Shown here piece after piece: positions 1-64,000 of a stretch of 64,000 bases of DNA. Origin of the DNA: Clostridia bacterium (GTDB lineage: Bacteria > Bacillota > Clostridia > Christensenellales > Aristaeellaceae). Below the pieces are notes generated by a model, which saw only the letters and a list, made by a program, of their open reading frames with translations, was not told the DNA's origin and did no database searches. Numbering within the stretch: the stretch's first letter is position 1; the number at the start of each line of letters is the position of its first letter. The stretch is taken from positions 1 through 64,000 of the forward strand of contig JAFVXE010000020.1 of NCBI GenBank assembly GCA_017501255.1. The letters are read 5' to 3'. The translations under genes were made by a program, and so were the position numbers.

Positions 1-53
1 ATCGTCAGATGTTGGAATTTCCGTTCTTTCGTGCTATACTTGTTCTGAGCCAT
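1..53 (-). CDS. Possible IS30-type transposase, N-terminus only (cut by window edge)
   Basis: A reading frame begins at an ATG (51-53, read on the minus strand) with an AGGAGG ribosome binding site six bases upstream and runs off the left edge. Only 17 residues are visible, starting MAQNKYSTKERKFQHLT. The basic stretch followed by QHLT resembles the start of the helix-turn-helix of IS30-family transposases, which often begin with a short basic tail and then a HLT motif. This is a resemblance from very few residues. It could equally be another small DNA-binding protein. Confidence 0.35.
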   Translation of the reverse strand, partial: MAQNKYSTKERKFQHLT

Positions 54-241
54 GGCGAACCTCCTGGTCTATTGTTGTGTGGTGCTTCAATTTTACCACA
101 GGTTCGCTTTGGTTCCTTTTCTTTATCTTCTGTCCTATTTCATTTTACAGTCAACCGCAAAAATTGAAGGGCAAAAATTGAAGAAATGTCCTTGTGAAGA
201 AGCATCATTGAAAACGATGGCTCAAGTTTGTCTTTCTTCCT
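54..241. other. Intergenic stretch with CTTCAATTTT-type short repeats
   Basis: No gene is supported here. The ten bases CTTCAATTTT occur at 88-97. The 13 bases GCAAAAATTGAAG, which contain the complement of that ten-mer less its first base pair extended, occur twice in tandem at 157-169 and 171-183, so the set is partly inverted. They may be an end of the mobile element suspected at the left edge or regulatory boxes; nothing decides between these. Confidence 0.3.
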
Positions 242-796
242 TTACAAATGAAGAATCAAGCGGATGATACCGCCTGCCAGGCCTCCCCCAAGAATAACGA
301 TCACAGGATTGGGCTTCCATTTCCATATGATCAGGAGGCTAACGACAAACAAAATCACAGAAAACCAGTCCAGTCCGAAAATGGCGTTTCCGGAGAACAA
401 CGCATTCAGCATCACCTTGATGCCGCCAACAAAAATCAGCGCAACAACAATTGGTCTGAGTCCATCCATGGCCCCCTGAATTGGTGAAATGGTCCGATAA
501 CGCTGATAAAGTAAAGACAGAACAAACGCAATCGAGAAACCGGGAACTACCGATGCTACCGTCGATATCACAGCTCCCGGCAGGCCCCCCAACTGCATAC
601 CAACAAAGGTGGCACAGTTCACCACCAATGGGCCCGGTGTGGATTCAGCAATTGCGATCAGATCATTGAAAGCTGAGGCTGTCAGCCATTGGCGCTCCAT
701 AACCACTTGCTGCATCAAAAGCGAAACACTGACCAGACCGCCCCCAATGCCAAACAAGCCAAGCTGCAAAAACACCCAGAACAGTTCAATCAGCAC
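242..796 (-). CDS. Chromate transporter, second half-size subunit
   Basis: Membrane protein of the chromate ion transporter (CHR) family in its short-chain form, where two half-size genes replace one long ChrA. It is 184 residues from a GTG start at 796 that has AGGAGG eight bases upstream; a longer TTG start at 832 lacks a site. The N-terminal glycine-rich motif FGIGGGLVSV and the ESTPGPLVVNCATFVG segment are family hallmarks, followed by several hydrophobic segments. It overlaps the end of the upstream half gene by 11 bases, so the two are translationally coupled. The family exports chromate or sulfate-like anions, but many gut homologues have no tested substrate. Confidence 0.85.
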   Translation of the reverse strand: MLIELFWVFLQLGLFGIGGGLVSVSLLMQQVVMERQWLTASAFNDLIAIAESTPGPLVVNCATFVGMQLGGLPGAVISTVASVVPGFSIAFVLSLLYQRYRTISPIQGAMDGLRPIVVALIFVGGIKVMLNALFSGNAIFGLDWFSVILFVVSLLIIWKWKPNPVIVILGGGLAGGIIRLILHL

Positions 797-1367
797 GGCG
801 TTTTCCTCCTGTGATTGAGATGACGGCGCCAAGCAATCCGCCGCCGAGCAGAATCCAAATCACATTGACACCGGAAAGCCCCAGTGCCAGCGCCGCAGCA
901 AAAAGCAACCAGCCGGTGGTTGCCTGCTTTTGACGGATAGACTGAATCATATCCCATGCCGCACAAAGAATGACCGCAGCAACCACTGGCTGCATACTGC
1001 GCAGAACGGCATCCACGACAGGTGAGGTACGAAAGGCATCGTAAAACAGCGATATGATCACAATCCAGAGAAAAGGCGGCAGAATTGTCGCGATTGCTGC
1101 CAGCAGCATACCGATTTTCCCGGCAGTGCGATATCCAATCTGTGCAGCCACATTCACCGAAACTGCCCCGGGTGACGATTGTGCAATCGCAACGATATCC
1201 AGCATTTCCTCTTCACTGAGCCAGCCCAGTTCCTTCACCATTTTCTTGCGCATCAGCGGAATAATAACGGAACCTCCGCCAAAGGTGAAAGCGCTGATAA
1301 AGAGCATAGAAGAAAATAGTGTGCGGTAGGTCTTTCCATTTTTCATAGAATTACGTTCTGTCCTCAT
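786..1367 (-). CDS. Chromate transporter, first half-size subunit
   Basis: A 193-residue CHR family membrane protein paired with the downstream half gene. The FTFGGGSVIIPLM motif near residue 30 and the AQSSPGAVSVNVAAQIGY motif match the conserved N-terminal signature of this family. Five to six hydrophobic segments follow. No good ribosome binding site is seen for the ATG at 1367; an ATG at 1346 is a possible alternative start. The gene lies just downstream of tRNA-Ser on the same strand, beyond a terminator hairpin at 1389-1420. Both halves are expected to form one antiparallel transporter. Confidence 0.85.
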   Translation of the reverse strand: MRTERNSMKNGKTYRTLFSSMLFISAFTFGGGSVIIPLMRKKMVKELGWLSEEEMLDIVAIAQSSPGAVSVNVAAQIGYRTAGKIGMLLAAIATILPPFLWIVIISLFYDAFRTSPVVDAVLRSMQPVVAAVILCAAWDMIQSIRQKQATTGWLLFAAALALGLSGVNVIWILLGGGLLGAVISITGGKRRAD

Positions 1368-1388
1368 CGATTTTCTGAATCAAATGAT

Positions 1389-1420
1389 AAAACCCTGTAT
1401 CAGTGATGATACAGGGTTTT
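1389..1420 (-). terminator. Terminator after tRNA-Ser
   Basis: Perfect 14-bp inverted repeat (AAAACCCTGTATCA and its complement) with a GTGA loop directly after the CCA end of tRNA-Ser. It ends transcription of the tRNA before the chromate genes. Confidence 0.8.
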
Positions 1421-1511
1421 TGGCGGAGAGTTAGGGATTTGAACCCTAGTTACGCTATCAACGTAAACACGATTTCCAGTCGTGCGCCTTCGACCACTCA
1501 GCCAACTCTCC
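1421..1511 (-). tRNA. tRNA-Ser (anticodon GGA)
   Basis: A 91-base class II tRNA with encoded CCA. The acceptor arm GGAGAGTT pairs with AACTCTCC, followed by discriminator G and CCA. The anticodon loop CTGGAAA gives anticodon GGA, which reads UCC/UCU serine codons. The long variable arm and the GGTTCAAATCC T-arm are typical for tRNA-Ser. Confidence 0.96.
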
Positions 1512-1548
1512 ATCAGCCTATAGCCGTTGCTTATCCGCAACAAAATGT

Positions 1549-1577
1549 ATTATATGCAACAACCCCTGTTTTGTCAA
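1549..1577 (-). promoter_or_regulatory. Consensus promoter for tRNA-Ser
   Basis: TTGACA (1572-1577) and TATAAT (1549-1554) on the minus strand with a 17-base spacer. It matches the sigma-A consensus in all 12 positions. The predicted start lies about 30 bases upstream of the tRNA 5' end. Confidence 0.9.
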
Positions 1578-1625
1578 TAGGAAAAAACAAAAAAATTGTC
1601 TGAATCATGAAAAAGCGTATCAAAC

Positions 1626-1664
1626 ATAAAAATCGCACGCCTTGCGCAAACAAAGCGTGCGATT
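1626..1664 (-). terminator. Terminator of the FMN-binding protein gene
   Basis: Stem AATCGCACGC / GCGTGCGATT with a 14-base loop, followed on the minus strand by TTTT. It starts 12 bases after the stop codon. Confidence 0.8.
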
Positions 1665-1675
1665 GAATCATCTAA

Positions 1676-2215
1676 TTACTCTTCTGCCAAATGGCTGGCA
1701 GCATGATCGTAGGCAATGGCTGCGCCGCCGATAACAGCCTTGGAGGAAACAGTGGCACCGGAAAGGGTCTCCACATTATCACCTGCCACGGGAGTTGCCG
1801 TCAGGCCAACGAAAGTGCTGGTGAAACTTTCTTCCTGTACACGGGAACCAACGCCCGCAGTTTCAGCAAAATTGCTGCCGCCAGCGCTCAAACCGGTGAT
1901 CGTGCCGGTGGTATCCACACCAACCATCACTTCGATGTCGCCGCCGTAGCCTTTCGCAGTGGTCTGCACCACATAACCAATGACGGAACCATCCGCAGCC
2001 AGACCGGCGTAGCAGTTGTCAATGCCTTCGGCGCTCTCGCCCGTCATTTCTTCAAAACCAGTCACGCCGGGCAGGGCGGCAATACGGGACGCATGCTGAG
2101 CCTGCAAGGCCTGCTCCGCAATGCGGTCTTTGGTGATCATGTTGGTGCCCGCCAAAAGCAGCGCGGCAACGATTGCGATGACTCCGAGAATCAGCCAGTC
2201 CTGTTTTTTCTTCAA
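1676..2215 (-). CDS. FMN-binding domain protein, RnfG-like
   Basis: A 179-residue membrane-anchored protein with one N-terminal transmembrane helix (residues 7-25) and an extracytoplasmic FMN_bind domain. The motif LSGATVSSKAV near residue 155 is the S(T)GAT site where ApbE attaches FMN to a threonine. RnfG/NqrC subunits share this layout, but no other Rnf genes are nearby, so the protein may serve a separate extracellular electron transfer or reductase role. The start is TTG with GGAGTG seven bases upstream. The gene stands alone between the two tRNA genes and has its own terminator. Confidence 0.8.
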   Translation of the reverse strand: MKKKQDWLILGVIAIVAALLLAGTNMITKDRIAEQALQAQHASRIAALPGVTGFEEMTGESAEGIDNCYAGLAADGSVIGYVVQTTAKGYGGDIEVMVGVDTTGTITGLSAGGSNFAETAGVGSRVQEESFTSTFVGLTATPVAGDNVETLSGATVSSKAVIGGAAIAYDHAASHLAEE

Positions 2216-2422
2216 GATTGCTCACTCCATCCTCAGTATTTGGAACGCTCAAACAGATCATCCGGAAGGATACAGCACTACCCGCGCACATTATTTCCGG
2301 ATTTTCATTCCCTGACATTATATCATCTGACAGGCGGCAGTTCAATGAAAATTTCGGCTCATTTGGGAATTCTGCTTGTGAAATTTGCAACAAACCGCCC
2401 GATTCCTGTCGAAGGAAAACTC

Positions 2423-2451
2423 TTGACAAACCGCAGCAAGGTGATTAAAAT
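2423..2451 (+). promoter_or_regulatory. Promoter for tRNA-Arg
   Basis: TTGACA (2423-2428), 17-base spacer, TAAAAT (2446-2451). The tRNA begins ten bases further on. Confidence 0.88.
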
Positions 2452-2461
2452 AATCTTGTAT

Positions 2462-2538
2462 GCGCCCGTAGCTCAGTTGGATAGAGTGTCAGACTCCGAC
2501 TCTGAAGGTCATGCGTTCGAATCGCACCGGGCGTACCA
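2462..2538 (+). tRNA. tRNA-Arg (anticodon CCG)
   Basis: A 77-base tRNA with encoded CCA. The acceptor GCGCCCG pairs with CGGGCGT (one G-U pair). The D-arm GCTCAGTTGGATAGAGT and T-loop GTTCGAATC are canonical. The anticodon stem-loop TCAGA-CTCCGAC-TCTGA gives anticodon CCG (arginine CGG). Confidence 0.96.
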
Positions 2539-2541
2539 CGT

Positions 2542-2576
2542 AAAAACCCCTGATCCGTAATGGTTTGGGGGTTTTT
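2542..2576 (+). terminator. Terminator after tRNA-Arg
   Basis: AAAAACCCC pairs with GGGGTTTTT around a loop of about 16 bases, immediately after the CCA end and finishing in a T run. Confidence 0.8.
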
Positions 2577-2688
2577 GATTATGTTTTTGGCAAGTGCCAC
2601 CTGCCAATGGTACGCTTTGCAGGAAATAGCAAACAAATGTAGAATTATTCCATTTGCTGATACCAACACCGCCAAAGGATGAGATGAT

Positions 2689-4326
2689 ATGAAACGCTTT
2701 CTGGCCCTTCTGGTAACCCTTCTGATGCTTTGCTTCCTCGGGTGCGCCCTGTGTGAAACCCAAGGCAGCCTTACGCTCCAGCAGGATCGTCTGCTGATTC
2801 CTGTAGGGGAATTCAAGAAAATCCGCTACGATGCCAGCCCTTCGCTGGAAACCATGGGCTTTACCTTCGAAGCCAACGACCCGGATGGACTGTATGTCAG
2901 CTATACCGGTCAGGCAAAAGGTCTGAAGCTTGGCGAATACACGGTAACCATCACCAGCGTCAAGGATCCGTCTATTGTGGCGGTACTGCCGGTTGAGGTC
3001 ATTCAGCCGGTACAGCAGATCAGCCTTTCCGTTCCGGAAACCAAGCTCTGCATCGGCCAGACCACAACCCTCACCTACGAGTGCGGGCCGGAAAACGCTT
3101 CTATAAAGGAAGCCACCTTCGCCAGCAGCAATGACAACGTGGCAACCATTGCTGACGATGGCACCATCACCGCCGTGGGCCGGGGAACCGCCACCATCAG
3201 CGTAACCAGTGTGGACGGCGCTGCCCGCAACACCATCAAAATCACCGTGCAGATGCTACCCACCGATATTACCTTTCAGAAGGATGAATACGCTCTGGCG
3301 CTGGGGAAATCTCTCAAGCTCAAAGCCACCGTGCTGCCCAAGGGCGCTGATAACAAAGAACTGATCTGGACTTCCTCTGACGAAAGCATTGCCACGGTAA
3401 GCAATACCGGCTCCATCAAAGCAAAAGCTGCCGGTACCGTTACCATCACCGCCACCTGCAAAGCGGATTCCTCCGTCAAGGCCAGCGTAACCTTGCAATG
3501 TGTACAGCCCATCAAATCCATCAAGTTTGATACCACTTCCTATCAGATGACGGCGGGCGATACCCTCCAGCTTTCCCCCATCTACGCACCTGCCGACGCC
3601 ACCACCTCCGCCGTAACGTATACCTCCAGCGCGCGCAATGTGTGCACGGTGGATAACACCGGTTTGGTAACGGCCATTGGCGGCGGCAAATCCACTATCA
3701 CTGTTACCTCCATTGCCAACAGTTCCCGCAAGGCCAGCGTCACCATTCACGTGTTTGCTCCCGTAAAGGGCATCCGCGCTTACCAGACCCATGTGCGTGT
3801 GGGCGCGAATGAGCACGGCTTTGCCAGAGTGCAATTGCTTCCCGGTAACGCCAGCAACAAGGAAATCTACTGGGAGAGCAGCGACCCCTCCATCGCAACG
3901 GTCAGCAACACCACCACCCGTCCCCGGATCGCGGGACATCAGTGGGGCGATTGTGAGCTGATTGGTACCACTGCCGACGGCGGACACACCATTACCCTGA
4001 ACGTCCATGTGGGCACGCCCTACAAGGCGCTCACCATCGAAACGGTCAAAAAGCGCGGCGGTCAGATCATCGTTACCTTGCGCAATCACAGCAACATTCC
4101 CATCACCGGCGTGCGCTTTGCTGTGGAGGACGAGGGCGTAACCGCCTTGTTGCCTGCGGAGATAGCCCCCGGCGCTGTCAGCGGCGAGATGACCGTTGAT
4201 CTTTCCGGCAAGAGCATCGCTGTCGCCGGATGGGAATCCTCCGCCTTCCTCTACAACAACCGGGGCGAGCAGTACAACTCCTGCCTGTACTCCGATGGCT
4301 TCTACCAGTGGCACAGCACCAAATAA
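2689..4326 (+). CDS. Secreted protein with tandem bacterial Ig-like (BIG2) domains
   Basis: A 545-residue exported protein. The first 22 residues form a signal peptide (MKRFLALLVTLLMLCFLGC); the cysteine may be a lipobox, though the context is not ideal. At least four repeats of about 85 residues follow. Each carries the group 2 Ig-like pattern: a pair of strands, a segment such as WTSSDESIATVSNTGSIKA or YTSSARNVCTVDNTG, then GTVTITAT- or KSTITVTS-type endings. These domains mediate surface adhesion or act as spacers. The C-terminal 110 residues are different and may be a separate binding domain. RBS AAAGGA lies nine bases upstream. It converges on the SH3 protein gene with a shared terminator. 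Confidence 0.85.
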   Translation: MKRFLALLVTLLMLCFLGCALCETQGSLTLQQDRLLIPVGEFKKIRYDASPSLETMGFTFEANDPDGLYVSYTGQAKGLKLGEYTVTITSVKDPSIVAVLPVEVIQPVQQISLSVPETKLCIGQTTTLTYECGPENASIKEATFASSNDNVATIADDGTITAVGRGTATISVTSVDGAARNTIKITVQMLPTDITFQKDEYALALGKSLKLKATVLPKGADNKELIWTSSDESIATVSNTGSIKAKAAGTVTITATCKADSSVKASVTLQCVQPIKSIKFDTTSYQMTAGDTLQLSPIYAPADATTSAVTYTSSARNVCTVDNTGLVTAIGGGKSTITVTSIANSSRKASVTIHVFAPVKGIRAYQTHVRVGANEHGFARVQLLPGNASNKEIYWESSDPSIATVSNTTTRPRIAGHQWGDCELIGTTADGGHTITLNVHVGTPYKALTIETVKKRGGQIIVTLRNHSNIPITGVRFAVEDEGVTALLPAEIAPGAVSGEMTVDLSGKSIAVAGWESSAFLYNNRGEQYNSCLYSDGFYQWHSTK

Positions 4327-4333
4327 CATGAAC

Positions 4334-4367
4334 AACGCTCCCGATTCATTGCAGAATCGGGAGCGTT
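4334..4367. terminator. Bidirectional terminator between convergent genes
   Basis: A perfect 14-bp stem AACGCTCCCGATTC with a six-base loop sits between the stop codons of the Ig-repeat and SH3 genes and serves both strands. Confidence 0.88.
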
Positions 4368-4370
4368 TGT

Positions 4371-5258
4371 TTATTCCTGCGTGGCAGCATTCCCTCTGCC
4401 CAGCGAATCCATCAACCCCGGGAACAGCGAGAACAGCACATCATTCTGAAGACCTGTATCACCATTCCAGCGGGAACGGGCATAGGCATAATCGCGGCCA
4501 TCCACGCGGTAGATGCAGCAATCATCCATGGCCAGATCCAGCAGTGCGGTGGAACCATCAGCAAAGGTCACCGTCAGCATGGCGATGCCAAAGGGGCACC
4601 CGGAGACAGACGGGCCTTTATCCTCCACATCCGCCAGCAGATTGCCGATCTCAGCCAGCACGGCAGGATCCCGGATTTCATTGTGATACTTGGTGGTGCC
4701 GGTTTCCACATCCGTGCACAAAAGCGCAGCGGAGGTAATGGTGAGCAGCTGGCTGGGGTTGAACTGCTTGACCATGCGCGCCTCGGGCTTTTCCACCCAC
4801 GCGGAAGCGCCCCGGAGGCTGATGATATAGTAATCCTCCGTGGTGTGAATGATGGGCAGCGTTTCATTCTTGGACAGCAGCGCCACCCGGGGGGCATACC
4901 GGCTGCCGTAGGCATAGGCGGGGGTCTCCCCCTCGGTCACATACAGCGGCGGATTCACCAGCACATATTCGGACTTGACCCAGCCTTCCACGTGCTCGCT
5001 GGCATACACATGATACCACTCGCCCTCCCGCATACTCACCAGCAGTTTCTGCCCATGGGAAAGGCTGCGCAGGGATTTGGAATTGATATCCGGCTTTGCC
5101 CGGAGGGTCAGGCTGTCGCAGAGCACATAGGCATCGTAGGCGTAGATGCCGGTCTTTTCCGCAAAGCTGGTATTGTACTCCTGAGGCTCCACCACCAAGG
5201 CCGAAGCCGTGCTTCCAAGCAGCATCCAAACCAGAACCAGCGCCACAATCCGCTTCAC
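4371..5258 (-). CDS. Exported SH3-domain protein
   Basis: A 295-residue protein with a signal peptide (VKRIVALVLVWMLLGSTASA) when started at GTG 5258, which has GGAGGAGG eight bases upstream. An ATG at 5276 overlaps that site and is unlikely. Residues about 40-105 form a bacterial SH3 domain (SLTLRAKPDINSKSLRSL, then GEWYHVYA and VEGWVKSEYV), a peptidoglycan-binding fold. A second weaker SH3-like unit may follow. The C-terminal half has no domain I recognise; it contains the pair DDCCIYRVDGRDYAYARSRW. A wall-associated role is inferred. Confidence 0.75.
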   Translation of the reverse strand: MKRIVALVLVWMLLGSTASALVVEPQEYNTSFAEKTGIYAYDAYVLCDSLTLRAKPDINSKSLRSLSHGQKLLVSMREGEWYHVYASEHVEGWVKSEYVLVNPPLYVTEGETPAYAYGSRYAPRVALLSKNETLPIIHTTEDYYIISLRGASAWVEKPEARMVKQFNPSQLLTITSAALLCTDVETGTTKYHNEIRDPAVLAEIGNLLADVEDKGPSVSGCPFGIAMLTVTFADGSTALLDLAMDDCCIYRVDGRDYAYARSRWNGDTGLQNDVLFSLFPGLMDSLGRGNAATQE

Positions 5259-5342
5259 AGAATCATCCTCCTCCATTTGTATCCCCTACAATATTTGACA
5301 CAAACCGACCCCTTCCCTGCTGCAAACAGTGAAAATGCAGCA

Positions 5343-5371
5343 TTGTTTTCCTATTCAAAAAATGGTATACT
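5343..5371 (+). promoter_or_regulatory. Promoter for the 36-residue peptide gene
   Basis: TTGTTT (5343-5348), 17-base spacer, TATACT (5366-5371), about 36 bases upstream of the small gene's start codon. Confidence 0.75.
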
Positions 5372-5406
5372 GACAGTTGAATGACATTACTCAGGAGGGA
5401 TGTTCA

Positions 5407-5517
5407 ATGTCCGGCCGTAGCAAGAACAAAGCAACCACCACCATAGTGCGCATCGTCTGCCTGACGCTCGCTGCTCTGATGATTTTTTCCGTCATTGCAA
5501 GCGCCCTTTGGTACTGA
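5407..5517 (+). CDS. 36-residue single-pass membrane peptide
   Basis: Short gene with its own promoter, an AGGAGG ribosome binding site (seven to eight bases before the ATG) and its own terminator, so it is very likely expressed. The product starts MSGRSKNKATTTIVRIVC, a basic cytoplasmic tail, followed by one hydrophobic helix ending ASALWY. This design matches small Firmicute membrane proteins such as DUF4044 and Prli42, the stressosome anchor, but I cannot assign it to either. It directly precedes the ABC exporter operon, which may be coincidence. Confidence 0.7.
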   Translation: MSGRSKNKATTTIVRIVCLTLAALMIFSVIASALWY

Positions 5518-5523
5518 GTCCAT

Positions 5524-5548
5524 CCCCGGTTCACGCCGGGGCATTTTT
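5524..5548 (+). terminator. Terminator of the small peptide gene
   Basis: CCCCGG and CCGGGG stem with a six-base loop, followed by CATTTTT, six bases after the peptide stop codon. Confidence 0.8.
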
Positions 5549-5609
5549 CTGCCTTTCTGCCGCAGCGATGCCAGCAAAGGCTTTACGATCAAGATAAGGA
5601 GAATGACCC

Positions 5610-7337
5610 ATGCGAACTCTGCTCCCCTACATGAAACCATTCCGCAAGGAATGCGTGATCGCACCGCTGTTCAAGCTGCTGGAAGCGCTTCTGGAACTGT
5701 TTGTGCCGCTGATGATGGCAGCCATCATTGACAAGGGTATTCTGGCTGAAAATGCACCCTATGTGCTCCGGATGGGTCTGGGGTTGGTGGGCCTTGGCCT
5801 GCTGGGATTCGGTTGCTCTGTGACCGCCCAGTTCTTTGCAGCCAAAGCTGCCGTTGGCTTTACCGCAAAGGTGAAGTCCGTGCTGTTTGCCCACATTCAG
5901 AAACTCTCCCATACGGAGCTGGATCAGATTGGCACCCCTACGCTGATCAACCGCATGACCACCGATATGAATCAGGTGCAGACCGGCGTGAACATGACGC
6001 TGCGCCTGCTGTTGCGCTCCCCCTTCGTGGTACTGGGCGCGACCATCATGGCTTTCACGGTGGATGCCAAAACCGCTTTGATCTTTCTGGCTCTGCTGCC
6101 CCTTCTGACCCTTGTGGTAGCAGGCATCATGGCGCTGACGCTGCCCCGGCACAAGCAGGTGCAGGGCCAGCTAGACAATGTGCTTTTGCGCACCCGTGAA
6201 AACCTGACCGGCGTGCGTGTGATCCGGGCCTTCAACAAGCAGGAAAGCGAAGAAGCAGCCTATAGCGACGAGACGGGTCTGCTGTTCAGCCTGCAGCAGG
6301 GTGTTGGCCGTCTGTCCTCCCTGATGAACCCGCTGACCTATGTGCTTGTAAACGGTGCGCTGATCGTGCTTTTGTGGAGCGGCGCCTGGCAGGTGGAAGG
6401 CGGCATTCTGACCCAGGGTGCCGTGGTGGCGCTGGTGAATTATCTGTCCCAGATTCTGGTGGAGCTGATCAAGCTGGCCAATCTGATCATCACCATCACC
6501 AAAGCGCTGGCCAGTGCCGGACGTATCGAGACCATACTGGAGCAGGAATCCTCCATGAAGGATCCCGCCTCCCCCACCGCCGCCCCTGTTACCAGTGAAG
6601 AATGCGTCCGCTTTGACAATGTTTCCACCCGCTATGCAGGCGCTGGCGAGGAAAGCCTGACCGGCATCAGCTTTACTGCGCTCCGAGGCCAGACCATCGG
6701 CGTGATCGGCGGCACCGGCTCGGGCAAAAGTACGCTGGTGAACCTGATTCCCCGCTTCTACGATGCCAGCAGCGGCACCGTGCTGGTGGACGGTGTGGAT
6801 GTTCGCCAGCAGTCTCAGGAAAGTCTGCGGGACAAGGTGGCGGTAGTACCTCAGAAAGCCATGCTGTTCAAAGGTACCATCCGGGATAACCTGCGCTGGG
6901 GCAAGCAGGATGCCACCGATAAGGAACTCTGGCAGGCTCTGGAGATTGCTCAGGGTGCAGAAGTGGTGCGTGGCAAACCCGGCCAGCTGGATGAGATGAT
7001 CGAGCAGAACGGCCGCAACCTGTCCGGCGGACAGCGGCAGCGGCTGACCATCGTCCGGGCGCTTGTGCGCAACCCGGAGATCCTCATTCTGGATGACAGC
7101 GCCTCTGCGCTGGACTATGCCACCGATGCAGCCCTTCGCAAGGCGCTTCGGGAAATGGATACCTCGGCAACCGTATTCATCGTCTCCCAGCGTGCCAGCT
7201 CCATCCGCTTTGCCGATCAGATTCTGGTGCTGGATGACGGCGAACTGGCGGGCATCGGCACCCATGATGAACTGCTTGAGAACTGTTCCGTCTATCAGGA
7301 AATCTACTATTCTCAGTATCCAAAGGAGGCGGTCTGA
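5610..7337 (+). CDS. ABC exporter half-transporter with degenerate catalytic site (subunit A)
   Basis: A 575-residue type IV ABC exporter half: six transmembrane helices in residues 1-320, then a nucleotide-binding domain. The Walker A motif GGTGSGKST lies near residue 368 and the signature LSGGQRQR near 471 is canonical. Walker B reads ILILDDSASALD, so aspartate replaces the catalytic glutamate. This is the known mark of one subunit of heterodimeric exporters such as TM287/288 and BmrCD. RBS AAGGAG is present. The stop overlaps the start of the partner gene by one base, so the two are co-translated. The substrate is unknown; drugs or peptides are typical of the class. Confidence 0.92.
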   Translation: MRTLLPYMKPFRKECVIAPLFKLLEALLELFVPLMMAAIIDKGILAENAPYVLRMGLGLVGLGLLGFGCSVTAQFFAAKAAVGFTAKVKSVLFAHIQKLSHTELDQIGTPTLINRMTTDMNQVQTGVNMTLRLLLRSPFVVLGATIMAFTVDAKTALIFLALLPLLTLVVAGIMALTLPRHKQVQGQLDNVLLRTRENLTGVRVIRAFNKQESEEAAYSDETGLLFSLQQGVGRLSSLMNPLTYVLVNGALIVLLWSGAWQVEGGILTQGAVVALVNYLSQILVELIKLANLIITITKALASAGRIETILEQESSMKDPASPTAAPVTSEECVRFDNVSTRYAGAGEESLTGISFTALRGQTIGVIGGTGSGKSTLVNLIPRFYDASSGTVLVDGVDVRQQSQESLRDKVAVVPQKAMLFKGTIRDNLRWGKQDATDKELWQALEIAQGAEVVRGKPGQLDEMIEQNGRNLSGGQRQRLTIVRALVRNPEILILDDSASALDYATDAALRKALREMDTSATVFIVSQRASSIRFADQILVLDDGELAGIGTHDELLENCSVYQEIYYSQYPKEAV

Positions 7338-9094
7338 TGAAGGTGGCAACCAGCAAGACCCAGACCCTTCGCACGGTACTGGGCTATGTGAAACGCAATT
7401 GGGGTTATTTGGCGCTTTCGCCGCTTCTGTGTATTGTAACCGTCGCCTTTACCCTGTATATTCCCATTCTCACCGGTCAGGTCATCGACCTGATTCCCGC
7501 TGCTATGCAGGTGCAATTTGACGGTATCCTTCCGTTGCTGATCCAGATTGGCCTGATGATCGGTTTCACTGCTTTGGCCCAGTGGCTGATGGGCCTTTGC
7601 AACAACCGGCTTACCTACGCCACCGTGCGGGATATCCGCCGGGACGCCTTTCAGCATTTGCAGCACTTGCCCCTTTCCTATCTGGACAGGCACCCCACTG
7701 GCGATGTGGTCAGCCGCATCATTACCGATGTGGATCAGTTTGCCGATGGCCTGCTGATGGGCTTTACCCAGCTGTTCAGCGGTGTGCTTACCATCATCGG
7801 TACGCTTGGTTTCATGTATTCCGTCAACTGGATGATCGCCACTGCCGTTGTGGTCATCACGCCCCTGTCGTTGGTGGTGGCTTCCTTTATTGCCAAGCGC
7901 ACGTATGATATGTTCGCCCTGCAATCCAAAACCCGTGGCGAGCAGACCGCCCTCATTGATGAGATGCTCACCGGCCAGAAGGTGGTGCGTGCCTTCGGCA
8001 TGGAGGACGAAGTGCAGGAACGTTTTGATGAGATCAACGGACGACTGCAAGGTGCCAGCCTCCGGGCTACCTTCTTCTCCTCTCTGACCAACCCCGCCAC
8101 CCGTTTCGTCAATTCGCTGGTTTATGCCTGCGTTGGCGTTGCCGGTGCGCTGGTGTGCATTCTGGGCGGCCCGTCCACGCTGACCGTGGGCCAGTTATCC
8201 GCTTTCCTGAGCTATGCCAACCAGTACACCAAGCCCTTCAACGAGATTTCCGGCGTGGTGACGGAATTGCAGGCAGCCCTTGCCTGTGCCGAGCGTGTGT
8301 TTGCGCTGATCGATCAGCCTGCGGAAACCCCGGATGCAGAGCCTGCGCTGGAACTGGCCGAACCCACCGGCGCCGTGGAACTCAGCGACGTGAGCTTCTC
8401 TTATGTGCCGGAGCGCAAACTGATCCAGCACCTGAACCTGAAGGTACAGCCCGGCGAGCGTGTTGCCATCGTTGGCCCCACCGGCTGCGGCAAAACCACG
8501 CTGATCAACCTGCTGATGCGCTTCTATGACGTGAACGATGGCAAAATCACGCTGGACGGACACAACATCGTGGATATCACCCGCCACAGCCTGCGGGAAG
8601 GCTACGGTATGGTGCTTCAGGAAACATGGCTGAAAAGCGGCACCATCCGGGAGAATATCACCATGGGCAAGCCGGATGCCACCGAGGAAGAAATCATCGC
8701 CGCTGCCAAGGCCACCCATGCCCACAGCTTCATCCGCCGTCTTCCCAAGGGATACGATACCGTTATCACCGAGGACGGAGGCAGCCTGTCCCAGGGCGAA
8801 AAGCAGCTGCTTTGCATCACCCGTGTCATGCTGTGCCTGCCCCCCATGCTGATTCTGGACGAAGCCACATCCTCCATCGATACCCGCACGGAGCAGCACA
8901 TTCAGCGTGCTTTTGAAACCCTGATGACAGGCCGTACCAGCTTTATCGTAGCCCACCGCCTGTCCACCATCCAGAATGCCAACACCATTCTGGTGATGAA
9001 GGACGGCAACGTGATTGAGCAGGGAAACCACGAAGAACTGCTGGCCAAGGGCGGCTTCTATGCCAACCTGTACAACAGCCAGTTTGCCCATTGA
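7337..9094 (+). CDS. ABC exporter half-transporter with consensus catalytic site (subunit B)
   Basis: A 585-residue partner of the preceding gene: six membrane helices, then a nucleotide-binding domain. Walker A GPTGCGKTT is near residue 380. Walker B MLILDEATSSID near 505 keeps the catalytic glutamate. The signature motif is LSQGEKQL rather than LSGGQ. In the heterodimer this degenerate signature faces the degenerate Walker B of subunit A, which gives one inactive and one active ATP site, as in TM287/288. The H-loop AHRLST follows. The intact complementary defects support a true heterodimer rather than two homodimers. Confidence 0.92.
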   Translation: MKVATSKTQTLRTVLGYVKRNWGYLALSPLLCIVTVAFTLYIPILTGQVIDLIPAAMQVQFDGILPLLIQIGLMIGFTALAQWLMGLCNNRLTYATVRDIRRDAFQHLQHLPLSYLDRHPTGDVVSRIITDVDQFADGLLMGFTQLFSGVLTIIGTLGFMYSVNWMIATAVVVITPLSLVVASFIAKRTYDMFALQSKTRGEQTALIDEMLTGQKVVRAFGMEDEVQERFDEINGRLQGASLRATFFSSLTNPATRFVNSLVYACVGVAGALVCILGGPSTLTVGQLSAFLSYANQYTKPFNEISGVVTELQAALACAERVFALIDQPAETPDAEPALELAEPTGAVELSDVSFSYVPERKLIQHLNLKVQPGERVAIVGPTGCGKTTLINLLMRFYDVNDGKITLDGHNIVDITRHSLREGYGMVLQETWLKSGTIRENITMGKPDATEEEIIAAAKATHAHSFIRRLPKGYDTVITEDGGSLSQGEKQLLCITRVMLCLPPMLILDEATSSIDTRTEQHIQRAFETLMTGRTSFIVAHRLSTIQNANTILVMKDGNVIEQGNHEELLAKGGFYANLYNSQFAH

Positions 9095-9114
9095 CAGAAA
9101 CCCCCTTCGATTAT

Positions 9115-9143
9115 TTGACCACAGCGTGCAAGTGTGCTATAAT
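9115..9143 (+). promoter_or_regulatory. Promoter for yebC
   Basis: TTGACC (9115-9120), 17-base spacer, TATAAT (9138-9143), 70 bases before the yebC start. Confidence 0.88.
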
Positions 9144-9212
9144 ATTTTGCCGAAACAGGCATGATTGGCAAAGGCCAACCTGAACATACAGAATTAGAGA
9201 GAGGCTGATACC

Positions 9213-9959
9213 ATGTCCGGACATAGCAAATGGCATAACATTCAGGCCAAGAAGGGCAAGACCGACGCTGCCCGCGGTAAGATTTTTACCAAGATCGGCC
9301 GTGAGATCGCCATCGCCGTGCGCGAAGGCGGCAGCAACCCCGAAAGCAACTCCAAGCTGCGCGACGTTATCGCCAAGGCAAAGAGCAACAATATGCCCAA
9401 CGATAACATCAAGCGTTCCATCATGAAGGCTTCCGGCGAGCTGGGCAATGTGGATTACGAAGAGATCACCTACGAAGGCTATGCCCCCGGCGGCGTGGCC
9501 GTGATCGTGGAAGCCATCACCGACAGCCGCAACCGTACCGCCAGCGATGTGCGCCATTGCTTTGCCAAGAACGATGGTTCTCTGGGCGTTACCGGCAGCG
9601 TGGGCTTCATGTTTGACAAGAAGGGCGTGCTGGTCATCGAGCGTACCGCCGATATGGATGAGGACGAAATGATGATGACCGTGCTGGACGCCGGTGCCGA
9701 GGACATGGATGTGCAGGACGATGTGTTCGAAGTGACCACCGCTCCCGCCGATTTCTCCGCCGTGCGTGAAACCCTGGAAAACCAGGGCATCACCTTCCTG
9801 AGCGCCGAAGTGCAGATGGTTCCCCAGAACACCGTGGTTCCCGCCGATGAGGATACCCTGAACAAGATCCTCAAGCTGCTGGATATGCTGGAAGAAAACG
9901 ACGATGTGCAGAATGTATGGCACAACGCCGAACTGCCCGAGGAAGAAGAGGAAGACTGA
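9213..9959 (+). CDS. yebC: YebC/TACO1-family protein
   Basis: A 248-residue protein of the YebC/PmpR family, opening with the family signature [23 protein letters not shown] split here over the first 23 residues. Three domains are expected: an N-terminal helical bundle and two alpha/beta domains. Members have been described as transcription regulators and, more recently, as factors that ease translation through proline stretches. This genome has proline-rich proteins (the TPEP protein, the Cys/Pro-rich protein), so that role would be useful, but the link is inference. RBS AGAGAGG, own promoter, and a strong terminator follow. Confidence 0.93.
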
Positions 9960-9975
9960 TCCTTCCGCAAATTCC

Positions 9976-10028
9976 GAATACACAAACACACCTGCCTTCA
10001 CAACGAGGGCAGGTGTGTTTGTGTATTC
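9976..10028. terminator. Long bidirectional terminator
   Basis: GAATACACAAACACACCTGCC pairs with its complement over about 21 bp around a short loop, between the convergent yebC and PLC-like genes. It overlaps the last codon region of the minus-strand gene. Confidence 0.88.
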
Positions 10029-10740
10029 AGCAACGCAGATACCGGCTGATGGTTTCCACAGCCAGCGCAACAGCCCGGTCAACAAAAGCCGCATATTCTG
10101 TCCGGGTCATGGCGGTAAAGGGATATTTCGATTCCCCTTTTTCCGGAATGTTTCCCAATACGCCAACCTTGCGGACGATAGCACCCTTTGGCAAAAATGC
10201 CAGCCAATCCGGGAAAGAGGTTAGGTTCACGATCTCTGTGAGGAAACCGCTGGTTGGATGCTCGTCCAGATATTCCCGCTCAATGGTGCTGATCTCCTTG
10301 TAGCGCTCGCTGCGGGGAAGCAACTGCTTGACGGAATCCCAGGTTTCGGGCATTCCTTCACCGGCGATGGCCAGTTCCGGAATCGCTTTGATCCGCTTCC
10401 ATGCGGCCTGTATCCGCTTTTCATCCCGGATGGTACGCTGAAACTCCGCATCGGTAACCAGATGGGTGTAATAGCCCCATAGAAAAGAGGCCTCCTGGAT
10501 GGTTTGCGGATTTCTGGGCAACAGGTATTCCTCAACGAACCGCTGGCAATCCGCTGCATTTTTGCGGCCTGTTCCCATCCAATGGGTCATCTCCCGGGGC
10601 GGTGTGAAACCGCTCCAATCCTCATTCTCCACATTGCAATCAGGAGCGATGTTCCCCACACAGTATTCATGCCGGGAAAGTTGTGGCACCGCATCCATCA
10701 CCCGGTCGGCAACCATCAGGTGGGTCACCCAGTATGGCAC
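10027..10740 (-). CDS. Zinc-dependent phospholipase C-like protein
   Basis: A 237-residue protein of the Zn_dep_PLPC-like family that is widespread in Firmicutes as a hypothetical protein. The pattern of conserved residues fits: THLMVADRV at the N-terminus, GNIAPDCN near residue 30, THWMG near 52 and GYYTHLVTDA near 90, which would provide metal-binding His and Asp. There is no signal peptide, so it probably acts in the cytoplasm, unlike the toxin-type enzymes. It is the last gene of a three-gene group LCP protein, YdcF, PLC-like, with a gap of 17 bases. The substrate is unknown. Confidence 0.65.
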   Translation of the reverse strand: MPYWVTHLMVADRVMDAVPQLSRHEYCVGNIAPDCNVENEDWSGFTPPREMTHWMGTGRKNAADCQRFVEEYLLPRNPQTIQEASFLWGYYTHLVTDAEFQRTIRDEKRIQAAWKRIKAIPELAIAGEGMPETWDSVKQLLPRSERYKEISTIEREYLDEHPTSGFLTEIVNLTSFPDWLAFLPKGAIVRKVGVLGNIPEKGESKYPFTAMTRTEYAAFVDRAVALAVETISRYLRC

Positions 10741-10757
10741 AGTTCACACCTCTTTTC

Positions 10758-11348
10758 TCAAATAGCAAAATCAGGAAACACGCCATTTTTCACACAACGA
10801 ATGATATTCTGCGCCTCGGCGGTAGCCCGCTGTCTGCCTTTCTCCGTCAGCATCCAGTTGTCCGGGCGGGTGTTTCTATCCAGTGCAGGACAGGGATACA
10901 CCTTAATATGCGCCGGAAACAGATACCGGGCGATATGCAGGCTGCGCCGCATATGGCAGGCGGTGGTCACCAGCAGAATGCTGTGTACCCGGTTGAGCCA
11001 GAAGGCACGTTGCAGCGTAACAAGGGAATACAGCATATTTTCCACGGTATTCCGGGACTGGCTTTCCACGAGGATGTTCTCATCGGGAACCCCAAGCTCC
11101 ACTGCTTTTTGGCGCATCCATTCCGCTTCGGGAATGGGTTCCATTGCTCCGCCGCTCATCAACAGCCTGGGCGCACGACCTGCACGGTATGCTGTCACAG
11201 CCACCGGCACCCGGTACTCCACTGCCTTCCGGCTGCCCAGCACAAGGATACAGTCCGCTTGCTGACCGCCATCCACGATGCCGTCAAACAACAACCGCTG
11301 AATCTGTTCGTCCGTCAGTTGCTCCTCTGTCAACTGTGATACCAACAT
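10758..11348 (-). CDS. YdcF/DUF218 family protein
   Basis: A 196-residue DUF218 domain. Landmarks are CILVLGSR, RLLMSGGAM, AEWMRQKAVELGVP, ENILVESQSRNTVENM and LLVTTACHMRRS, the usual order in YdcF/SanA proteins. The fold binds S-adenosylmethionine in E. coli YdcF; SanA relatives affect envelope integrity. No membrane segment is seen here. The start is supported by GAAGG seven bases upstream. It lies between an LCP gene and a PLC-like gene, which suggests an envelope-related role, but no reaction can be assigned. Confidence 0.82.
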   Translation of the reverse strand: MLVSQLTEEQLTDEQIQRLLFDGIVDGGQQADCILVLGSRKAVEYRVPVAVTAYRAGRAPRLLMSGGAMEPIPEAEWMRQKAVELGVPDENILVESQSRNTVENMLYSLVTLQRAFWLNRVHSILLVTTACHMRRSLHIARYLFPAHIKVYPCPALDRNTRPDNWMLTEKGRQRATAEAQNIIRCVKNGVFPDFAI

Positions 11349-11384
11349 GGCAAACCTTCTTTCGTTGTTCCTGCAATGCAGCGC

Positions 11385-12311
11385 TCAGTCCTCCATCACT
11401 GCATAGCCCTGCTCCAAAAAATCTGCCAGCACCTGACGGGCATATTCAAAATCCACCTGCCGGGTGGCCATACCGGCATAGGTGATATCTTCCATCGCCT
11501 CCACCGGCGGCATTTGCAATCCTTCCGGCGTAACGCCACGAAGCTCGAAAGCATAGTTCAGTGCTTCCATCATATCCTGGGGGCCCATATTGGTCTGCAC
11601 GATGCACCCACGCACAGCATTGAGAAGCTGCATGGCAGTGCCCAGATCCACATCCGCATACTTCTGCGCCAAGGTGGACAGCACCGTGCGCATACGGCGC
11701 ATCCGACCATTATCCCCATCGCCGCCCACCTTGCGGATGCGCATATAAATCACTGCTGCATGACCGCCGAACAGATAGGTACCGCCCTTGCCCATGCTGG
11801 GAGTGGTGCTGTCCCGGCTGATGCGATAGCGATTGAGATAATCAGCCTCTGCATCGGTAACAGTGATGTACACGCCGCCCATGGCATCAATAATGTTCTG
11901 AACATTATCCATGTTAAAGACGATATACTTGTCCACCTTCACGCCAAAATGAGTGGATACGGTGCGGCACATGGCATCCATGCCATAATTCTTGGCGATA
12001 TAGGTAAAGCGACCAATTTCTCCATCAGGACGCTGAATCAGCATTTCCCGGGAAAGGGTAGTGAAAATGAGCCGGTTGGCAGCCGTATCCATGGTAACCA
12101 GAATGGTGCCGTCGGTATTGCTCATATTCTGGGCGGTGCCATCCCAGCTGTCCACGCAGGTCAGCAGGAAATGATGCTGCCCCGCAGGCGGCTCAGGCAG
12201 TGCATCGTAATCCAGAACGGAAACAGGCCGGGGGGTATCGGCGAATGCCGGTACGGCGGCGGTGACGGTAAGGCAAAGCAACAGCAATGCAGCAAGAGTT
12301 CGTTTGAGCAT
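11385..12311 (-). CDS. LytR-CpsA-Psr (LCP) family protein
   Basis: A 308-residue exported LCP-family protein. With the ATG at 12311 (AAGGAG six bases upstream) it begins with a signal peptide MLKRTLAALLLLCLTVTAAV ending at AFA. The domain shows NTDGTILVTMD, TLSREMLIQ, IAKNYGMDAMCRTVS and a C-terminal RMRRMRTVLSTLAQK. LCP enzymes transfer undecaprenyl-linked glycopolymers to peptidoglycan. The substrate-binding arginines appear present (SREM, RIRK, RMRRMR). Family members are often anchored by an N-terminal helix; here the helix looks cleavable. It heads the YdcF/PLC-like group. Confidence 0.85.
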   Translation of the reverse strand: MLKRTLAALLLLCLTVTAAVPAFADTPRPVSVLDYDALPEPPAGQHHFLLTCVDSWDGTAQNMSNTDGTILVTMDTAANRLIFTTLSREMLIQRPDGEIGRFTYIAKNYGMDAMCRTVSTHFGVKVDKYIVFNMDNVQNIIDAMGGVYITVTDAEADYLNRYRISRDSTTPSMGKGGTYLFGGHAAVIYMRIRKVGGDGDNGRMRRMRTVLSTLAQKYADVDLGTAMQLLNAVRGCIVQTNMGPQDMMEALNYAFELRGVTPEGLQMPPVEAMEDITYAGMATRQVDFEYARQVLADFLEQGYAVMED

Positions 12312-12339
12312 GGTGTGCTCCTTTCGTATCATGAAAACA

Positions 12340-12370
12340 GAATGCATGGCGCTGTTTCAGCCATGCATTC
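12340..12370. terminator. Terminator between htpG and the LCP gene
   Basis: Perfect 11-bp inverted repeat GAATGCATGGC with a nine-base loop, followed by T-rich sequence on both strands. It lies 60 bases after the htpG stop. Confidence 0.7.
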
Positions 12371-12430
12371 TTATTTACGCCACCGGGCGGGCAAAACCCT
12401 GCCGATGGTCAAATTTGTTACTTGTGTAAC

Positions 12431-14299
12431 TTATTTGCAGAGCATTTCCAGCAGCTTGTTGGAGCGGCTGAGGAAAGCGGTGATCTCTTCCTTCTCCAAA
12501 GGACGGGTGGACATCCGGGCCAGATCGTACAACTGAGCAGCCAGCAGATCCCGCTGCTCGCCTTCCTCCTGCTTGATCAGGCTCTTGACCACGGCATTCT
12601 CCGCATTGAGCACCAAGGTGTAGCGCTCGGGCAGCTTGAAATCCTGACCATAGATGCGGCCCATTTCGCTGAAGCGGCGTCCCTGCTCATCCTGCACCAG
12701 CATACCAGGCATGGAGGTATCCTTGAGAGCGGTGAGCTGCACGGTCAGGTCGTTGTTGCCGGTGGCGGCGGTGAACAGATCCGCCAGCACCTTTTCATCG
12801 GCCTGATGCTGCTGCTTTTCGTCCTCGCTAACTTCCTTCTGGAAGGTGGCGGCATCCGCATCCACGCGGGCAAAGCTGAGGCCCTCCACACCAGCAGAAT
12901 ATTCCATGAAACTGACGAAGTTCAGGTCGATGAGGGCATCCATCACGGCCACATCCACACCCTCCGCCTCATACTGGGCGATGTTGGCGCTCTGGCGGGT
13001 AGGATCGCTGGTATAGATCACCTTTTTGCCGTTGAGCTTGCCTTCGTTCTTGCTCAGGTACTCGCTGAGGGTCACGTGGGCGCCGCCGGTGGTCTTGTAC
13101 AGCAGGGTGTCCTTCACCTGTTCGAAGAACTTATTATCCCGCATACAGCCATACTTGACAAAGGGATGGATATCCTCCCAGTAGCCTTCGTACTTCTCCC
13201 GTTCGGTATTGAACAGACCGGTAAGCTTATCCGCCACCTTGCGGGTGATATAGGCAGACAGCTTCTTCACATAGCCGTCGTTCTGCAGGAAGCTGCGGCT
13301 TACGTTCAGGGGCAGGTCGGGGCAGTCGATAACGCCCTTGAGCAGCATCAGGAACTCGGGGATGACTTCCTTGATGTTATCCGCCACAAATACCTGACCG
13401 CTGAACAGCTTGATCTCGCCTTCCCGGGTGCCGAAATCGTTGGTCAGCTTGGGGAAATACAGGATGCCCTTCAGGTTGAAGGGATAGTCCACATTCAGGT
13501 GCACATAGAACAACGGATCCTCGTAGGTGTGGAACACATCCCGGTAGAACTGCTTGTACTCGTCCTCGGTGCAATCCTTGGGGGCTTTCAGCCACAGGGC
13601 TGCATTGGGATTGATCCGCTCCGGCTCCTTCACCTCGATAGTGGGAGCTTCCTCGCCATCAGCAACTTCGGCCTTGGGGGCTTCTTCCTTGACCACTTCC
13701 AGATAGACGGGGGTGTTCATAAAGCCGCAGTAGCGGTTCAGCACCTGACGGACACGGAATTCATCGGCGAATTCCTTCTCTTCTTCCGAAATGTGCAGGA
13801 TGATATCCGTGCCACGGGCGGTACGGCTGCCTTCGGTCATGGTAAAGGCCATGCCGTCCTCAGACACCCAGCGCACAGGGGCTGCGCCCTCGCTGCCGGA
13901 CAGGGTCTCGATGGTCACCTGATCAGCCACCATAAAGGCAGAGTAGAAGCCCAGACCGAAATGGCCGATAATGCCGCCCTTGTCATCGCCTTCGTAGTTC
14001 TTGAGGAATTCCTCAGCGCCGGAGAAAGCCACTTGATTGATGTACTTCTCCACTTCGTCAGCGGTCATGCCGATGCCGTTATCGCTGAAACGGATCTCAC
14101 CGGCCTTCTCATCCACCGTGACGGTGACCTTGTATTCTTCCTCGCCACCGGGGGTGAGCATCTTCTGCTTGGTGATGGCATCGCAGCCATTGGAAACCAG
14201 CTCACGAATGAAAATATCCTTGTCAGAATACAGCCAGCGCTTGATAATGGGCATGATGTTCTGCGCATGGATGGAAATGTTGCCTTGTTGCAAAGCCAT
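12431..14299 (-). CDS. htpG: Hsp90-family chaperone HtpG
   Basis: A 622-residue Hsp90. The ATG at 14299 has AGGAGG seven bases upstream and gives the expected N-terminus MALQQGNISIHAQNIMPII. The GHKL ATPase motifs are clear: ELVSNGCDAITK, RFSDNGIGMT and IGHFGLGFYSAFMVADQV, followed by the middle domain (NRYCGFMNTPVYLE, SRSFLQND) and the dimerisation domain. It folds and maintains client proteins under stress in the cytoplasm. An HrcA-type CIRCE operator stands just upstream of its promoter, so it is likely part of the HrcA heat-shock regulon, unlike B. subtilis htpG. Confidence 0.97.
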   Translation of the reverse strand: MALQQGNISIHAQNIMPIIKRWLYSDKDIFIRELVSNGCDAITKQKMLTPGGEEEYKVTVTVDEKAGEIRFSDNGIGMTADEVEKYINQVAFSGAEEFLKNYEGDDKGGIIGHFGLGFYSAFMVADQVTIETLSGSEGAAPVRWVSEDGMAFTMTEGSRTARGTDIILHISEEEKEFADEFRVRQVLNRYCGFMNTPVYLEVVKEEAPKAEVADGEEAPTIEVKEPERINPNAALWLKAPKDCTEDEYKQFYRDVFHTYEDPLFYVHLNVDYPFNLKGILYFPKLTNDFGTREGEIKLFSGQVFVADNIKEVIPEFLMLLKGVIDCPDLPLNVSRSFLQNDGYVKKLSAYITRKVADKLTGLFNTEREKYEGYWEDIHPFVKYGCMRDNKFFEQVKDTLLYKTTGGAHVTLSEYLSKNEGKLNGKKVIYTSDPTRQSANIAQYEAEGVDVAVMDALIDLNFVSFMEYSAGVEGLSFARVDADAATFQKEVSEDEKQQHQADEKVLADLFTAATGNNDLTVQLTALKDTSMPGMLVQDEQGRRFSEMGRIYGQDFKLPERYTLVLNAENAVVKSLIKQEEGEQRDLLAAQLYDLARMSTRPLEKEEITAFLSRSNKLLEMLCK

Positions 14300-14381
14300 G
14301 GTTACGCCTCCTGTAAAGCCCTGTTGGCTCAAAACATAATGATGGGGCCGGTATGGAAAAACACACCAGGCCTCAATGGGT

Positions 14382-14410
14382 ATTGTAGCAGAGAAAAGTG
14401 AGAAATGCAA
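14382..14410 (-). promoter_or_regulatory. Promoter for htpG
   Basis: TTGCAT (14405-14410) and TACAAT (14382-14387) on the minus strand with a 17-base spacer, about 85 bases before the start codon. Confidence 0.75.
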
Positions 14411-14417
14411 CAAAAAG

Positions 14418-14444
14418 TTAGCACTCGTTTTGGGTGAGTGCTAA
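14418..14444 (-). promoter_or_regulatory. CIRCE element (HrcA operator)
   Basis: TTAGCACTC, nine bases, GAGTGCTAA: an exact match to the CIRCE consensus. It lies eight bases upstream of the htpG -35 box. CIRCE is bound by the heat-shock repressor HrcA. Confidence 0.96.
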
Positions 14445-14470
14445 CAAAAGGGTGTCTGCTGATTTGTTCA

Positions 14471-17188
14471 TCAACCGTTGCCTTCACCGGGGCCCGCCAG
14501 ATCCACCACTTCTCCATCAGGAGAAGAAATACCGATGGTATAGCGGCATTCACCCGTGCTCTCTATATGCAGGTTAAACCACCACTTGGGGTTATTCTCC
14601 ACCCCGGGTTCGGTGAGAAAACTGCCCACCAGCGTATAGTTGGGTAAATCCTTGTAGGAAAGGCCGAACTCCTCACAGACTGCCACAACGGCAATCCTGC
14701 CCGCTTCATCAATGGTCAGATCGTTATCTGTTAGCGGGGTATTCAGTTGAGGATTGGTTTCCGTATATGATACCGACAACGGGTACCTTGCTCCGTTTTC
14801 TTCAAATATCAACAGATGCGGCTGAATGGTAGGCGATACAGGCAACGGCATCGGCGTATTGGTAGGCAATGGCTTGGGAGAAACCATCTCCGGCGCAGCC
14901 GCAGGTGTGGGAATCGCATCCAAAGCAGTGGTTGCCAATGGTGCATTTTCCGGTGTAATGGCACGATCCACCTGCAGAATCGTACCCTGGTGCATATCGA
15001 TCCGAATGACCAGCAGATACTTGCCCTGCTCCGTTTCATAGCTGCAATAGGCCTCATACCAGCCGTATTCAAGATATTCATCAATGGTGTTGCAACGGAT
15101 ATTTGCTTCCTCTGTACCAATCAGATGGGCAGCGGCAGTGACTGCAATCTGCCTTGCAGCTTCCAAAGAAATGATCGGGTCACTGCGGCGCAGATAGGCT
15201 TCTTTGGTTTTGTAGGGAAGTGCGATCCCATAGGGATTGGTCAGGTACTGATAATCATAAACCTCCTGATCGCCATACAAAGTGGCCATGTACTGCCGCA
15301 TTTCAGAAGACAGTGCGCTTTCGTTGATTGTGAAAGTGGATAGAAGCACTTCTTCATCCAATCGCTCCACAAAAAACTGCCCTGCTTCCATTTCAGCAGA
15401 AGTGATGTCACTCAGAGAAAACAGGCGTTCCCGCAGATTCTTCACTGCATGGCTGAAAAAGGTGCCGTCGCCAAACGTACTGCGCTGATAATCCATGTAA
15501 GCAACCATCCGCATCCAGCTTGGCTCAATGACGAAGAAGAACAGGCTGTTCCCCTCCGGATCCATGGCCCGCCCAAGGACAACACGTTCCTCCAGGGTAT
15601 AGCGCTGCTCATCGATGCGCACCTCCCCCACCTGCTGGATTCCCAGACAGTCCTTGGCAAACTGGCGCACCACTGCCTCAACAGGTTGCTGCACCAACTC
15701 ATATTCGTAGGGATAGGTATTGCTGGCCAGCGGATAGCACTCATCCCAGTACAGCAGGTGACCCTGACTGTCAAAGTACAGCTCAAAACCATTCGGCGCA
15801 TCATGGGCCGTCACACGCCATTCGTCCTCAAACCGGGAAGCCTGCAATGTGCCATAACGGTCCCTGGGGTAATCGATACCTTGCAGATAGGGGGTATCAA
15901 GGAGCATTCGGGCATATGCCAGAGCTTCTTCCTCGGTGGCAATGGCACACTGTTGAAACTGTACCCCCCGTGGCACCCGAACAGGCAATTCCCCATCAAA
16001 GCTGTACCGATGAATGGCCTTTGCCATCTGATGATCGTAACTGGGTTCCCTTTTCTCGGCAGTAAAGAAGGCAAGGACCGTCGCTGCTACCAGCACCATC
16101 GCCATCACCGCAACCAGCCAGATCAGTTTCTTCTTATTTTCCACGATGGCTGATACACGCTGCTTCAGTCGTTTGCCGGTCATGGTCATCCCGGTGGCCA
16201 ATACGCTCATGCGGGGCGCATTGCGCTTGGCAGCAGCCAGCACCAACGTGCCGGCATACGCCACCCGTTCCTCGGCATTCATCCGGGCTGTGACCCGTTC
16301 ATCGCAGGCCAGTTCGCAATCGGTTCGGACACAGCGGGCAGCAATCCATACCAGCGGATTGAACCAATGCACAATGCAGCACAGATTCCGCAAAACCGCC
16401 CACCAAGGATCGCCGGATTTCAAATGGCAGATCTCATGCGTGAGCACCTGGGGCAGTTCCTCATCGGACAGGTTCAGTGGCAGCGCAATATAGGGACGGA
16501 GCACGCCCACCAGACAGGCGCTGGGCAGTGGATCCACATAATACACTGGCACGGGTTTGACTTTTCGCTGGGTACACAGGGACAGATATTGCTCCCATTG
16601 CTCACCTTCCATGGACGAAATTCGATTGCGCCGGAGTTTGCGTCGGAACCGCACATTCTGAATAATCATGTACAGAAGCACGCCCCCACTCGCCGCCAGA
16701 TAGGCAAAGAAAACCCACTTGCCCATCCAGCCGTAGGAGGAATACACTGCCAGATCAAATAGCAAATCGGATGGCGCATAGTTGTCCACATCCAGATCGT
16801 TGAGGCTGATGCCGCTGCTCTCGTCAGCGGACTGTGTCTCCTTCATCTGATTGGACAGATCAAGCAGAAAGTCCTGTGTCCGTACCCGAATCTGATCCGC
16901 CACCGGGCGGGCAGCCTCATCCGTGGACCAGGTTGGGCGCAGATCGTTCATCAGGGGATTGGGCAGAGCCAACGGCACAAGCAGCCTGATGGCTACCAGC
17001 AGCCAGAGCATATACACCGCCCGGTTTCCGATCTTCCCCCGCAAAAACTTGCGCACCAACATCACCAGTACAATCAGCAAACTGCCAAGCAGCGCAGCTT
17101 CAAGCAGAAAATTAAAGACTGTCATGGTTCGAAAGGGCAAACCACGGTTTTGCTGAAAGAATGTAAAGAGCCGATTGCTCAGATTCAT
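14471..17188 (-). CDS. BlaR1/MecR1-like M56 sensor peptidase with large ectodomain
   Basis: A 905-residue membrane protein. Residues 1-350 hold the M56 metallopeptidase module with several membrane helices and the zinc motif HEICH near residue 250, with CELACDE downstream as the second ligand region. A further helix (KKKLIWLVAVMAMVLVAATV) leads to an ectodomain of about 500 residues. That domain has no penicillin-binding SxxK-SxN-KTG pattern that I can find. It includes a PepSY-like part (ISLEAARQIAVTAAA) and a proline-threonine linker before a C-terminal module. BlaR1-type proteins cleave the BlaI repressor when the sensor detects its signal. The adjacent blaI gene, 42 bases upstream, supports that pairing. 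Confidence 0.88.
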   Translation of the reverse strand: MNLSNRLFTFFQQNRGLPFRTMTVFNFLLEAALLGSLLIVLVMLVRKFLRGKIGNRAVYMLWLLVAIRLLVPLALPNPLMNDLRPTWSTDEAARPVADQIRVRTQDFLLDLSNQMKETQSADESSGISLNDLDVDNYAPSDLLFDLAVYSSYGWMGKWVFFAYLAASGGVLLYMIIQNVRFRRKLRRNRISSMEGEQWEQYLSLCTQRKVKPVPVYYVDPLPSACLVGVLRPYIALPLNLSDEELPQVLTHEICHLKSGDPWWAVLRNLCCIVHWFNPLVWIAARCVRTDCELACDERVTARMNAEERVAYAGTLVLAAAKRNAPRMSVLATGMTMTGKRLKQRVSAIVENKKKLIWLVAVMAMVLVAATVLAFFTAEKREPSYDHQMAKAIHRYSFDGELPVRVPRGVQFQQCAIATEEEALAYARMLLDTPYLQGIDYPRDRYGTLQASRFEDEWRVTAHDAPNGFELYFDSQGHLLYWDECYPLASNTYPYEYELVQQPVEAVVRQFAKDCLGIQQVGEVRIDEQRYTLEERVVLGRAMDPEGNSLFFFVIEPSWMRMVAYMDYQRSTFGDGTFFSHAVKNLRERLFSLSDITSAEMEAGQFFVERLDEEVLLSTFTINESALSSEMRQYMATLYGDQEVYDYQYLTNPYGIALPYKTKEAYLRRSDPIISLEAARQIAVTAAAHLIGTEEANIRCNTIDEYLEYGWYEAYCSYETEQGKYLLVIRIDMHQGTILQVDRAITPENAPLATTALDAIPTPAAAPEMVSPKPLPTNTPMPLPVSPTIQPHLLIFEENGARYPLSVSYTETNPQLNTPLTDNDLTIDEAGRIAVVAVCEEFGLSYKDLPNYTLVGSFLTEPGVENNPKWWFNLHIESTGECRYTIGISSPDGEVVDLAGPGEGNG

Positions 17189-17230
17189 GTTTTCGCCTCC
17201 TTTGGCGTGGTTGTCTATGGTATAGGTATC

Positions 17231-17605
17231 TCAGGGCTTGGCCTTACGGAGCATTTCCATCAGTTCTTCCACTTCTTTGGGAGAAATAGAACCGTTCTCC
17301 ACCAGTCCGCTTACCAGCAACGCAGCACTGCCGCCATACAGATCCCGCACCAGAGAATGGGTTTGTTCTCTGGCAAAATCCGCTTTCTGTACCGCAGGCG
17401 CATATGTTTTCACCGGGCCGGTTTCATCTACAGTCACAGTTCCCTTGGCTTCCATCCGCTTGAGCAACGTGATGACCGTATATTTGCTCCAATGGGTCTC
17501 CTGCTCCAAATCCCGGGTCAGTTCCATCATGGTCTGGGGATGATGATCCCACAAACGGAGCATGATCTTCATCTCCGCATCCGTCAATGCAGCTTTTTCC
17601 CGCAC
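17231..17605 (-). CDS. BlaI/MecI/CopY-family repressor
   Basis: A 124-residue winged-helix repressor. The GTG start at 17605 has GGAGG seven bases upstream; an ATG at 17611 lies too close to that site. The motifs LTDAEMKIMLRLW, then YTVITLLKRMEAKG, are the DNA-recognition helices of the Penicillinase_R family; the C-terminal part would dimerise and contains the region cleaved by the partner peptidase. It forms a two-gene operon with the M56 sensor downstream. Dyad sequences around its promoter suggest autorepression. Because the partner has no visible beta-lactam sensor, resistance to beta-lactams should not be assumed. Confidence 0.92.
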   Translation of the reverse strand: MREKAALTDAEMKIMLRLWDHHPQTMMELTRDLEQETHWSKYTVITLLKRMEAKGTVTVDETGPVKTYAPAVQKADFAREQTHSLVRDLYGGSAALLVSGLVENGSISPKEVEELMEMLRKAKP

Positions 17606-17632
17606 GGTCATACCTCCTTTGGCTTGGTGTTG

Positions 17633-17682
17633 GACAATTGTCAACCATTGATATTGTACATTTGTCCACCGTATTGTGTCAA
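17633..17682 (-). promoter_or_regulatory. blaI-like promoter with operator dyads
   Basis: TTGACA (17677-17682) and TACAAT (17653-17658) are separated by 18 bases on the minus strand. A perfect 10-bp palindrome GACAATTGTC (17633-17642) lies at the expected start of transcription. A related half, GGACAAATGTACA, overlaps the -10 box. BlaI/MecI repressors bind TACA/TGTA-type dyads in this arrangement. Confidence 0.7.
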
Positions 17683-17726
17683 GGGTTCAGGCTGTAGCAA
17701 ATGTAACAATATGGGACAAACACAGC

Positions 17727-17760
17727 AAAAGCCCCCGTGCCTTGCTTGGCACAGGGGCTC
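17727..17760 (-). terminator. Terminator of the lipoprotein gene
   Basis: Stem AGCCCCTGTGCC / GGCACGGGGGCT (one mismatch) with a six-base loop, followed by TTTT on the minus strand, 15 bases after the stop. Confidence 0.82.
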
Positions 17761-17775
17761 AATCATTGGATTTCG

Positions 17776-18648
17776 TCAGATCGTTTTCAGCGTGTCCTTG
17801 ATCTTATCAAAGATATTCATGTAATCATCCCGGTACTCGCGGGGATACATGATTTCCACGCCGTAAAGCATATTGTTGATACATACATAGTGGATACGAC
17901 CGCCCAGCTTGACGCCGTTGACCAGTTCGCCGGAATAATTGGCATATACACCCTTGCCGCCCATCAGGTGACGGGTGGCGGTGAGACTGGGTTCCCACTT
18001 GGCAAAGTTGGTAGCACCAATATCATTCAAACGGGCTTTGACTTCCTTTTCCAGATCCCGCTGATCATAATTGGTGTTGACCGGTACAGCCACGATGGTG
18101 ATCACGCACTGCTGTCCGCCCACCATCTGTTCCTGAGGCTCAATAACAGAATAGACTTCGGTGAGGGAATCATCCGCAATCCAGCCGCTGGGGGCTTCAA
18201 AGGTGAGGCCCAGAGAACCCGCCGTGTAGGATACATAGGTATAGTTCACAGGCGCACGGGGCGTAGGCGTGGGCATATCCACCGGATCCAGCGGAATGGG
18301 CGTGCTGCCGGCATACTTGTACTCGGTTTCTTCAACCACGGTATAGTTGCCGCTGAGGCTGTCGGAAAGGCTGACAGGCTCCTGATAGCTTTCCTCGGTG
18401 ATGGGATCAGCCTCGGAAAAATCAGAATAATCCTCCGTTGTGTCATCGGGGATATCGGAAACCCCGCTATCCTCTTCCACAGGCACGGCAGTGGGCTCGG
18501 GCGTAGGCGCATCAGTCACCGTAGGCAAGCCCAAATTCTGGGTGATTTCCGGAAAAACCGTCTGATTGGGCGCATTGCCGCCAGCGCAGGAGCTGAGCAA
18601 AACAGCGGTCATCATCAGGCACAGCGCCAGTTTCCATTGACGTTTCAT
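17776..18648 (-). CDS. Lipoprotein with TPEP-type linker, function unknown
   Basis: A 290-residue lipoprotein: signal peptide MKRQWKLALCLMMTAVLLSS followed by the lipobox cysteine. Residues 25-135 are low-complexity, acidic and rich in Pro, Thr and Ser. The C-terminal 155 residues are folded and start LGLTFEAPSGW, a pattern seen in PsbP-like or DUF-type surface lipoproteins that bind small ligands. I cannot name the family with confidence. RBS GGGAGG and a promoter (TTGACG-17-TACAAT) lie upstream. It is a single-gene unit between the BlaI operon and yhaM. Confidence 0.7.
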   Translation of the reverse strand: MKRQWKLALCLMMTAVLLSSCAGGNAPNQTVFPEITQNLGLPTVTDAPTPEPTAVPVEEDSGVSDIPDDTTEDYSDFSEADPITEESYQEPVSLSDSLSGNYTVVEETEYKYAGSTPIPLDPVDMPTPTPRAPVNYTYVSYTAGSLGLTFEAPSGWIADDSLTEVYSVIEPQEQMVGGQQCVITIVAVPVNTNYDQRDLEKEVKARLNDIGATNFAKWEPSLTATRHLMGGKGVYANYSGELVNGVKLGGRIHYVCINNMLYGVEIMYPREYRDDYMNIFDKIKDTLKTI

Positions 18649-18674
18649 CTCTGTTCCCTCCCTTGAATGAGGTT

Positions 18675-18703
18675 ATTGTAGCATTGCGTGGTTTTTGCGT
18701 CAA
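18675..18703 (-). promoter_or_regulatory. Promoter for the lipoprotein gene
   Basis: TTGACG (18698-18703) and TACAAT (18675-18680) with a 17-base spacer on the minus strand. It overlaps the end of yhaM. Confidence 0.8.
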
Positions 18704-19656
18704 GCATCCCCGTTATCCTCATCCAGAGGGCGGTACAGCCTGCGATCCAGCGACCAGATCTTTTCACTGAACACACCGGGCTTCAGCTTGGCGATGGCAG
18801 TCTGCATCTCATTCATGCGGGCATCCAGCAAGTCCACCCAATGCAGGGCTTCCGCCTCAGGGAACATGGGCTTGCGGGGGCTGCCAAATTCCGCTTCCCC
18901 ATGATGGCTGAGCATCATATGCTGGAGCAGGAGCACTTCCTCGCTGTGAATGTCCAGCTCGTTGGCAGCCTCCTGAATGCGGGTGACGCCCAGCACCAGA
19001 TGGCCCAAAAGCAGACCTTCCCGGCTGTAATCCCGCACCACGCCCATCTGGTCGCTGTCCATTTCCTCGGTTTTGCAAAGGTCATGAAGAATCACACCGG
19101 CAAAGAGCAAATCCGCATTCAGCCACGGATACTGCTCCGCAACCTTCTTCGCCAGCCGGAGCATACCGGTGGTGTGGTGCAACAGGCCACTGCGCTCCGC
19201 ATGGTGAATGCGCTGAGCGGCGGGATAATAACTGAGTTTTTCCTCAAAACGCTTGAGCAGATGAAGCGTCAAGCGTTTCAAGTCGTCATTCCGGAAGTTA
19301 CCAGCGGTCTGCGTCAGCTCTGCCAGCATATCAGCTGCCGGTTCGGGAGCGCAGGGAGCCAGATTGGACAGATCCACATTATCTTCCGGCGTTGCATTGC
19401 GGATACGTTCCACACGCAGCTGTAAGCGGCCGTTGTATTCCAGCGTACCGCCCCGTACCTTGATCACCGAACCGGGCGTGGGCGGTGGCACATTGCCATC
19501 CCACACCTTGGCATTCACTTCACCGGTGCGGTCTGCCAGGTTCATATCCAGATATTTGGCGCCATTGCCGCCGGTTCGCTGGTCGGCGGAACGCACCAGC
19601 AGAAACCCTTCAAAGCGCTGATCCTTGGTAAGCTCGCAAAGCGGCAGTTGAGCCAT
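18700..19656 (-). CDS. yhaM: 3'-5' exoribonuclease YhaM
   Basis: A 318-residue protein with an N-terminal OB-fold (GGNGAKYLDMNLADRTGEVNAK region) and a C-terminal HD domain (GLLHHTTGMLRL, FAGVILHDLCK, HHGEAEFGSP). This is the architecture of YhaM, a Firmicute 3'-5' exoribonuclease that trims RNA ends. The HD metal ligands His and Asp are intact. The start at 19656 gives a six-base spacing from GGAAG; the ATG two codons earlier abuts that site. It follows dnaB by 24 bases and is probably in its operon. Confidence 0.9.
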   Translation of the reverse strand: MAQLPLCELTKDQRFEGFLLVRSADQRTGGNGAKYLDMNLADRTGEVNAKVWDGNVPPPTPGSVIKVRGGTLEYNGRLQLRVERIRNATPEDNVDLSNLAPCAPEPAADMLAELTQTAGNFRNDDLKRLTLHLLKRFEEKLSYYPAAQRIHHAERSGLLHHTTGMLRLAKKVAEQYPWLNADLLFAGVILHDLCKTEEMDSDQMGVVRDYSREGLLLGHLVLGVTRIQEAANELDIHSEEVLLLQHMMLSHHGEAEFGSPRKPMFPEAEALHWVDLLDARMNEMQTAIAKLKPGVFSEKIWSLDRRLYRPLDEDNGDA

Positions 19657-19680
19657 AGTCATCTTCCTTTACTACTTGGT

Positions 19681-21063
19681 TTATTCGGCATACACAGCCA
19701 CCCGGGTACCGGGCAGGTTGGTATAGCGGGCAAATTCTGCCTGCCATTCCACATTGACAGTGCCTACAGGGCCGTTACGCTGTTTGGCCACAATCACTTC
19801 GCCGGCGTTGTCATCCGGCTTGGGCGCATTTTCCTCGGTGCTGTTTGCACTGGCATAATAGCCCTCACGATGCAGGAACATCACCACGTCGGCGTCCTGC
19901 TCGATACTACCGGAGTCACGCAGGTCGCTGAGCATGGGGCGCTTATCATTACGGGCGGCGGGAGCACGGCTCAGCTGAGCACAGGCCAGCACGGGAATCT
20001 TCAGTTCCAGTGCGATGGATTTGAGCTGACGGCTGATTTCGCTGACCTCCAGCTGACGGTTCTCCGCACGGCTGTCCGTGGTCATCAGGCCCAGATAGTC
20101 GATGACCACCAAATCCAGTCCCTGTTCCATCATCAACCGGCGGCAACGGCTGCGCAGCTGGGAGGGGGTCAGGGAGGAGGTGTCGTCGATGTAAATGCGG
20201 CAATTGCTCAGATCATTGATACAGTCGCCCAGCTTGATCCACTCGTCATCGCTGAGCATACCGCTGCGGACACGCTGCATATTGATGTTGGCAGCAGAGC
20301 ACAACAGACGCATACCGATCTGCTCCGCAGGCATTTCCAGACTGAAAATGGCCACGCTCTTGTGAGCCTTCACACCGGCAAACTGGGCAACACCAAGCGC
20401 CATGGAGGTTTTACCCATGGCAGGACGGGCGCCCACCAGGATCAATTCGCCTCCATGGAGGCCCGTCAGCATACGGTCCAGATCGTACAGTCCGGTGGGA
20501 ACGCCGGAGAGCTTGCCTTTCAGGCGGCTCAATTCCTCAATGGTATCGAAGGTGCTCATCAGCACCTTCTGCAAAGGCATCAGGGACTGAGCGCCGGTGC
20601 GCCGCATCACGATATCGAAAATCCGCTTTTCCGCCGATTTCAGCACATCGCCAAGGGAATCGGTCTGCGCATAGCACTGCTCGCTGATGCGCTGACTGGC
20701 ATCGATCAGTTTGCGCAGGGTGGCCTTTTCCAGCACGATTTCAATGTAGGTGCGGGTATTGGCCGTGGTAGGCACAAAGCGCAGCGCCTGCAACAGGTAC
20801 GCAAGCCCGCCGATGCTCTCCAGCGTACCCCGGCGGGTCAGTTCATTGCCAACGGTCATCAGGTCGATGGGGCTGCCAGCAATATGCAGCGCCTGCATTC
20901 CTGAGAAGATCTCCTTGTGCTCGGGGCTGTAAAAATCTTCTGGCACAAGATTTTCAAAGGCGAGAGAAGCCGCGCCGTTATCCTGCAGCATGGCGCCGAT
21001 AACGGACCGTTCCGCATCGATGCTGCTGGGCGGCAAAACCGCCGCCATATCCCGCATTTCCAT
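19681..21063 (-). CDS. dnaB: Replicative DNA helicase DnaB
   Basis: A 460-residue hexameric helicase that unwinds DNA at the replication fork. The N-terminal domain opens PSSIDAERSVIGAML. The RecA-like C-terminal domain has Walker A GARPAMGKTS, the SLEMPAEQ motif, Walker B LVVIDYLGLM, and the late motifs DLRDSGSIEQDADVVMFLHR and AKQRNGP. RBS AGGGGAGA is seven bases upstream. The order yybS-rplI-dnaB-yhaM keeps the rplI-dnaB link found in Bacillus, where the helicase is called DnaC. Confidence 0.97.
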   Translation of the reverse strand: MEMRDMAAVLPPSSIDAERSVIGAMLQDNGAASLAFENLVPEDFYSPEHKEIFSGMQALHIAGSPIDLMTVGNELTRRGTLESIGGLAYLLQALRFVPTTANTRTYIEIVLEKATLRKLIDASQRISEQCYAQTDSLGDVLKSAEKRIFDIVMRRTGAQSLMPLQKVLMSTFDTIEELSRLKGKLSGVPTGLYDLDRMLTGLHGGELILVGARPAMGKTSMALGVAQFAGVKAHKSVAIFSLEMPAEQIGMRLLCSAANINMQRVRSGMLSDDEWIKLGDCINDLSNCRIYIDDTSSLTPSQLRSRCRRLMMEQGLDLVVIDYLGLMTTDSRAENRQLEVSEISRQLKSIALELKIPVLACAQLSRAPAARNDKRPMLSDLRDSGSIEQDADVVMFLHREGYYASANSTEENAPKPDDNAGEVIVAKQRNGPVGTVNVEWQAEFARYTNLPGTRVAVYAE

Positions 21064-21096
21064 GGGCTGCTCTCCCCTTTCGTGATCAGAGTTCGA

Positions 21097-21546
21097 TTAT
21101 TTGGCGGCAGGCACCACGTTCAGCTTCATGGCAGCCTTGATGCCGGTATAGATGGTTACGGTGATGGGATACTCGCCCACCTGCGCGACCTTTTCGCAGT
21201 CAATCTTGCGCTTGTCAACCTCAACGCCGTGCTGGGCTTTCAGCTGGTCGGCGATTTCCTGGGTGGTGATGCTGCCGTAGAGGCGGCCCTTATCGCCGCA
21301 CTTCACCTGCAGATTAACAACCTTGCCCTTGATGGAGTCGGCGATCTTCTGTGCTTCCGCACGGCGTTCGGCTTCCAGACGGGCTTCGGCAGCACGCTTG
21401 CGCTCAATCTCCTTCACAGCGCCGGGAGTGGCTTCCACAGCCCACTTCTTGGGGAACAGGAAATTACGGGCATATCCATCAGATACGTTCAGCACATCAT
21501 CCTTCTTGCCGGTACCTTTCACATCACAAAGCAAAATCACTTTCAT
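21097..21546 (-). CDS. rplI: 50S ribosomal protein L9
   Basis: A 149-residue L9 with the N-terminal signature [20 protein letters not shown] and [20 protein letters not shown] long charged connecting helix follows (residues 40-75) and then the C-terminal rRNA-binding domain. It stabilises the L1 stalk region of the ribosome. Its start overlaps the yybS stop by four bases (ATGA), so the two genes are translationally coupled. Confidence 0.97.
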
Positions 21547-22640
21547 GGTTCTTCCTCCTCATTCTTCTCTCGTTCATTCTTGTCATCTCCCGCCCGGAGA
21601 CGGAAGGAAAACATATTTTCGAAGCAGCCTGCCACGAACGCTGCAAAGGGCATCATGACAAACAGAAGCCCGGCGGCAATACCTGCCAGCACCCGTCTTT
21701 CCTGCTTCTCACCCATAATCAGCGAGCAGACGACCGCTGCGCCCTGCAATTGATAAGCCGTTTCAAACGTGGCATATGCCAGCTGGGCAATCCGGTAGAC
21801 AAATCCTTGGGTGCCGATCATCAGGAAATAGCTTACGCAGCAAATCAGCAAAACCACATGCCAGCGACGGGGCATCCGGAGCCGGGAAAAAGACGGTGCC
21901 AGTGCGATGCTCACCTTATTGGGTTCCGTCTTGTTCAGCAGCAGGTAGGAGCCCCACATCCGCAAAATGCGCAGATCGGTAAACACACCCAGAAGGATGC
22001 TTGCCTGAACAAGCAGGACGGGCACTTTGGTTTCCACCAACTGCGCCACACGGGTTTTCAGCATCAGCCGCACTTCCCCCAGAAAGACTGGGTCTATCGT
22101 CAGGTTCAGCAGGGTAACCTGCTGATACCCATCCGGAACCGGTAAAAGACCAGCGGACATTGCCCTGTACAGAAGCGACGTGCGCTGAGGATGGGACATC
22201 ACCCATTGCTCAACCTTCTCTGACAGAAATTCCGCCAGACTGATGCCTTGCTGCCATGCGTCCAGATACAGCGCCCACAGGGCAAATGCAAGCGCTATCG
22301 CCATGGCAGCAACATACATCAGAATACTTTCCGGCTTGCTGGATTGCACCGGGTTCATGCGCCAGGTCACCAGCGCAGGCAAACCCGTCAACAACAGCAA
22401 ACTGGCAGCATATGCGGGATGATAGCCATACAGCAGTACGATCACCGAAGGAAGCGGAACAGTGATCCATGCAATCCAGTTCTTCTTTCCTTTGATCAGA
22501 GGGCAGATGAACAGCGGCATCAGCATGGTCAGCGGCAGGCTCAGTGCAGGAACAAGCCCGATCAGCACAACCAGCGCATACAGCGCAATCCGCTTACTCA
22601 CCAGCAACCGCTGCTGAGGGCGAAGGGAAACAGCCTGCAT
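21543..22640 (-). CDS. YybS-like membrane protein (DUF2232)
   Basis: A 365-residue integral membrane protein with about eight hydrophobic segments and a charged C-terminal tail ([14 protein letters not shown]). DUF2232 proteins sit next to rplI in Firmicutes, and the position here supports the call. The function is unknown; they resemble S-component-type membrane folds. In Bacillus, gdpP (yybT) lies between this gene and rplI; here it is absent and yybS overlaps rplI directly. RBS AAGGAGG lies upstream, with a strong promoter further up. Confidence 0.8.
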
Positions 22641-22687
22641 ACCGTGCCTCCTTATCCGATTGATCTATTGCCAAAAGGCTAACCTTT

Positions 22688-22716
22688 ATTATACGTTTTC
22701 GCTGGTGGTAAGTCAA
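22688..22716 (-). promoter_or_regulatory. Promoter for the yybS-rplI-dnaB-yhaM operon
   Basis: TTGACT (22711-22716), 17-base spacer, TATAAT (22688-22693) on the minus strand. The -35 box overlaps the stop codon of the AI-2E transporter gene. Confidence 0.85.
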
Positions 22717-23852
22717 TCCGGGCCGCCGGATTCAGCCAAAGCTGCCTCCCTGCGGTCAACGCTGTCCCGCACAAGGCCGTAGACCACGGAGGTCAGCGGG
22801 ATGAACAACAGCATACCCACGATTCCCATCAAACCTTCGCCAACCACCACGGCAAACAGCACCCAGATGGAGGGCAGACCAATGGCATTTCCCATCACGT
22901 GGGGATAAATCAGGTTGCCTTCGATCTGTTGCAGTACAAGGAACAGAATGACAAAGTACAATGCCTGCATGGGATTGGCAACCAGAATCAGGAATGCGCC
23001 TACAATGCAGCCAATCCAGGCACCGATGACGGGAATCAAAGCCATAATGGCAATGAACACGCTGACCAGCAGCACATAGGGCAGCTTGAAGATGGACATG
23101 GCAATGAAGAACATCACGCCCAGAATCAGCGCTTCGGTGCACTGGCCCGTCATAAAGGAAGCGAAAGTGTGCTGGGTACGGCGGCACACATCCACCAGCC
23201 AGTCCATTTTATCCTTGGGCAGATAAGCATAGCCCAGGCGCTTGAACTGGCTGGCCAGTTTTTCCTTGGAAAACAGGAAATACACCGTGAACATAATGGT
23301 GAAAAACAGGCTCAGGATGCTCTGATACAGCCCGCCGATCACGCCGGTGGAGAAAGCAACGCCGCTCAGGGCAAACTTGAGGATCTGCTCCAGTTGGGCG
23401 TTCAGCTGATCCTCCGTAGGCGGCACCAATGCAGTGGAAAGATAACCGCTCAGGTCAAAATCCTTGCTCAACAGCCATTCATTCAGCTTGGCATAGGCCG
23501 CAGGCAGCTGCTTCATGATGCTGTCAAAGGTTTTGCCCACCTCTGTAACCAGATAGGGAACCACCAGACAGACAATCAGAATCAAAATGGCGAAAACCAC
23601 CAGAACAGCCAAGGGGCGCTTCAGTTTTTCGCCAAATTTGAAGCGTGCCGGAAAACGAAACACTTTGTTTTCGAAAAAGCGCATGGGCACATTCAAAAAC
23701 AGGGCCAAAAGACCGCCAACAAGGAACGGCACAAGAATCCCCAACGTTTTCAAAAACAACTGTCCAAACCAGTCCAAATGCTGTGAAACTGCGAAGATAA
23801 AAATCAAAATCGTTCCTGTTATCAATACATTCCGCATTTTCTTGCGTTCCAT
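22713..23852 (-). CDS. AI-2E family (PerM/YtvI-type) transporter
   Basis: A 379-residue membrane protein with about eight helices. The conserved pattern is clear: PFLVGGLLALFLNVP near the start, a soluble loop around residues 110-160, and the C-terminal motifs IPVIGAWIGCIVGAFLIL, GNLIYPHVMGNAIGLPSIW and VGEGLMGIVGMLLFIPL. Family members have been linked to autoinducer-2 export, Na+/H+ antiport or unknown roles; the YtvI-like Firmicute group is uncharacterised. The start at 23852 has GGAGGT four to five bases upstream. A TTAACA-17-TACGAT promoter lies at 23893-23921. Confidence 0.88.
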   Translation of the reverse strand: MERKKMRNVLITGTILIFIFAVSQHLDWFGQLFLKTLGILVPFLVGGLLALFLNVPMRFFENKVFRFPARFKFGEKLKRPLAVLVVFAILILIVCLVVPYLVTEVGKTFDSIMKQLPAAYAKLNEWLLSKDFDLSGYLSTALVPPTEDQLNAQLEQILKFALSGVAFSTGVIGGLYQSILSLFFTIMFTVYFLFSKEKLASQFKRLGYAYLPKDKMDWLVDVCRRTQHTFASFMTGQCTEALILGVMFFIAMSIFKLPYVLLVSVFIAIMALIPVIGAWIGCIVGAFLILVANPMQALYFVILFLVLQQIEGNLIYPHVMGNAIGLPSIWVLFAVVVGEGLMGIVGMLLFIPLTSVVYGLVRDSVDRREAALAESGGPD

Positions 23853-23892
23853 ATGTACCTCCATTGGGGCATAGATGTAAAGGCCCCCGTAT

Positions 23893-23921
23893 ATCGTACC
23901 ACATTCTTTCGGTTTTGTTAA
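23893..23921 (-). promoter_or_regulatory. Promoter for the AI-2E transporter gene
   Basis: TTAACA (23916-23921) and TACGAT (23893-23898) on the minus strand, 17-base spacer. Confidence 0.6.
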
Positions 23922-23954
23922 CTTCTCCCGTGGATTATTTACATCTTTTCCATA

Positions 23955-23981
23955 GAAAAAACAGGGCCTGCCAGCCCTGTT
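23955..23981 (-). terminator. Terminator of spoIVA
   Basis: AACAGGGC / GCCCTGTT stem with a six-base loop followed by TTTTTT on the minus strand, 15 bases after the spoIVA stop. Confidence 0.85.
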
Positions 23982-23996
23982 GATGGCCTCTTTTGA

Positions 23997-25481
23997 TCAA
24001 AGGAGAATGCAGATCATTCCCCCATTGCCTTCATTGATGATCTTGGAAAGGGTTTCCTGTACCTTTTCCTGCGCATCCACAGGCATACGCATCAACTTAT
24101 TGCTGAGACCTTCCCGGACCAGTTCATGAAGACTTTTCCCAAAGAAATTGGTGTTCCAGATCCGCTGCGGGTCATTCTCAAACTCTTCCAGCAGATACCG
24201 AACCAATTCCTCGCTCTGCTTTTCGGTGCCCACCACCGGGGATACTTCGGTTTCGATATCCACCCGAATCAGATGCAGGCTGGGCGCATTGGCCTTGAGA
24301 CGGACGCCGAAACGGCTGCCCTGCTGGACGATTTCCGGTTCCTGCAAGCGCAGTTCGCTCATGGACGGCGTTACCAGTCCATAGCCGGTTTCCCTGACGC
24401 TGCGGAGGGCTTCTGCCACATGATCGTACTCCGCTTTGGCAGCCACCAGTTCCTTCATCAAGCGCAGAAGATGAGCGTTGCCTTCAATCACCGTGCCGCA
24501 CTCCTCGCCCAATACCCGATTGAAAAGATTTTCCGTCAGGGGCAATGTATAGCGGAGCCTGCCTGCACCAAGCTCCACGCCGTCATTTTTCAGCCCGTCG
24601 GAATACTCCGACTGCTGAAAGGTTCTGCCAAATTGCTCGTGATCCCGCATACAGACAGCCTGTTCAGCGCCGCAGCGGAGACCTTCCAGCACATGGCGGA
24701 TCAGCCAGTGATTCTCATCCAGCGCATTGAGCCATCCCGGCACGTTGATGGCGATCTCCCGCAGCGGAAACTGGTACAGCATTTCCTCAAACATCCGGTT
24801 GATGTCCTGGCCATCCATTTCCTTCACATTCATACTCAGCACCGGCACGCTGTAGCGCTGCTCCAGCTGATGCTGCAATTCCAGCGTATCGCTGTCCCCC
24901 GGATGTCTCGAATTCAGCACTACCACAAAGGGCTTGCCCAATTGGCGCAGTTCCTGCACCACCCGTTCCTCCGCATCCAGATAGGCGCTCCGGGGAATAT
25001 CGCAGATGCTGCCATCGGTGGTTACCACCAGGCCAATGGTGGCATGATCGGCAATCACTTTCCGGGTGCCGATCTCTGCCGCCTGCTCGAAGGGAATGTC
25101 GTGGTCAAACCACGGCGTATGCACCATGCGTGTTGCGCCGTCCTCGTCGGTTCCCAGAGCGCCATCCACCAGATAGCCCACGCTGTCCACCATTCGCACC
25201 CGAACCGGCATCTGATCCCCCAGCGAAACGGTAACGGCTTCCCCAGGAACAAATTTGGGCTGGGTGGTCATGATCGTCCTGCCGCTGCCGCTTTGGGGCA
25301 GTTCATCCATAATCCGCTCCTTTTTGGGGGTATCCGCCATATCTGCGATGACCAGTTCCTCCATCAGGCGGCTGATCATGGTGCTTTTCCCCGTGCGCAC
25401 GGGCCCCACCACACCGATGTATACATCCCCGTCCGTTCGCTCCGCAATATCCCTGTAGAGGTTGAATACCTGTTCTTTCAC
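23997..25481 (-). CDS. spoIVA: Stage IV sporulation protein A
   Basis: A 494-residue ATPase (B. subtilis: 492) that polymerises on the forespore surface to form the coat base layer. The GTG at 25481, nine bases after AGGAGG, gives VKEQVFNLYRDIAERTDGDV, which aligns with the known start. Visible motifs are Walker A GPVRTGKST, the sensor region DELPQSGSGRTIMTTQPKFV, DSVGYLVDGALG, and the conserved C-terminus INEGNGGMICILL that anchors it to SpoVM-marked membranes. Sigma-E control is expected from family knowledge; I see no clear sigma-E promoter. Upstream, ylbF runs in the opposite direction. Confidence 0.97.
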   Translation of the reverse strand: MKEQVFNLYRDIAERTDGDVYIGVVGPVRTGKSTMISRLMEELVIADMADTPKKERIMDELPQSGSGRTIMTTQPKFVPGEAVTVSLGDQMPVRVRMVDSVGYLVDGALGTDEDGATRMVHTPWFDHDIPFEQAAEIGTRKVIADHATIGLVVTTDGSICDIPRSAYLDAEERVVQELRQLGKPFVVVLNSRHPGDSDTLELQHQLEQRYSVPVLSMNVKEMDGQDINRMFEEMLYQFPLREIAINVPGWLNALDENHWLIRHVLEGLRCGAEQAVCMRDHEQFGRTFQQSEYSDGLKNDGVELGAGRLRYTLPLTENLFNRVLGEECGTVIEGNAHLLRLMKELVAAKAEYDHVAEALRSVRETGYGLVTPSMSELRLQEPEIVQQGSRFGVRLKANAPSLHLIRVDIETEVSPVVGTEKQSEELVRYLLEEFENDPQRIWNTNFFGKSLHELVREGLSNKLMRMPVDAQEKVQETLSKIINEGNGGMICILL

Positions 25482-25624
25482 CTTGCTGACCCTCCTTGTA
25501 TTCGCTTGGCAAAGCATATGCAGCATTTCTTTGAGAAATGATGGATGCAATTTCATCGGTTTTGCGTTATACTGTTAACTGGAGTTTTACGGGATGAGTT
25601 TGTCCCGCCGAAGGAGGGCATACT

Positions 25625-25975
25625 ATGGCCATGCTGGATGAAGCCATTGCAACGCTGGTGGATGCGCTGAAAGCAACCGATGAATATCAGCAATATCAGG
25701 AACTGCGCACAGCCGTGATGGCGGATGAGGCTTCCTGCGCACTGCTCAGACGTTTTCAGAGTGCGCAGACTGCGCTGCAATTGGCTGCGCTGGCTGGCAA
25801 AGAACCCAACGACGAGGACGCTGCCGCCTTTGAAGGGCTCAGCGGAATGCTCTATGCCAATCCGGATACAGCAGATTATCTGCTGTTGCAAATGCGGATG
25901 CAGCAGCTGATAGCACAGATTATGCAGCGGCTGACCGCTGCTGCCGGTCTTGATGAAACGCTGCCGGAACTTTGA
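25625..25975 (+). CDS. YlbF family protein
   Basis: A 116-residue helical protein of the YlbF/YmcA (DUF964) family. The pattern ALKATDEYQQYQELRTAVMADEASCALLRRFQ and the C-terminal MQQLIAQIMQRL match the family helices. In B. subtilis YlbF and YmcA act with YaaT as the Y-complex, which steers RNase Y and influences sporulation and competence. RBS AGGAGG is seven bases before the first ATG. It leads a probable operon with mltG and the U32 peptidase gene. Confidence 0.82.
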   Translation: MAMLDEAIATLVDALKATDEYQQYQELRTAVMADEASCALLRRFQSAQTALQLAALAGKEPNDEDAAAFEGLSGMLYANPDTADYLLLQMRMQQLIAQIMQRLTAAAGLDETLPEL

Positions 25976-26002
25976 TTCAGAACGGTTCACAGGAGGTACC
26001 CC

Positions 26003-27193
26003 ATGGCTAAAAACCGTCATCCCATCCGGGACTATGACTATGAAGACCTGCGTGACGAGCGGGAATACGGACTCTATTGGTACAGCGGACTGTGGAACAT
26101 CCTGCGCCCCATTTTGATCGGTGCAGGCGCTCTTCTGCTGGTATTCGGTCTCATTTCCTCGGCATGGAGCGCAATAAATGAGGCCTTTATCAGCCCTGTT
26201 CTTCCCGGCGATACCATGGAAATCGCCTTTACGGTTGCCAGCGGCAACAGCCTTTCCCGTGTTTCCCGCAATCTGGAGGAGCAAGGGTTGATCAAAAACA
26301 GTTCTTTCTTCAAATACTACTGCGATTTTGCCGGTCTGGGCCAAAAAATTCAGGCGGGCGACTATATGATGACCCGTGGCATGAACATCTTTGAGATTGC
26401 CGACTTGCTGACCACCGGCGATGGACAGCCCATCACCATGGATATTACGCTGATTCCTGGTCACACCCTGGAGGATTTTGCCGCTTACCTGAAGGAAAAA
26501 GGCGTTATTAAAGCAGAAAGCGAATTCCTTGACCTGTGCCGTACCGGCGAAGGGGTCACAGACTATTATTTCCTGAAAGATGCGTTAAGCGATGGCAACG
26601 CCCAGAATCGCCGGTATCTGCTGGAAGGCTATCTGGCACCCAACACCTATGAAATCTATACTGACGCAACTCCTTTGTCCATTATCAAAAAGTTGCTGGA
26701 TCAGACGGACTACATCTTTCACTCCGAATGGCAGGCCCGGGCTGCGGAGCTGGGTATGACCATGGATGAAGTGCTCACGCTGGCTTCCATGATTGAAAAG
26801 GAAGCGAAAAAGAGCGATTTTGCCAAGGTATCCGCTGTGTTCCACAACCGTTTGAACAGCAATATGAAACTGCAAAGCGACGTTACCATTCACTATGTAA
26901 CCGAAGAGCGGCGTATGTCACTGCGTTCCAGCGACCTGGCCATTGACTCGCCCTATAACACCTACAAGTATGCCGGTCTGCCCATCGGCCCTATTTGCAA
27001 TCCTTCCCCGGAAGCCATCAATGCTGCCCTGTACCCGGATGAGAGCTATCTTGCTGAAAAGTACCTGTACTTCTGCAGCAAGGACCCGGACACCGGTGAA
27101 TTGTATTTCAGCCGGACACTGGAAGAGCATGAGCGCGCCACGGAGATTTATGCGCCCTTGTGGCAGGCATACGATCAGGAGCGCGGACTGTAA
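26003..27193 (+). CDS. mltG: Endolytic murein transglycosylase MltG
   Basis: A 396-residue bitopic protein. A short cytoplasmic tail is followed by a transmembrane helix near residues 35-55 (ILRPILIGAGALLLVFGLIS), an LysM-like region (FTVASGNSLSRVSRNLEEQGLI) and the YceG catalytic domain. The catalytic glutamate lies in LTLASMIEKEAKK, and SPYNTYKYAGLPIGPICNPS is the family C-terminal signature. It cleaves nascent glycan strands near the synthase complex and so sets strand length. RBS AGGAGG. The same gene precedes U32 peptidase genes in Bacillus. Confidence 0.95.
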   Translation: MAKNRHPIRDYDYEDLRDEREYGLYWYSGLWNILRPILIGAGALLLVFGLISSAWSAINEAFISPVLPGDTMEIAFTVASGNSLSRVSRNLEEQGLIKNSSFFKYYCDFAGLGQKIQAGDYMMTRGMNIFEIADLLTTGDGQPITMDITLIPGHTLEDFAAYLKEKGVIKAESEFLDLCRTGEGVTDYYFLKDALSDGNAQNRRYLLEGYLAPNTYEIYTDATPLSIIKKLLDQTDYIFHSEWQARAAELGMTMDEVLTLASMIEKEAKKSDFAKVSAVFHNRLNSNMKLQSDVTIHYVTEERRMSLRSSDLAIDSPYNTYKYAGLPIGPICNPSPEAINAALYPDESYLAEKYLYFCSKDPDTGELYFSRTLEEHERATEIYAPLWQAYDQERGL

Positions 27194-27219
27194 ATCGAAC
27201 CTTGGGAGTGAATCCTGTT

Positions 27220-28455
27220 ATGCGAAAGATGGAATTGTTGGCTCCGGTAGGCGGCATGGAACAACTGCGTGCTGCTGTTCGGTTTGGCGCAGATGCGGTT
27301 TATGGCGGCATGAAGCGCTACGGCCTTCGTGCTTTTGCCGGTAATTTTGATACCGATGAATTGAAAGAAGCCGTTGCCCTTGCCCATGAACATCAGGCGA
27401 AATTCTATGTAACCATGAACATTCTGGCAGAAGATGATCAGCTGGCAGGTATGGTGGAAGCCGCCAGAGAAGCGCTTGCCTGCGGTGTGGATGCTGCTAT
27501 CGTCAGCGATCTGGGCGCAGCTGCCCTGCTGCACCAGCAGGTGCCTGCACTGCCCATCCATGTAAGCACACAGGCCAACATCACCAATGCAACAACTGCC
27601 CGGATCTGGCAGCAGGTAGCGGGTGTGGAGCGCATTGTCCTTTCCCGAGAACTGCGTATGGAGCAAATTGCCGCCATGCGCTCCGCATTACCGGAAGAAT
27701 TGGAACTGGAAGCCTTTGTACACGGTGCCATGTGCGTCGCCTACAGCGGGCGCTGCTTGCTCAGTGCTGCATTGCTGGGCAGAAGCGGAAACAAGGGAGC
27801 CTGTGCTCAACCCTGCCGCTGGCAGTACCATGTGGTGGAAGAAAAGCGCCCCGGTGAATACCTGCCGATTTGCGAAGATGAGCATGGCACTTATCTGTTC
27901 TCTTCCAACGACCTGTGTATGCTCCCCTATCTGCCGCAGTTACAGCAGGCCGGAATTGCCAGTCTGAAAATCGAAGGCCGCATGAAGACAGCCTACTATG
28001 TGGCGACAGTGGTTTCCGCTTACAGGCAGGCCCTCGATGTGCTGGAGAAGCAGGGTGAGGAGGCCTTCCAGAAGGAACTTCCCCACCTAATGGCAGAGTT
28101 GAATAAGGCGAGCCATCGTTCCTCCAATACCGGCTTCTATTTTGGCGCACCACAGCCCCCTGCAGGTGCTGCCGGCTTCAGCCAGAGCATGGAGTATGTA
28201 GGCGACATTCTCACCGATACGAAACCGGGAGAAACCGCACTGGTGCGGCTGAAAAACCGCTTCTATGTGGGCGATACACTGGAAGCGCTGACGCCTCAGG
28301 GAAGCCTGCCTTTTCAGGTGACTTCTATGATTCTGGATGCAACCGGCGAAGCGGTGAAAACGGCCAGTGTAGCCGGTACGCTTCTCCGTATGAACTTCCC
28401 GTTTGCTGTTGGAGCTGGAGACTTGCTGAGAGGCCCCAACAGAAACCATCAATAA
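27220..28455 (+). CDS. U32 family peptidase / tRNA hydroxylation protein-like
   Basis: A 411-residue protein. The U32 signature EAFVHGAMCVAYSGRCLLS is intact near residue 165 and further cysteines (CAQPCRW, PICEDEHG, NDLCML) follow in the spacing of this family. It starts MELLAPVGGMEQLRAAVRFGADAVYGG after three residues. B. subtilis YrrN/YrrO (TrhP1/P2), found in the same neighbourhood next to mltG, hydroxylate U34 of certain tRNAs; this gene may do the same, but collagenase-type labels also exist for the family. The ATG at 27220 has GGGAGTGA eight bases upstream; the gene follows mltG by 26 bases. Confidence 0.85.
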   Translation: MRKMELLAPVGGMEQLRAAVRFGADAVYGGMKRYGLRAFAGNFDTDELKEAVALAHEHQAKFYVTMNILAEDDQLAGMVEAAREALACGVDAAIVSDLGAAALLHQQVPALPIHVSTQANITNATTARIWQQVAGVERIVLSRELRMEQIAAMRSALPEELELEAFVHGAMCVAYSGRCLLSAALLGRSGNKGACAQPCRWQYHVVEEKRPGEYLPICEDEHGTYLFSSNDLCMLPYLPQLQQAGIASLKIEGRMKTAYYVATVVSAYRQALDVLEKQGEEAFQKELPHLMAELNKASHRSSNTGFYFGAPQPPAGAAGFSQSMEYVGDILTDTKPGETALVRLKNRFYVGDTLEALTPQGSLPFQVTSMILDATGEAVKTASVAGTLLRMNFPFAVGAGDLLRGPNRNHQ

Positions 28456-28470
28456 TGGAAGAAACGAAAT

Positions 28471-28506
28471 TGCCCGAGCTGTATGGAGACAGCCCGGGCA
28501 TTTCTT
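28471..28506 (+). terminator. Terminator of the ylbF-mltG-U32 operon
   Basis: TGCCCGAGCTGT / ACAGCCCGGGCA stem (one mismatch) with a short loop, followed by TTTCTT, 15 bases after the U32 stop codon. Confidence 0.75.
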
Positions 28507-28525
28507 ATGACACATTTTTCTATGA

Positions 28526-28557
28526 GAAAACCCGCTCTGTGTAATCAGAGCGGGTTT
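28526..28557 (-). terminator. Terminator of the TPEP-repeat gene
   Basis: AAACCCGCTCTG / CAGAGCGGGTTT stem, six-base loop, then TTCTC on the minus strand. Confidence 0.75.
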
Positions 28558-28567
28558 GATAATCAAA

Positions 28568-29269
28568 TTACTGAGCGATAACGACCGCTGCACGCCACTG
28601 CCATTCGGCATTCTCTTCGGTGATGACAAAGGTAAAGGTATCACCGCTGCCGGCGTATTCCCATTCGATCTCATCCTTCATGTCGTTGTCGTTATACTCC
28701 CAGTTGATCTGGTAGCTAACGCCTTCGCAACCGGTGACATTGGCACGGAAGGTGATTTCGTCGCCGTAATAATACTTATCCTTCTCGTTAACGATTTCGA
28801 TTTCCACATCGCAGTTAACGGGAACAGGAGTGGGTTCGGCGGTAGGAGCCGGAGTTGCAGTGGGTTCCGGAGTGGCGGTAGGCTCAGCGGTGGGCGCTGC
28901 CGTAGGTTCCGGAGTAGGTTCAGGCGTAGGTTCAGGCGTAGGTTCCGGAGTGGGCTCGGGCGTAGGTTCCGGAGTAGGTTCAGGCGTAGGTTCCGGAGTG
29001 GGCTCAGGCGTGGGTTCCGGAGTAGGTTCAGGTGTAGGTTCCGGAGTGGGCTCAGGCGTGGGTTCCGGAGTAGGTTCAGGCGTAGGTTCCGGAGTGGGCT
29101 CAGGCGTGGGTTCCGGAGTAGGTTCGGGTGTGGGTTCCGGAGTGACCACAACATCTACAACAATCGATTCACCCTCGATAACTTCGCCCTCAGCAAAGCA
29201 CGGCAGGCAGACGCTCATTACAAGCACGATAGAGAGCACCAAGCTCAGAAGCTTTCTATTGCAATGCAC
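28568..29269 (-). CDS. Secreted TPEP-repeat protein
   Basis: A 233-residue exported protein from a GTG start with GGGGGT upstream. The signal peptide [20 protein letters not shown] ends near AFA. Residues about 43-125 are a tandem array of the four-residue unit TPEP, about 20 units, then an Ala/Thr/Pro stretch. The C-terminal 95 residues form an acidic, Trp- and Tyr-rich domain, probably beta-sheet ([15 protein letters not shown]). Such PT stretches span the cell wall and display a terminal domain. There is no LPXTG motif or second membrane helix, so the anchor is unclear. The repeat DNA is likely to vary in length between strains. Confidence 0.75.
28905..29150. repeat. Tandem coding repeat for TPEP units
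   Basis: Imperfect 12-base units (GGTTCCGGAGTG and variants on the plus strand), organised in higher-order blocks of 24 and 48 bases. The codon variants recur in order, which points to expansion by slippage or unequal recombination. It is not a CRISPR array: there are no unique spacers. Confidence 0.88.
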
Positions 29270-29411
29270 GCTTCATACCCCCAATAAATATTCTAAGGAT
29301 AGTCCTATTATAGTTCCGTTTGGTTACATTATGGTTGCATCAGGAAAGATTTTGCAATTATTTTTTGCCTGAAATGTTTCTTTTTCTTTACGAAAAGAAC
29401 AATTTTTCATC

Positions 29412-29948
29412 TCAACGACAAAATTTTTCAATATAGGCATCCAGACACTTCTGAATAACCTGCCTGGCCGTTTCGGCACCAGCCAGTTCATCCACCACGG
29501 TTTCCTTCCCTTCCAGGTTTTTGTATACGGTAAAAAAGTGAGACATTTCAGTAAAAATATGTGCTGGCAGTTCGCTTACATCGTGGTACGTGTTATAGGT
29601 GGGGTCGTGGAAAGGGATGGCGATGATCTTTTCATCCAGACGTCCCTGGTCCTTCATGGTGATAACGCCAATGGGATAGCACCTGACAAGGCTCAAAGGC
29701 TGTATGACCTCGCTGCACAGCAGCAGAACATCCAGCGGATCGCCGTCATCCGCATAGGTGCGGGGAATCAGACCATAATTGGCGGGATAGTGAGTGGAGG
29801 TGTAAAGAATCCGATCCAAAATCAAATGACCGGTCTCCTTATCCAGCTCATATTTTTTCTTGCTGCCCTTCTCAATCTCAATGACGGCAATAAAGTCGTT
29901 TTTAGTGATGCGGGAAGGGGAGATATCATGCCAGATATTGCTCATCAT
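29412..29948 (-). CDS. ppa: Inorganic pyrophosphatase (family I)
   Basis: A 178-residue soluble type I pyrophosphatase that hydrolyses pyrophosphate to phosphate and so drives biosynthesis. Active-site residues are visible in IEIEKGSKKKYELDKE, YPANYGLIPRT and the signature DDGDPLDVLLL. Many Firmicutes use the unrelated family II enzyme instead; this organism has the family I form. RBS AAAGGAGG; the first or second ATG (29948 or 29945) may be used. A TTTACA-17-TACAAT promoter lies at 29975-30003. Confidence 0.95.
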   Translation of the reverse strand: MMSNIWHDISPSRITKNDFIAVIEIEKGSKKKYELDKETGHLILDRILYTSTHYPANYGLIPRTYADDGDPLDVLLLCSEVIQPLSLVRCYPIGVITMKDQGRLDEKIIAIPFHDPTYNTYHDVSELPAHIFTEMSHFFTVYKNLEGKETVVDELAGAETARQVIQKCLDAYIEKFCR

Positions 29949-29974
29949 GCTTCCTCCTTTGCATTAGGGGTATT

Positions 29975-30003
29975 ATTGTAACAATGATGACGTGATTTGT
30001 AAA
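29975..30003 (-). promoter_or_regulatory. Promoter for ppa
   Basis: TTTACA (29998-30003), 17-base spacer, TACAAT (29975-29980) on the minus strand. Confidence 0.8.
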
Positions 30004-30062
30004 GCCACATTTGTTGGAAATGTGATATACTGTTAAGGAGCTTTTCCAAAGGAGGGAAAACC

Positions 30063-30341
30063 ATGAAAAAAGCGATGCTGTTTCTCTTGTGCCTTGCGGT
30101 GATGCTACTCTTCAGCGCTTGCCATATTCATATCGACACTGACCCATGGCCTGCCAGCCCGCAGGTTACAACAGATCCCCCATCAGCCAGTCAGGAACCC
30201 ACGGTAACCGCAAGCCCCATCCCTGCGGTGGACGTAACAGAGGCACCTGCTGCCACCGATACCCCCGACAGCTTTACCCCCATCGTTACGCCCACGCCCG
30301 AACCCAATAACGAAGTCGTTGAGCCCGGATTCAATGGTTGA
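30063..30341 (+). CDS. Small Pro/Thr-rich lipoprotein
   Basis: A 92-residue lipoprotein with signal peptide MKKAMLFLLCLAVMLLFSA and lipobox cysteine, then HIHIDTD and a disordered, Pro/Thr/Ala-rich tail. There is no recognisable domain. RBS AAAGGAGG lies upstream, and a TATACT -10 box at 30026-30031 is divergent from ppa. The terminator at 30408-30440 is shared with pckA. It may be a surface spacer or only a remnant; it is included because signal, RBS and terminator all agree. Confidence 0.65.
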   Translation: MKKAMLFLLCLAVMLLFSACHIHIDTDPWPASPQVTTDPPSASQEPTVTASPIPAVDVTEAPAATDTPDSFTPIVTPTPEPNNEVVEPGFNG

Positions 30342-30407
30342 TCCCATGTCTCATTAGTCTCTGTGAAGTATTTGCAGAGGCTTTTCTTTATTTTCTGAAC
30401 AGACAGG

Positions 30408-30440
30408 AAAAGACCGCCATGCAATGCACAGCGGTCTTTT
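30408..30440. terminator. Bidirectional terminator between small lipoprotein and pckA
   Basis: AAAAGACCGC / GCGGTCTTTT stem around a 13-base loop, ten bases from the pckA stop. Confidence 0.82.
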
Positions 30441-30449
30441 GTGGATTGA

Positions 30450-32012
30450 TTAAGCCTTGGGGCCAGCAGCCACGACTTCGTCGCTCATGTGGGTGTACTT
30501 CTTGAAGTTCTCCACAAAGCTCTTGGCCAGTTCCTTAGCCTTGGCTTCATAAGCAGCCTTGTCTTCCCAGGTGTTGATGGGGATCATCAGCTCGGAAGGC
30601 ACGCCCTCACAGGTGGTGGGCACAGAAACACCGAAGATGGGATCGGTCACGAACTCGGAATTCTCCAGAGTGCCGTTCAGGGCAGCGGTGATCATAGCGC
30701 GGGTGTAAGCCAGCTTCATGCGCTTGCCGGTGCCGTTCCAGCCGGTGTTGACCAGGTACACGTTAGCGCCGGACTTTTCGACCTTCTCAGCCAGCATATT
30801 GGCATAAACAGAAGGATCCAGGGGCAGGAAGGGCTCGCCGAAGCAGGTGGAGAAGGTGGGCACGGGCTCGGTGATGCCGATCTCGGTGCCAGCCAGCTTG
30901 GAGGTGAAACCAGACACGAAGTAGTACATGGCCTGGTTCTTATCCAGCTTGGAGATGGGGGGCAGCACGCCGTAGGCATCAGCGGTTAGGAAGATAACGG
31001 TCTTGGGAGCGCTGGTGGCCATGCCGCTCAGCTCAGCGTTGGGGATGTAATCCACAGGATAGCCCACGCGGCTGTTCTCAGCCAGAGAGTCGTCGTCAAA
31101 GTCGAACTCGCGGGTTTCGGGATCCATCACAACGTTCTCCACCAGAGCGCCGAACTTGATGGCGTTGTAGATATCGGGTTCCTTCTCAGCAGACAGGTTG
31201 ATGCACTTGGCATAGCAGCCGCCTTCGAAGTTGAACACGGAGTTGTCAGCCCAGCCGTGCTCGTCATCGCCGATCAGCTTGCGGTTGGGGTCAGCGGACA
31301 GGGTGGTCTTGCCGGTGCCGGAGAGGCCGAAGAACACAGCGCTGTCGCCATCCTTGCCGATGTTGGCGGAGCAGTGCATGGGGAACACGCCCTGCTTGGG
31401 CAGGATGTAGTTCATCACGGAGAAGACGGACTTCTTGATTTCGCCGGCATACTGGCTGCCGCAGATCACGACCATCTTTTCTTCGTAGTTCACCAGAATG
31501 GCAGCCTCGGAGCGCACGCCGTCGATTTCGGGGATGCACTTGAAGCCGGGGGCAGCGATGATGGTGAAATCGGGGGTGAAGCCTTCCAGCTGCTCGGCGG
31601 TGGGCCGGATCAGCAGCTGATGGATGAACAGGTTCTGGCTGGCCAGCTCGTTAATGATACGGAAGCCCTTGGTGTACTGGGGATCAGCACCGGCGAAACC
31701 GTCGAACACAAAGATTTCACGGTTCTGCAGGTAAGCCTTCACCTTGGCCAGGATAGCGTCGTACTTTTCCTTTTCGATGGGACGGTTCACCTTGCCCCAA
31801 GCGATCTCGTCATGCACAGCGGGGGTGTCAACGATGAACTTGTCGTTGGCAGAGCGGCCGGTGTACTTGCCAGTCTTGACAACCAGAGCGCCGGTGTTGC
31901 TCAGAGTGCCTTCGCCGCGGGCAACAGCCTTTTCGGTCAGCACGCTGACGGGCAGGTTGCGGTAGACGGCCTTGGTAGCCACGATGCCAAGGTAAGAGAG
32001 ATCCAGACTCAT
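30450..32012 (-). CDS. pckA: Phosphoenolpyruvate carboxykinase (ATP)
   Basis: A 520-residue ATP-dependent PEP carboxykinase. It interconverts oxaloacetate and PEP; in gut anaerobes it often runs toward CO2 fixation on the route to succinate or propionate. Motifs: RSANDKFIVD, HQLLIRPT, the kinase-1a P-loop FFGLSGTGKTTLSAD, DDEHGW, and the C-terminal NTGWNGTGKRM. The start at 32012 follows AGGAGG by nine bases and fits the family length (about 525). Codon use is strongly biased, as expected for a highly expressed gene. A TTGATT-17-TGATAA promoter (32112-32140) is possible, which would give a leader of roughly 90 bases. Confidence 0.97.
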   Translation of the reverse strand: MSLDLSYLGIVATKAVYRNLPVSVLTEKAVARGEGTLSNTGALVVKTGKYTGRSANDKFIVDTPAVHDEIAWGKVNRPIEKEKYDAILAKVKAYLQNREIFVFDGFAGADPQYTKGFRIINELASQNLFIHQLLIRPTAEQLEGFTPDFTIIAAPGFKCIPEIDGVRSEAAILVNYEEKMVVICGSQYAGEIKKSVFSVMNYILPKQGVFPMHCSANIGKDGDSAVFFGLSGTGKTTLSADPNRKLIGDDEHGWADNSVFNFEGGCYAKCINLSAEKEPDIYNAIKFGALVENVVMDPETREFDFDDDSLAENSRVGYPVDYIPNAELSGMATSAPKTVIFLTADAYGVLPPISKLDKNQAMYYFVSGFTSKLAGTEIGITEPVPTFSTCFGEPFLPLDPSVYANMLAEKVEKSGANVYLVNTGWNGTGKRMKLAYTRAMITAALNGTLENSEFVTDPIFGVSVPTTCEGVPSELMIPINTWEDKAAYEAKAKELAKSFVENFKKYTHMSDEVVAAGPKA

Positions 32013-32111
32013 TTTGGGGTTCCTCCTTATATGATGTGGTATGGCAGCAATGTGCCGGTACACTTATCTTTGGGCAAAGTCCCAACTTTACCCTAATTCA
32101 ATTATTCTCCC

Positions 32112-32140
32112 TTATCATTGTTTTTCCTGCCAGAAATCAA
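32112..32140 (-). promoter_or_regulatory. Possible promoter for pckA
   Basis: TTGATT (32135-32140) and TGATAA (32112-32117) on the minus strand with 17-base spacing. The match is moderate. Confidence 0.45.
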
Positions 32141-32190
32141 AAATTTTGTTGAATATCTATCATTCTTTCTGAATCCCTTATATTTCAACG

Positions 32191-32232
32191 AAAAATGCCG
32201 TCTTCCTGCGTATTGCGAAGAAGACGGCGGCA
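32191..32232 (-). terminator. Terminator of the Cys/His/Pro-rich gene
   Basis: GCCGCCGTCTTC pairs with GAAGACGGC on the minus strand, followed by ATTTTT. Confidence 0.8.
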
Positions 32233-32262
32233 AGGAGTCAATGGTTTGTCATTGTTCTTTCA

Positions 32263-33057
32263 TCAGTCATGGTAAAGCCATCCGCCAGTTTCCCAACCGC
32301 CATGGCGATGCCACTGGGGCGGAATCGGATACAGCGGCAGTTCCGGGCACGCCGGTTCCGGACGGTGCATGGCGCAGGGTTCCGGCCGCAGCAGATAGAT
32401 TTCCAGTTCGATTTCCAACTGTACACAGAAGCAGGCATCATCCGAGCACACATCACCGCCCGCAAGACGCACGCAGGGCACAATGAACAGACTGCTGCGC
32501 TTATTCTCACAGGAACGATAGCTGACTTCCGCTTCCACCACGGAAGTTACCTGATGAGTTCGTCCTTCCCCATCGCAAACCTGACAGCAAACCGGAATGG
32601 ATACCCGGATATGCTGGCGTGCATCGGGTGTCTGACACTCCACGGGGGTCCACCAGGGTTGTGCGCCGCTCTGATGAACAGCCAGCAAACGGTAGGGTGG
32701 GCAACCCTGCAAACACGCCAGTTCCAGCTTCGCACACAGTTGCGGAATATACCGTTTCTCGCAGCTTACGATCTTTTGCAGAAGTACGCTTTCACACTTG
32801 TGCTTCACAGGTTTCATAGGCGGCTTTGGGCAGACCACCCCGCTCTGATGGGGCGGCGGGCAGGGCTTGATGGGTTGGGGCCATGGGGATGCCTTGTGCA
32901 GCGGCGGTTCAGCGCAGCTGGAACCGGAAGCCGGCGGACAACAATCCATACAGGGCATGGGCTGCGCAGGGGGGCAGGCTGGTGGCGGGCAATAAGGCGC
33001 CGTGATGCCGCACATTGCGTGGCAGTGCGGATGATGGCTATGCTTGTAATAGGACAT
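32263..33057 (-). CDS. Cys/His/Pro-rich protein, possible spore-surface protein
   Basis: A 264-residue protein with no signal peptide. The N-terminal 75 residues are rich in Cys, Pro and His (MSYYKHSHHPHCHAMCGITA, CPPPACPPAQPMPCMDCCPP). A folded part follows with the pattern IRVSIPVCCQVCDGEGRTH, EAEVSYRSCENKRSSLFIVP and VQLEIELEIYLL, which looks like a beta-sandwich. About 25 cysteines in a cytosolic protein of a spore former suggests a cross-linked coat component made in the mother cell. This is inference; I do not recognise the family. The ATG at 33057 has AGGAGG six bases upstream. It is a single-gene unit with terminators on both sides. Confidence 0.65.
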   Translation of the reverse strand: MSYYKHSHHPHCHAMCGITAPYCPPPACPPAQPMPCMDCCPPASGSSCAEPPLHKASPWPQPIKPCPPPHQSGVVCPKPPMKPVKHKCESVLLQKIVSCEKRYIPQLCAKLELACLQGCPPYRLLAVHQSGAQPWWTPVECQTPDARQHIRVSIPVCCQVCDGEGRTHQVTSVVEAEVSYRSCENKRSSLFIVPCVRLAGGDVCSDDACFCVQLEIELEIYLLRPEPCAMHRPEPACPELPLYPIPPQWHRHGGWETGGWLYHD

Positions 33058-33079
33058 GGTTGACCTCCTGATAGACAAA

Positions 33080-33112
33080 ATGACCTGACGGTCATAGCAA
33101 CCGTCAGGTCAT
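33080..33112 (-). terminator. Terminator of the MBL hydrolase gene
   Basis: Perfect 12-bp stem ATGACCTGACGG with a nine-base loop followed by TTTT on the minus strand. Confidence 0.82.
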
Positions 33113-33139
33113 CCTATGCCTGAAAGGCAGGTTCGGTGC

Positions 33140-34000
33140 TTATTGATAATCCATCTGTTCGGCCGTTGCCACGCTATCCTGCAGCGTCACCAGAATCCCC
33201 AGAGAAGCATTCTGCGTAATGGCAACACCGCTCTTTACCTCCCACAGGCGTGTGAGCACCACATCGGCTGCGGTATCCGGCTCATCATCCTTATTGGTAG
33301 AGATAACCGCCCATTGGGGCTGAACTGTTTTGACAAAGCTGGAGGAAGTGGAATCGTCCTCGCCATGATGCGCCACCTTCAGAACCGTTGCCTGCGGAAT
33401 CGCCCCGGCACGCAACAGTTCCGCTTCTTCTTCCCGCTTCATATCGCCTGTCAGCAGGAAATTGCCTTCCGGCGTGCGCACATCAATGACCAGCGAATTG
33501 TTATCTTCATCCTGGCTATCCCGGCTGAGCGGGCCCAGTACGTGCAGCGTGCTCTCCCCTGCTTCGATCACATTCCCGGCCCGAAGCCAGCGGAGAGGAA
33601 CCTTCCTTTTCTGGGCGGTCTCGTACACAGGATGTTCCTCCGCACTGCCTTCGCTGTGCAGCGTACCCGCATACAGCTGATCCACCTGAATATCGCTCTT
33701 GAGCAGCTTGTTCAGGCCACCCACATGATCCTTGTCCGTATGGGTGATGATGACCGCATCCAGATGGGTAACTCCATAGGCCGTCAGCGCCTTCTCCAGC
33801 GCCTCATAGCTGTCCTTATGGCCTGTATCCACCAAAATACGCTGATCATCCAGCATCAGGAGAATGGCATCCGCTTTGCGCACATTGATAAACAACGCCT
33901 TTACATCGCTTTCCGCCTGTGCTGCCTGCCCCGGAAAAACCATAACGCCCGCCAGCATCAACAGCAAAAGCCCAAAAATTCCCGCTTTGAATGAACTCAT
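33140..34000 (-). CDS. Secreted ComEC-like metallo-beta-lactamase-fold hydrolase
   Basis: A 286-residue exported protein: signal peptide to about residue 29 (AGVMVFPGQAAQA), then an MBL fold related to the C-terminal domain of ComEC/Rec2. Metal-binding motifs are THTDKDHVGG, LTGDMKREEE and KVAHHGEDDSTSSSF. Stand-alone secreted ComEC-like hydrolases are thought to be phosphodiesterases, perhaps nucleases; the substrate is unproven. The first motif reads HTDKDH, as in ComEC, rather than the HxHxDH of beta-lactamases, so it should not be read as antibiotic resistance. RBS GGAGGGG. Divergent from uppP. Confidence 0.85.
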   Translation of the reverse strand: MSSFKAGIFGLLLLMLAGVMVFPGQAAQAESDVKALFINVRKADAILLMLDDQRILVDTGHKDSYEALEKALTAYGVTHLDAVIITHTDKDHVGGLNKLLKSDIQVDQLYAGTLHSEGSAEEHPVYETAQKRKVPLRWLRAGNVIEAGESTLHVLGPLSRDSQDEDNNSLVIDVRTPEGNFLLTGDMKREEEAELLRAGAIPQATVLKVAHHGEDDSTSSSFVKTVQPQWAVISTNKDDEPDTAADVVLTRLWEVKSGVAITQNASLGILVTLQDSVATAEQMDYQ

Positions 34001-34050
34001 TCGTCTCCCCTCCTTCGACTGTCTTCGAGTGATTGTTCCCGTTTATCCAC

Positions 34051-34079
34051 TTCACATTCCCGGAAAAATGGTGTATACT
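34051..34079 (+). promoter_or_regulatory. Promoter for uppP
   Basis: TTCACA (34051-34056), 17-base spacer, TATACT (34074-34079), 39 bases before the start codon. Confidence 0.75.
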
Positions 34080-34117
34080 GAATGGGATTTTCATCCATAC
34101 ATGAAAGGAATGATCGC

Positions 34118-34969
34118 ATGAGCATTCTGGAAGGCGCTCTGCTTGGTCTCCTGCAAGGCCTCGCTGAATTTCTCCCCATTTCCTCCAGCGGTCACCTGAA
34201 TCTGTTTCAGGCGTTGCTGAATACCCAGCTGGACAATCAATTGCTGTTCAACATTCTTCTGCACGTAGGCACGCTGGTTGCCGTTGCCGTGGTTTTCTGG
34301 AAGGATTGGCTGGATATGCTCCTCCACCCCATCAAAAACCGTACGCTGCTGCTTTTGTTCATTGCCTCTCTGCCTGCGCTGGTGGCCAAGATCATCTTTG
34401 ACAAGCCGCTGGATTATGCTGAGACCCACAACACCCTGCTGGGCATCTGCTTCCTGATTACTGCGCTGATGCTGGTACTCACCCAGCGTTTTTCCCGCCG
34501 TCAGGAAGAAGCCGGCATCGCCAAGGAAAAGGTTGGCTTTGTGGAAGCCATTGTGATGGGCTGCCTGCAGGCTGTTGGTATGCTGCCCGGTATCAGCCGC
34601 AGCGGTTCCACCATCTTCGGCGGCGTATGCGCCCGTGTAAACCGGGAAGCCGCTGCCAAGTTCAGCTTCATGATGAGCGCCCCTGCCATTGTGGGCGGTC
34701 TGTTGGTGGAAGGCAAGGATGCTCTGGAAGCCGGTATTTCTTTTGGCAACGACCTGCCCGCCATCATCGTGGGTATGGTGGTGGCCGCCATTGTCGGTTA
34801 CCTGTCCATCCGCTTCTTCCTGAAAGTGATCGCCAACGCCACCCTGAACGGCTTTGCGCTGTATGTGGCTGTTGTGGGCGTGGTTGTGATCATCCTGCAG
34901 ATCATGGGCGTGATCACGGATCCTCCTGCCGCCACCGCCGCTCTGACACTCGTCCGTTCCCTGTGTTGA
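34118..34969 (+). CDS. uppP: Undecaprenyl-diphosphatase
   Basis: A 283-residue integral membrane enzyme of the UppP/BacA family that recycles the lipid carrier undecaprenyl diphosphate to the monophosphate for wall synthesis; overproduction gives bacitracin tolerance. The catalytic signatures are intact: LLQGLAEFLPISSSGHL near residue 10 and PGISRSGSTIFGG near 150. About eight helices. The ATG at 34118 follows AAAGGA by eight bases; a longer start at 34082 lies upstream of it. Its terminator is the hairpin at 34988-35016, where a hairpin-rich element is inserted. Confidence 0.95.
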   Translation: MSILEGALLGLLQGLAEFLPISSSGHLNLFQALLNTQLDNQLLFNILLHVGTLVAVAVVFWKDWLDMLLHPIKNRTLLLLFIASLPALVAKIIFDKPLDYAETHNTLLGICFLITALMLVLTQRFSRRQEEAGIAKEKVGFVEAIVMGCLQAVGMLPGISRSGSTIFGGVCARVNREAAAKFSFMMSAPAIVGGLLVEGKDALEAGISFGNDLPAIIVGMVVAAIVGYLSIRFFLKVIANATLNGFALYVAVVGVVVIILQIMGVITDPPAATAALTLVRSLC

Positions 34970-34987
34970 CATCTATAGAATAAACAA

Positions 34988-35016
34988 AAACGCATCTGCT
35001 GAAACCGGCAGGTGCG
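34988..35016. terminator. Terminator hairpin, first copy of a 29-bp direct repeat
   Basis: GCATCTGC / GCAGGTGC stem with an eight-base loop. On the minus strand it is followed by TTTTT, so it suits termination of vanW transcripts. The same 29 bases recur at 35227-35255. Confidence 0.75.
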
Positions 35017-35226
35017 TTTCAGACAGTCAAAGAACCCCGGGTGGTATTGGAGGGGCGCACCCCTCCAATTGCCAATCCGAAACCAGCGGCGTGTACGGTG
35101 GTTTCGGAACCCTTGCGTAGCAAGGGATTCCTATCGCCGTTTGCCGCCCGGCGAGCCGTAGGCTCGTAGGCAAACGGTGCAAGCCTCGTCGAAAAAATCG
35201 CCACAGGCGAGTTTTTCGATGATCCG
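35017..35226. repeat. Hairpin-rich inserted element between two terminator copies
   Basis: This 210-base stretch codes for nothing. It holds five hairpins in series: a perfect 10-bp stem (35046-35055 with 35060-35069, loop CGCA); a 9-bp stem CCGAAACCA (35077-35085 with 35099-35107); CCCTTGC-gta-GCAAGGG (35110-35126); a two-storey stem CCGTTTGCC / GGCAAACGG (35137-35177) with an inner CGAGCC-gta-GGCTCG; and TCGAAAAA / TTTTTCGA (35189-35219) with an inner TCGCC-aca-GGCGA. The flanking 29-bp direct repeat looks like a duplicated target. A non-autonomous palindromic mobile element or a structured RNA would both fit. Confidence 0.6.
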
Positions 35227-35260
35227 AAACGCATCTGCTGAAACCGGCAGGTGCGCTTTT
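35227..35260. terminator. Terminator hairpin, second copy of the 29-bp direct repeat
   Basis: Same GCATCTGC / GCAGGTGC stem as at 34988-35016, here followed by CTTTTTT on the plus strand. The A-rich left side is kept by the first copy and the T-rich right side by this one, as if one bidirectional terminator had been split. Confidence 0.75.
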
Positions 35261-35263
35261 TTG

Positions 35264-37138
35264 TCAATTATATTCCACAACCTGCTGGTATGCGTTGTAG
35301 GTGCTGGTATGCAGCAGTTCCCGCTTCACTTCCTGCCCATTCTGATACCACACCTTATAGGTTTCCACCACATAACCGGTACGGGATTTCACCTTGGTCT
35401 GGCTGGTACCGAAGGGCAATTCCGGATTCTGCACATACTTGACCTCAATACTGGGTTCGATGGTACGGATCACCTTGGATTCCAGATCAATGGTCATGCC
35501 GTCCTTCAGCGCAAGACCCCAAATCTCCGCCGACATCTTGCGGTCATTGTAATAGGTGATGATGAAGATGGGCGCTTCGGTATTGTTCTTGAACTTGAAA
35601 TCCAGATTAGGCCAGTTGACCGTTGCATCCTCGCCGCGATCCACATAGGTGCTGGGCCACGCATGAGGACTGCGCTCCACGATCTCCAGATCTGCTCTGG
35701 CAGCTGCATTGAACAGTGTGGAGGATACCTGACAGATACCGCCGCCCACTTCTTCAATGCTTTGTCCGGCGGCAATAGCACCGGCGGACTTGTAGCCCTT
35801 GTCTGTAGTGCGCTCCCCGGTAGCCTTATTGAAGCTGAACACCTCGCCTGGCAGAAGCGCTGTGCCGTTGATCGCCTGACAGGCCAGGCTGATGTTGGTA
35901 TTGCGGTTGCTTTCGCTGGTGGTATCCGTGGTATAGGCGGCGATCAGGGAGAAATCCGAAGTCAGATCATCTTTGGTGATGGAAGCAGGTGTCAAAGCCA
36001 GATTGGTGGTGACGATAGCACCCTGCTGCCCCGCATCCAGCGCAGCAATAATACGCTCATACAGCATTTCGCTGTCCACCTGAATGCCCGGATAATCATC
36101 CGAGAAAGAGAAGGTTCTGGTTTTGTAATCAAAGGACAAAATCTGTGCGTTGATCGGATCACGATTCACATATGCGGTGATCTCATTGACGATTTTCCGA
36201 ACAGCCTCTGTATCATAAGTAACATCCGTGGTCAGATTGATGCCGTTCATCCGCAGATCCATCAACTGATTCACCCGCTGACGGAACGGCGTCTGCTGAG
36301 TAATCTGAATATCAATGGTATTGGTGCGCCCGATGGCGTAGGCACGCTCCAGCACATTGCCCAGATTCCGTACCGCAGGCACATTGGTTTGATCCACCTG
36401 CCAGGTTTTATCGCCGATCGCAACTGTCACCGAATATGGCGTGGTGTTCACCTGCTGATTGGCAGCAGCGCTGCCGGAAAGCGCAGCCTTGGCTTCCTCC
36501 ATAGTCATATCGCCCACAGAGATTCCATCGATAAATACACCGGGATAAATCACATCTCTGGCGGCATAATCACGGTACTGCTGGAACATAGCTACTTTTT
36601 CCCGGTCGTAGGGCAGTAATTCGCCGTTGATAAAGGCAAAATTGTCAAAGTCCTTCCAGAAATACCCCGCCATCTGCGGCATCATCATCACGGCGATGAT
36701 GGACATGAACAAAAAACAGACCGTGATGATTCCCACGTACAGATAGGCATGCCAGCTCTTGTAGGGCTTCTTGCCGAAATATTGTCCGGCATTGTTCCCA
36801 GAAGAATTGTTCCCTCCGGTGCGCATCATCTGCCCGATCTCCCGCACCCGCTGTGTCAGATTGTTCCAAGAACCCTTTGCATCCGTTGTGCGCTGCATTG
36901 ACTGGGTCTGCCGCCTGTCTTGCTGGACTGGTCGACGGGCTGCAGGCAGCGGCTTTTGCCAGCGGTCCTCATCTTCATAAACAAAGGATTCTTCATAAGA
37001 TGCCTCCGGCGGAGGGATAATCAGCCGGTGCTGTGTTGCCTGAGACAAATCCGCCGGCATGGCAAACAAACCATTCTCGTTTTCATAGAATGGAATATTG
37101 GAATTCTTGTTTTCACGGTTCGAATTCCCGTTTGCCAT
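35264..37138 (-). CDS. VanW family protein with peptidoglycan-binding-like domains
   Basis: A 624-residue bitopic protein. An Asn-rich, polar cytoplasmic part of about 130 residues is followed by one transmembrane helix (YLYVGIITVCFLFMSIIAVMMM). Two PG_binding_4-like regions come next, with GVFIDGISVGDMTMEEAKAAL at the first. The VanW domain lies at residues 420-550 with GGGICQVSSTLFNAAARADL and ERSPHAWPSTYVDRGEDATV. VanW proteins accompany some vancomycin clusters but most, like this one, are chromosomal envelope proteins of unknown activity. The start at 37138 has GGGAGGGG five bases upstream. It follows rex by 19 bases, so the two are co-transcribed. Confidence 0.88.
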   Translation of the reverse strand: MANGNSNRENKNSNIPFYENENGLFAMPADLSQATQHRLIIPPPEASYEESFVYEDEDRWQKPLPAARRPVQQDRRQTQSMQRTTDAKGSWNNLTQRVREIGQMMRTGGNNSSGNNAGQYFGKKPYKSWHAYLYVGIITVCFLFMSIIAVMMMPQMAGYFWKDFDNFAFINGELLPYDREKVAMFQQYRDYAARDVIYPGVFIDGISVGDMTMEEAKAALSGSAAANQQVNTTPYSVTVAIGDKTWQVDQTNVPAVRNLGNVLERAYAIGRTNTIDIQITQQTPFRQRVNQLMDLRMNGINLTTDVTYDTEAVRKIVNEITAYVNRDPINAQILSFDYKTRTFSFSDDYPGIQVDSEMLYERIIAALDAGQQGAIVTTNLALTPASITKDDLTSDFSLIAAYTTDTTSESNRNTNISLACQAINGTALLPGEVFSFNKATGERTTDKGYKSAGAIAAGQSIEEVGGGICQVSSTLFNAAARADLEIVERSPHAWPSTYVDRGEDATVNWPNLDFKFKNNTEAPIFIITYYNDRKMSAEIWGLALKDGMTIDLESKVIRTIEPSIEVKYVQNPELPFGTSQTKVKSRTGYVVETYKVWYQNGQEVKRELLHTSTYNAYQQVVEYN

Positions 37139-37157
37139 GTTTTCCCCTCCCGGGTGG

Positions 37158-37787
37158 TTAGTCCTGCTGATGCAACATCCGGAAGCTGAGCACCTGCAAG
37201 CCTTCATCCAGATGCACATTGACCACAGCAGCATCGCTGCACAGCTTCAAATCGCAGGGAGCAAAATTCCAGAAGCCACGGATTCCATATTGGTACAGCT
37301 GATCCGTCAGCGCTTGCGCCGCTTCAGCAGGCACAGCCAAAACGGCGATATCCACAGGGTTCTCGGAAATAAAACGTTCCAGACTGGAAATATCCTGCAC
37401 GCTGAGGGCATCCACACGGCTGCCTACTTTGGCGGGGTTGCTGTCAAAAATAGCGACTGTTTCGAAGCCATTGGCAGGAAATGAATCAGCGCAGGCCACT
37501 GCATGACCGATGTTGCCAGCGCCCAGAATGATCATCTTGTGGGTACGATCGATGCCCAGAATCTGACCAATCCGTTCCCGAAGTTCCGGCACAGCATAAC
37601 CATAACCCTGCCGGCCAAAACCGCCGAAACAGTTAATATCCTGACGAATCTGAGATGCAGTCAGGCCCATACGCTCGCCCAGTCCCTGAGAGGAAATCTG
37701 CAATACGCCCTCTCTCTCCAGCTCCTTCAAATGCCGGTAGTAACCGGGCAAGCGTCTGATCACTGCATCCGATACATAGCCAGCCAT
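37158..37787 (-). CDS. rex: Redox-sensing repressor Rex
   Basis: A 209-residue regulator: an N-terminal winged helix (AVIRRLPGYYRHLKELEREG, GLTASQIRQDINCFGGFGRQGYGY) and a Rossmann domain with the NAD(H) motif GAGNIGHAVA near residue 90. Rex senses the NADH/NAD+ ratio and represses fermentation and respiration genes in Gram-positive bacteria. RBS GGAGGG is seven bases upstream. The promoter at 37856-37884 overlaps a Rex-like dyad, which points to autoregulation. The C-terminal swap helix is present (SDAAVVNVHLDEGLQVLSFRM). Confidence 0.96.
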   Translation of the reverse strand: MAGYVSDAVIRRLPGYYRHLKELEREGVLQISSQGLGERMGLTASQIRQDINCFGGFGRQGYGYAVPELRERIGQILGIDRTHKMIILGAGNIGHAVACADSFPANGFETVAIFDSNPAKVGSRVDALSVQDISSLERFISENPVDIAVLAVPAEAAQALTDQLYQYGIRGFWNFAPCDLKLCSDAAVVNVHLDEGLQVLSFRMLHQQD

Positions 37788-37855
37788 CGTTTATCCCTCC
37801 ATCATCAAAACAAAACAACGTGCCTAACGCACGATGAAAAGTACAGCGATAATAC

Positions 37856-37884
37856 AGTATATCACATTGGCAATCATTTCTCAA
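37856..37884 (-). promoter_or_regulatory. rex promoter overlapping a Rex-like operator
   Basis: TTGAGA (37879-37884) and TATACT (37856-37861), 17-base spacer, minus strand. The 18 bases at 37867-37884 read TTGAGAAATGATTGCCAA, which matches about 14 positions of the Rex consensus TTGTGAAWWWWTTCACAA. Confidence 0.6.
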
Positions 37885-37939
37885 GATATGGAAAGCGGAT
37901 ATGTACTGTACACAATCTAAAAAGAAAGAATGGAACAGA

Positions 37940-37976
37940 AAAAGACACTGCCCGGCAAAACCGGAACAGTGTCTTT
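37940..37976 (-). terminator. Terminator of the ispH-rpsA fusion gene
   Basis: Perfect 10-bp stem AAAGACACTG / CAGTGTCTTT with an inner CCGG-type hairpin loop, followed by TTCTG on the minus strand, 11 bases after the stop. Confidence 0.82.
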
Positions 37977-37987
37977 GTGTTTGATGC

Positions 37988-40009
37988 TTATTCAGCGGAT
38001 TCCTCAGCAGCAGCTTCGGCTTCCAGAGCAGCGCCCATGGCTTCGATATCCACAGCCACGACCTCGGCATCGTCCTCTTCAACGGGGGCGACTTCTTCGG
38101 TCACTTCGGGCTCCAGCAGAGCACGGATGCTCAGGCTGATGCGCTTGGCAGCGGGATCGATGCTCAGCACCTTCACCTGCACTTCGTCGCCGACGTTCAC
38201 AGCGTCTTCGACCTTATTGATGCGGGTGGTGGCGCACTGGCTGATGTGAACCAGACCGTCGATACCGGGCTCCAGCTCCACGAAGGCGCCGAAGGTGGTG
38301 ATGCGGACGACCTTACCGGTGACAACAGCGTCAGCGGGGTACTTTTCGGGAGCCACATCCCAGGGCTTGGGCTGCAGTTCCTTGATGCTCAGCTGGATGC
38401 GCTCGCGCTCACGGTCGATGGACTTGATCTTCACTTCCACTTCCTGATCGGGAGCAACAACCTCGGAAGGATGCTTCACATGGCTCCAGCTCAGGTCGGT
38501 CACGTGGATCAGGCCATCCACGCCGCCCAGGTCAACGAAGGCGCCGAAATCGGTCAGGCGGCGGACAGTGCCCTTGACCACTTCGCCGGCAACCAGCTTG
38601 TCCCAAGCTTCGGCCTTCTTGGCAGCGCTTTCTTCGCGGATCACAGCACGGCGGCTGGCCACAACGCGCTTCTTCTGCTCATCCAGTTCGATGATCTTCA
38701 GCTTCATATCCTGGCCCACGAACTCGTTGATGTTCTCAACGTAGCGATTGGCCAGCTGGGAAGCAGGCACGAAGGCACGGATGCCGTTGATGCTGCAGGT
38801 GAGGCCGCCCTTGACAACCTTTTCGCCCTTGGCTTCGACATACTCGCCGTTTTCGTACTTCTCGACAAGCTCGGCGAAGGCCTTGCGGTTCAGGATGTTG
38901 CGCTGGGACAGCAACACGTTGCCGTCGCCGTCATTCACCTTGACGACCTCCACTTCGATTTCGTCGCCCATGCCGACATCCTGGGTCACCAGATCCTCGC
39001 GCTTGATCAGTCCGTCAGACTTGTAGCCGATGTTGACGCACACTTCATCCTCAGTAACGAGCACGACGGTGCCGGTAACGGTCTGTCCGGGTCTGATTTT
39101 GACCAGAGTCGCTTCCACATCAGCCATAAAGCTGTTCTTTTCCGCCTCCTCGGTGGAAACCTGCTGGTTCAATTGTTCCTTGTCAGTCATACGTGTGACT
39201 ACCTCCTTAAGTAACCAGTCCGGCGTACTTGCACCGGCGGTCATTCCAATGGATTCCGAATGGATATTTGCAAAGCCCGGCGGGATGTCCGCCGCGCGCT
39301 CTACCATGAGGGTACGGCTGCAAATGCTTTTGCAGGTCTCGTACAGTTTGCGTGTATTGGCGCTGGTGCGTCCGCCCACCACCAGCATGGCGTCCACCTG
39401 ACCGCTGAGGCGGCGTGCCTCGGTCTGGCGAAGAACGGTGGCGGTGCAGATGGTGTCCTTGACGGTTAAGTCGCCAACACGGGTCTCCAGTGCCGAAAGG
39501 ATCTCCTCCCAGCGTTCATGGGGAAAGGTGGTCTGAGAAACCGCCAGCGCACGCTCCATTTGGGGCAGGGCCAGCGCTTCCTCGGGGGTGTACACCGTGT
39601 AAACGGCTCCCTGAGCGAAACCGATGGTACCGATCACTTCAGGATGATTCGCCTGCCCAACCAGCACCACCGGCGAACCATCGGCGCTGTACTGGGCCAC
39701 CACCTGATGAAGCCTCGCCACAAAGGGACAGGTCAAATCGATCACTTCATTGGCAGTCTGGCTGAGTTGATCATAAATCTGGGGTGAAATGCCGTGGCTA
39801 CGGATAATCACAGTTTTTCCCCGGGTTTCTTCCACATCATGAACGGCTACGATGCCGATGGATTCCATTCGTTCAATCACCTGCGGATTGTGCACCAATT
39901 CCCCGAAGGTAACAATGGTTTTTCCGCTGTCCGCCGCTTTCTGTGCTTCATCCACAGCACGGCGCACACCCATGCAGAAACCGGCATGACGGGCGATTTC
40001 GATTGGCAT
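37988..40009 (-). CDS. Fused IspH (HMBPP reductase) and ribosomal protein S1
   Basis: A 673-residue fusion. Residues 1-285 are IspH, the [4Fe-4S] enzyme that makes IPP and DMAPP in the last step of the MEP pathway. The cluster cysteines are visible in [17 protein letters not shown] and [17 protein letters not shown] and SHGISP also fit. From about residue 300 four S1 RNA-binding repeats follow, with ends such as [20 protein letters not shown] and [21 protein letters not shown], then an acidic tail. This fusion is known in Clostridia. RBS AAAGGA. It follows the cmk-plsC fusion gene by 146 bases. Confidence 0.96.
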
Positions 40010-40155
40010 GGAACCATCCTTTCACGCATATCAAGTATTATTATTCGCCGTACTTTCCTGTTTTCCTTCTTTTTTTCTGATAACTTTTCAAAAAATCAAT
40101 GGTATTTCTGGAAGCTATCCGGTCAGATTGGAAAAAAGATAAATACAGCAAGGAA

Positions 40156-41463
40156 TCAGACTTTGTTCTTTTTCTGTTCTTCGTGGTGCGCTACCATTTC
40201 CCGATAGCGGGTGGTAATGGTTTCCAGCAGTCTGTCGCAATTCTGCTTGTTCACACCGTCCTTGGCAATATGGGAAACCGGAATCACCGTTCCGCAATAG
40301 GCATGGATGCGCCGGAACAGGCGGGGCTTATCCGTCAGATAGATGGGCAGGAGGGGCGCTTTGCCACGCAGTGCAATCAAAGCAATACCGCTTTCGATAT
40401 CCTCCATGACGCCTTCCTTGTGGCGGGTACCCTCGGGGAAAATGCCCAGTATTTCACCGCTGCCCAGCACCTTCATGCAGGAACGGATGGCCGCCATATC
40501 GGTGTTGTGGCGATCCACGGCGATCATGCCCAGCTTCTTGAAAAACCAGTTGAAGATGGGTTTGCTAACCAACTCCTTCTTGCCCATAAAGCGGATGTGG
40601 TAGCGATGGCAGGCCATGGCCATGATCACAGGATCCAGCATACTGGTATGATTGGAAATGATGATGGCAGGAGCGTCCTGCTGCAAGTTTTCCGTATTGT
40701 GGTACGTTACGGGGAACAGCACCTTCATCAGCGGGCGCACCACCGCAAGACCAATCCGGTACAGGGGCAGCCACTGGCCGGCTTTGGCGGGCTTCTTGCC
40801 CTTCTTCATATCGACCCGCATCAGAATATTGTCCACCACCTGCTGCTGGGTCATATCGGTGGAATCCACGATCTGAGCATCCTCCGCCGGGCGCAGGGGA
40901 TCCACTTCCCGGTTCATGTCCTGCTCATCCCGGGCGATCACATCCGCCAGCACTTCTTCAAAGGTGGTCTCCTGACCCTTGCGGATCATTTCATCATAAC
41001 GGCGCTGGGCACGGGCTTCCGGCGCAGCGGTCAGATAGATTTTCAGGGTAGCGTCCGGCAGCACCACAGTACCGATATCCCGGCCATCCAGCAGCACATC
41101 CTGGGTTTTGGCCAACTCCTGCTGACGGGCCACCATGGCCTTGCGCACGCCCGCATAGCGGGAAATGGTGCTGGTTGCCATGCTGATCTCCGGCGTGCGG
41201 ATCAGCCCGGTCACATCCTGACCGGCGATGGAGGTACGCTGTGCGCCATCCACATAAGCCACTTCGGGCATCATTTCCTTGGTCAGCGCAACCAGAGCGG
41301 CTTCGTCCTCCGGCGAAATACCTTTTTCAAGGGCATACCACGCAAAAGCGCGGTACATGGCTCCCGTATCCAGATGCAGAATTCCCAGCGCTTTTGCCAC
41401 ATCATCGGCTACGCTGCTCTTGCCCGCTCCTACGGGGCCGTCCATTGCGATGGTCATGTGCAT
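40156..41463 (-). CDS. Fused cytidylate kinase and acylglycerophosphate acyltransferase
   Basis: A 435-residue fusion. Residues 1-220 are cytidylate kinase: P-loop DGPVGAGKSS (8-17), GAMYRAFA, LLDGRDIGTVVLPDA and RDEQDMNREVDPL. Residues 235-425 are a PlsC-type acyltransferase with NHTSMLD (271-277), the catalytic NHx4D motif, and FPEGTR (342-347), the phosphate-binding motif. The first domain makes CDP from CMP and the second makes phosphatidic acid; the CMP released in phospholipid synthesis links them. In many Clostridia these are adjacent separate genes. No stop or frameshift separates the domains. RBS AAGGAAGA. A 6S-like RNA and its terminator lie just upstream. Confidence 0.95.
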   Translation of the reverse strand: MHMTIAMDGPVGAGKSSVADDVAKALGILHLDTGAMYRAFAWYALEKGISPEDEAALVALTKEMMPEVAYVDGAQRTSIAGQDVTGLIRTPEISMATSTISRYAGVRKAMVARQQELAKTQDVLLDGRDIGTVVLPDATLKIYLTAAPEARAQRRYDEMIRKGQETTFEEVLADVIARDEQDMNREVDPLRPAEDAQIVDSTDMTQQQVVDNILMRVDMKKGKKPAKAGQWLPLYRIGLAVVRPLMKVLFPVTYHNTENLQQDAPAIIISNHTSMLDPVIMAMACHRYHIRFMGKKELVSKPIFNWFFKKLGMIAVDRHNTDMAAIRSCMKVLGSGEILGIFPEGTRHKEGVMEDIESGIALIALRGKAPLLPIYLTDKPRLFRRIHAYCGTVIPVSHIAKDGVNKQNCDRLLETITTRYREMVAHHEEQKKNKV

Positions 41464-41481
41464 GGTATCCCTCTTCCTTTC

Positions 41482-41509
41482 AAAAAAAGACCTTCGGCTA
41501 ACAGCCGAA
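41482..41509 (-). terminator. Terminator of the 6S-like RNA, upstream of cmk-plsC
   Basis: TTCGGCT / AGCCGAA stem with a three-base loop, then GGTC and seven T residues on the minus strand. It lies 18 bases before the cmk-plsC start, so expression of that gene would need read-through. Confidence 0.85.
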
Positions 41510-41706
41510 AGCCTTGCTCAAGCCCCAAAGTGCCGCTGCACCCCATTTTTTCACCCGCTATGTAAAGCAGGCCGGTGCTCTACCGCCATTTTCTGCCGTC
41601 CCCTGGCACGGAATCGTGGGGGCATGGCATCCGATGAACGAACGCGAGCTCCGTTTTGTGAAATGTGGGTAAAAATGGGATACTGGCGCACACTTCAGGT
41701 AACCAT
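41482..41706 (-). ncRNA. Probable 6S RNA (ssrS-like)
   Basis: A roughly 225-base transcript is bounded by a consensus promoter (41713-41741) and an intrinsic terminator (TTCGGCT-gtt-AGCCGAA, then T7). Its halves fold into one rod. CCCATTTTT (complement of 41671-41679) pairs with AAAAATGGG (complement of 41541-41550), flanked by CTCA/TGAG, AAGTG/CACTT and ACCC/GGGT, with an open middle section. The tip is closed by TGCC..CCCC / GGGG..GGCA and a CACG-attc-CGTG hairpin. A rod with a central bubble of about this size is the hallmark of 6S RNA, which mimics an open promoter and binds sigma-70-type RNA polymerase. No protein reading frame fits. Confidence 0.6.
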
Positions 41707-41712
41707 GAGTGT

Positions 41713-41741
41713 ATTATAGAATTTCTGCCCCTGCCTGTCAA
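41713..41741 (-). promoter_or_regulatory. Consensus promoter for the 6S-like RNA
   Basis: TTGACA (41736-41741), 17-base spacer, TATAAT (41713-41718) on the minus strand: a full match to the sigma-A consensus, as expected for an abundant RNA. Confidence 0.92.
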
Positions 41742-41784
41742 GAGGGGGACGGAGGAAATGGCACAAGGAAATTGCTGTCAACCA

Positions 41785-42828
41785 TCAGGGACGGATGCCG
41801 GTGAGCAGTTCATCCACCAGCTGGATGGCCTGGGTAAGCCGCTGATTGTAGTCGCCGCCCACGATGACGATTTTATCGCCAAAGCCGTGTTCCTTATACA
41901 TATTCAAAAGCCTGTCATTCAGCTCCATGCGCTTGCGCTGGTCGCCGTTGAGCCGCTGACCATCCGCCACCCACTTTACATCCGGCAGCAGATAGATGAG
42001 CCGGTCGTAGCGGGTGTGGTCGATGTACTTCTGCACCAGCTCGTTGCGGTGGCCCATGTACAGTTCGCTGAAATAGTCGGTGTAGGTGGCATCGGTATCG
42101 AAGAAACACACCTTGTTGCAAGCACGCAGGGCATGATAGTCCTGCTCATACTGCAAATGGGCAATGCGGCTGAAATCCTCGTCGGTGTAGATGGTTTCAT
42201 CGTTGCCCAAGAATTCCTTGGCATAGTAGCGGCCCACTTCCTCTGACCAGGAGGTGTTGTACAGCTTGGCCAGACACTTGGTCAGCGTGGTTTTGCCGCA
42301 GCTTTCCGTACCGGCAATGAGCACCTTCTTGGAGAAGAAGGGACGGGCAGCGCCCAGAATGTAATGCCAGTTGCCCAGAATGTTGCTGCGGATATCCGTG
42401 GCAGAAATGGGATAGCGGGTACGGGCCGGGTCAAACAGCTCCACTGCCGCTTCCGGGAAGTACTTGGCCAGGGTATCTCCATACTCCATGTCGCCTACGA
42501 AGAAAGCGTCGATGTGCTCCGGCACCACTTCCCGCATCCGCTTGCTCCAGGCATCCCAGCCTTCGGGATAAACGGGAATATCCGTTTCATCCAGCACACG
42601 TACGCTGATATGATCCATATCCTGCAACTGCTGAGAGATCCACTGTTTACGCAGCCGGTAGGAAACCTCCGGAATGCCGGCTTCCTTGCAGATGTCACGG
42701 GTTTGGTTGGCGTTATCGGAAATGACCACCACCAGATGATGACACTTGGTGGAAGCCTCAATCATTTGATACAGATGACCACGGTGAGGCGGCAAAAACC
42801 GGCCGAAGTACACGCCGAGCTGATACAT
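41785..42828 (-). CDS. nadR: NadR-type NMN adenylyltransferase / ribosylnicotinamide kinase
   Basis: A 347-residue bifunctional NAD salvage enzyme. The N-terminal nucleotidyltransferase domain opens MYQLGVYFGRFLPPHRGH, with the GxFxPxHxGH active-site motif, and ends near SATDIRSN. The C-terminal kinase domain has Walker A GTESCGKTT and the lid/Walker B region CFFDTDATYTDYF. It makes NMN from nicotinamide riboside and NAD from NMN. The DNA-binding helix-turn-helix of enteric NadR is lacking, so it is not a repressor. The ATG at 42828 follows AGGAGG by nine bases. Confidence 0.93.
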   Translation of the reverse strand: MYQLGVYFGRFLPPHRGHLYQMIEASTKCHHLVVVISDNANQTRDICKEAGIPEVSYRLRKQWISQQLQDMDHISVRVLDETDIPVYPEGWDAWSKRMREVVPEHIDAFFVGDMEYGDTLAKYFPEAAVELFDPARTRYPISATDIRSNILGNWHYILGAARPFFSKKVLIAGTESCGKTTLTKCLAKLYNTSWSEEVGRYYAKEFLGNDETIYTDEDFSRIAHLQYEQDYHALRACNKVCFFDTDATYTDYFSELYMGHRNELVQKYIDHTRYDRLIYLLPDVKWVADGQRLNGDQRKRMELNDRLLNMYKEHGFGDKIVIVGGDYNQRLTQAIQLVDELLTGIRP

Positions 42829-42894
42829 GGCTCGTTTCCTCCTTATGTAGAGCATTCCTGACATTCTTCTACACAAAGAGTGTGCTTTCCTGCC

Positions 42895-42934
42895 AAAAGC
42901 CGCCATTGTTATTTCTTTGACAGTCAAATGGCGG
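42895..42934 (-). terminator. Terminator of spoIID
   Basis: CCGCCATT / AATGGCGG stem with a loop of about 19 bases followed by CTTTT on the minus strand. Confidence 0.7.
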
Positions 42935-42948
42935 TGAAGCTCACGTGC

Positions 42949-43971
42949 TTACCACAGTTTTTCTACCGCCACATCCTTGAAATAATGGCTGACAATTTCC
43001 TCTGCATTCTTGCCTTCCTGCGCCATACCGTAAGCGCCCCATTGGCTCATGCCCACGCCATGACCATAGCCCTTTCCTGCCATGACCACCTGACCATCCT
43101 GCACTTTCAGGGAGGTCAGCAATGTGGAACGCATCTCCGTGGAACCAAGGGCGATGCGCAGTTCGCTGGCATTGACCGGCTGACCATTCACATGGATGGT
43201 CTTTGCCCTGCCGCCCTCTCCCCTCTCGCCCACGGACAGTCGGCTTTCAGCTGTGATTTTTACATTTACCCCCGCCTTGGCACAGGCATCCTGAAAAGCA
43301 TCTGCAGAGAAACTGGCTTCCCACTTCTGTGCCTCCTTCAGGCTTTTCTGGTCCGCTTCGCCCTCAGCAGCAGATGGTTCCATGCCCTCAACCACTGCGG
43401 TATAGGCAGGCTCGGCTTCATTCCAGCCCAAGCCGGTCACCGCCCGCTCGGTCATGCCGCCGCTGTGTGCATGAAACCAGGCGTAGGGCAGCTTGCCATC
43501 TGCGCTGAGAACCTGTCCCCGGGTAGCGGCAACCGCCTCCTTGATTTGTTCGTTGACAGCTTCCCGGTCATAGGCCTGCGCTTCCTCAATATCCGTGGAG
43601 ATGTCCGCATCAGGATACTTGCTTTCCTTTTCCTCCACAAACCTGAGCACGAAGGTACGGGCTAAAATAGCCTGCGCCTTTAGGGCTTCCAGTGGCCAGT
43701 CGTTTTTCATTTCGCCAGCCAACACACCCTCCACATAGGTTTCCACATCGATGGTTTCCACCTTTTCCTCGTCTACCACATATACCCGAAGCAACGGAAC
43801 GCCATCCTCGTTACGCTCCAATTTTTCTTCCGGCCAGGACACATCCGCTTTCATGGCAACACCGGTTGGCTTTGGCGCAGGTTCCGTACCTTCTGCGGTA
43901 CTGGCGCAGCCTTGCAGGATAGCAACCAACAAGCAGACCAGCAAACCTGCGGCGATCTTTCTCCGAAACAT
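42949..43971 (-). CDS. spoIID: SpoIID-family peptidoglycan lytic enzyme, lipoprotein form
   Basis: A 340-residue SpoIID/LytB-domain protein. SpoIID is a lytic transglycosylase that, with SpoIIM and SpoIIP, drives engulfment of the forespore. The domain shows VETYVEGVLAGEMKNDWPLEALKAQAI with the catalytic Glu, AWFHAHSGGMTE, and GKGYGHGVGMSQWGAYGMA at the C-terminus. The N-terminus MFRRKIAAGLLVCLLVAIL ends in LQGC, a lipobox, so it is probably a lipoprotein; B. subtilis SpoIID uses a membrane helix. The ATG at 43971 has AGGAGG eight bases upstream. It could be a SpoIID paralogue with a vegetative role. Confidence 0.88.
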   Translation of the reverse strand: MFRRKIAAGLLVCLLVAILQGCASTAEGTEPAPKPTGVAMKADVSWPEEKLERNEDGVPLLRVYVVDEEKVETIDVETYVEGVLAGEMKNDWPLEALKAQAILARTFVLRFVEEKESKYPDADISTDIEEAQAYDREAVNEQIKEAVAATRGQVLSADGKLPYAWFHAHSGGMTERAVTGLGWNEAEPAYTAVVEGMEPSAAEGEADQKSLKEAQKWEASFSADAFQDACAKAGVNVKITAESRLSVGERGEGGRAKTIHVNGQPVNASELRIALGSTEMRSTLLTSLKVQDGQVVMAGKGYGHGVGMSQWGAYGMAQEGKNAEEIVSHYFKDVAVEKLW

Positions 43972-44035
43972 AGTCAATCCCTCCTTGCAAGCTATGCTGC
44001 CCACAAGGAGGGATTGATTATCATGCAATTGTTGG

Positions 44036-45307
44036 TCACTGTTCAGAAGCGGTGCATGGTGCACCCTCCACCAGCTTGACGTATTCCTCCGCATTGCTGC
44101 CCACAAAAGCGGCGCTGGGTTCAGCAGACAGAATCCGGCAGGCTACTTCCATCACCCGTTCCGGGGTGACGGCATCAATTTTTCCCAGCGTTTCTTCAGG
44201 GGTACGCATACGGCCATGCAGCAGCATTCCACGGCCAATGGACTGCATCCGTCCGCTGGAACTCTCCAGCCCCAGCACAAAGCCGCCCCGCAGCTGGGCT
44301 TTGGCGCTGGCAAACTCCTTCTCGCTGATGCCTTCCTTCAGGAGCAAACGAAGCTGTTCCTGAATCTCCTTGAGAACCACAGCACCATTGGCAGGGGTGG
44401 TTCCGGCGTAGATGTTGAACACACCGGCGTTCTGGTAGGAGCTGGAATAGGTGTACACGCTGTAGGCCATGCCCAATTCTTCCCGGATGCGCTGAAACAG
44501 ACGGCTGCTCATGCCGCCACCAATGGCATTGTTGAACACCGCCAGCGGATAGATATCATCCGTATCCGCACCGATGCCCGGGAAACCAAGGCAGAGATGC
44601 AGCTGCTCGGTATCCTTCTTTTTGAAAAGCCGCTGATGGATGTATCCCTGCTCCTGCTGGGGGGCTTCCTCGCCATCCGGGTTGGGAAACACATCAAAGT
44701 ACTGTTTGGCCAACTCCACAAACTGTTCCCAGTCGTAGTTGCCGGCAATGGACAGCACCATGTTTTTGGCTACATAATGCTTGCGCCAGTAAGCCAGCAG
44801 ATCGTCCCGGGTGTAGGTACGAATCTGGCTGCCCGGGCCCAGAATGGGACGGCTGAGAGACCCTTCAAACTGAGCGGATGCCAACAGCTCATGCACCAGA
44901 TCTTCCGGGGTATCCTCCACCATGGCGATCTCTTCCAGAATCACGCCCCGCTCCTTGTTCAGTTCCTTCTCATCGAAGGTGGGCCGCAGGGCAAGATCGG
45001 CAAGAATATCCACCGCCAGCCTGAGATCCTCGTCGATCACCTTGGCGTAGTAGCAGGTGCATTCCTTGCCGGTAAAGGCATTCAGCTGACCACCCACCAT
45101 ATCCATTTCCTCGGCGATATCCCGGGCGCTGCGGCTTTTCGTGCCTTTGAACACCATATGCTCGATAAAATGGGAAAGACCGTTTTCCGCAAGGGATTCG
45201 TTGCGGCTGCCTACCTTCACCCACACGCCCACCGTACAGCTGCGCACATGGGAAAGTCTTTCGCCAACCACGCGGAGACCGTTTGGTAAAATGATCTGAT
45301 CAAACAT
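44036..45307 (-). CDS. M16 family zinc peptidase (MlpA/YmxG-like)
   Basis: A 423-residue pitrilysin-family protease. The inverted zinc motif HFIEH sits near residue 49 and the downstream ligand glutamate lies in the ERGVILEEIAMVED region. The C-terminal half carries the usual GGGMSSRLFQRIREELGMAYSV motif. It resembles B. subtilis MlpA (YmxG), which lies after pnpA in the same way. It may process small peptides; the substrate is unknown. RBS AAAGGA; start ATG 45307. Confidence 0.92.
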   Translation of the reverse strand: MFDQIILPNGLRVVGERLSHVRSCTVGVWVKVGSRNESLAENGLSHFIEHMVFKGTKSRSARDIAEEMDMVGGQLNAFTGKECTCYYAKVIDEDLRLAVDILADLALRPTFDEKELNKERGVILEEIAMVEDTPEDLVHELLASAQFEGSLSRPILGPGSQIRTYTRDDLLAYWRKHYVAKNMVLSIAGNYDWEQFVELAKQYFDVFPNPDGEEAPQQEQGYIHQRLFKKKDTEQLHLCLGFPGIGADTDDIYPLAVFNNAIGGGMSSRLFQRIREELGMAYSVYTYSSSYQNAGVFNIYAGTTPANGAVVLKEIQEQLRLLLKEGISEKEFASAKAQLRGGFVLGLESSSGRMQSIGRGMLLHGRMRTPEETLGKIDAVTPERVMEVACRILSAEPSAAFVGSNAEEYVKLVEGAPCTASEQ

Positions 45308-45340
45308 TCTTGATCGTTCCTTTCCTGCATTGAAAGCAGA

Positions 45341-45379
45341 AGCCGCCGGACGGGGCGCAATGCCCCGCCAGCGGCGGCT
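45341..45379 (-). terminator. GC-rich hairpin between pnp and the M16 gene
   Basis: Outer stem AGCCGCC / GGCGGCT and inner stem CGGGGC / GCCCCG. The following T run is weak, so partial termination or RNA processing is as likely as full termination. Confidence 0.6.
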
Positions 45380-45398
45380 ATGGTTCATCGTTTACCGA

Positions 45399-47576
45399 TC
45401 AGGTGCGGTCGTTGCCGCCGAAGGGACGACCATCCCGACGGGGGGGACGGCTGCGGCGTTCGCCGTTGTTACGGTTGCCTTCGGAAGCAGCGGGATAGGT
45501 GATGTCGTTCCGGATCAGGTTGACACGGCCCTGAGAGTCGATCTCGTTGACCTTGACTTCAATCTCATCGCCGATGTTCATCACATCTTCCACCTTCTCC
45601 ACACGGTGGTCGGCCATCTTGCTGATGTGCAGCATACCGTCCTTACCGGGGGTCAGCTCGATGAATGCGCCAAAGTTCATGATGCGCACAACCTTGCCCA
45701 GATATACATCGCCCACTTCCACATCCTTGGCGATGCCCTCGATGATGCGGCGGGCCTTGGTGGCGGCAGCTTCGTCGGGGGTGGCGATGTAGACGCGGCC
45801 ATCATCCTCGATGTCGATCTTCACACCGGTCTCGGCAATGATCTTGTTGATCATCTTTCCGCCGGGTCCAATAACCTCACGGATCTTTTCGGGATTGATG
45901 GTGAAGCGGATGATCTTGGGAGCATACTTGCTCAGGTGCTCACGGGGCTGGCCAAGGGTGTCCAGCATGATCTTGAGGATATGCAGACGGCCCTGCAGAG
46001 CCTGACCCAGCGCCTTTTCCAGAATGTTGCGGTCGATACCGGCAATCTTGATATCCATCTGGATGGCAGTGATACCCTTCACGGTACCGGCAACCTTGAA
46101 GTCCATGTCGCCCAGGAAGTCTTCCAGACCCTGAATGTCGGTCAGAACGGCCACATTGTCGCTCTCGGTATCCTTGATCAGACCCATGGCCACACCGGCA
46201 ACAGGAGCCTTGATCGGCACACCGGCATCCATCAGGCTCAGGGTGCTGCCGCATACGGAAGCCATGGAGCTGGAGCCGTTGGAGGACAGGATTTCGCTCA
46301 CCAGACGCAGTGCGTAGGGGAACTCGTCCTCACCGGGAACCACGGGCAGCAGGGCACGCTCAGCCAGAGCGCCGTGACCGATCTCACGACGGCCGGGGCT
46401 CTTCATGCGGCCAGCTTCGCCGGTGGCATAGGGGGGCATATTGTAGTGATGAATGTAGCGCTTGCTGTCCTCGGTGCCCAGACCGTCCAGAATCTGAACG
46501 TCGCTCATGGAACCCAAAGTGGTGACAGTCAGAGCCTGAGTTTCGCCACGGGTGAAGATGGCGCTGCCGTGGGTGCGGGGCAAAACGCCCACTTCGCACC
46601 AGATGGGGCGCACATCCGTCAGACCACGGCCGTCAGGACGGATGCCCTGCTCCAGGATCTTCTTGCGCATGATTTCCTTCTTCAGGTAGTAGATCGCATC
46701 AGCCACTTCGCTCATGCGGCCTTCAAACTGCTCGGCAAAATGTTCGTTGCACTCGGCCTGAACCTGGTCCTCACGCTCCTTGCGCTCGTGACGGTCGGGC
46801 GTTTCGAACACCCAGCAGCACTTATCGTAAGCAAACTCACGAACAGCAGTCTTCACGTCCTCGCCGGTGGTCACCAACTGAACCTCGGCCTTTTCCTTGC
46901 CGATTTCGGCCTTGATCTGTTCGATGAAAGCAACGATCTTCTTGATTTCCTCATGGCCATACAGGATGGCGCTGAGCATGGTTTCCTCGGAAACCTCGTT
47001 GGCGCCGGCTTCCACCATCAGCACGGCATCAGCGGTACCGCTGACGGTCAGGTGCATACTGGACTTCTGGCGCTGTTCTTCGTTGGGGTTGATGACGAAT
47101 TCGCCGTCAACGCAGCCCACCACAACGGTACCGGTGGGGCCGCCCCACGGGATATCGCTGACGCTCAGGGCAGCGGAAGAACCGATCATAGCGGGGATTT
47201 CCGGGGGGATGTCCTTATCCACGCTGAGGCAGGTAGCAACAACCTGCACATCGTTGCGCATACCCTTGGGGAACAAGGGGCGCAGAGGGCGGTCGATCAG
47301 GCGGCAGGTGAGGGTGGCCTTCTCGGTGGGACGGCCTTCACGCTTGATAAATCCGCCAGGGATCTTGCCCACGGAATACTGCTTTTCTTCGAAGTCCACG
47401 CTCAGGGGGAAGAAATCCACACCTTCACGGGCCTTTTCACTCATGGTGGCGTTCACCATCACCACGGTGTCACCGTAGCGCACGAAAGCGGAGCCATTCG
47501 CCTGCTGCGCATACTTGCAAAACTCGATGGAAAGCGGACGACCCGCCAGCTCAGTAGAAAATACCTTGTAATCCAT
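45399..47576 (-). CDS. pnp: Polyribonucleotide nucleotidyltransferase (PNPase)
   Basis: A 725-residue trimeric 3'-5' phosphorolytic exoribonuclease. Two RNase PH domains ([14 protein letters not shown] near residue 35; [16 protein letters not shown] near 345) flank a helical region. KH ([14 protein letters not shown]) and S1 ([20 protein letters not shown]) domains follow, then a short basic Arg/Gly-rich tail. It degrades mRNA and processes small RNA. RBS AAGGAG. The order rpsO-pnp-M16 peptidase is the same as in B. subtilis. Codon bias is strong. Confidence 0.97.
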
Positions 47577-47683
47577 TTCCTTCTCCTTCTTCTTCCATGC
47601 AGACAGGCCTCATTGCCTGCCGCAACTCCTCATGCCGCACAGGGCGGCGTGCTTCGTATGCACACCATGCACATACGCTCAAG

Positions 47684-47724
47684 AAAAAGCCGCGCCACGA
47701 TGGGTGAACCCGCTCGGGCGCGGC
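47684..47724 (-). terminator. Terminator between rpsO and pnp
   Basis: GCCGCGCC / GGCGCGGC stem with a loop of about 20 bases followed by TTTTTCTT on the minus strand. Part of pnp expression must come from read-through or a separate start. Confidence 0.78.
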
Positions 47725-47733
47725 CATTCTCAA

Positions 47734-47988
47734 TTACTTTCTGAGACCCAGCTGGGCGATCAGGGTACGATAACCCTCGATGTCGGTCTTCTTCAGGTAA
47801 TCCAGCAGACCACGGCGCTTACCAACCATGAGCAGCAGGCCGCGACGGCTGTGATGGTCCTTCTTGTTGATCTTCAGGTGCTCGTTGAGGTGGTTGATGC
47901 GCTGGGTGAGCAGAGCAATCTGAACCTCGGGGGAACCGGTGTCACCCTCGTGACGGGCATAAGTCTTGATGATTTCGCACTTTTCCAT
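47734..47988 (-). CDS. rpsO: 30S ribosomal protein S15
   Basis: An 84-residue S15 with the family core [27 protein letters not shown], here split over residues 13-39, and [22 protein letters not shown]. It binds the central domain of 16S rRNA early in 30S assembly. The ATG at 47988 has AAAGGAGG about nine bases upstream; the longer frame from 48021 adds residues not seen in S15. A leader of about 120 bases from the promoter at 48118-48146 could hold the autoregulatory RNA known for S15 genes. Confidence 0.96.
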
Positions 47989-48110
47989 TTGGGGTTGCCT
48001 CCTTTGATTGGTTACGGCCATGCCGTACCGTTGGTAATCGCCGTATTCATAGCTGGCCGTTGGCTCTCAGTCAACTGCGGATACGGTTCTCCGATGTGCG
48101 CTTTTGCACA
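47989..48110 (-). promoter_or_regulatory. rpsO 5' leader, possible S15 autoregulatory RNA
   Basis: The untranslated leader can form GTGTGC-aaaa-GCGCAC near its 5' end. CCGTATCCGC can pair with the later ATACGG, and ACGGCCAT-type complements can form next to the ribosome binding site (ACGGCATGGCCGT). S15 represses its own mRNA in several bacteria through such structures. The assignment here is inference. Confidence 0.45.
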
Positions 48111-48117
48111 CTTGAAT

Positions 48118-48146
48118 ATTGTAGCACGCAAGCAATTGTTTGTAAA
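48118..48146 (-). promoter_or_regulatory. Promoter for rpsO
   Basis: TTTACA (48141-48146), 17-base spacer, TACAAT (48118-48123) on the minus strand, preceded by an A/T-rich stretch that may act as an UP element. Confidence 0.85.
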
Positions 48147-48237
48147 CGGTTTTTTCTCAATTTCAAAGAATTTTTCAACCAATTTTTCAAAAATGATTTG
48201 CTGGTGTTCAACCCATTTTCTGAAACACCGCTACAAC

Positions 48238-49059
48238 TCAAACTTTTTGCAAAAAGAGCAGCTGGACAGATTGCGGTTCTACCTCTTTCGCAAGCCTGAT
48301 TTGCCATGGCTTGTCCTTTTGCACCCGCACCACACAGGGCAGCGTTTTCTGCATCGCTTCGCACTTGAGCAGGCAGCGGTACTGCCCGGCGGCAAGCTGC
48401 TGCTTACGTGTATTCTCGGGATGGAATACTCCCTGTTTCGTTTCCGCATAACGCCATTGGCCGCCCAGCTGGTAGGGTCTGCCCAGCAATTGAGCCGCTT
48501 TTGCAGCCTTTCCCTCGCTCAGGGCAGCACGGATCATACTGGAACTGACTTCTGCGCCTTCCAGCGTTACCTGGGGCACCACCTGGGTCCGGAACCCCAG
48601 CGCATCGCCCAGCGCAGCCAGAAAGGCAGAGGTACCGGCACCGTCTTTCCCAAAGGTATGGTTATAGCCGCAAACCACATCCACCGGATGAAACCGCCGA
48701 ACCAGTTCGCCCACATATACCTCCGGGAGCATCTGGCGCATTTCCTCGGTAAAGGGCTGGGCAAAAAGCAAATCCACACCTGCTTCTTCCAAAAGAGCTG
48801 CCCGTTCCTCGAAGGTGGTCAGCATGGGCGGACAGCGATCCGGAGCGATCAGCGCCAGCGGATGGGTGGTAAAGGTGCAGGCTACCAACGGTACATTACT
48901 GCGCTTTGCCAGCACTCTGGCACGATCCAGCAGCACCCGATGACCAATGTGCACGCCATCGAACATCCCCAGCACAAGAACAGCTTTTTCGTATGCAGCT
49001 TTTCCATCTGTTACGATCCGCAAAGCCTGTCCCCCATTTCTCTCCAAATCATTCAACAC
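48238..49059 (-). CDS. ribF: FAD synthetase domain protein (RibF-like) without recognisable flavokinase domain
   Basis: A 273-residue protein. Residues 25-185 are the FMN adenylyltransferase domain: LGMFDGVHIGHRVLL, CTFTTHPLAL, VCGYNHTFGKDGAGT and SSSMIRAAL. RibF normally continues with a riboflavin kinase domain of about 125 residues that carries the GRxLGFPTAN motif. Here the last 85 residues (starting GRPYQLGGQWRY) lack that motif, so kinase activity is doubtful. The GTG start at 49059 directly abuts the truB stop; a TTG at 49023 with GGGGG upstream is an alternative. It sits in its usual place between truB and rpsO. Confidence 0.85.
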   Translation of the reverse strand: MLNDLERNGGQALRIVTDGKAAYEKAVLVLGMFDGVHIGHRVLLDRARVLAKRSNVPLVACTFTTHPLALIAPDRCPPMLTTFEERAALLEEAGVDLLFAQPFTEEMRQMLPEVYVGELVRRFHPVDVVCGYNHTFGKDGAGTSAFLAALGDALGFRTQVVPQVTLEGAEVSSSMIRAALSEGKAAKAAQLLGRPYQLGGQWRYAETKQGVFHPENTRKQQLAAGQYRCLLKCEAMQKTLPCVVRVQKDKPWQIRLAKEVEPQSVQLLFLQKV

Positions 49060-49974
49060 TCAGTCGCCAAGCCATGTGCGCACCTTCATCCGGTCCCCAT
49101 GGCGCTCAACGATCGCCTGTATCCTTCCTTCCATGCGGATGCAGGCAGGTTTTCCCTCTGCGGCAGATGTATTATGCAGCGCAGCAAAGCGGCTCCATGG
49201 CAGGATTCCCCCATTGCGCAGGGGTTTGCCCAGCCCATGAGGCAGATCACATACCGGCAGATGGGCCAATGCCACTTCCGGCGGCAGAAGAAGGGCTTCC
49301 AGTTCACCGGCTTCCTTGGCAGCTTGCAACTGCTCCAGCGTGGCAGCGGTGGCCAATGTGAACACACCGCTCTGGGTACGCAGCAAAAAGCGCATATGGG
49401 CAGGGCAGCCCACTGCCTGGCCAACATCCTGACACAGGGTGCGCACATAAAAGCCCTTGGAGCATCGCACAGCCACCAACGCACCATGGTTTTCCGTCAT
49501 AGCGCTCAGGTGCAGGTCATGCACCGTCACCTGACGCTCCGGTATCTCCACCGTCTGCCCTTTCCGGGCCAATTCGTAAAGGCATTGTCCATCCTTCTTC
49601 AAAGCGCTGAACATGGGCGGCTTCTGCATCTGTGTGCCTACAAATGCTTTCAGGGTTTCCCGGAGCGTTGTTTCATCCGGATAGGCATCGCCGGTTTCCA
49701 AAACAATCCCTTGGGCATCCTGGGTATCGGTGGAAGCGCCAAAGGCGATCTCGGCTACATAAGCCTTTTCCTTGTCCTGCATATAGTCAAACAAGCGTGC
49801 TGCTTTCCCCACCATCAGCGGCAAAACACCTGCTGCTTCCGGGTCCAGCGTGCCTGCATGACCCACCTTTGCACCGCCAAACAAGCGGCGAACCAAACCA
49901 ACGACAGCCGCCGAGGACATTCCCGGCGGCTTGAGTACGTTGAGAAAACCGCACAGCGGCTTGGGTTCCATCAT
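49060..49974 (-). CDS. truB: tRNA pseudouridine-55 synthase
   Basis: A 304-residue pseudouridine synthase that makes pseudouridine 55 in the T-loop of tRNAs. The N-terminus FLNVLKPPGMSS and the catalytic motif KVGHAGTLDPEAAGVLPL with the active-site Asp are intact. RCSKGFYVRTLCQDVG is the second family block, and a C-terminal PUA-like part follows. It overlaps the nrnA stop by four bases and abuts ribF, so it is part of a tight translational chain. Either of two consecutive ATGs may be the start. Confidence 0.96.
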   Translation of the reverse strand: MMEPKPLCGFLNVLKPPGMSSAAVVGLVRRLFGGAKVGHAGTLDPEAAGVLPLMVGKAARLFDYMQDKEKAYVAEIAFGASTDTQDAQGIVLETGDAYPDETTLRETLKAFVGTQMQKPPMFSALKKDGQCLYELARKGQTVEIPERQVTVHDLHLSAMTENHGALVAVRCSKGFYVRTLCQDVGQAVGCPAHMRFLLRTQSGVFTLATAATLEQLQAAKEAGELEALLLPPEVALAHLPVCDLPHGLGKPLRNGGILPWSRFAALHNTSAAEGKPACIRMEGRIQAIVERHGDRMKVRTWLGD

Positions 49975-50969
49975 AGAGATTTCTGTCCTTCCAAAGCAGC
50001 AGTCAGAGCGGCTTCCACCTGCGCAACAGCTTCTGCCATGGGCAGATTGACCGTGCAGCCGGATGCCTGATGATGCCCGCCGCCGCCGAATTTCGCCGCC
50101 ACTTCATCGATCCGGTAGGGAGCGATGGAACGCAGGCTGAACTTGATACCACCCTCCGGCTTCTCGTGGGCATAGTACGCCATCTTTACCTCTTCCAGAT
50201 CAATGGCATAGTCCACCACACCGTCCACATGGTAGGGATCTGCGCCGGCACGGTTCATCTGCTCCATAGTGGTTTGCAAACCGGCGATCTCGCCATCTGC
50301 GATAATCCGCAAAGTGGGCAGCGTTTCCGCTAAAATGCGCACAAAACTCTTTTCCTTGGTACGAAACAAGAGGCGGCTGTAAGTGGACAGATCCAGTCCG
50401 GCGTTCATCAGCCCTTCCATAATGGAAAAACACTCGCTGTTGACGCTGTCGTAGATAAAGTTGCCGGTGTCGGTGGACAGGGCAGTGTACAGGCAAAGGG
50501 CTGCATCCTTGCTGATGGGCATTTCCAGCGCCTGATAGAGCCGATAGATCAGCACAGCAGAAGCGGGCGCTTTGCCATCGATCCAGTTGAACTCGCCAAA
50601 ACCCTCGTTGGTGGCATGATGGTCGATGACCATATGCACATCCGCCGCCTGATACAGCGGATAGCCTGTCCCCATCCGTTCAGGACAACTTACATCCACG
50701 GAGATGGCCAGCGTTTTGCCGGTGACCTTTACATCCTCCGGGCGGGTGAAACGTTCCCAGCCAGGCAGAAAGCGCAGCTGCTGGGGCACCGCTCCGTCCA
50801 GCGCCAATACAGGGGTTTTGCCCATCTGCTCCATCAGCATGGACAGCGCCAGCGTGGAACCCAGTGCATCCCCGTCCGGGGAGATATGAGCAAACAGCAA
50901 GACGCAGTCCGCCGCAGAAACGGCAGACTGCAATCCAGCGATGGTATCATTGTTCCGTATCGTCTTCAT
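49971..50969 (-). CDS. nrnA: DHH-family phosphoesterase (NrnA-like nanoRNase/pAp phosphatase)
   Basis: A 332-residue DHH/DHHA1 protein. Motifs: FAHISPDGDALGSTLAL, DVSCPERMG, the DHH signature VIDHHATN, TALSTDTGNFIYDS and the DHHA1 ending KFGGGGHHQASGC. NrnA degrades two- to four-base RNAs and dephosphorylates pAp. Its start is uncertain: the ATG at 50969 is 12 bases after GGAGG, and one at 50978 is three bases after it. It overlaps the end of rbfA, and the frame upstream of 50978 belongs to rbfA. Confidence 0.93.
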   Translation of the reverse strand: MKTIRNNDTIAGLQSAVSAADCVLLFAHISPDGDALGSTLALSMLMEQMGKTPVLALDGAVPQQLRFLPGWERFTRPEDVKVTGKTLAISVDVSCPERMGTGYPLYQAADVHMVIDHHATNEGFGEFNWIDGKAPASAVLIYRLYQALEMPISKDAALCLYTALSTDTGNFIYDSVNSECFSIMEGLMNAGLDLSTYSRLLFRTKEKSFVRILAETLPTLRIIADGEIAGLQTTMEQMNRAGADPYHVDGVVDYAIDLEEVKMAYYAHEKPEGGIKFSLRSIAPYRIDEVAAKFGGGGHHQASGCTVNLPMAEAVAQVEAALTAALEGQKSL

Positions 50970-51324
50970 TGGTTTCATCATCCTCCGGCTGCACCTGCCT
51001 GAGCACAGATGCAATATGGATACCATAGGCGATATTCTGATCCTCTTCAAAGATCAGCTCCGGCGCATAGCGAATAATCATGCTATGGCCCAATTCCCGG
51101 CGAATGAAGCCAGCAGCCTTGCGAAGGGCGGCCATCATCGGCTCACGCTTGTCCTCCTCCAGCACGCTGACGTAGATCTTGGCAAAGCGCAGATCCCGTG
51201 TCACATCGGCCCGGGTGATGCTGAAAGTACCGCACACGCGGGGATCGGATACATCCTCCCGGATGATCCGATCCACCTCGCGGCGTACCTGTTCGCTGAT
51301 GCGATCAATGCGTTGATAGCTCAT
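50947..51324 (-). CDS. rbfA: Ribosome-binding factor A
   Basis: A 125-residue KH-like protein that helps mature the 16S rRNA 5' end and acts in cold adaptation. Family blocks are RISEQVRREVDRIIREDVSDPRV, split here over residues 7-30, and DLRFAKIYVSVLE. The tail is acidic (PEDDETNEDDTEQ). The start codon shares one base with the infB stop (TAATG), so translation is coupled. The acidic tail overlaps the nrnA start in another frame. Confidence 0.95.
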   Translation of the reverse strand: MSYQRIDRISEQVRREVDRIIREDVSDPRVCGTFSITRADVTRDLRFAKIYVSVLEEDKREPMMAALRKAAGFIRRELGHSMIIRYAPELIFEEDQNIAYGIHIASVLRQVQPEDDETNEDDTEQ

Positions 51325-54300
51325 TAGCGTTCAATTTCCTCCATGATGAAGCACTCAACAATATCGCCTTCCTTGATATCGTTGAAAGCATCGAAGCTGA
51401 CGCCGCACTCGTAGCCGGTGGCCACTTCCTTGGCATCGTCCTTGAAGCGCTTGAGGCTGGACAGCTTGCCTTCGAACACCACGATATTGTCACGGAGCAG
51501 GCGAACCTGAGCATTGCGCTGCAGCTTACCATCCTGCACATAGCAGCCGGCAACGGTGCCAGCGCCGGTGATGCGGAAGGTGTTGCGCACCTCGGCATGG
51601 CCCAGCAGCACTTCCTTGTATTCGGGAGCCAGCAGACCCTTCATGGCCTTTTCGATATCCTCGATGGCCTGATAGATGACACGGTAGAGACGGATGTCCA
51701 CGCCGTCATGTTCAGCGGTCTCACGGGCGGTGTTATCGGGACGGATGTTGAAGCCGATAATGATGGCGTCAAAGGCGGAGGCCAGGTTCACGTCGTCCTT
51801 GGTGACGGCACCAACAGCGCTGTGCAGCACACGGACACGCACTTCGTCGTTGGAGAGCTTCTCCAGCGCCTGCTTCACGGCTTCCACGCTGCCCTGCACG
51901 TCAGCCTTGACAATCAGGTTCAGGGTGGTCATCTTGTTGGCATCCATACGGCTGAACAGGTTATCCAGAGACACCTTGGTGGAGGCAGCCACACGGGCAG
52001 CCTTCAGCTTGTTGCGGCGCTCTTCAACAACCTGACGGCCCAGACGATCATCTTCCACAGCCATCATATCGTCGCCAGCGCTGGGCACATCGGTGAAACC
52101 AGCAATCTCCACAGGCATGGAGGGGCCGGCCTCCTTCACACGCTCGCCCTTATCGTTGACCATGGCACGGACACGGCCCGCAGCCAGACCGGCAACGATG
52201 TTGTCGCCCACGTGCAGGGTACCATTCTGGAGCAGAACGGTGGCAACGGGGCCACGGGCCTTATCCAGCTTGGCTTCCACAATGATACCCTTGGCCATAC
52301 GGTTGGGGTTGGCCCGCAGCTGGCACATATCGGCCTGCAGCAGAATCATTTCCAGCAGGTTGTCGATACCCATGCCGGTGTGAGCACTGACGGGGCACAT
52401 AATGGTGTCGCCGCCCCACTCTTCGGGCACCAGCTCGTGAGCGGTCAGATCCTGCTTGATGCGCTCGGGGTTGGCAGATTCCTTGTCCATCTTGTTGATG
52501 GCAACGATGATCGGCACCTCGGCAGCCTTAGCATGGTTGATGGCTTCCACGGTCTGGGGCATCACGCCGTCATCAGCGGCAACCACCAGCACGGCGATGT
52601 CCGTGGACTGGGCGCCGCGCTTACGCATGGCGGTGAAGGCTTCGTGGCCGGGGGTATCCAGGAAGGTGATGATCTGGTCGTTGACGGTGACGGTGTAGGC
52701 ACCGATATGCTGGGTAATGCCGCCGGCTTCGCCCGCAGTAACATGGGCGTTGCGGATGTAGTCCAGCAGGGAGGTCTTACCATGGTCAACGTGGCCCATG
52801 ATGGTGACCACCGGGGGACGGGGCTGCAGATCTTCCTCAGCATCCTCAAAGTCGGTTTCCGCCAGGTTATCTTCGGCGGTCTTGTCCAGCTTCAGCTCCA
52901 GCGTTACGCCGAAGTCGCTGCAGACCAGAGAAGCGGTATCGAAATCCAGCTCGCTGTTGATGTTGGCCATCACGCCCAGCATGAGCAGCTTCTTGAGGAT
53001 CTCGCCAGCGGGCTTACCGATGCGCTCGGTCAGATCCTTAACAGTGATGGTCTCAGCGGTCATGGTGGCTTCGGTGATGACGATGGGCGCCATCATCTGC
53101 TGGGCGCTGGGCTTCTTGGTGGCACGGGCACGGCGGCCGCCACGGATCACTTCGTCATCCATGCCGCCATGGTAGTTGTCACGGGCCAGCTGCTTGCGGT
53201 TCTTGGCCACACGCTCCGGGTCATGCTGACGCACATAGTTCTTCTTGTTGGGATCGTAGTTGCTCACGCGCTCCTTTTCCATAGCGGGAGCCAGATCCAC
53301 GGGCTTGGGACGGCCACCCATGGGGGGACGGCCAGCGCCACCGGCAGGACGGCCAAAGTTGCCGCCAGCGGGACGTGCACCGCCCTGCTGACCATTGGCT
53401 GGACGGCCGAAGTTACCCTGCTGACCCTGAGGATTGGCAGGACGGCCATAGGGGCCCTGGGGATTGGCGGGGCGGCCATAGGGACCCTGCGGGTTGGCAG
53501 GACGGCCATAGGGGCCCTGCTGACCCTGAGGATTGGCAGGACGGCCATAGGGGCCCTGGGGATTGGCGGGACGGCCATAAGGACCCTGCGGGTTGACAGG
53601 ACGACCATAGGGGCCCTGCTGACCCTGAGGATTGGCAGGACGGCCGTAGGGGCCCTGGGGATTGGCGGGGCGGCCATAGGGGCCCTGCCCATTGGCAGGA
53701 CGAGCCGCACCACCCTGCACAGGGCGGGCGTTGCCAGCCGCAGGACGGGCATTCTGATTGTTCTGGGCAGCCGGACGGGCAGCCTGGGCAGGCTGCGCCT
53801 GTGCAGCAGGCTTATCTTCCGCCTTGGGCGCAGTTTCGGCCTTGGCTTCCACAGGCTTGGCTTCTGCCTTGGGGGCAGGCTTGGCCTTGGGAGCCTCCTT
53901 GGCTTCCACAGGCTTCGCCTCGGTCTTGGGCTCGGGCTTCTTTTCCGCTTCAGTCTTTCCTTCGGGCTTCTTCTCCACGGGAGCTTCCACCTTGGCTTCG
54001 GGCTTCTTTTCCACCTTTTCCTCAACCTTCTTTTCAGCCTTGGGCGCAGCTTCAGCCTTCACTTCGGGCTTGGCTTCTGCCTTAGGCGCTTCTTTTGCAA
54101 CCTCGGGCTCATCATTGTCAGGCATGGTAAATGCCTTGGTATGCTGGCGTGCCAGACGCTCCTGTTCTGCCTGTTCGGCTTTGGCGCGCTGCTGCTCCTC
54201 CTCACGCACAAACTGGGTTTCCAGCTTTCGGGCAGCCTGCGCCAGCTCGCTGGCATTTTTACGCATGGCAGACACATGAGTCAGCGCTGCTTCTGCGTCC

Positions 54301-54344
54301 TTGAGAAGCTCTTTGGTCGCATCTCTGAGTTTAACTTTGGTCAT
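51324..54344 (-). CDS. infB: Translation initiation factor IF-2 with repeat-rich N-terminus
   Basis: A 1006-residue IF-2 that delivers initiator tRNA to the 30S subunit. The ATG at 54344 gives [18 protein letters not shown], an IF2_N-like start. Residues about 60-215 are a Lys/Glu/Ala/Pro-rich linker. Residues about 215-330 are a Gly/Pro/Tyr/Arg repeat with unit [11 protein letters not shown] second IF2_N region ([20 protein letters not shown]) precedes the GTPase domain: GHVDHGKTS near residue 515, DTPGHEA, NKMDK. Domains II-IV follow. The organism-specific repeat is discussed as a finding. It follows ylxQ by 47 bases. Confidence 0.97.
53408..53690. repeat. Tandem coding repeat in infB ([10 protein letters not shown] units)
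   Basis: About nine 30-base units, arranged in a higher-order period of 99 bases (three units plus a GQQ insertion). The units are nearly identical in DNA sequence, which suggests recent expansion. Confidence 0.9.
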
Positions 54345-54391
54345 GAAACGCTTGCACCCCCGCATAATTTCGCAAAGTATTTTGTGGCTGT

Positions 54392-54715
54392 TTACAGCCG
54401 TGGTTCGTCCTTGAGCATGGTAAGCAGCTTATCGGCCATGCCGCCTTCCCTGAGGCAGATAACCATGCGCCCCTTTTTGCCAATGGCATGGCCCAGAGCG
54501 CCTTCGCTTACACTGTACAGCGGTGTGGAATGGCTGTGGCAGGCATCGGTGATCCTTTTGCAGGTATTCTCCGATGCTTCCCCATCCAGCAGCACGATGG
54601 CTGCCAGGCCGCTGCGAATGGCTTCCACGCAGGCATCCTGACCGCTGGTCATCTGTCCTGCGCGCATACACAATCCTAAAAATCCGGTAACCCGCTGCTC
54701 CGTTTCGATCTTCAT
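54392..54715 (-). CDS. YlxQ, L7Ae/L30e-family RNA-binding protein
   Basis: A 107-residue protein with the L7Ae fold: [24 protein letters not shown], split here over residues 13-36, and [20 protein letters not shown]. YlxQ proteins bind kink-turn RNA and always sit between ylxR/rnpM and infB. The role in the cell is uncertain. It overlaps the rnpM stop by four bases and has its own AGGAG site. Confidence 0.9.
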
Positions 54716-55005
54716 AGGTGATTCTCCTGCGACAGCAGCTGCTGCATGGTATCCCGGAGGCTCTGCTCCACTTCAGGGGTCAGCTGCACTTCCAGCTGGC
54801 GGCTCAGCTGGCCCTGCTTGAGAGCCCGGCCAAGGCATTCCGCCTGATAGCAACAGTATGCGCCCCGGCCCGCCTTTTTGCCTGTGGCATCCAGACTGAC
54901 CTCCCCTTCCGGAGAGCGCACCACCCGGAGCAGTTCCTTCTTGGGTTTCATCTCGCGGCAGCCCACGCACATACGCATGGGAATCTTACGAGGCTTCACT
55001 GGCAT
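54712..55005 (-). CDS. rnpM: RnpM (YlxR, DUF448), RNase P modulator
   Basis: A 97-residue basic protein with the DUF448 signature [20 protein letters not shown] and the [18 protein letters not shown] end block. YlxR/RnpM binds the RNase P RNA and modulates its activity, and it is a nucleoid-type regulator in some Firmicutes. The start at 55005 has AAAGGAG seven bases upstream; the frame from 55014 is less likely. It lies between nusA and ylxQ as in Bacillus. Confidence 0.92.
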
Positions 55006-55028
55006 GGCTGCCACTCCTTTTGTTAAGA

Positions 55029-56276
55029 TCAGAGCGTATCGTCGTCGTCATCGCCGGAAGCGATCTCCATATCCCGGAGTTCCGGCAGACTGAATTCCGT
55101 ATCGCCCTGCTGATCGGCGTTTTCGTAGTACACCTGATAGCCCATGGGCTCCTCAGGCAGTTCTTCGGCAGGCATATCGAACATCTGGGCAGCCTGGCTC
55201 TGGCTCTTGATATCGATGCGCCAGCCGGTGAGCTTGGCAGCCAGACGGGCGTTCTGGCCTTCCTTGCCGATGGCCAGGCTCAGCTGGTTATCCGGCACCA
55301 CCACACGGCAGGCCTTTTCGTTTTCCGCCACGAATACGCTCAGCACATGAGCGGGATTCAGGGCGTTGGCGATGAATTCGGCAGGATCGGCAGACCACTT
55401 GATGATGTCGATCTTTTCATTCTTCAGCTCGGTAACCACACGTTCCACACGGTTGCCGCGGGGGCCTACGCAGGCGCCCACAGGGTCGATGGAGACTTCG
55501 GTGGAATGCACGGCCATCTTGGTGCGGCTGCCGGCTTCACGGGCAATGGACTTGATCTGCACAACGCCAGCGGCGATTTCCGGCACTTCCATCTCGAACA
55601 GGCGCTTCACCAGACCGGGATGGATACGGCTGACGTGTACCTGCGGGCCACGGAGCATTTCCCGGCCGGTGCGGTTCACTTCCAGCACATACACCTTGAT
55701 GTGATCGTCGATGTGGTATTCTTCACCGGGCACAAACTCGCTGGTTTCCATGATGCCTTCAGCACGGCCCAGATCCAGCACCACGCCACGGTTTTCGGTG
55801 CGCTGCACGATGGCGGTGAGCACTTCGTTTTCCTTTTCGGAATACTGATCGTAGATCTTGCCCTGCTCAGCTTCACGGATGCGCTGCATGATCACCTGCT
55901 TGGCGGTCTGGGCAGCGGTGCGCAGGAAGCCGGTGGGGGTCACTTCGATTTCAGCGATGTCGCCCATGCGGTAATCGGCACGGATAGCCTTGGCTTCGTC
56001 CAGGGTGATCTGGTTGGCTTCGTCCTCCAGCTCTTCCACGATGGTCTTGCGGGCGAATACGTGGGCATCGCCGCTCTTGCGGTCCAGTGTAACGGACAGA
56101 TTGGCGGGAATGGTTTCTTCACGGGCGGTGTTCTTCTTGTAAGCTGCCTTCAGCGCTTCTTCAATGGCGCCGAAGAGCAGTTCTTCCTGGATGTCCTTTT
56201 CTGCCGCCAGCGCTTTCACCGCTTCGATGATGGCAACGTTGCCGGAGTTCTGCGGAGCCTTTTTGGTGGTTCTCAT
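55029..56276 (-). CDS. nusA: Transcription termination/antitermination factor NusA
   Basis: A 415-residue NusA: N-terminal RNA polymerase-binding domain ([20 protein letters not shown]), an S1 domain (region [16 protein letters not shown]), and two KH domains ([39 protein letters not shown]). It promotes pausing and controls intrinsic termination. The C-terminal acidic tail replaces the repeats of proteobacterial NusA. The gene follows rimP by 31 bases. NusA could affect the terminator-like structure in the operon's leader. Confidence 0.96.
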
Positions 56277-56307
56277 GGTTTCATCTACCTGCCTTCTCTA
56301 TCCGTCA

Positions 56308-56847
56308 TTATTCAAACTCTACATCGGTAAAGGTGCTGTCGTCCAGCGCAGCATCCTCGGCAAAATCCTCATCATCCAGAAGGATGACAGGCTTGATGAT
56401 GGCAACCGTCTTGCGCTCGAAGGTGAGGTTTTCGCCGCCCACTTCGATGGTTACGGTATCATCATCCATCATTTTCAAAAAGCCCTGATGCAGCTTGCTG
56501 CCCTGCTGGGGCGCAAACAGCTTGACTTCCACCAGCGCATCCCGGTTTTTCTCAAAATCACGCTGGGTTTTCACCGGACGATCCAACCCGGGGCTGGATA
56601 CTTCCAGAAAATCGTAATCCACATCCTCGATCAGAGGCTGAAGCTGCTTGTGGTAGCGCTCGCAATCGTCCAGCGAAAGGCCGCCTTCCTTATCCACATA
56701 AATGCACAGGCACTTGCCGCGGCTTTCCTTTTGCAAAACAACCTCTACCAGCTCCAGGGACAGCGCATCCGCCACTTTGGCTGCCCGTTCTTCGACTGCA
56801 TGAACGGATGTAGCCTTGGCGCTGCCCGCATTACCTTTCTTTGCCAT
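56308..56847 (-). CDS. rimP: Ribosome maturation factor RimP
   Basis: A 179-residue RimP needed for 30S subunit assembly (binding of S19 and S12). Landmarks are [25 protein letters not shown], split here across residues 33-57, [14 protein letters not shown] and [15 protein letters not shown]. The ATG at 56847 has AAAGGAG five bases upstream. An acidic C-terminal tail is present. It is the first gene of the nusA-infB superoperon and is preceded by an unusually long structured leader. Confidence 0.95.
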
Positions 56848-57095
56848 ACAAACTCCTTTGCCAAACGCCCGCAGGCAAAACGGCAATCAAAAAGAGTGGT
56901 ACACTACCGCCCCAGCTTCCCCCGCACGCCTTCGGCTGTCGCCAAAAGACAGCTGCGCACCCAGAGATGCGTAACTGTTGTGCACCGAATGATGCACGGC
57001 GTTTGATGGAAGCAGGCGATATCCACTCTTTCGATAAACCCTTCTTTCTTATGGGGCGAAAATGTTCACAGAAACAGCCCGCACTGCTGCGGACA
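56848..57095 (-). promoter_or_regulatory. Structured 5' leader of the rimP-nusA-infB operon
   Basis: About 248 untranslated bases. A closing stem AAAGAGTGG (complement of 57023-57031) pairs with CCACTCTTT (complement of 56890-56898), extended by TATCGCC/GGCGGTA, and is followed by a T run. Inside are hairpins GTGCA/TGCAC, TGCGCA-type complements and GCTGTC/GACAGC. Upstream is CCGCA-gcag-TGCGG. Downstream TTTGCC can pair with GGCAAA next to the AGGAG site. It could act as a transcription attenuator, a protein-binding leader or a riboswitch. Confidence 0.5.
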
Positions 57096-57101
57096 TTGGA
57101 A

Positions 57102-57130
57102 AGTATACCACACTATTCTGGGAAATACAA
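57102..57130 (-). promoter_or_regulatory. Promoter for the rimP-nusA-infB operon
   Basis: TTGTAT (57125-57130), 17-base spacer, TATACT (57102-57107) on the minus strand. Confidence 0.78.
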
Positions 57131-57223
57131 GCACTTTCAGGCATAACCCAAAGAAAAAATTGCTGAAATTTCTTCTGAAATCCCTGCAAAAATGCAGCAT
57201 TTTGCACACAATGAGACTGTCCA

Positions 57224-58120
57224 TCACAGATTTTCCAGCAGGCGCAGGCTTTCCGCATCCATGAAAGCGGGGGTATAGGCGCTGTCGGCGGCTTCCTTCT
57301 GTTGCAGATAGCCGGGTAAATCCAGCATCAGCATATGATCCCGTACCTTGGCGTATTCCCGGGCTGTCAGTCTGCGGTCAAGGCCAGGCAAGTCCACGCC
57401 GTTCATGGGGGTGTACTGGCGCATCAGGCTGACCGGCGTACCCTTGGGCAGTTTTTCGGCAATGGTATCCAGTATGGCGATGCTTTCCGCCGTTCGCAGC
57501 GGCAGAATCAAATGCCGGATCAGCGTGCCGGATTGCATGATGCCCTCTTCATCATATACCGGCAGACCGGTCTGTTCGCACATGGTCTGTATGGCTTCCA
57601 GCGTCTTTTCATAATAATCCGGCGCATCCGCCAGCTGGGCAGCCGTTTTTTCCGTGGCGTATTTGAAATCCGGCAGCCAGATATCCACCAGACCTTTGGC
57701 CTCCCGCACCGTCTCCACATTCTCATATCCACTGGTATTCCATACCACGGGAATACCCGGTTTGCGGATGTGGAGGGCTTCCAGAACCGCCGGGGCAAAA
57801 TGGGTCGGGCTCACCAGATTGATGTTATGAACGCCCAGTTCCTCCACCCGCTCAAACAGATTGCTCAGCTGATGTGCATTCAGCATTTGTCCGTTCCGCC
57901 GGTGGCTGATGGGCTCATTCTGACAGAACACACAGCCAAGGCTGCAGCCGCTGAAAAACACCGTTCCGCTGCCACGGGTGCCGCTGATGCAGGGTTCCTC
58001 CCACAGATGGGGAGCTGCCCGGGAGACCAGCGGCAAAAGACCCATACCGCAAAAGCCAGAGCCCTCCAAGTCGGTACGGGGCGCATTGCAGCGGCGGGGG
58101 CAGAGGTTGCAAAGGTACAT
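57224..58120 (-). CDS. Radical SAM protein, PflA-like
   Basis: A 298-residue radical SAM enzyme. The SAM-cluster motif is GCSLGCVFCQNEPISH (CxxxCxxC) near residue 60, preceded by an N-terminal cysteine group MYLCNLCPRRCNAPR and GFCGMG that may bind a second cluster. It resembles the pyruvate formate-lyase-activating-like proteins (AmrS/YgiQ-like group, PF04055 with N-terminal Cys). The natural substrate is unknown. The ATG at 58120 has AAAGGAAG seven bases upstream. It runs in the direction of rimP but a promoter and leader separate them. Confidence 0.85.
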   Translation of the reverse strand: MYLCNLCPRRCNAPRTDLEGSGFCGMGLLPLVSRAAPHLWEEPCISGTRGSGTVFFSGCSLGCVFCQNEPISHRRNGQMLNAHQLSNLFERVEELGVHNINLVSPTHFAPAVLEALHIRKPGIPVVWNTSGYENVETVREAKGLVDIWLPDFKYATEKTAAQLADAPDYYEKTLEAIQTMCEQTGLPVYDEEGIMQSGTLIRHLILPLRTAESIAILDTIAEKLPKGTPVSLMRQYTPMNGVDLPGLDRRLTAREYAKVRDHMLMLDLPGYLQQKEAADSAYTPAFMDAESLRLLENL

Positions 58121-58241
58121 GGGCAGGCTTCCTTTCGTAATGGGAGTGGGGATAGTGTAGCATGGCGAGAAGCCCATGCGCAAGTACGGAAGGCACAAAT
58201 CCCATCAACAAAACAAATCGCCACAAAGCCATATGGGAATA

Positions 58242-58270
58242 TTTACCCCACCTCCGCCCTGTGCTATAAT
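58242..58270 (+). promoter_or_regulatory. Promoter for the RlmI-like methyltransferase gene
   Basis: TTTACC (58242-58247), 17-base spacer, TATAAT (58265-58270), 32 bases before the start codon. Confidence 0.82.
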
Positions 58271-58301
58271 AGTTAGGATTCTGCACCGAGGAGGCGCTCC
58301 C

Positions 58302-59474
58302 ATGGCCAATGTGTATCTTCATAAGAATAAAGAACAGCGTGTTTTGAACGGACATCCGTGGATTTTCCGCAGCGATATTGAAAAGGTGGAAGGCGACCAT
58401 GCCGACGGCGGCGTGGTGCGGGTATTGTCAAACCGCCACAAGTTTCTGGGCATGGCCATCTACAACAGCCAGTCCCAGATCAGCCTGCGTATGCTCAGTC
58501 GCCGGGACGAAAGCATCAATGCAGCTTTTATCAAGGGGCGGGTGAAGCGTGCCATCGACTATCGCCGCCGCTTTGCGGATCTGAGCAGCTGCCGCCTGAT
58601 TTTTGCCGAAAGCGACGGCCTGCCCGCTGTGATTGCCGACAGTTTCGGCGATGTGATCGTTTTGCAGGTTCTGTGCCTTGGGATGGAACGCTTCAAGCAG
58701 GATATTGTGGATGCACTGGTAGAGGAACTTCACCCTATCGGCATCTATGAGCGCAACGATGTGCCCGTGCGTGAGCTGGAAGGTATGGAACAGCAGACCG
58801 GCCTTTTGTACGGCGAAGTGCCGGATCGCATCGAAATGCAGGAAAACGGCGTGCGTTTTCTGGTGGATGTAAAGGAAGGCCAGAAGACCGGTTTCTTCCT
58901 TGACCAGAAGGAAAACCGGGCCGCCATTGCTCCCTTTGTGAAGGATATGCGGGTTTTGGACTGCTTTACCCATACCGGCAGCTTTGCGCTCCATGCCGGG
59001 CATTACGGCGCCAAAGAGGTAATCGGCGTGGATATCAGCCAGTATGCCTGTGACTGCGCCACGGAAAACGCCAAACTGAACGGTTTGGAGGACCGGGTGC
59101 GCTTTGAATGCGCCAATGCTTTCGATTATCTGCGCACCGCTCAGGAAAACCACGAGCAGTTTGATGTGGTCATCCTCGACCCCCCTGCTTTTACCAAGAC
59201 CCGTTCCGCTGTGGAAGGCGCACTTCGTGGCTACAAGGAAATCAATCTGCGGGGCATGAAGCTGGTACGGGATGGCGGCTATCTGGTCACCTGCTCCTGC
59301 AGCCAGCATGTAACCCCGCCGCTGTTCCACCAGATGCTGCTGGACGCCCAGAAGGACGCCCGTGTGCAGCTGCGTCAGGTGGAATGGCGCACCCAGGGCA
59401 AGGATCACCCCATCCTGTTTTCCTCGCCCGAAACCGAATATCTCAAATGTGCAATTTTCCAAGTGTTCAAATAA
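58302..59474 (+). CDS. Class I SAM-dependent rRNA methyltransferase (RlmI/RlmQ-like)
   Basis: A 390-residue protein with an N-terminal PUA domain (VYLHKNKEQRVLNGHPWIFRSD region) and a C-terminal methyltransferase domain: FLDQKENRAAI, VLDCFTHTGSFALHA, VIGVDISQYAC and the catalytic loop VILDPPAFTKTR. Family members methylate cytosine or guanine in 23S rRNA (RlmI in E. coli, RlmQ/YwbD in B. subtilis). The exact position cannot be told. RBS GAGGAGG seven bases upstream of ATG 58302. It is followed after 12 bases by the Tet(M)-like gene. Confidence 0.92.
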   Translation: MANVYLHKNKEQRVLNGHPWIFRSDIEKVEGDHADGGVVRVLSNRHKFLGMAIYNSQSQISLRMLSRRDESINAAFIKGRVKRAIDYRRRFADLSSCRLIFAESDGLPAVIADSFGDVIVLQVLCLGMERFKQDIVDALVEELHPIGIYERNDVPVRELEGMEQQTGLLYGEVPDRIEMQENGVRFLVDVKEGQKTGFFLDQKENRAAIAPFVKDMRVLDCFTHTGSFALHAGHYGAKEVIGVDISQYACDCATENAKLNGLEDRVRFECANAFDYLRTAQENHEQFDVVILDPPAFTKTRSAVEGALRGYKEINLRGMKLVRDGGYLVTCSCSQHVTPPLFHQMLLDAQKDARVQLRQVEWRTQGKDHPILFSSPETEYLKCAIFQVFK

Positions 59475-59486
59475 GGAGGAACGCTT

Positions 59487-61460
59487 ATGTCCACCGCCCG
59501 TACCTTTGGCATCCTTGCCCATGTTGACGCCGGCAAAACCACCCTGTCCGAGCAACTTTTGTACCGGGCAGGCGCTTTGCGTGCGCCGGGGCGGGTGGAT
59601 CATGGCAACACAGCGCTGGATACGGATGAAATCGAGCGTAGCCGTGGCATTACGGTGTTTTCCAATCAAGCATGGCTGGAGCATGGCGGCCGCCGCTACA
59701 CCATGATCGACACACCGGGTCACATCGACTTTGCTGCCGAAGCAGAGCGTGTGCTGCCTGCGCTGGACATGGCGGTGCTGGTGATCGACGGTTCCTCTGA
59801 ACTGGACGCCCACACCGAGGTACTCTATCGCCTTTTGACGCAGGATTATCATCTGCCGGTGATCCTGTTTCTCAACAAAACCGACCTGACCGGCTTTGAC
59901 CGGGAGCGAATTCTCAACCAGATCACCCGGCGGCTGACGGAAAATATCGTCTGCGTGGAAGCAGGCCAGCCCGACCTGGAAGCGCTGGCAGTGCTGGATG
60001 ACCAGTTCTGCGAAAGCTATCTGGAAGGCAGCGCCACCCCTGAAATGGCTTGGGCTTCCCTGCGAAAACTCACCAGTCAGGTCTCCCCCGTGCTGATGGG
60101 CGCAGCCCTTGCCGGTACAGGCGTTTCCGAATTGCTGGATATGTTGGCGCTGGTAGCACAGGGATTGGATTCCCAGTCCGAGAATACCGCATTCGATCCC
60201 ACGGCGTCCTTCCGGGCCCGTGTCTATCAGGTGCGCCACGATACAAACGGCGAGCGGATCACCTATCTGCGGGTGCTGGCGGGGAAACTGCACCCTCGGG
60301 ATGCCTTCCGATTTGATGGAACCACAGAAAAGGTGCATCAGATTCGTCAGTACCGGGGTTCTGCCTACACCGCTGCCGATGAAGCCCTGCCCGGGGATGC
60401 GGTGGGCGTAACCGGATTATCCATTCCCCGCTGCGGCGACTTGCTCGCCGGCGATACGCTGGACGAAACCACCGCAGCTCAAGCACGCCGTTTTCAGCCG
60501 GTACTGGCTGTGCAGGTACTGCCCCCGGATGGCGTTGCACCCAGCGCACTGTTGGAAAAGCTCCGTATCCTGGAGGATGAAGACCCTGCCCTGAACGTGC
60601 AATGGGATGCTGCCCACGGCGTTTCTCTGGTGCAGGTGATGGGCGAAGTGCAGATGGAAGTGCTCATTCAGCTGCTGGCAGACCGTTACGGGCTTTCCGT
60701 CAGGCTGTTGCCGCCTCAGGTATTGTATAAGGAAACCATTGCTGCCCCTGTGGTGGGCTGCGGCCATTACGAACCCCTCCGCCACTATGCGGAGGTGCAT
60801 CTGCGGCTTTCCCCCGGCAAGCGTGGGGAGGGCATCACCTTCGTAAGCCGCTGCCATGTGGACGATCTGCATATTTCCTTTCAGGCGCTGGTACGCTCTC
60901 ATGTGTTTGAGCGTGTGCATCCCGGCGTGCTGACCGGCTCACCCCTGACGGATCTGCACGTGGAACTGCTCTCCGGCCGTGCCCATCTGAAGCACACCGA
61001 AGGCGGCGATTTCCGGGAGTCCACCTACCGGGCCATCCGGCAAGGGCTGATGAAAGCCGAATGCCAGCTGCTGGAGCCTTTCTATCGCTTTGATCTGACC
61101 CTGCCTGCCGACTGTCTGGGCCGGGCCATGACCGATATCCTCTCCCGCCACGGCAGCCACGATGCGCCGGATATTCAGGGTGATACGGTTCGTCTCAGCG
61201 GCAGGGGGCCGGTGGCCGCATTTCTGGATTATCCAACGCAGGTGCGTGCCTACAGCCACGGCAAGGGCAGCATACTGTTCCAGCCTGCTGGTTATGACCT
61301 GTGCCACAACCAGCAGGAAGTGATTACGGCCATCGGCTACAACTGCGGCGCAGATGTGCAAAACCCCACGGGCAGCGTGTTCTGCTCCCATGGGGCTGGT
61401 TTCTATGTGAACTGGGATGAAGCTGACAACTGGATGCATCTGCCGGTGGAAAAAGCTTAA
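59487..61460 (+). CDS. Tet(M)/EF-G-like GTPase, divergent ribosomal-protection family
   Basis: A 657-residue translational GTPase with the domain order of EF-G and Tet(M)/Tet(O). G motifs: HVDAGKTT (12-19), RGIT, DTPGHIDF, NKTD and the G5-like GAALAGTG. The domain II to IV region ends in HNQQEVITAIGYNCGADVQNP, like ribosomal protection proteins. It is similar in length to Tet(M) (639). It sits in an operon with an rRNA methyltransferase and shows no mobile element nearby, so it is likely a chromosomal relative whose role in resistance is unproven. RBS AAGGAGG. Confidence 0.88.
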   Translation: MSTARTFGILAHVDAGKTTLSEQLLYRAGALRAPGRVDHGNTALDTDEIERSRGITVFSNQAWLEHGGRRYTMIDTPGHIDFAAEAERVLPALDMAVLVIDGSSELDAHTEVLYRLLTQDYHLPVILFLNKTDLTGFDRERILNQITRRLTENIVCVEAGQPDLEALAVLDDQFCESYLEGSATPEMAWASLRKLTSQVSPVLMGAALAGTGVSELLDMLALVAQGLDSQSENTAFDPTASFRARVYQVRHDTNGERITYLRVLAGKLHPRDAFRFDGTTEKVHQIRQYRGSAYTAADEALPGDAVGVTGLSIPRCGDLLAGDTLDETTAAQARRFQPVLAVQVLPPDGVAPSALLEKLRILEDEDPALNVQWDAAHGVSLVQVMGEVQMEVLIQLLADRYGLSVRLLPPQVLYKETIAAPVVGCGHYEPLRHYAEVHLRLSPGKRGEGITFVSRCHVDDLHISFQALVRSHVFERVHPGVLTGSPLTDLHVELLSGRAHLKHTEGGDFRESTYRAIRQGLMKAECQLLEPFYRFDLTLPADCLGRAMTDILSRHGSHDAPDIQGDTVRLSGRGPVAAFLDYPTQVRAYSHGKGSILFQPAGYDLCHNQQEVITAIGYNCGADVQNPTGSVFCSHGAGFYVNWDEADNWMHLPVEKA

Positions 61461-61490
61461 CTGCTTGCAATATTCTCTGCCTGTATTCTG

Positions 61491-62144
61491 TCAGTTCTGA
61501 GGTTCTGGCAGTAAAAGCCAACAGCGGAATATGTCCGCGCTGTACCACTTCAGATCTGCAATGGATGCCGTCTGCTGCGGCGAAACCTGCCACGGCTCAT
61601 CGGAAGCCAGCGCAAGGCACAATTCAGGAAACAGTACACACCACCAGTTCTGGCCCAGACCTTTGCCAAGGGTGATTCGCAAAGCCCGGTATTCACCCTG
61701 GGGAAGCGTTACTTCCCCGTAGGCTTTTTCCGGCAAGGTCAGTACACCCACCTGAGCGGAGACCTCTCCATCAAATCCATACTGCCGTGCAGTTTGTTCA
61801 GCCACTGCCAGCATCGCTTCCTTGCGTTGCCCAAGCAGGGCATAGACTGCATCCGCATCCTTTGCGCCCGCTGCCTTGATTTCTTTCCCGAAGGCAGCAA
61901 GGATCGCATCCCGCACCGCCAGCTTGATTTTCTGTGCACAGGGGCTGTCATCCTCCGCCAAAATATGCAGCCGGATAATCTGACCGCTTTCGTAAGCCTC
62001 CTGCAAGATCATTTCTTCAGCCGTCAGTCCGAGGGCGCAAAGCGGCATGACCAATACCCAGAGAAACGCTGCCACACTTGCAACCAATAACAACCAGCTG
62101 CCTGCCACCCGGCTTCTTGTTCTCATTGACTCCATCCACTTCAT
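61491..62144 (-). CDS. spoIIR: Stage II sporulation protein R
   Basis: A 217-residue exported signalling protein. Family blocks are GQIIRLHILAEDDSPCAQKIKLAVRDAIL, split here over residues 53-81, QYGFDGEVSAQVG and GEYRALRITLGKGLGQNWWCVLFPELC. SpoIIR is made in the forespore under sigma-F, crosses to the intermembrane space and triggers SpoIIGA to process pro-sigma-E. It has an N-terminal signal/anchor (WLLLVASVAAFLWVLVMPL). RBS GGAAGG. It converges with the Tet(M)-like gene and is divergent from yugP. Confidence 0.94.
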   Translation of the reverse strand: MKWMESMRTRSRVAGSWLLLVASVAAFLWVLVMPLCALGLTAEEMILQEAYESGQIIRLHILAEDDSPCAQKIKLAVRDAILAAFGKEIKAAGAKDADAVYALLGQRKEAMLAVAEQTARQYGFDGEVSAQVGVLTLPEKAYGEVTLPQGEYRALRITLGKGLGQNWWCVLFPELCLALASDEPWQVSPQQTASIADLKWYSADIFRCWLLLPEPQN

Positions 62145-62269
62145 ACTGTTCCTTCCCTCCGAAGGTCAGTATGGCTCCTTTGCAGGCCTTTCATTCATCC
62201 AGCGCTGATGCCATACAAGCCCTCTTTGCATGGTTGGAACCCGCCCGGCGACAATTCAAACATTGCCGG

Positions 62270-62297
62270 TTGTATTGCCGCCAAAATGGTGTATGAT
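62270..62297 (+). promoter_or_regulatory. Promoter for the YugP-like peptidase gene
   Basis: TTGTAT (62270-62275), 16-base spacer, TATGAT (62292-62297). About 62 bases before the start codon. Confidence 0.6.
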
Positions 62298-62358
62298 AGA
62301 GACAGCGGAGAACTTTTTACCGCAGTTTCTGTCTGGTTTTGATGAAGGAGGTAGCGTT

Positions 62359-63042
62359 TTGTTCTATTTTGACTGGACCATGCTGCTGGCTTTGCCGGGA
62401 TTGATTTTGGGCCTTTGGGCACAGATGCGGGTCAAATCCTCGTTTGCCCAGTACAGCCGGGTATACAGCCGCCGGGGTGTGCGGGCGGAGGATGTTTCTG
62501 CCGATCTTCTGCACCGCAGCGGCAACCAGAACGTAACCATCACCGGCGTTTCCGGCTCCTTGACCGACCACTACGACCCTTCCACCAACACCCTGCGGCT
62601 CAGTCAGGATGTGCTGGGCAATACCAGCATTGCCGCCATTGGCGTTGCTGCCCACGAATGCGGTCACGCCATGCAGCAGCACGATGGTTATGCTCCCCTG
62701 AAGCTGCGCACCGCCATCGTGCCGGTGGTCAACATTGGCAGCAGTCTGTACTTTCCCATCTTCATGGCCGGGCTGTTGTTCAGCTGGGAACCGCTGGTGA
62801 ATGTGGGCATCCTCTGCTTTGCCCTGTCGCTGGTGTTTTCGCTGGTGACGCTGCCGGTGGAGTTTGATGCCAGCAAGCGGGCCATCGCCATGCTGCGAAA
62901 CGGCGGCTATCTGGCGGAGGATGAGCTGGATGGTGCCCGCAAGGTACTGAACGCTGCTGCCATGACCTATGTGGCAGCTGTGGTATCCAGCCTGCTGCAG
63001 CTTTTGCGCCTGATTCTCATCGCCCGTTCCCGGGACGACTGA
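62359..63042 (+). CDS. YugP-like membrane zinc metallopeptidase
   Basis: A 227-residue protein of the neutral zinc metallopeptidase family (PF04298). The TTG at 62359 with AAGGAGGT seven bases upstream is the most likely start and gives LFYFDWTMLLALPGLILGL, the usual first helix. The zinc motif HECGHAMQ is near residue 97, with downstream EFDASKRA as a probable ligand region; three more helices follow. YugP-type peptidases are conserved in Firmicutes with unknown substrates. It precedes the helicase gene by 25 bases. Confidence 0.9.
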   Translation: MFYFDWTMLLALPGLILGLWAQMRVKSSFAQYSRVYSRRGVRAEDVSADLLHRSGNQNVTITGVSGSLTDHYDPSTNTLRLSQDVLGNTSIAAIGVAAHECGHAMQQHDGYAPLKLRTAIVPVVNIGSSLYFPIFMAGLLFSWEPLVNVGILCFALSLVFSLVTLPVEFDASKRAIAMLRNGGYLAEDELDGARKVLNAAAMTYVAAVVSSLLQLLRLILIARSRDD

Positions 63043-63067
63043 TCCCATACGAAAGGAGGCCACCGCC

Positions 63068-64000
63068 GTGGAGAAAGCATTCCGCATTTCCGTCCGCGAG
63101 CTGGTGGCCTTTTGTTTTCCCCTGGAGGATATTACCCCCGGCGGAGGCGTAGGCGATATGCTGGCTGGCGGTACAGCGCACAGAGCAGCGCAGAAAAACC
63201 GGGAAGGCGAAATTGAGAAAAGCCTGAACCATGTTTTCCATCTGCAGGGCTGCTGCATTGAGCTGTTCGGGCGTATGGATGCCTACACAGATGGCGCCAT
63301 TCCATTGGTGGAGGAAATGAAGCACTGCCGCATTACGCCTAAAAGTCCATGGCCGGAACACCGGGCCCAGGCGCTGTGCTATGCCGCCATGGTGGCGCTT
63401 TTGTGGGAAAAGCCGCAGGTTCGTTTCTGCGTCAGCTATGTGTCCCTGGAAGGCGAACTGCTGGCAAGGTTTGAAGAATGTTTGTCCGCCGAAGAACTGT
63501 CCAGACAGACCGAAAGCTGGCTGGAAGCCTACCTTGCCTTTGCCCTTCGGGAAGAAGCGCACCGGGAAGCCCGGGATGCATCCCTGAAAGCCATGAGATT
63601 CCCCTACCCCACATATCGCAACGGGCAGCGGGAACTGGCCCGGCAAGTGTACACTGCCATCAGCCGCCAGAAGCGGCTTTTCGCCAGTCTGCCCACCGGC
63701 ACAGGCAAAAGCGCCGCTGTTTTGTTCCCGGCCCTGAAGGCTCTTGGAGAGGGCAAAACAAGCCGGCTTCTGTATTTGACAGCCCGGAACACTGCCCGTC
63801 AAAGCCCGCTGGAAGCGCTGGAACGAATGCAAATACAGGGAATGCGGGCACGTATCACGGTGCTTACCGCCAAGGAAAAGCTCTGTCCCGCCCCGGCCCG
63901 CTGTCACCCGGATGATTGCAGCCGTGCCAAAGGGCATTATCTCCGGGAAAAGGAAGCGGTAGCGGAACTGGTGGAAAAAGGCGGCCTGTGGACGGATGAA
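63068..64000 (+). CDS. XPD/DinG-type helicase with N-terminal nuclease-like domain (partial)
   Basis: The first 311 residues of a gene that runs off the right edge; no stop occurs in frame. The GTG at 63068 has AAAGGAGG eight bases upstream. Residues 1-180 look like a PD-(D/E)xK nuclease-type domain: FGRMDAYTDGAIPLVEEMKH supplies D and ExK. Walker A SLPTGTGKSAAVLFPAL follows near residue 220. Cysteines in AKEKLCPAPARCHPDDC suggest the [4Fe-4S] cluster of XPD/DinG-type superfamily 2 helicases. It would unwind 5'-tailed DNA in repair or replication. Because only the start is visible, the C-terminal helicase motifs are unconfirmed. Confidence 0.85.
   Translation, partial: MEKAFRISVRELVAFCFPLEDITPGGGVGDMLAGGTAHRAAQKNREGEIEKSLNHVFHLQGCCIELFGRMDAYTDGAIPLVEEMKHCRITPKSPWPEHRAQALCYAAMVALLWEKPQVRFCVSYVSLEGELLARFEECLSAEELSRQTESWLEAYLAFALREEAHREARDASLKAMRFPYPTYRNGQRELARQVYTAISRQKRLFASLPTGTGKSAAVLFPALKALGEGKTSRLLYLTARNTARQSPLEALERMQIQGMRARITVLTAKEKLCPAPARCHPDDCSRAKGHYLREKEAVAELVEKGGLWTDE

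Follow-up and report, generated by a model that had tools for sequence, protein, structure and literature searches.

A short folded element flanked by whole-hairpin duplications of terminators, and its probable mobilisation by an IS1182-family insertion sequence

IS1272 and TnSha1 of Staphylococcus, which belong to the IS1182 family, target inverted repeats, often the hairpins of terminators, without a consensus in the primary sequence (PMC4923244, PMC5678879). In the case of IS1272 the targeted hairpin is removed and no duplication of the target results (PMC4923244, PMC5678879), and a route by which the hairpin would be duplicated was drawn only as a hypothetical, unobserved pathway (b) when this deletion was explained (PMC5678879). 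For the family at large, ISfinder direct repeats of 2-60 bp are cited (PMC7335449), and some members are reported to target palindromes in work cited in PMC5678879; IS1182 elements are over-represented between convergent genes (PMC9208149). Small, non-coding, multi-copy, intergenic and folded sequences are described among bacterial MITEs and the BOX, RUP and SPRITE repeats (PMC10969869, PMC3049150).

The element analysed in this study shares with bacterial MITEs and the BOX, RUP and SPRITE repeats its small size, its non-coding nature, its presence in multiple copies, its intergenic position and its folding. None of these is known to duplicate a whole terminator, and RUP, a MITE of IS630 type, has TA as its target. 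Group IIC introns, which are retroelements with a ribozyme, integrate beside intrinsic terminators and do not duplicate them; insertion at intrinsic terminators is common to them and to our element, whereas here the terminator is duplicated and there are neither intron features nor an Rfam match. With IS1272 and TnSha1 our element shares hairpin targets and an IS1182-family DDE transposase, here as the putative mover, but here the whole hairpin is duplicated and the element is a non-coding derivative of 207 bp. With the IS1182 family it shares palindrome targets and direct repeats of variable length (2-60 bp in the family, 15-47 bp here). Hairpin targeting by IS1182 is already published for IS1272 and TnSha1, with deletion of the hairpin; duplication of the whole hairpin and a structured MITE of IS1182 type are apparently new, neither having been found in a partial survey of the literature outside the ISfinder entries.

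Analysis of the window (the whole stretch of 64,000 nucleotides) revealed a terminator hairpin present twice, at a spacing of 239 bp, between an uppP-type and a vanW-type gene. The original prediction had recognised this duplication, with a repeat of 29 bp around an insert of 210 bp; the repeat is in fact three bases longer, 32 bp with one mismatch (97% identity), and the insert measures 207 bp. The left repeat reads AAACGCATCTGCTGAAACCGGCAGGTGCGTTT and the right repeat ends in ...GCGCTT. The A-tract CAAAAACGC lies only on the outer left and the T-tract GCGCTTTTTTG only on the outer right, as had been claimed. The features of the locus, in window positions, are listed below.

34082-34969, plus strand: uppP-type gene (name from the original prediction), whose 3' terminator is the insertion target and whose orthologues served for the empty sites
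34988-35019, no strand: left-hand terminator hairpin of the target-site duplication, outer A-tract kept and only TTT left before the element; a single copy stands at the empty site of L031-L034
35020-35226, plus strand: non-autonomous element (MITE) of 207 bp, starting with CAG and ending with CCG (consensus CTG), 240 bits to the family model
35020-35037, plus strand: left terminal inverted repeat CAGACAGTCAAAGAACCC (consensus CAGACTGTCRAAAAA), the consensus matching IS1182-type IS ends at 14/16
35043-35073, plus strand: internal hairpin I, compensatory changes in 5/12 pairs
35077-35107, plus strand: internal hairpin II, loop swapped for about 100 bp in a longer subfamily
35110-35126, plus strand: internal hairpin III (CCCTTGC/GCAAGGG), from pairing and covariation in the aligned copies
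35135-35179, plus strand: internal hairpin IV, two-storey, from pairing and covariation in the aligned copies
35188-35220, plus strand: internal hairpin V, two-storey, A/T-tract and GC stem, resembling a bidirectional terminator, a likeness also seen at the left end of the partner IS
35209-35226, minus strand: right terminal inverted repeat, decayed in the window copy, CGGATCATCGAAAAACTC (consensus CAGNTCGTCAAAAAAC), from the alignment of copies
35227-35258, no strand: right copy of the duplicated terminator hairpin, full T-tract kept
35264-37234, minus strand: vanW-type gene (name from the original prediction), an open reading frame convergent with uppP on the other side of the terminator

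The five consecutive hairpins foreseen in the insert are present, and the whole plus-strand stretch folds at -153.1 kcal/mol, far better than shuffled sequences (z = -11.2, 0/200 as good). The claim that the insert holds no reading frame was nearly right: the minus strand has an 82-aa open frame starting with TTG (35019-35267), and an antisense frame of 480 aa has its start inside the insert, but neither looks conserved and coding is unlikely, since copies of the element differ by 1-bp indels. The Rfam matches in the window are a 6S RNA (RF00013, 65.2 bits, 41518-41704, minus strand) and two tRNA genes (1424-1511, minus strand; 2462-2535, plus strand), and the body of the element matches no Rfam family above the gathering score. 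A 673-aa open frame further along the window (37988-40009, minus strand) presumably represents a product resembling an IspH-ribosomal S1 fusion.

Comparison of the element by BLAST with its own genome (2.89 Mb), that of an uncultured Clostridia bacterium of gut type, revealed 57 matching pieces. With 33 full copies as the basis of a covariance model, 45 matches were obtained, which represent about 41 distinct places after removal of opposite-strand overlaps. BLAST found the element in 11 of the 16 other genomes of the genus. A search for further copies and for a single terminator at this locus in relatives had been named beforehand as the test that could refute a mobile element, and its outcome, with these copies and the single-terminator sites presented below, supports the proposal of a non-autonomous mobile element that targets terminators. 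Being short (207 bp), devoid of a transposase gene and dispersed in many copies, the element has the make-up of a MITE. In a longer subfamily of about 300 bp the loop of hairpin II has given way to an additional module, rich in GC and about 100 bp long (in the own genome L013, L014, L018, L022, L023 and L026). The genomes are fragmented MAGs in which many contigs terminate within the element; in the own assembly around ten contigs stop inside a member of the longer subfamily. The MITE itself had no match in the plasmid and phage collections.

Alignment of the 33 copies showed that 98.7% of cells pair and that 14 of the 58 base pairs have changed on both sides. The covariation score is 0.121 as against 0.065 in shuffles, none of 500 shuffles scored as high, and slid partners give at most four such pairs. 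In the G008 copies several pairs of hairpin II are exchanged together (AAACCA/TGGTTT to AAGCTGA/TCAGCTT). The strong covariation of the five internal hairpins in these aligned copies shows that the folding of the body is maintained. Selection could act on it as RNA or as single-stranded DNA, or imperfect palindromes could be corrected by template switching; since the latter can also yield covariation, covariation alone is not proof of an RNA function. The suggestion that the insert might be a large structured RNA is borne out as far as the strong covariation goes and not as regards an Rfam match, and it does not exclude a mobile element. In its exclusive form this explanation holds that a structured RNA, regulatory or a 3' UTR element, spread by recombination between terminators without a transposase. 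The five hairpins and their 14 covarying pairs speak for it; the precise CAG...CTG ends matching those of IS1182, the duplication of the whole target hairpin, the fact that transposase-bearing IS1182 copies behave identically and the lack of an Rfam match speak against it, and we consider it very improbable. The conserved, covarying fold raises the question whether the elements act in the 3' UTRs of the genes that precede them.

The flanking repeats are no product of chance. Among 62 two-ended copies with at least 60 bp of flank, parsed from the own genome and its congeners, 45 have a direct repeat abutting the element (within 6 bp); when the left flank of one site was paired with the right flank of another, such a repeat appeared in 3 of 3782 cases. 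A clear duplication was not seen in the other 17 of these 62. The duplications are 15-47 bp long (median 28) and differ in sequence at each site. The duplicated segments have a median fold energy of -18.9 kcal/mol as compared with -4.95 for nearby controls of the same length, only one of 360 controls is as stable, and in 43 of the 45 the outermost base pair encloses 70% of the repeat or more. By these measures the repeat is nearly always a hairpin, and usually the terminator itself. The presumed cutting position coincides with the A/T-rich foot of the palindrome or is a few bases further in: the two feet are at most 4 nt from the ends of the repeat in 25/45, and in most of the others the pairing of the A- and T-tracts extends beyond the repeat. 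At L184 the duplication is a weak palindrome of 15 bp, AAGTATGGTATACTG, and not a strong terminator-like hairpin, which suggests that the cue for insertion is palindromy rather than terminator function. Orientation of the element relative to the A/T tracts and to the flanking genes followed no clear rule. A 29-bp duplication had been considered unusually long for a miniature element; this is explained by the duplicated unit being the whole target hairpin, so that its length varies with the hairpin, in line with the 2-60 bp recorded for IS1182 direct repeats (PMC7335449).

At the uppP-vanW junction, where the original prediction had proposed to look for an empty site, a single terminator without any insert is present in four relatives (L031-L034), whose uppP is 80-91% identical. 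For other copies, the two flanks were joined with one repeat and the joined sequence was searched across the genus. Element-free orthologous sites were found in this way for L011 (G009, G006), L005 (G001, G009), L003 (G009) and L013 (G011, G009); four were aligned, and in G009 exactly one hairpin has been retained at the L011 site. These sites bear on the possibility that the element transposes by replacing hairpins as IS1272 does, the target hairpin being lost and the flanking hairpins being carried or later acquired by the element. IS1272, another member of the IS1182 family, does have terminator hairpins as its targets (PMC4923244, PMC5678879), but here a hairpin is kept on both sides in 45/62 copies, it differs between sites while being identical on the two sides of one site, and the empty site has the same hairpin once. 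Hence the flanking hairpin is duplicated target sequence. Hairpin replacement is refuted for most copies by the site-specific flanking repeats and the empty sites, and as a general account we give it a slighter chance still than a transposase-free RNA.

The likely mover of the MITE, on the evidence of ends and flanks, is an IS1182-family insertion sequence. Profile search detected no PF13751 transposase in the own genome (about 96% complete), and no PF01609 transposase was found there; only relics of IS ends occur, near C11:386 and C13:6701. An intact parent IS in the same genome is no general requirement for a MITE. PF13751 transposases are present in 6/17 genomes of the genus. The IS of G001 (about 1,493 bp) has the ends CAGTCTGTCAAAAAAGG and CAGACTGTCAAAGAAG / CAGACTGTCAAAGAAGCC and adjoins two different hairpins, one at each end. 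In G206, a genome of the same family, the copy of the IS is 1,493 bp long, has an intact 479-aa transposase and is 89% identical over the part compared; the transposase is assigned to IS1182 by NCBIfam NF033551 (415.1 bits against a cut-off of 270), with PF13751 and PF05598, and AAACCACCCGTCAAACGGGTGGTTT is duplicated on both sides of the IS.

The left end of the MITE consensus agrees with the left ends of the G206 and G001 ISs at 14/16 positions, and its right end agrees with these left ends at 13/16 (G206) and 12/16 (G001). The right end of the window copy matches IS ends at only 9/16, as compared with 12-14/16 for the family consensus. A terminator-like hairpin just inside one end is common to MITE and IS. 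The type of duplication, that of a whole hairpin, is the same for the MITE copies and for IS1182 copies with a transposase: hairpin duplications of about 20-32 bp surround five more ISs of the family (G062, G132, G169, G212, G185), and a hairpin is duplicated around the ISs of the Enterococcus faecalis plasmid pGTC3 (1,518 bp, AGCAAAGAGAACTTCTTTGCT) and of a Salinivibrio kushneri plasmid (1,593 bp, AGCGCCGACAACTCGGCGCT). Annotated plasmid copies of ISCfr1 showed no hairpin duplication, and two E. faecium ISEfa7-type copies had no matching left flank. A second IS1182 subgroup has the ends CAGACCGCCGACAAAGGGGCTG (L155, L156, L158, L161), and its copies in G005 and G007 (L155, L158) abut hairpins.

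A partner other than IS1182, such as ISL3, is about as improbable as hairpin replacement. The closest transposase remnant beside a matching end in the own genome is an ISL3 relic at C13, where CAGACTGTCAAAGAAGCC directly adjoins the relic and a terminator. In this relic the decayed remains of an ISL3-family transposase (PF01610) are joined to an IS1182-type end (L135:1277-2240; G000:C13, about 5776-6739), a single case that looks mosaic because a canonical-looking ISL3 right end is located further out. Moreover, the same 24-bp end is found on the IS1182 copy in G001, and the ISL3 protein did not turn up in any other congener. The apparent match of terminal inverted repeats at C13 was set aside as belonging to a mosaic relic.

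Returning to IS1182, we consider it highly probable that an IS1182-family IS with CAG...CTG ends supplies in trans the DDE transposase that moves the MITE, and that this transposase chooses palindromes by shape. In the mechanism proposed, the transposase would bind the CAG...CTG ends and the target palindrome, probably extruded as a hairpin or cruciform; the target, mostly an intrinsic-terminator hairpin, would be chosen by its shape and not by its sequence. The 3' ends of the element would be joined to the target exactly at the two 5' feet of the hairpin, or close to them, one on each strand. The staggered cut would then span the whole hairpin, so that gap repair would copy it and leave one full hairpin on each side. 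The left copy with its A-tract could serve as terminator for minus-strand transcripts and the right copy with its T-tract for plus-strand transcripts. Genes on both sides would thus keep a working terminator, and such insertions, probably neutral for termination and nearly harmless, may therefore have reached a high copy number.

The target duplications of most transposons are short and constant in length, whereas here the length (15-47 bp) tracks the target hairpin. This points to a DDE transposase able to recognise secondary structure in DNA and to cut at the two feet of such a structure. The hypothetical pathway of the IS1272 literature becomes directly testable in this system. Entry into terminators, with a complete terminator left on each side, is a possible route to about 40 copies in a small genome. 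A wider proposal is that a branch of IS1182 reads its target by folded shape and cuts at the feet of extruded hairpins, the hairpin setting the duplication length, and that selection in addition keeps its MITEs folded as RNA once they have entered a 3' UTR, where they would provide the host gene with a portable 3'-end structure; as a combination this is possible but doubtful.

The repeat by itself could also have arisen if one terminator had been duplicated locally, on either side of a hairpin sequence unrelated to it, but the dispersal of the element over about 41 places in the genome and the empty sites in relatives refute such a local duplication and leave it the least probable explanation.

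Outside the genus, matches to the element are few or weak. A covariance search across the order gave matches in 13 of 151 genomes at E <= 1e-5, and the more distant ones are treated as weak because a hairpin duplication was found at only 3 of the 23 distant loci examined. A clear half copy of the element (82.5 bits) lies directly downstream of uppP at a contig end in Candidatus Limiplasma stercoravium (L041). Distant relatives of the element lie directly downstream of uppP in two other lineages (L040:3893-4057 and L041:3799-3934), which suggests that the uppP terminator has been hit more than once.
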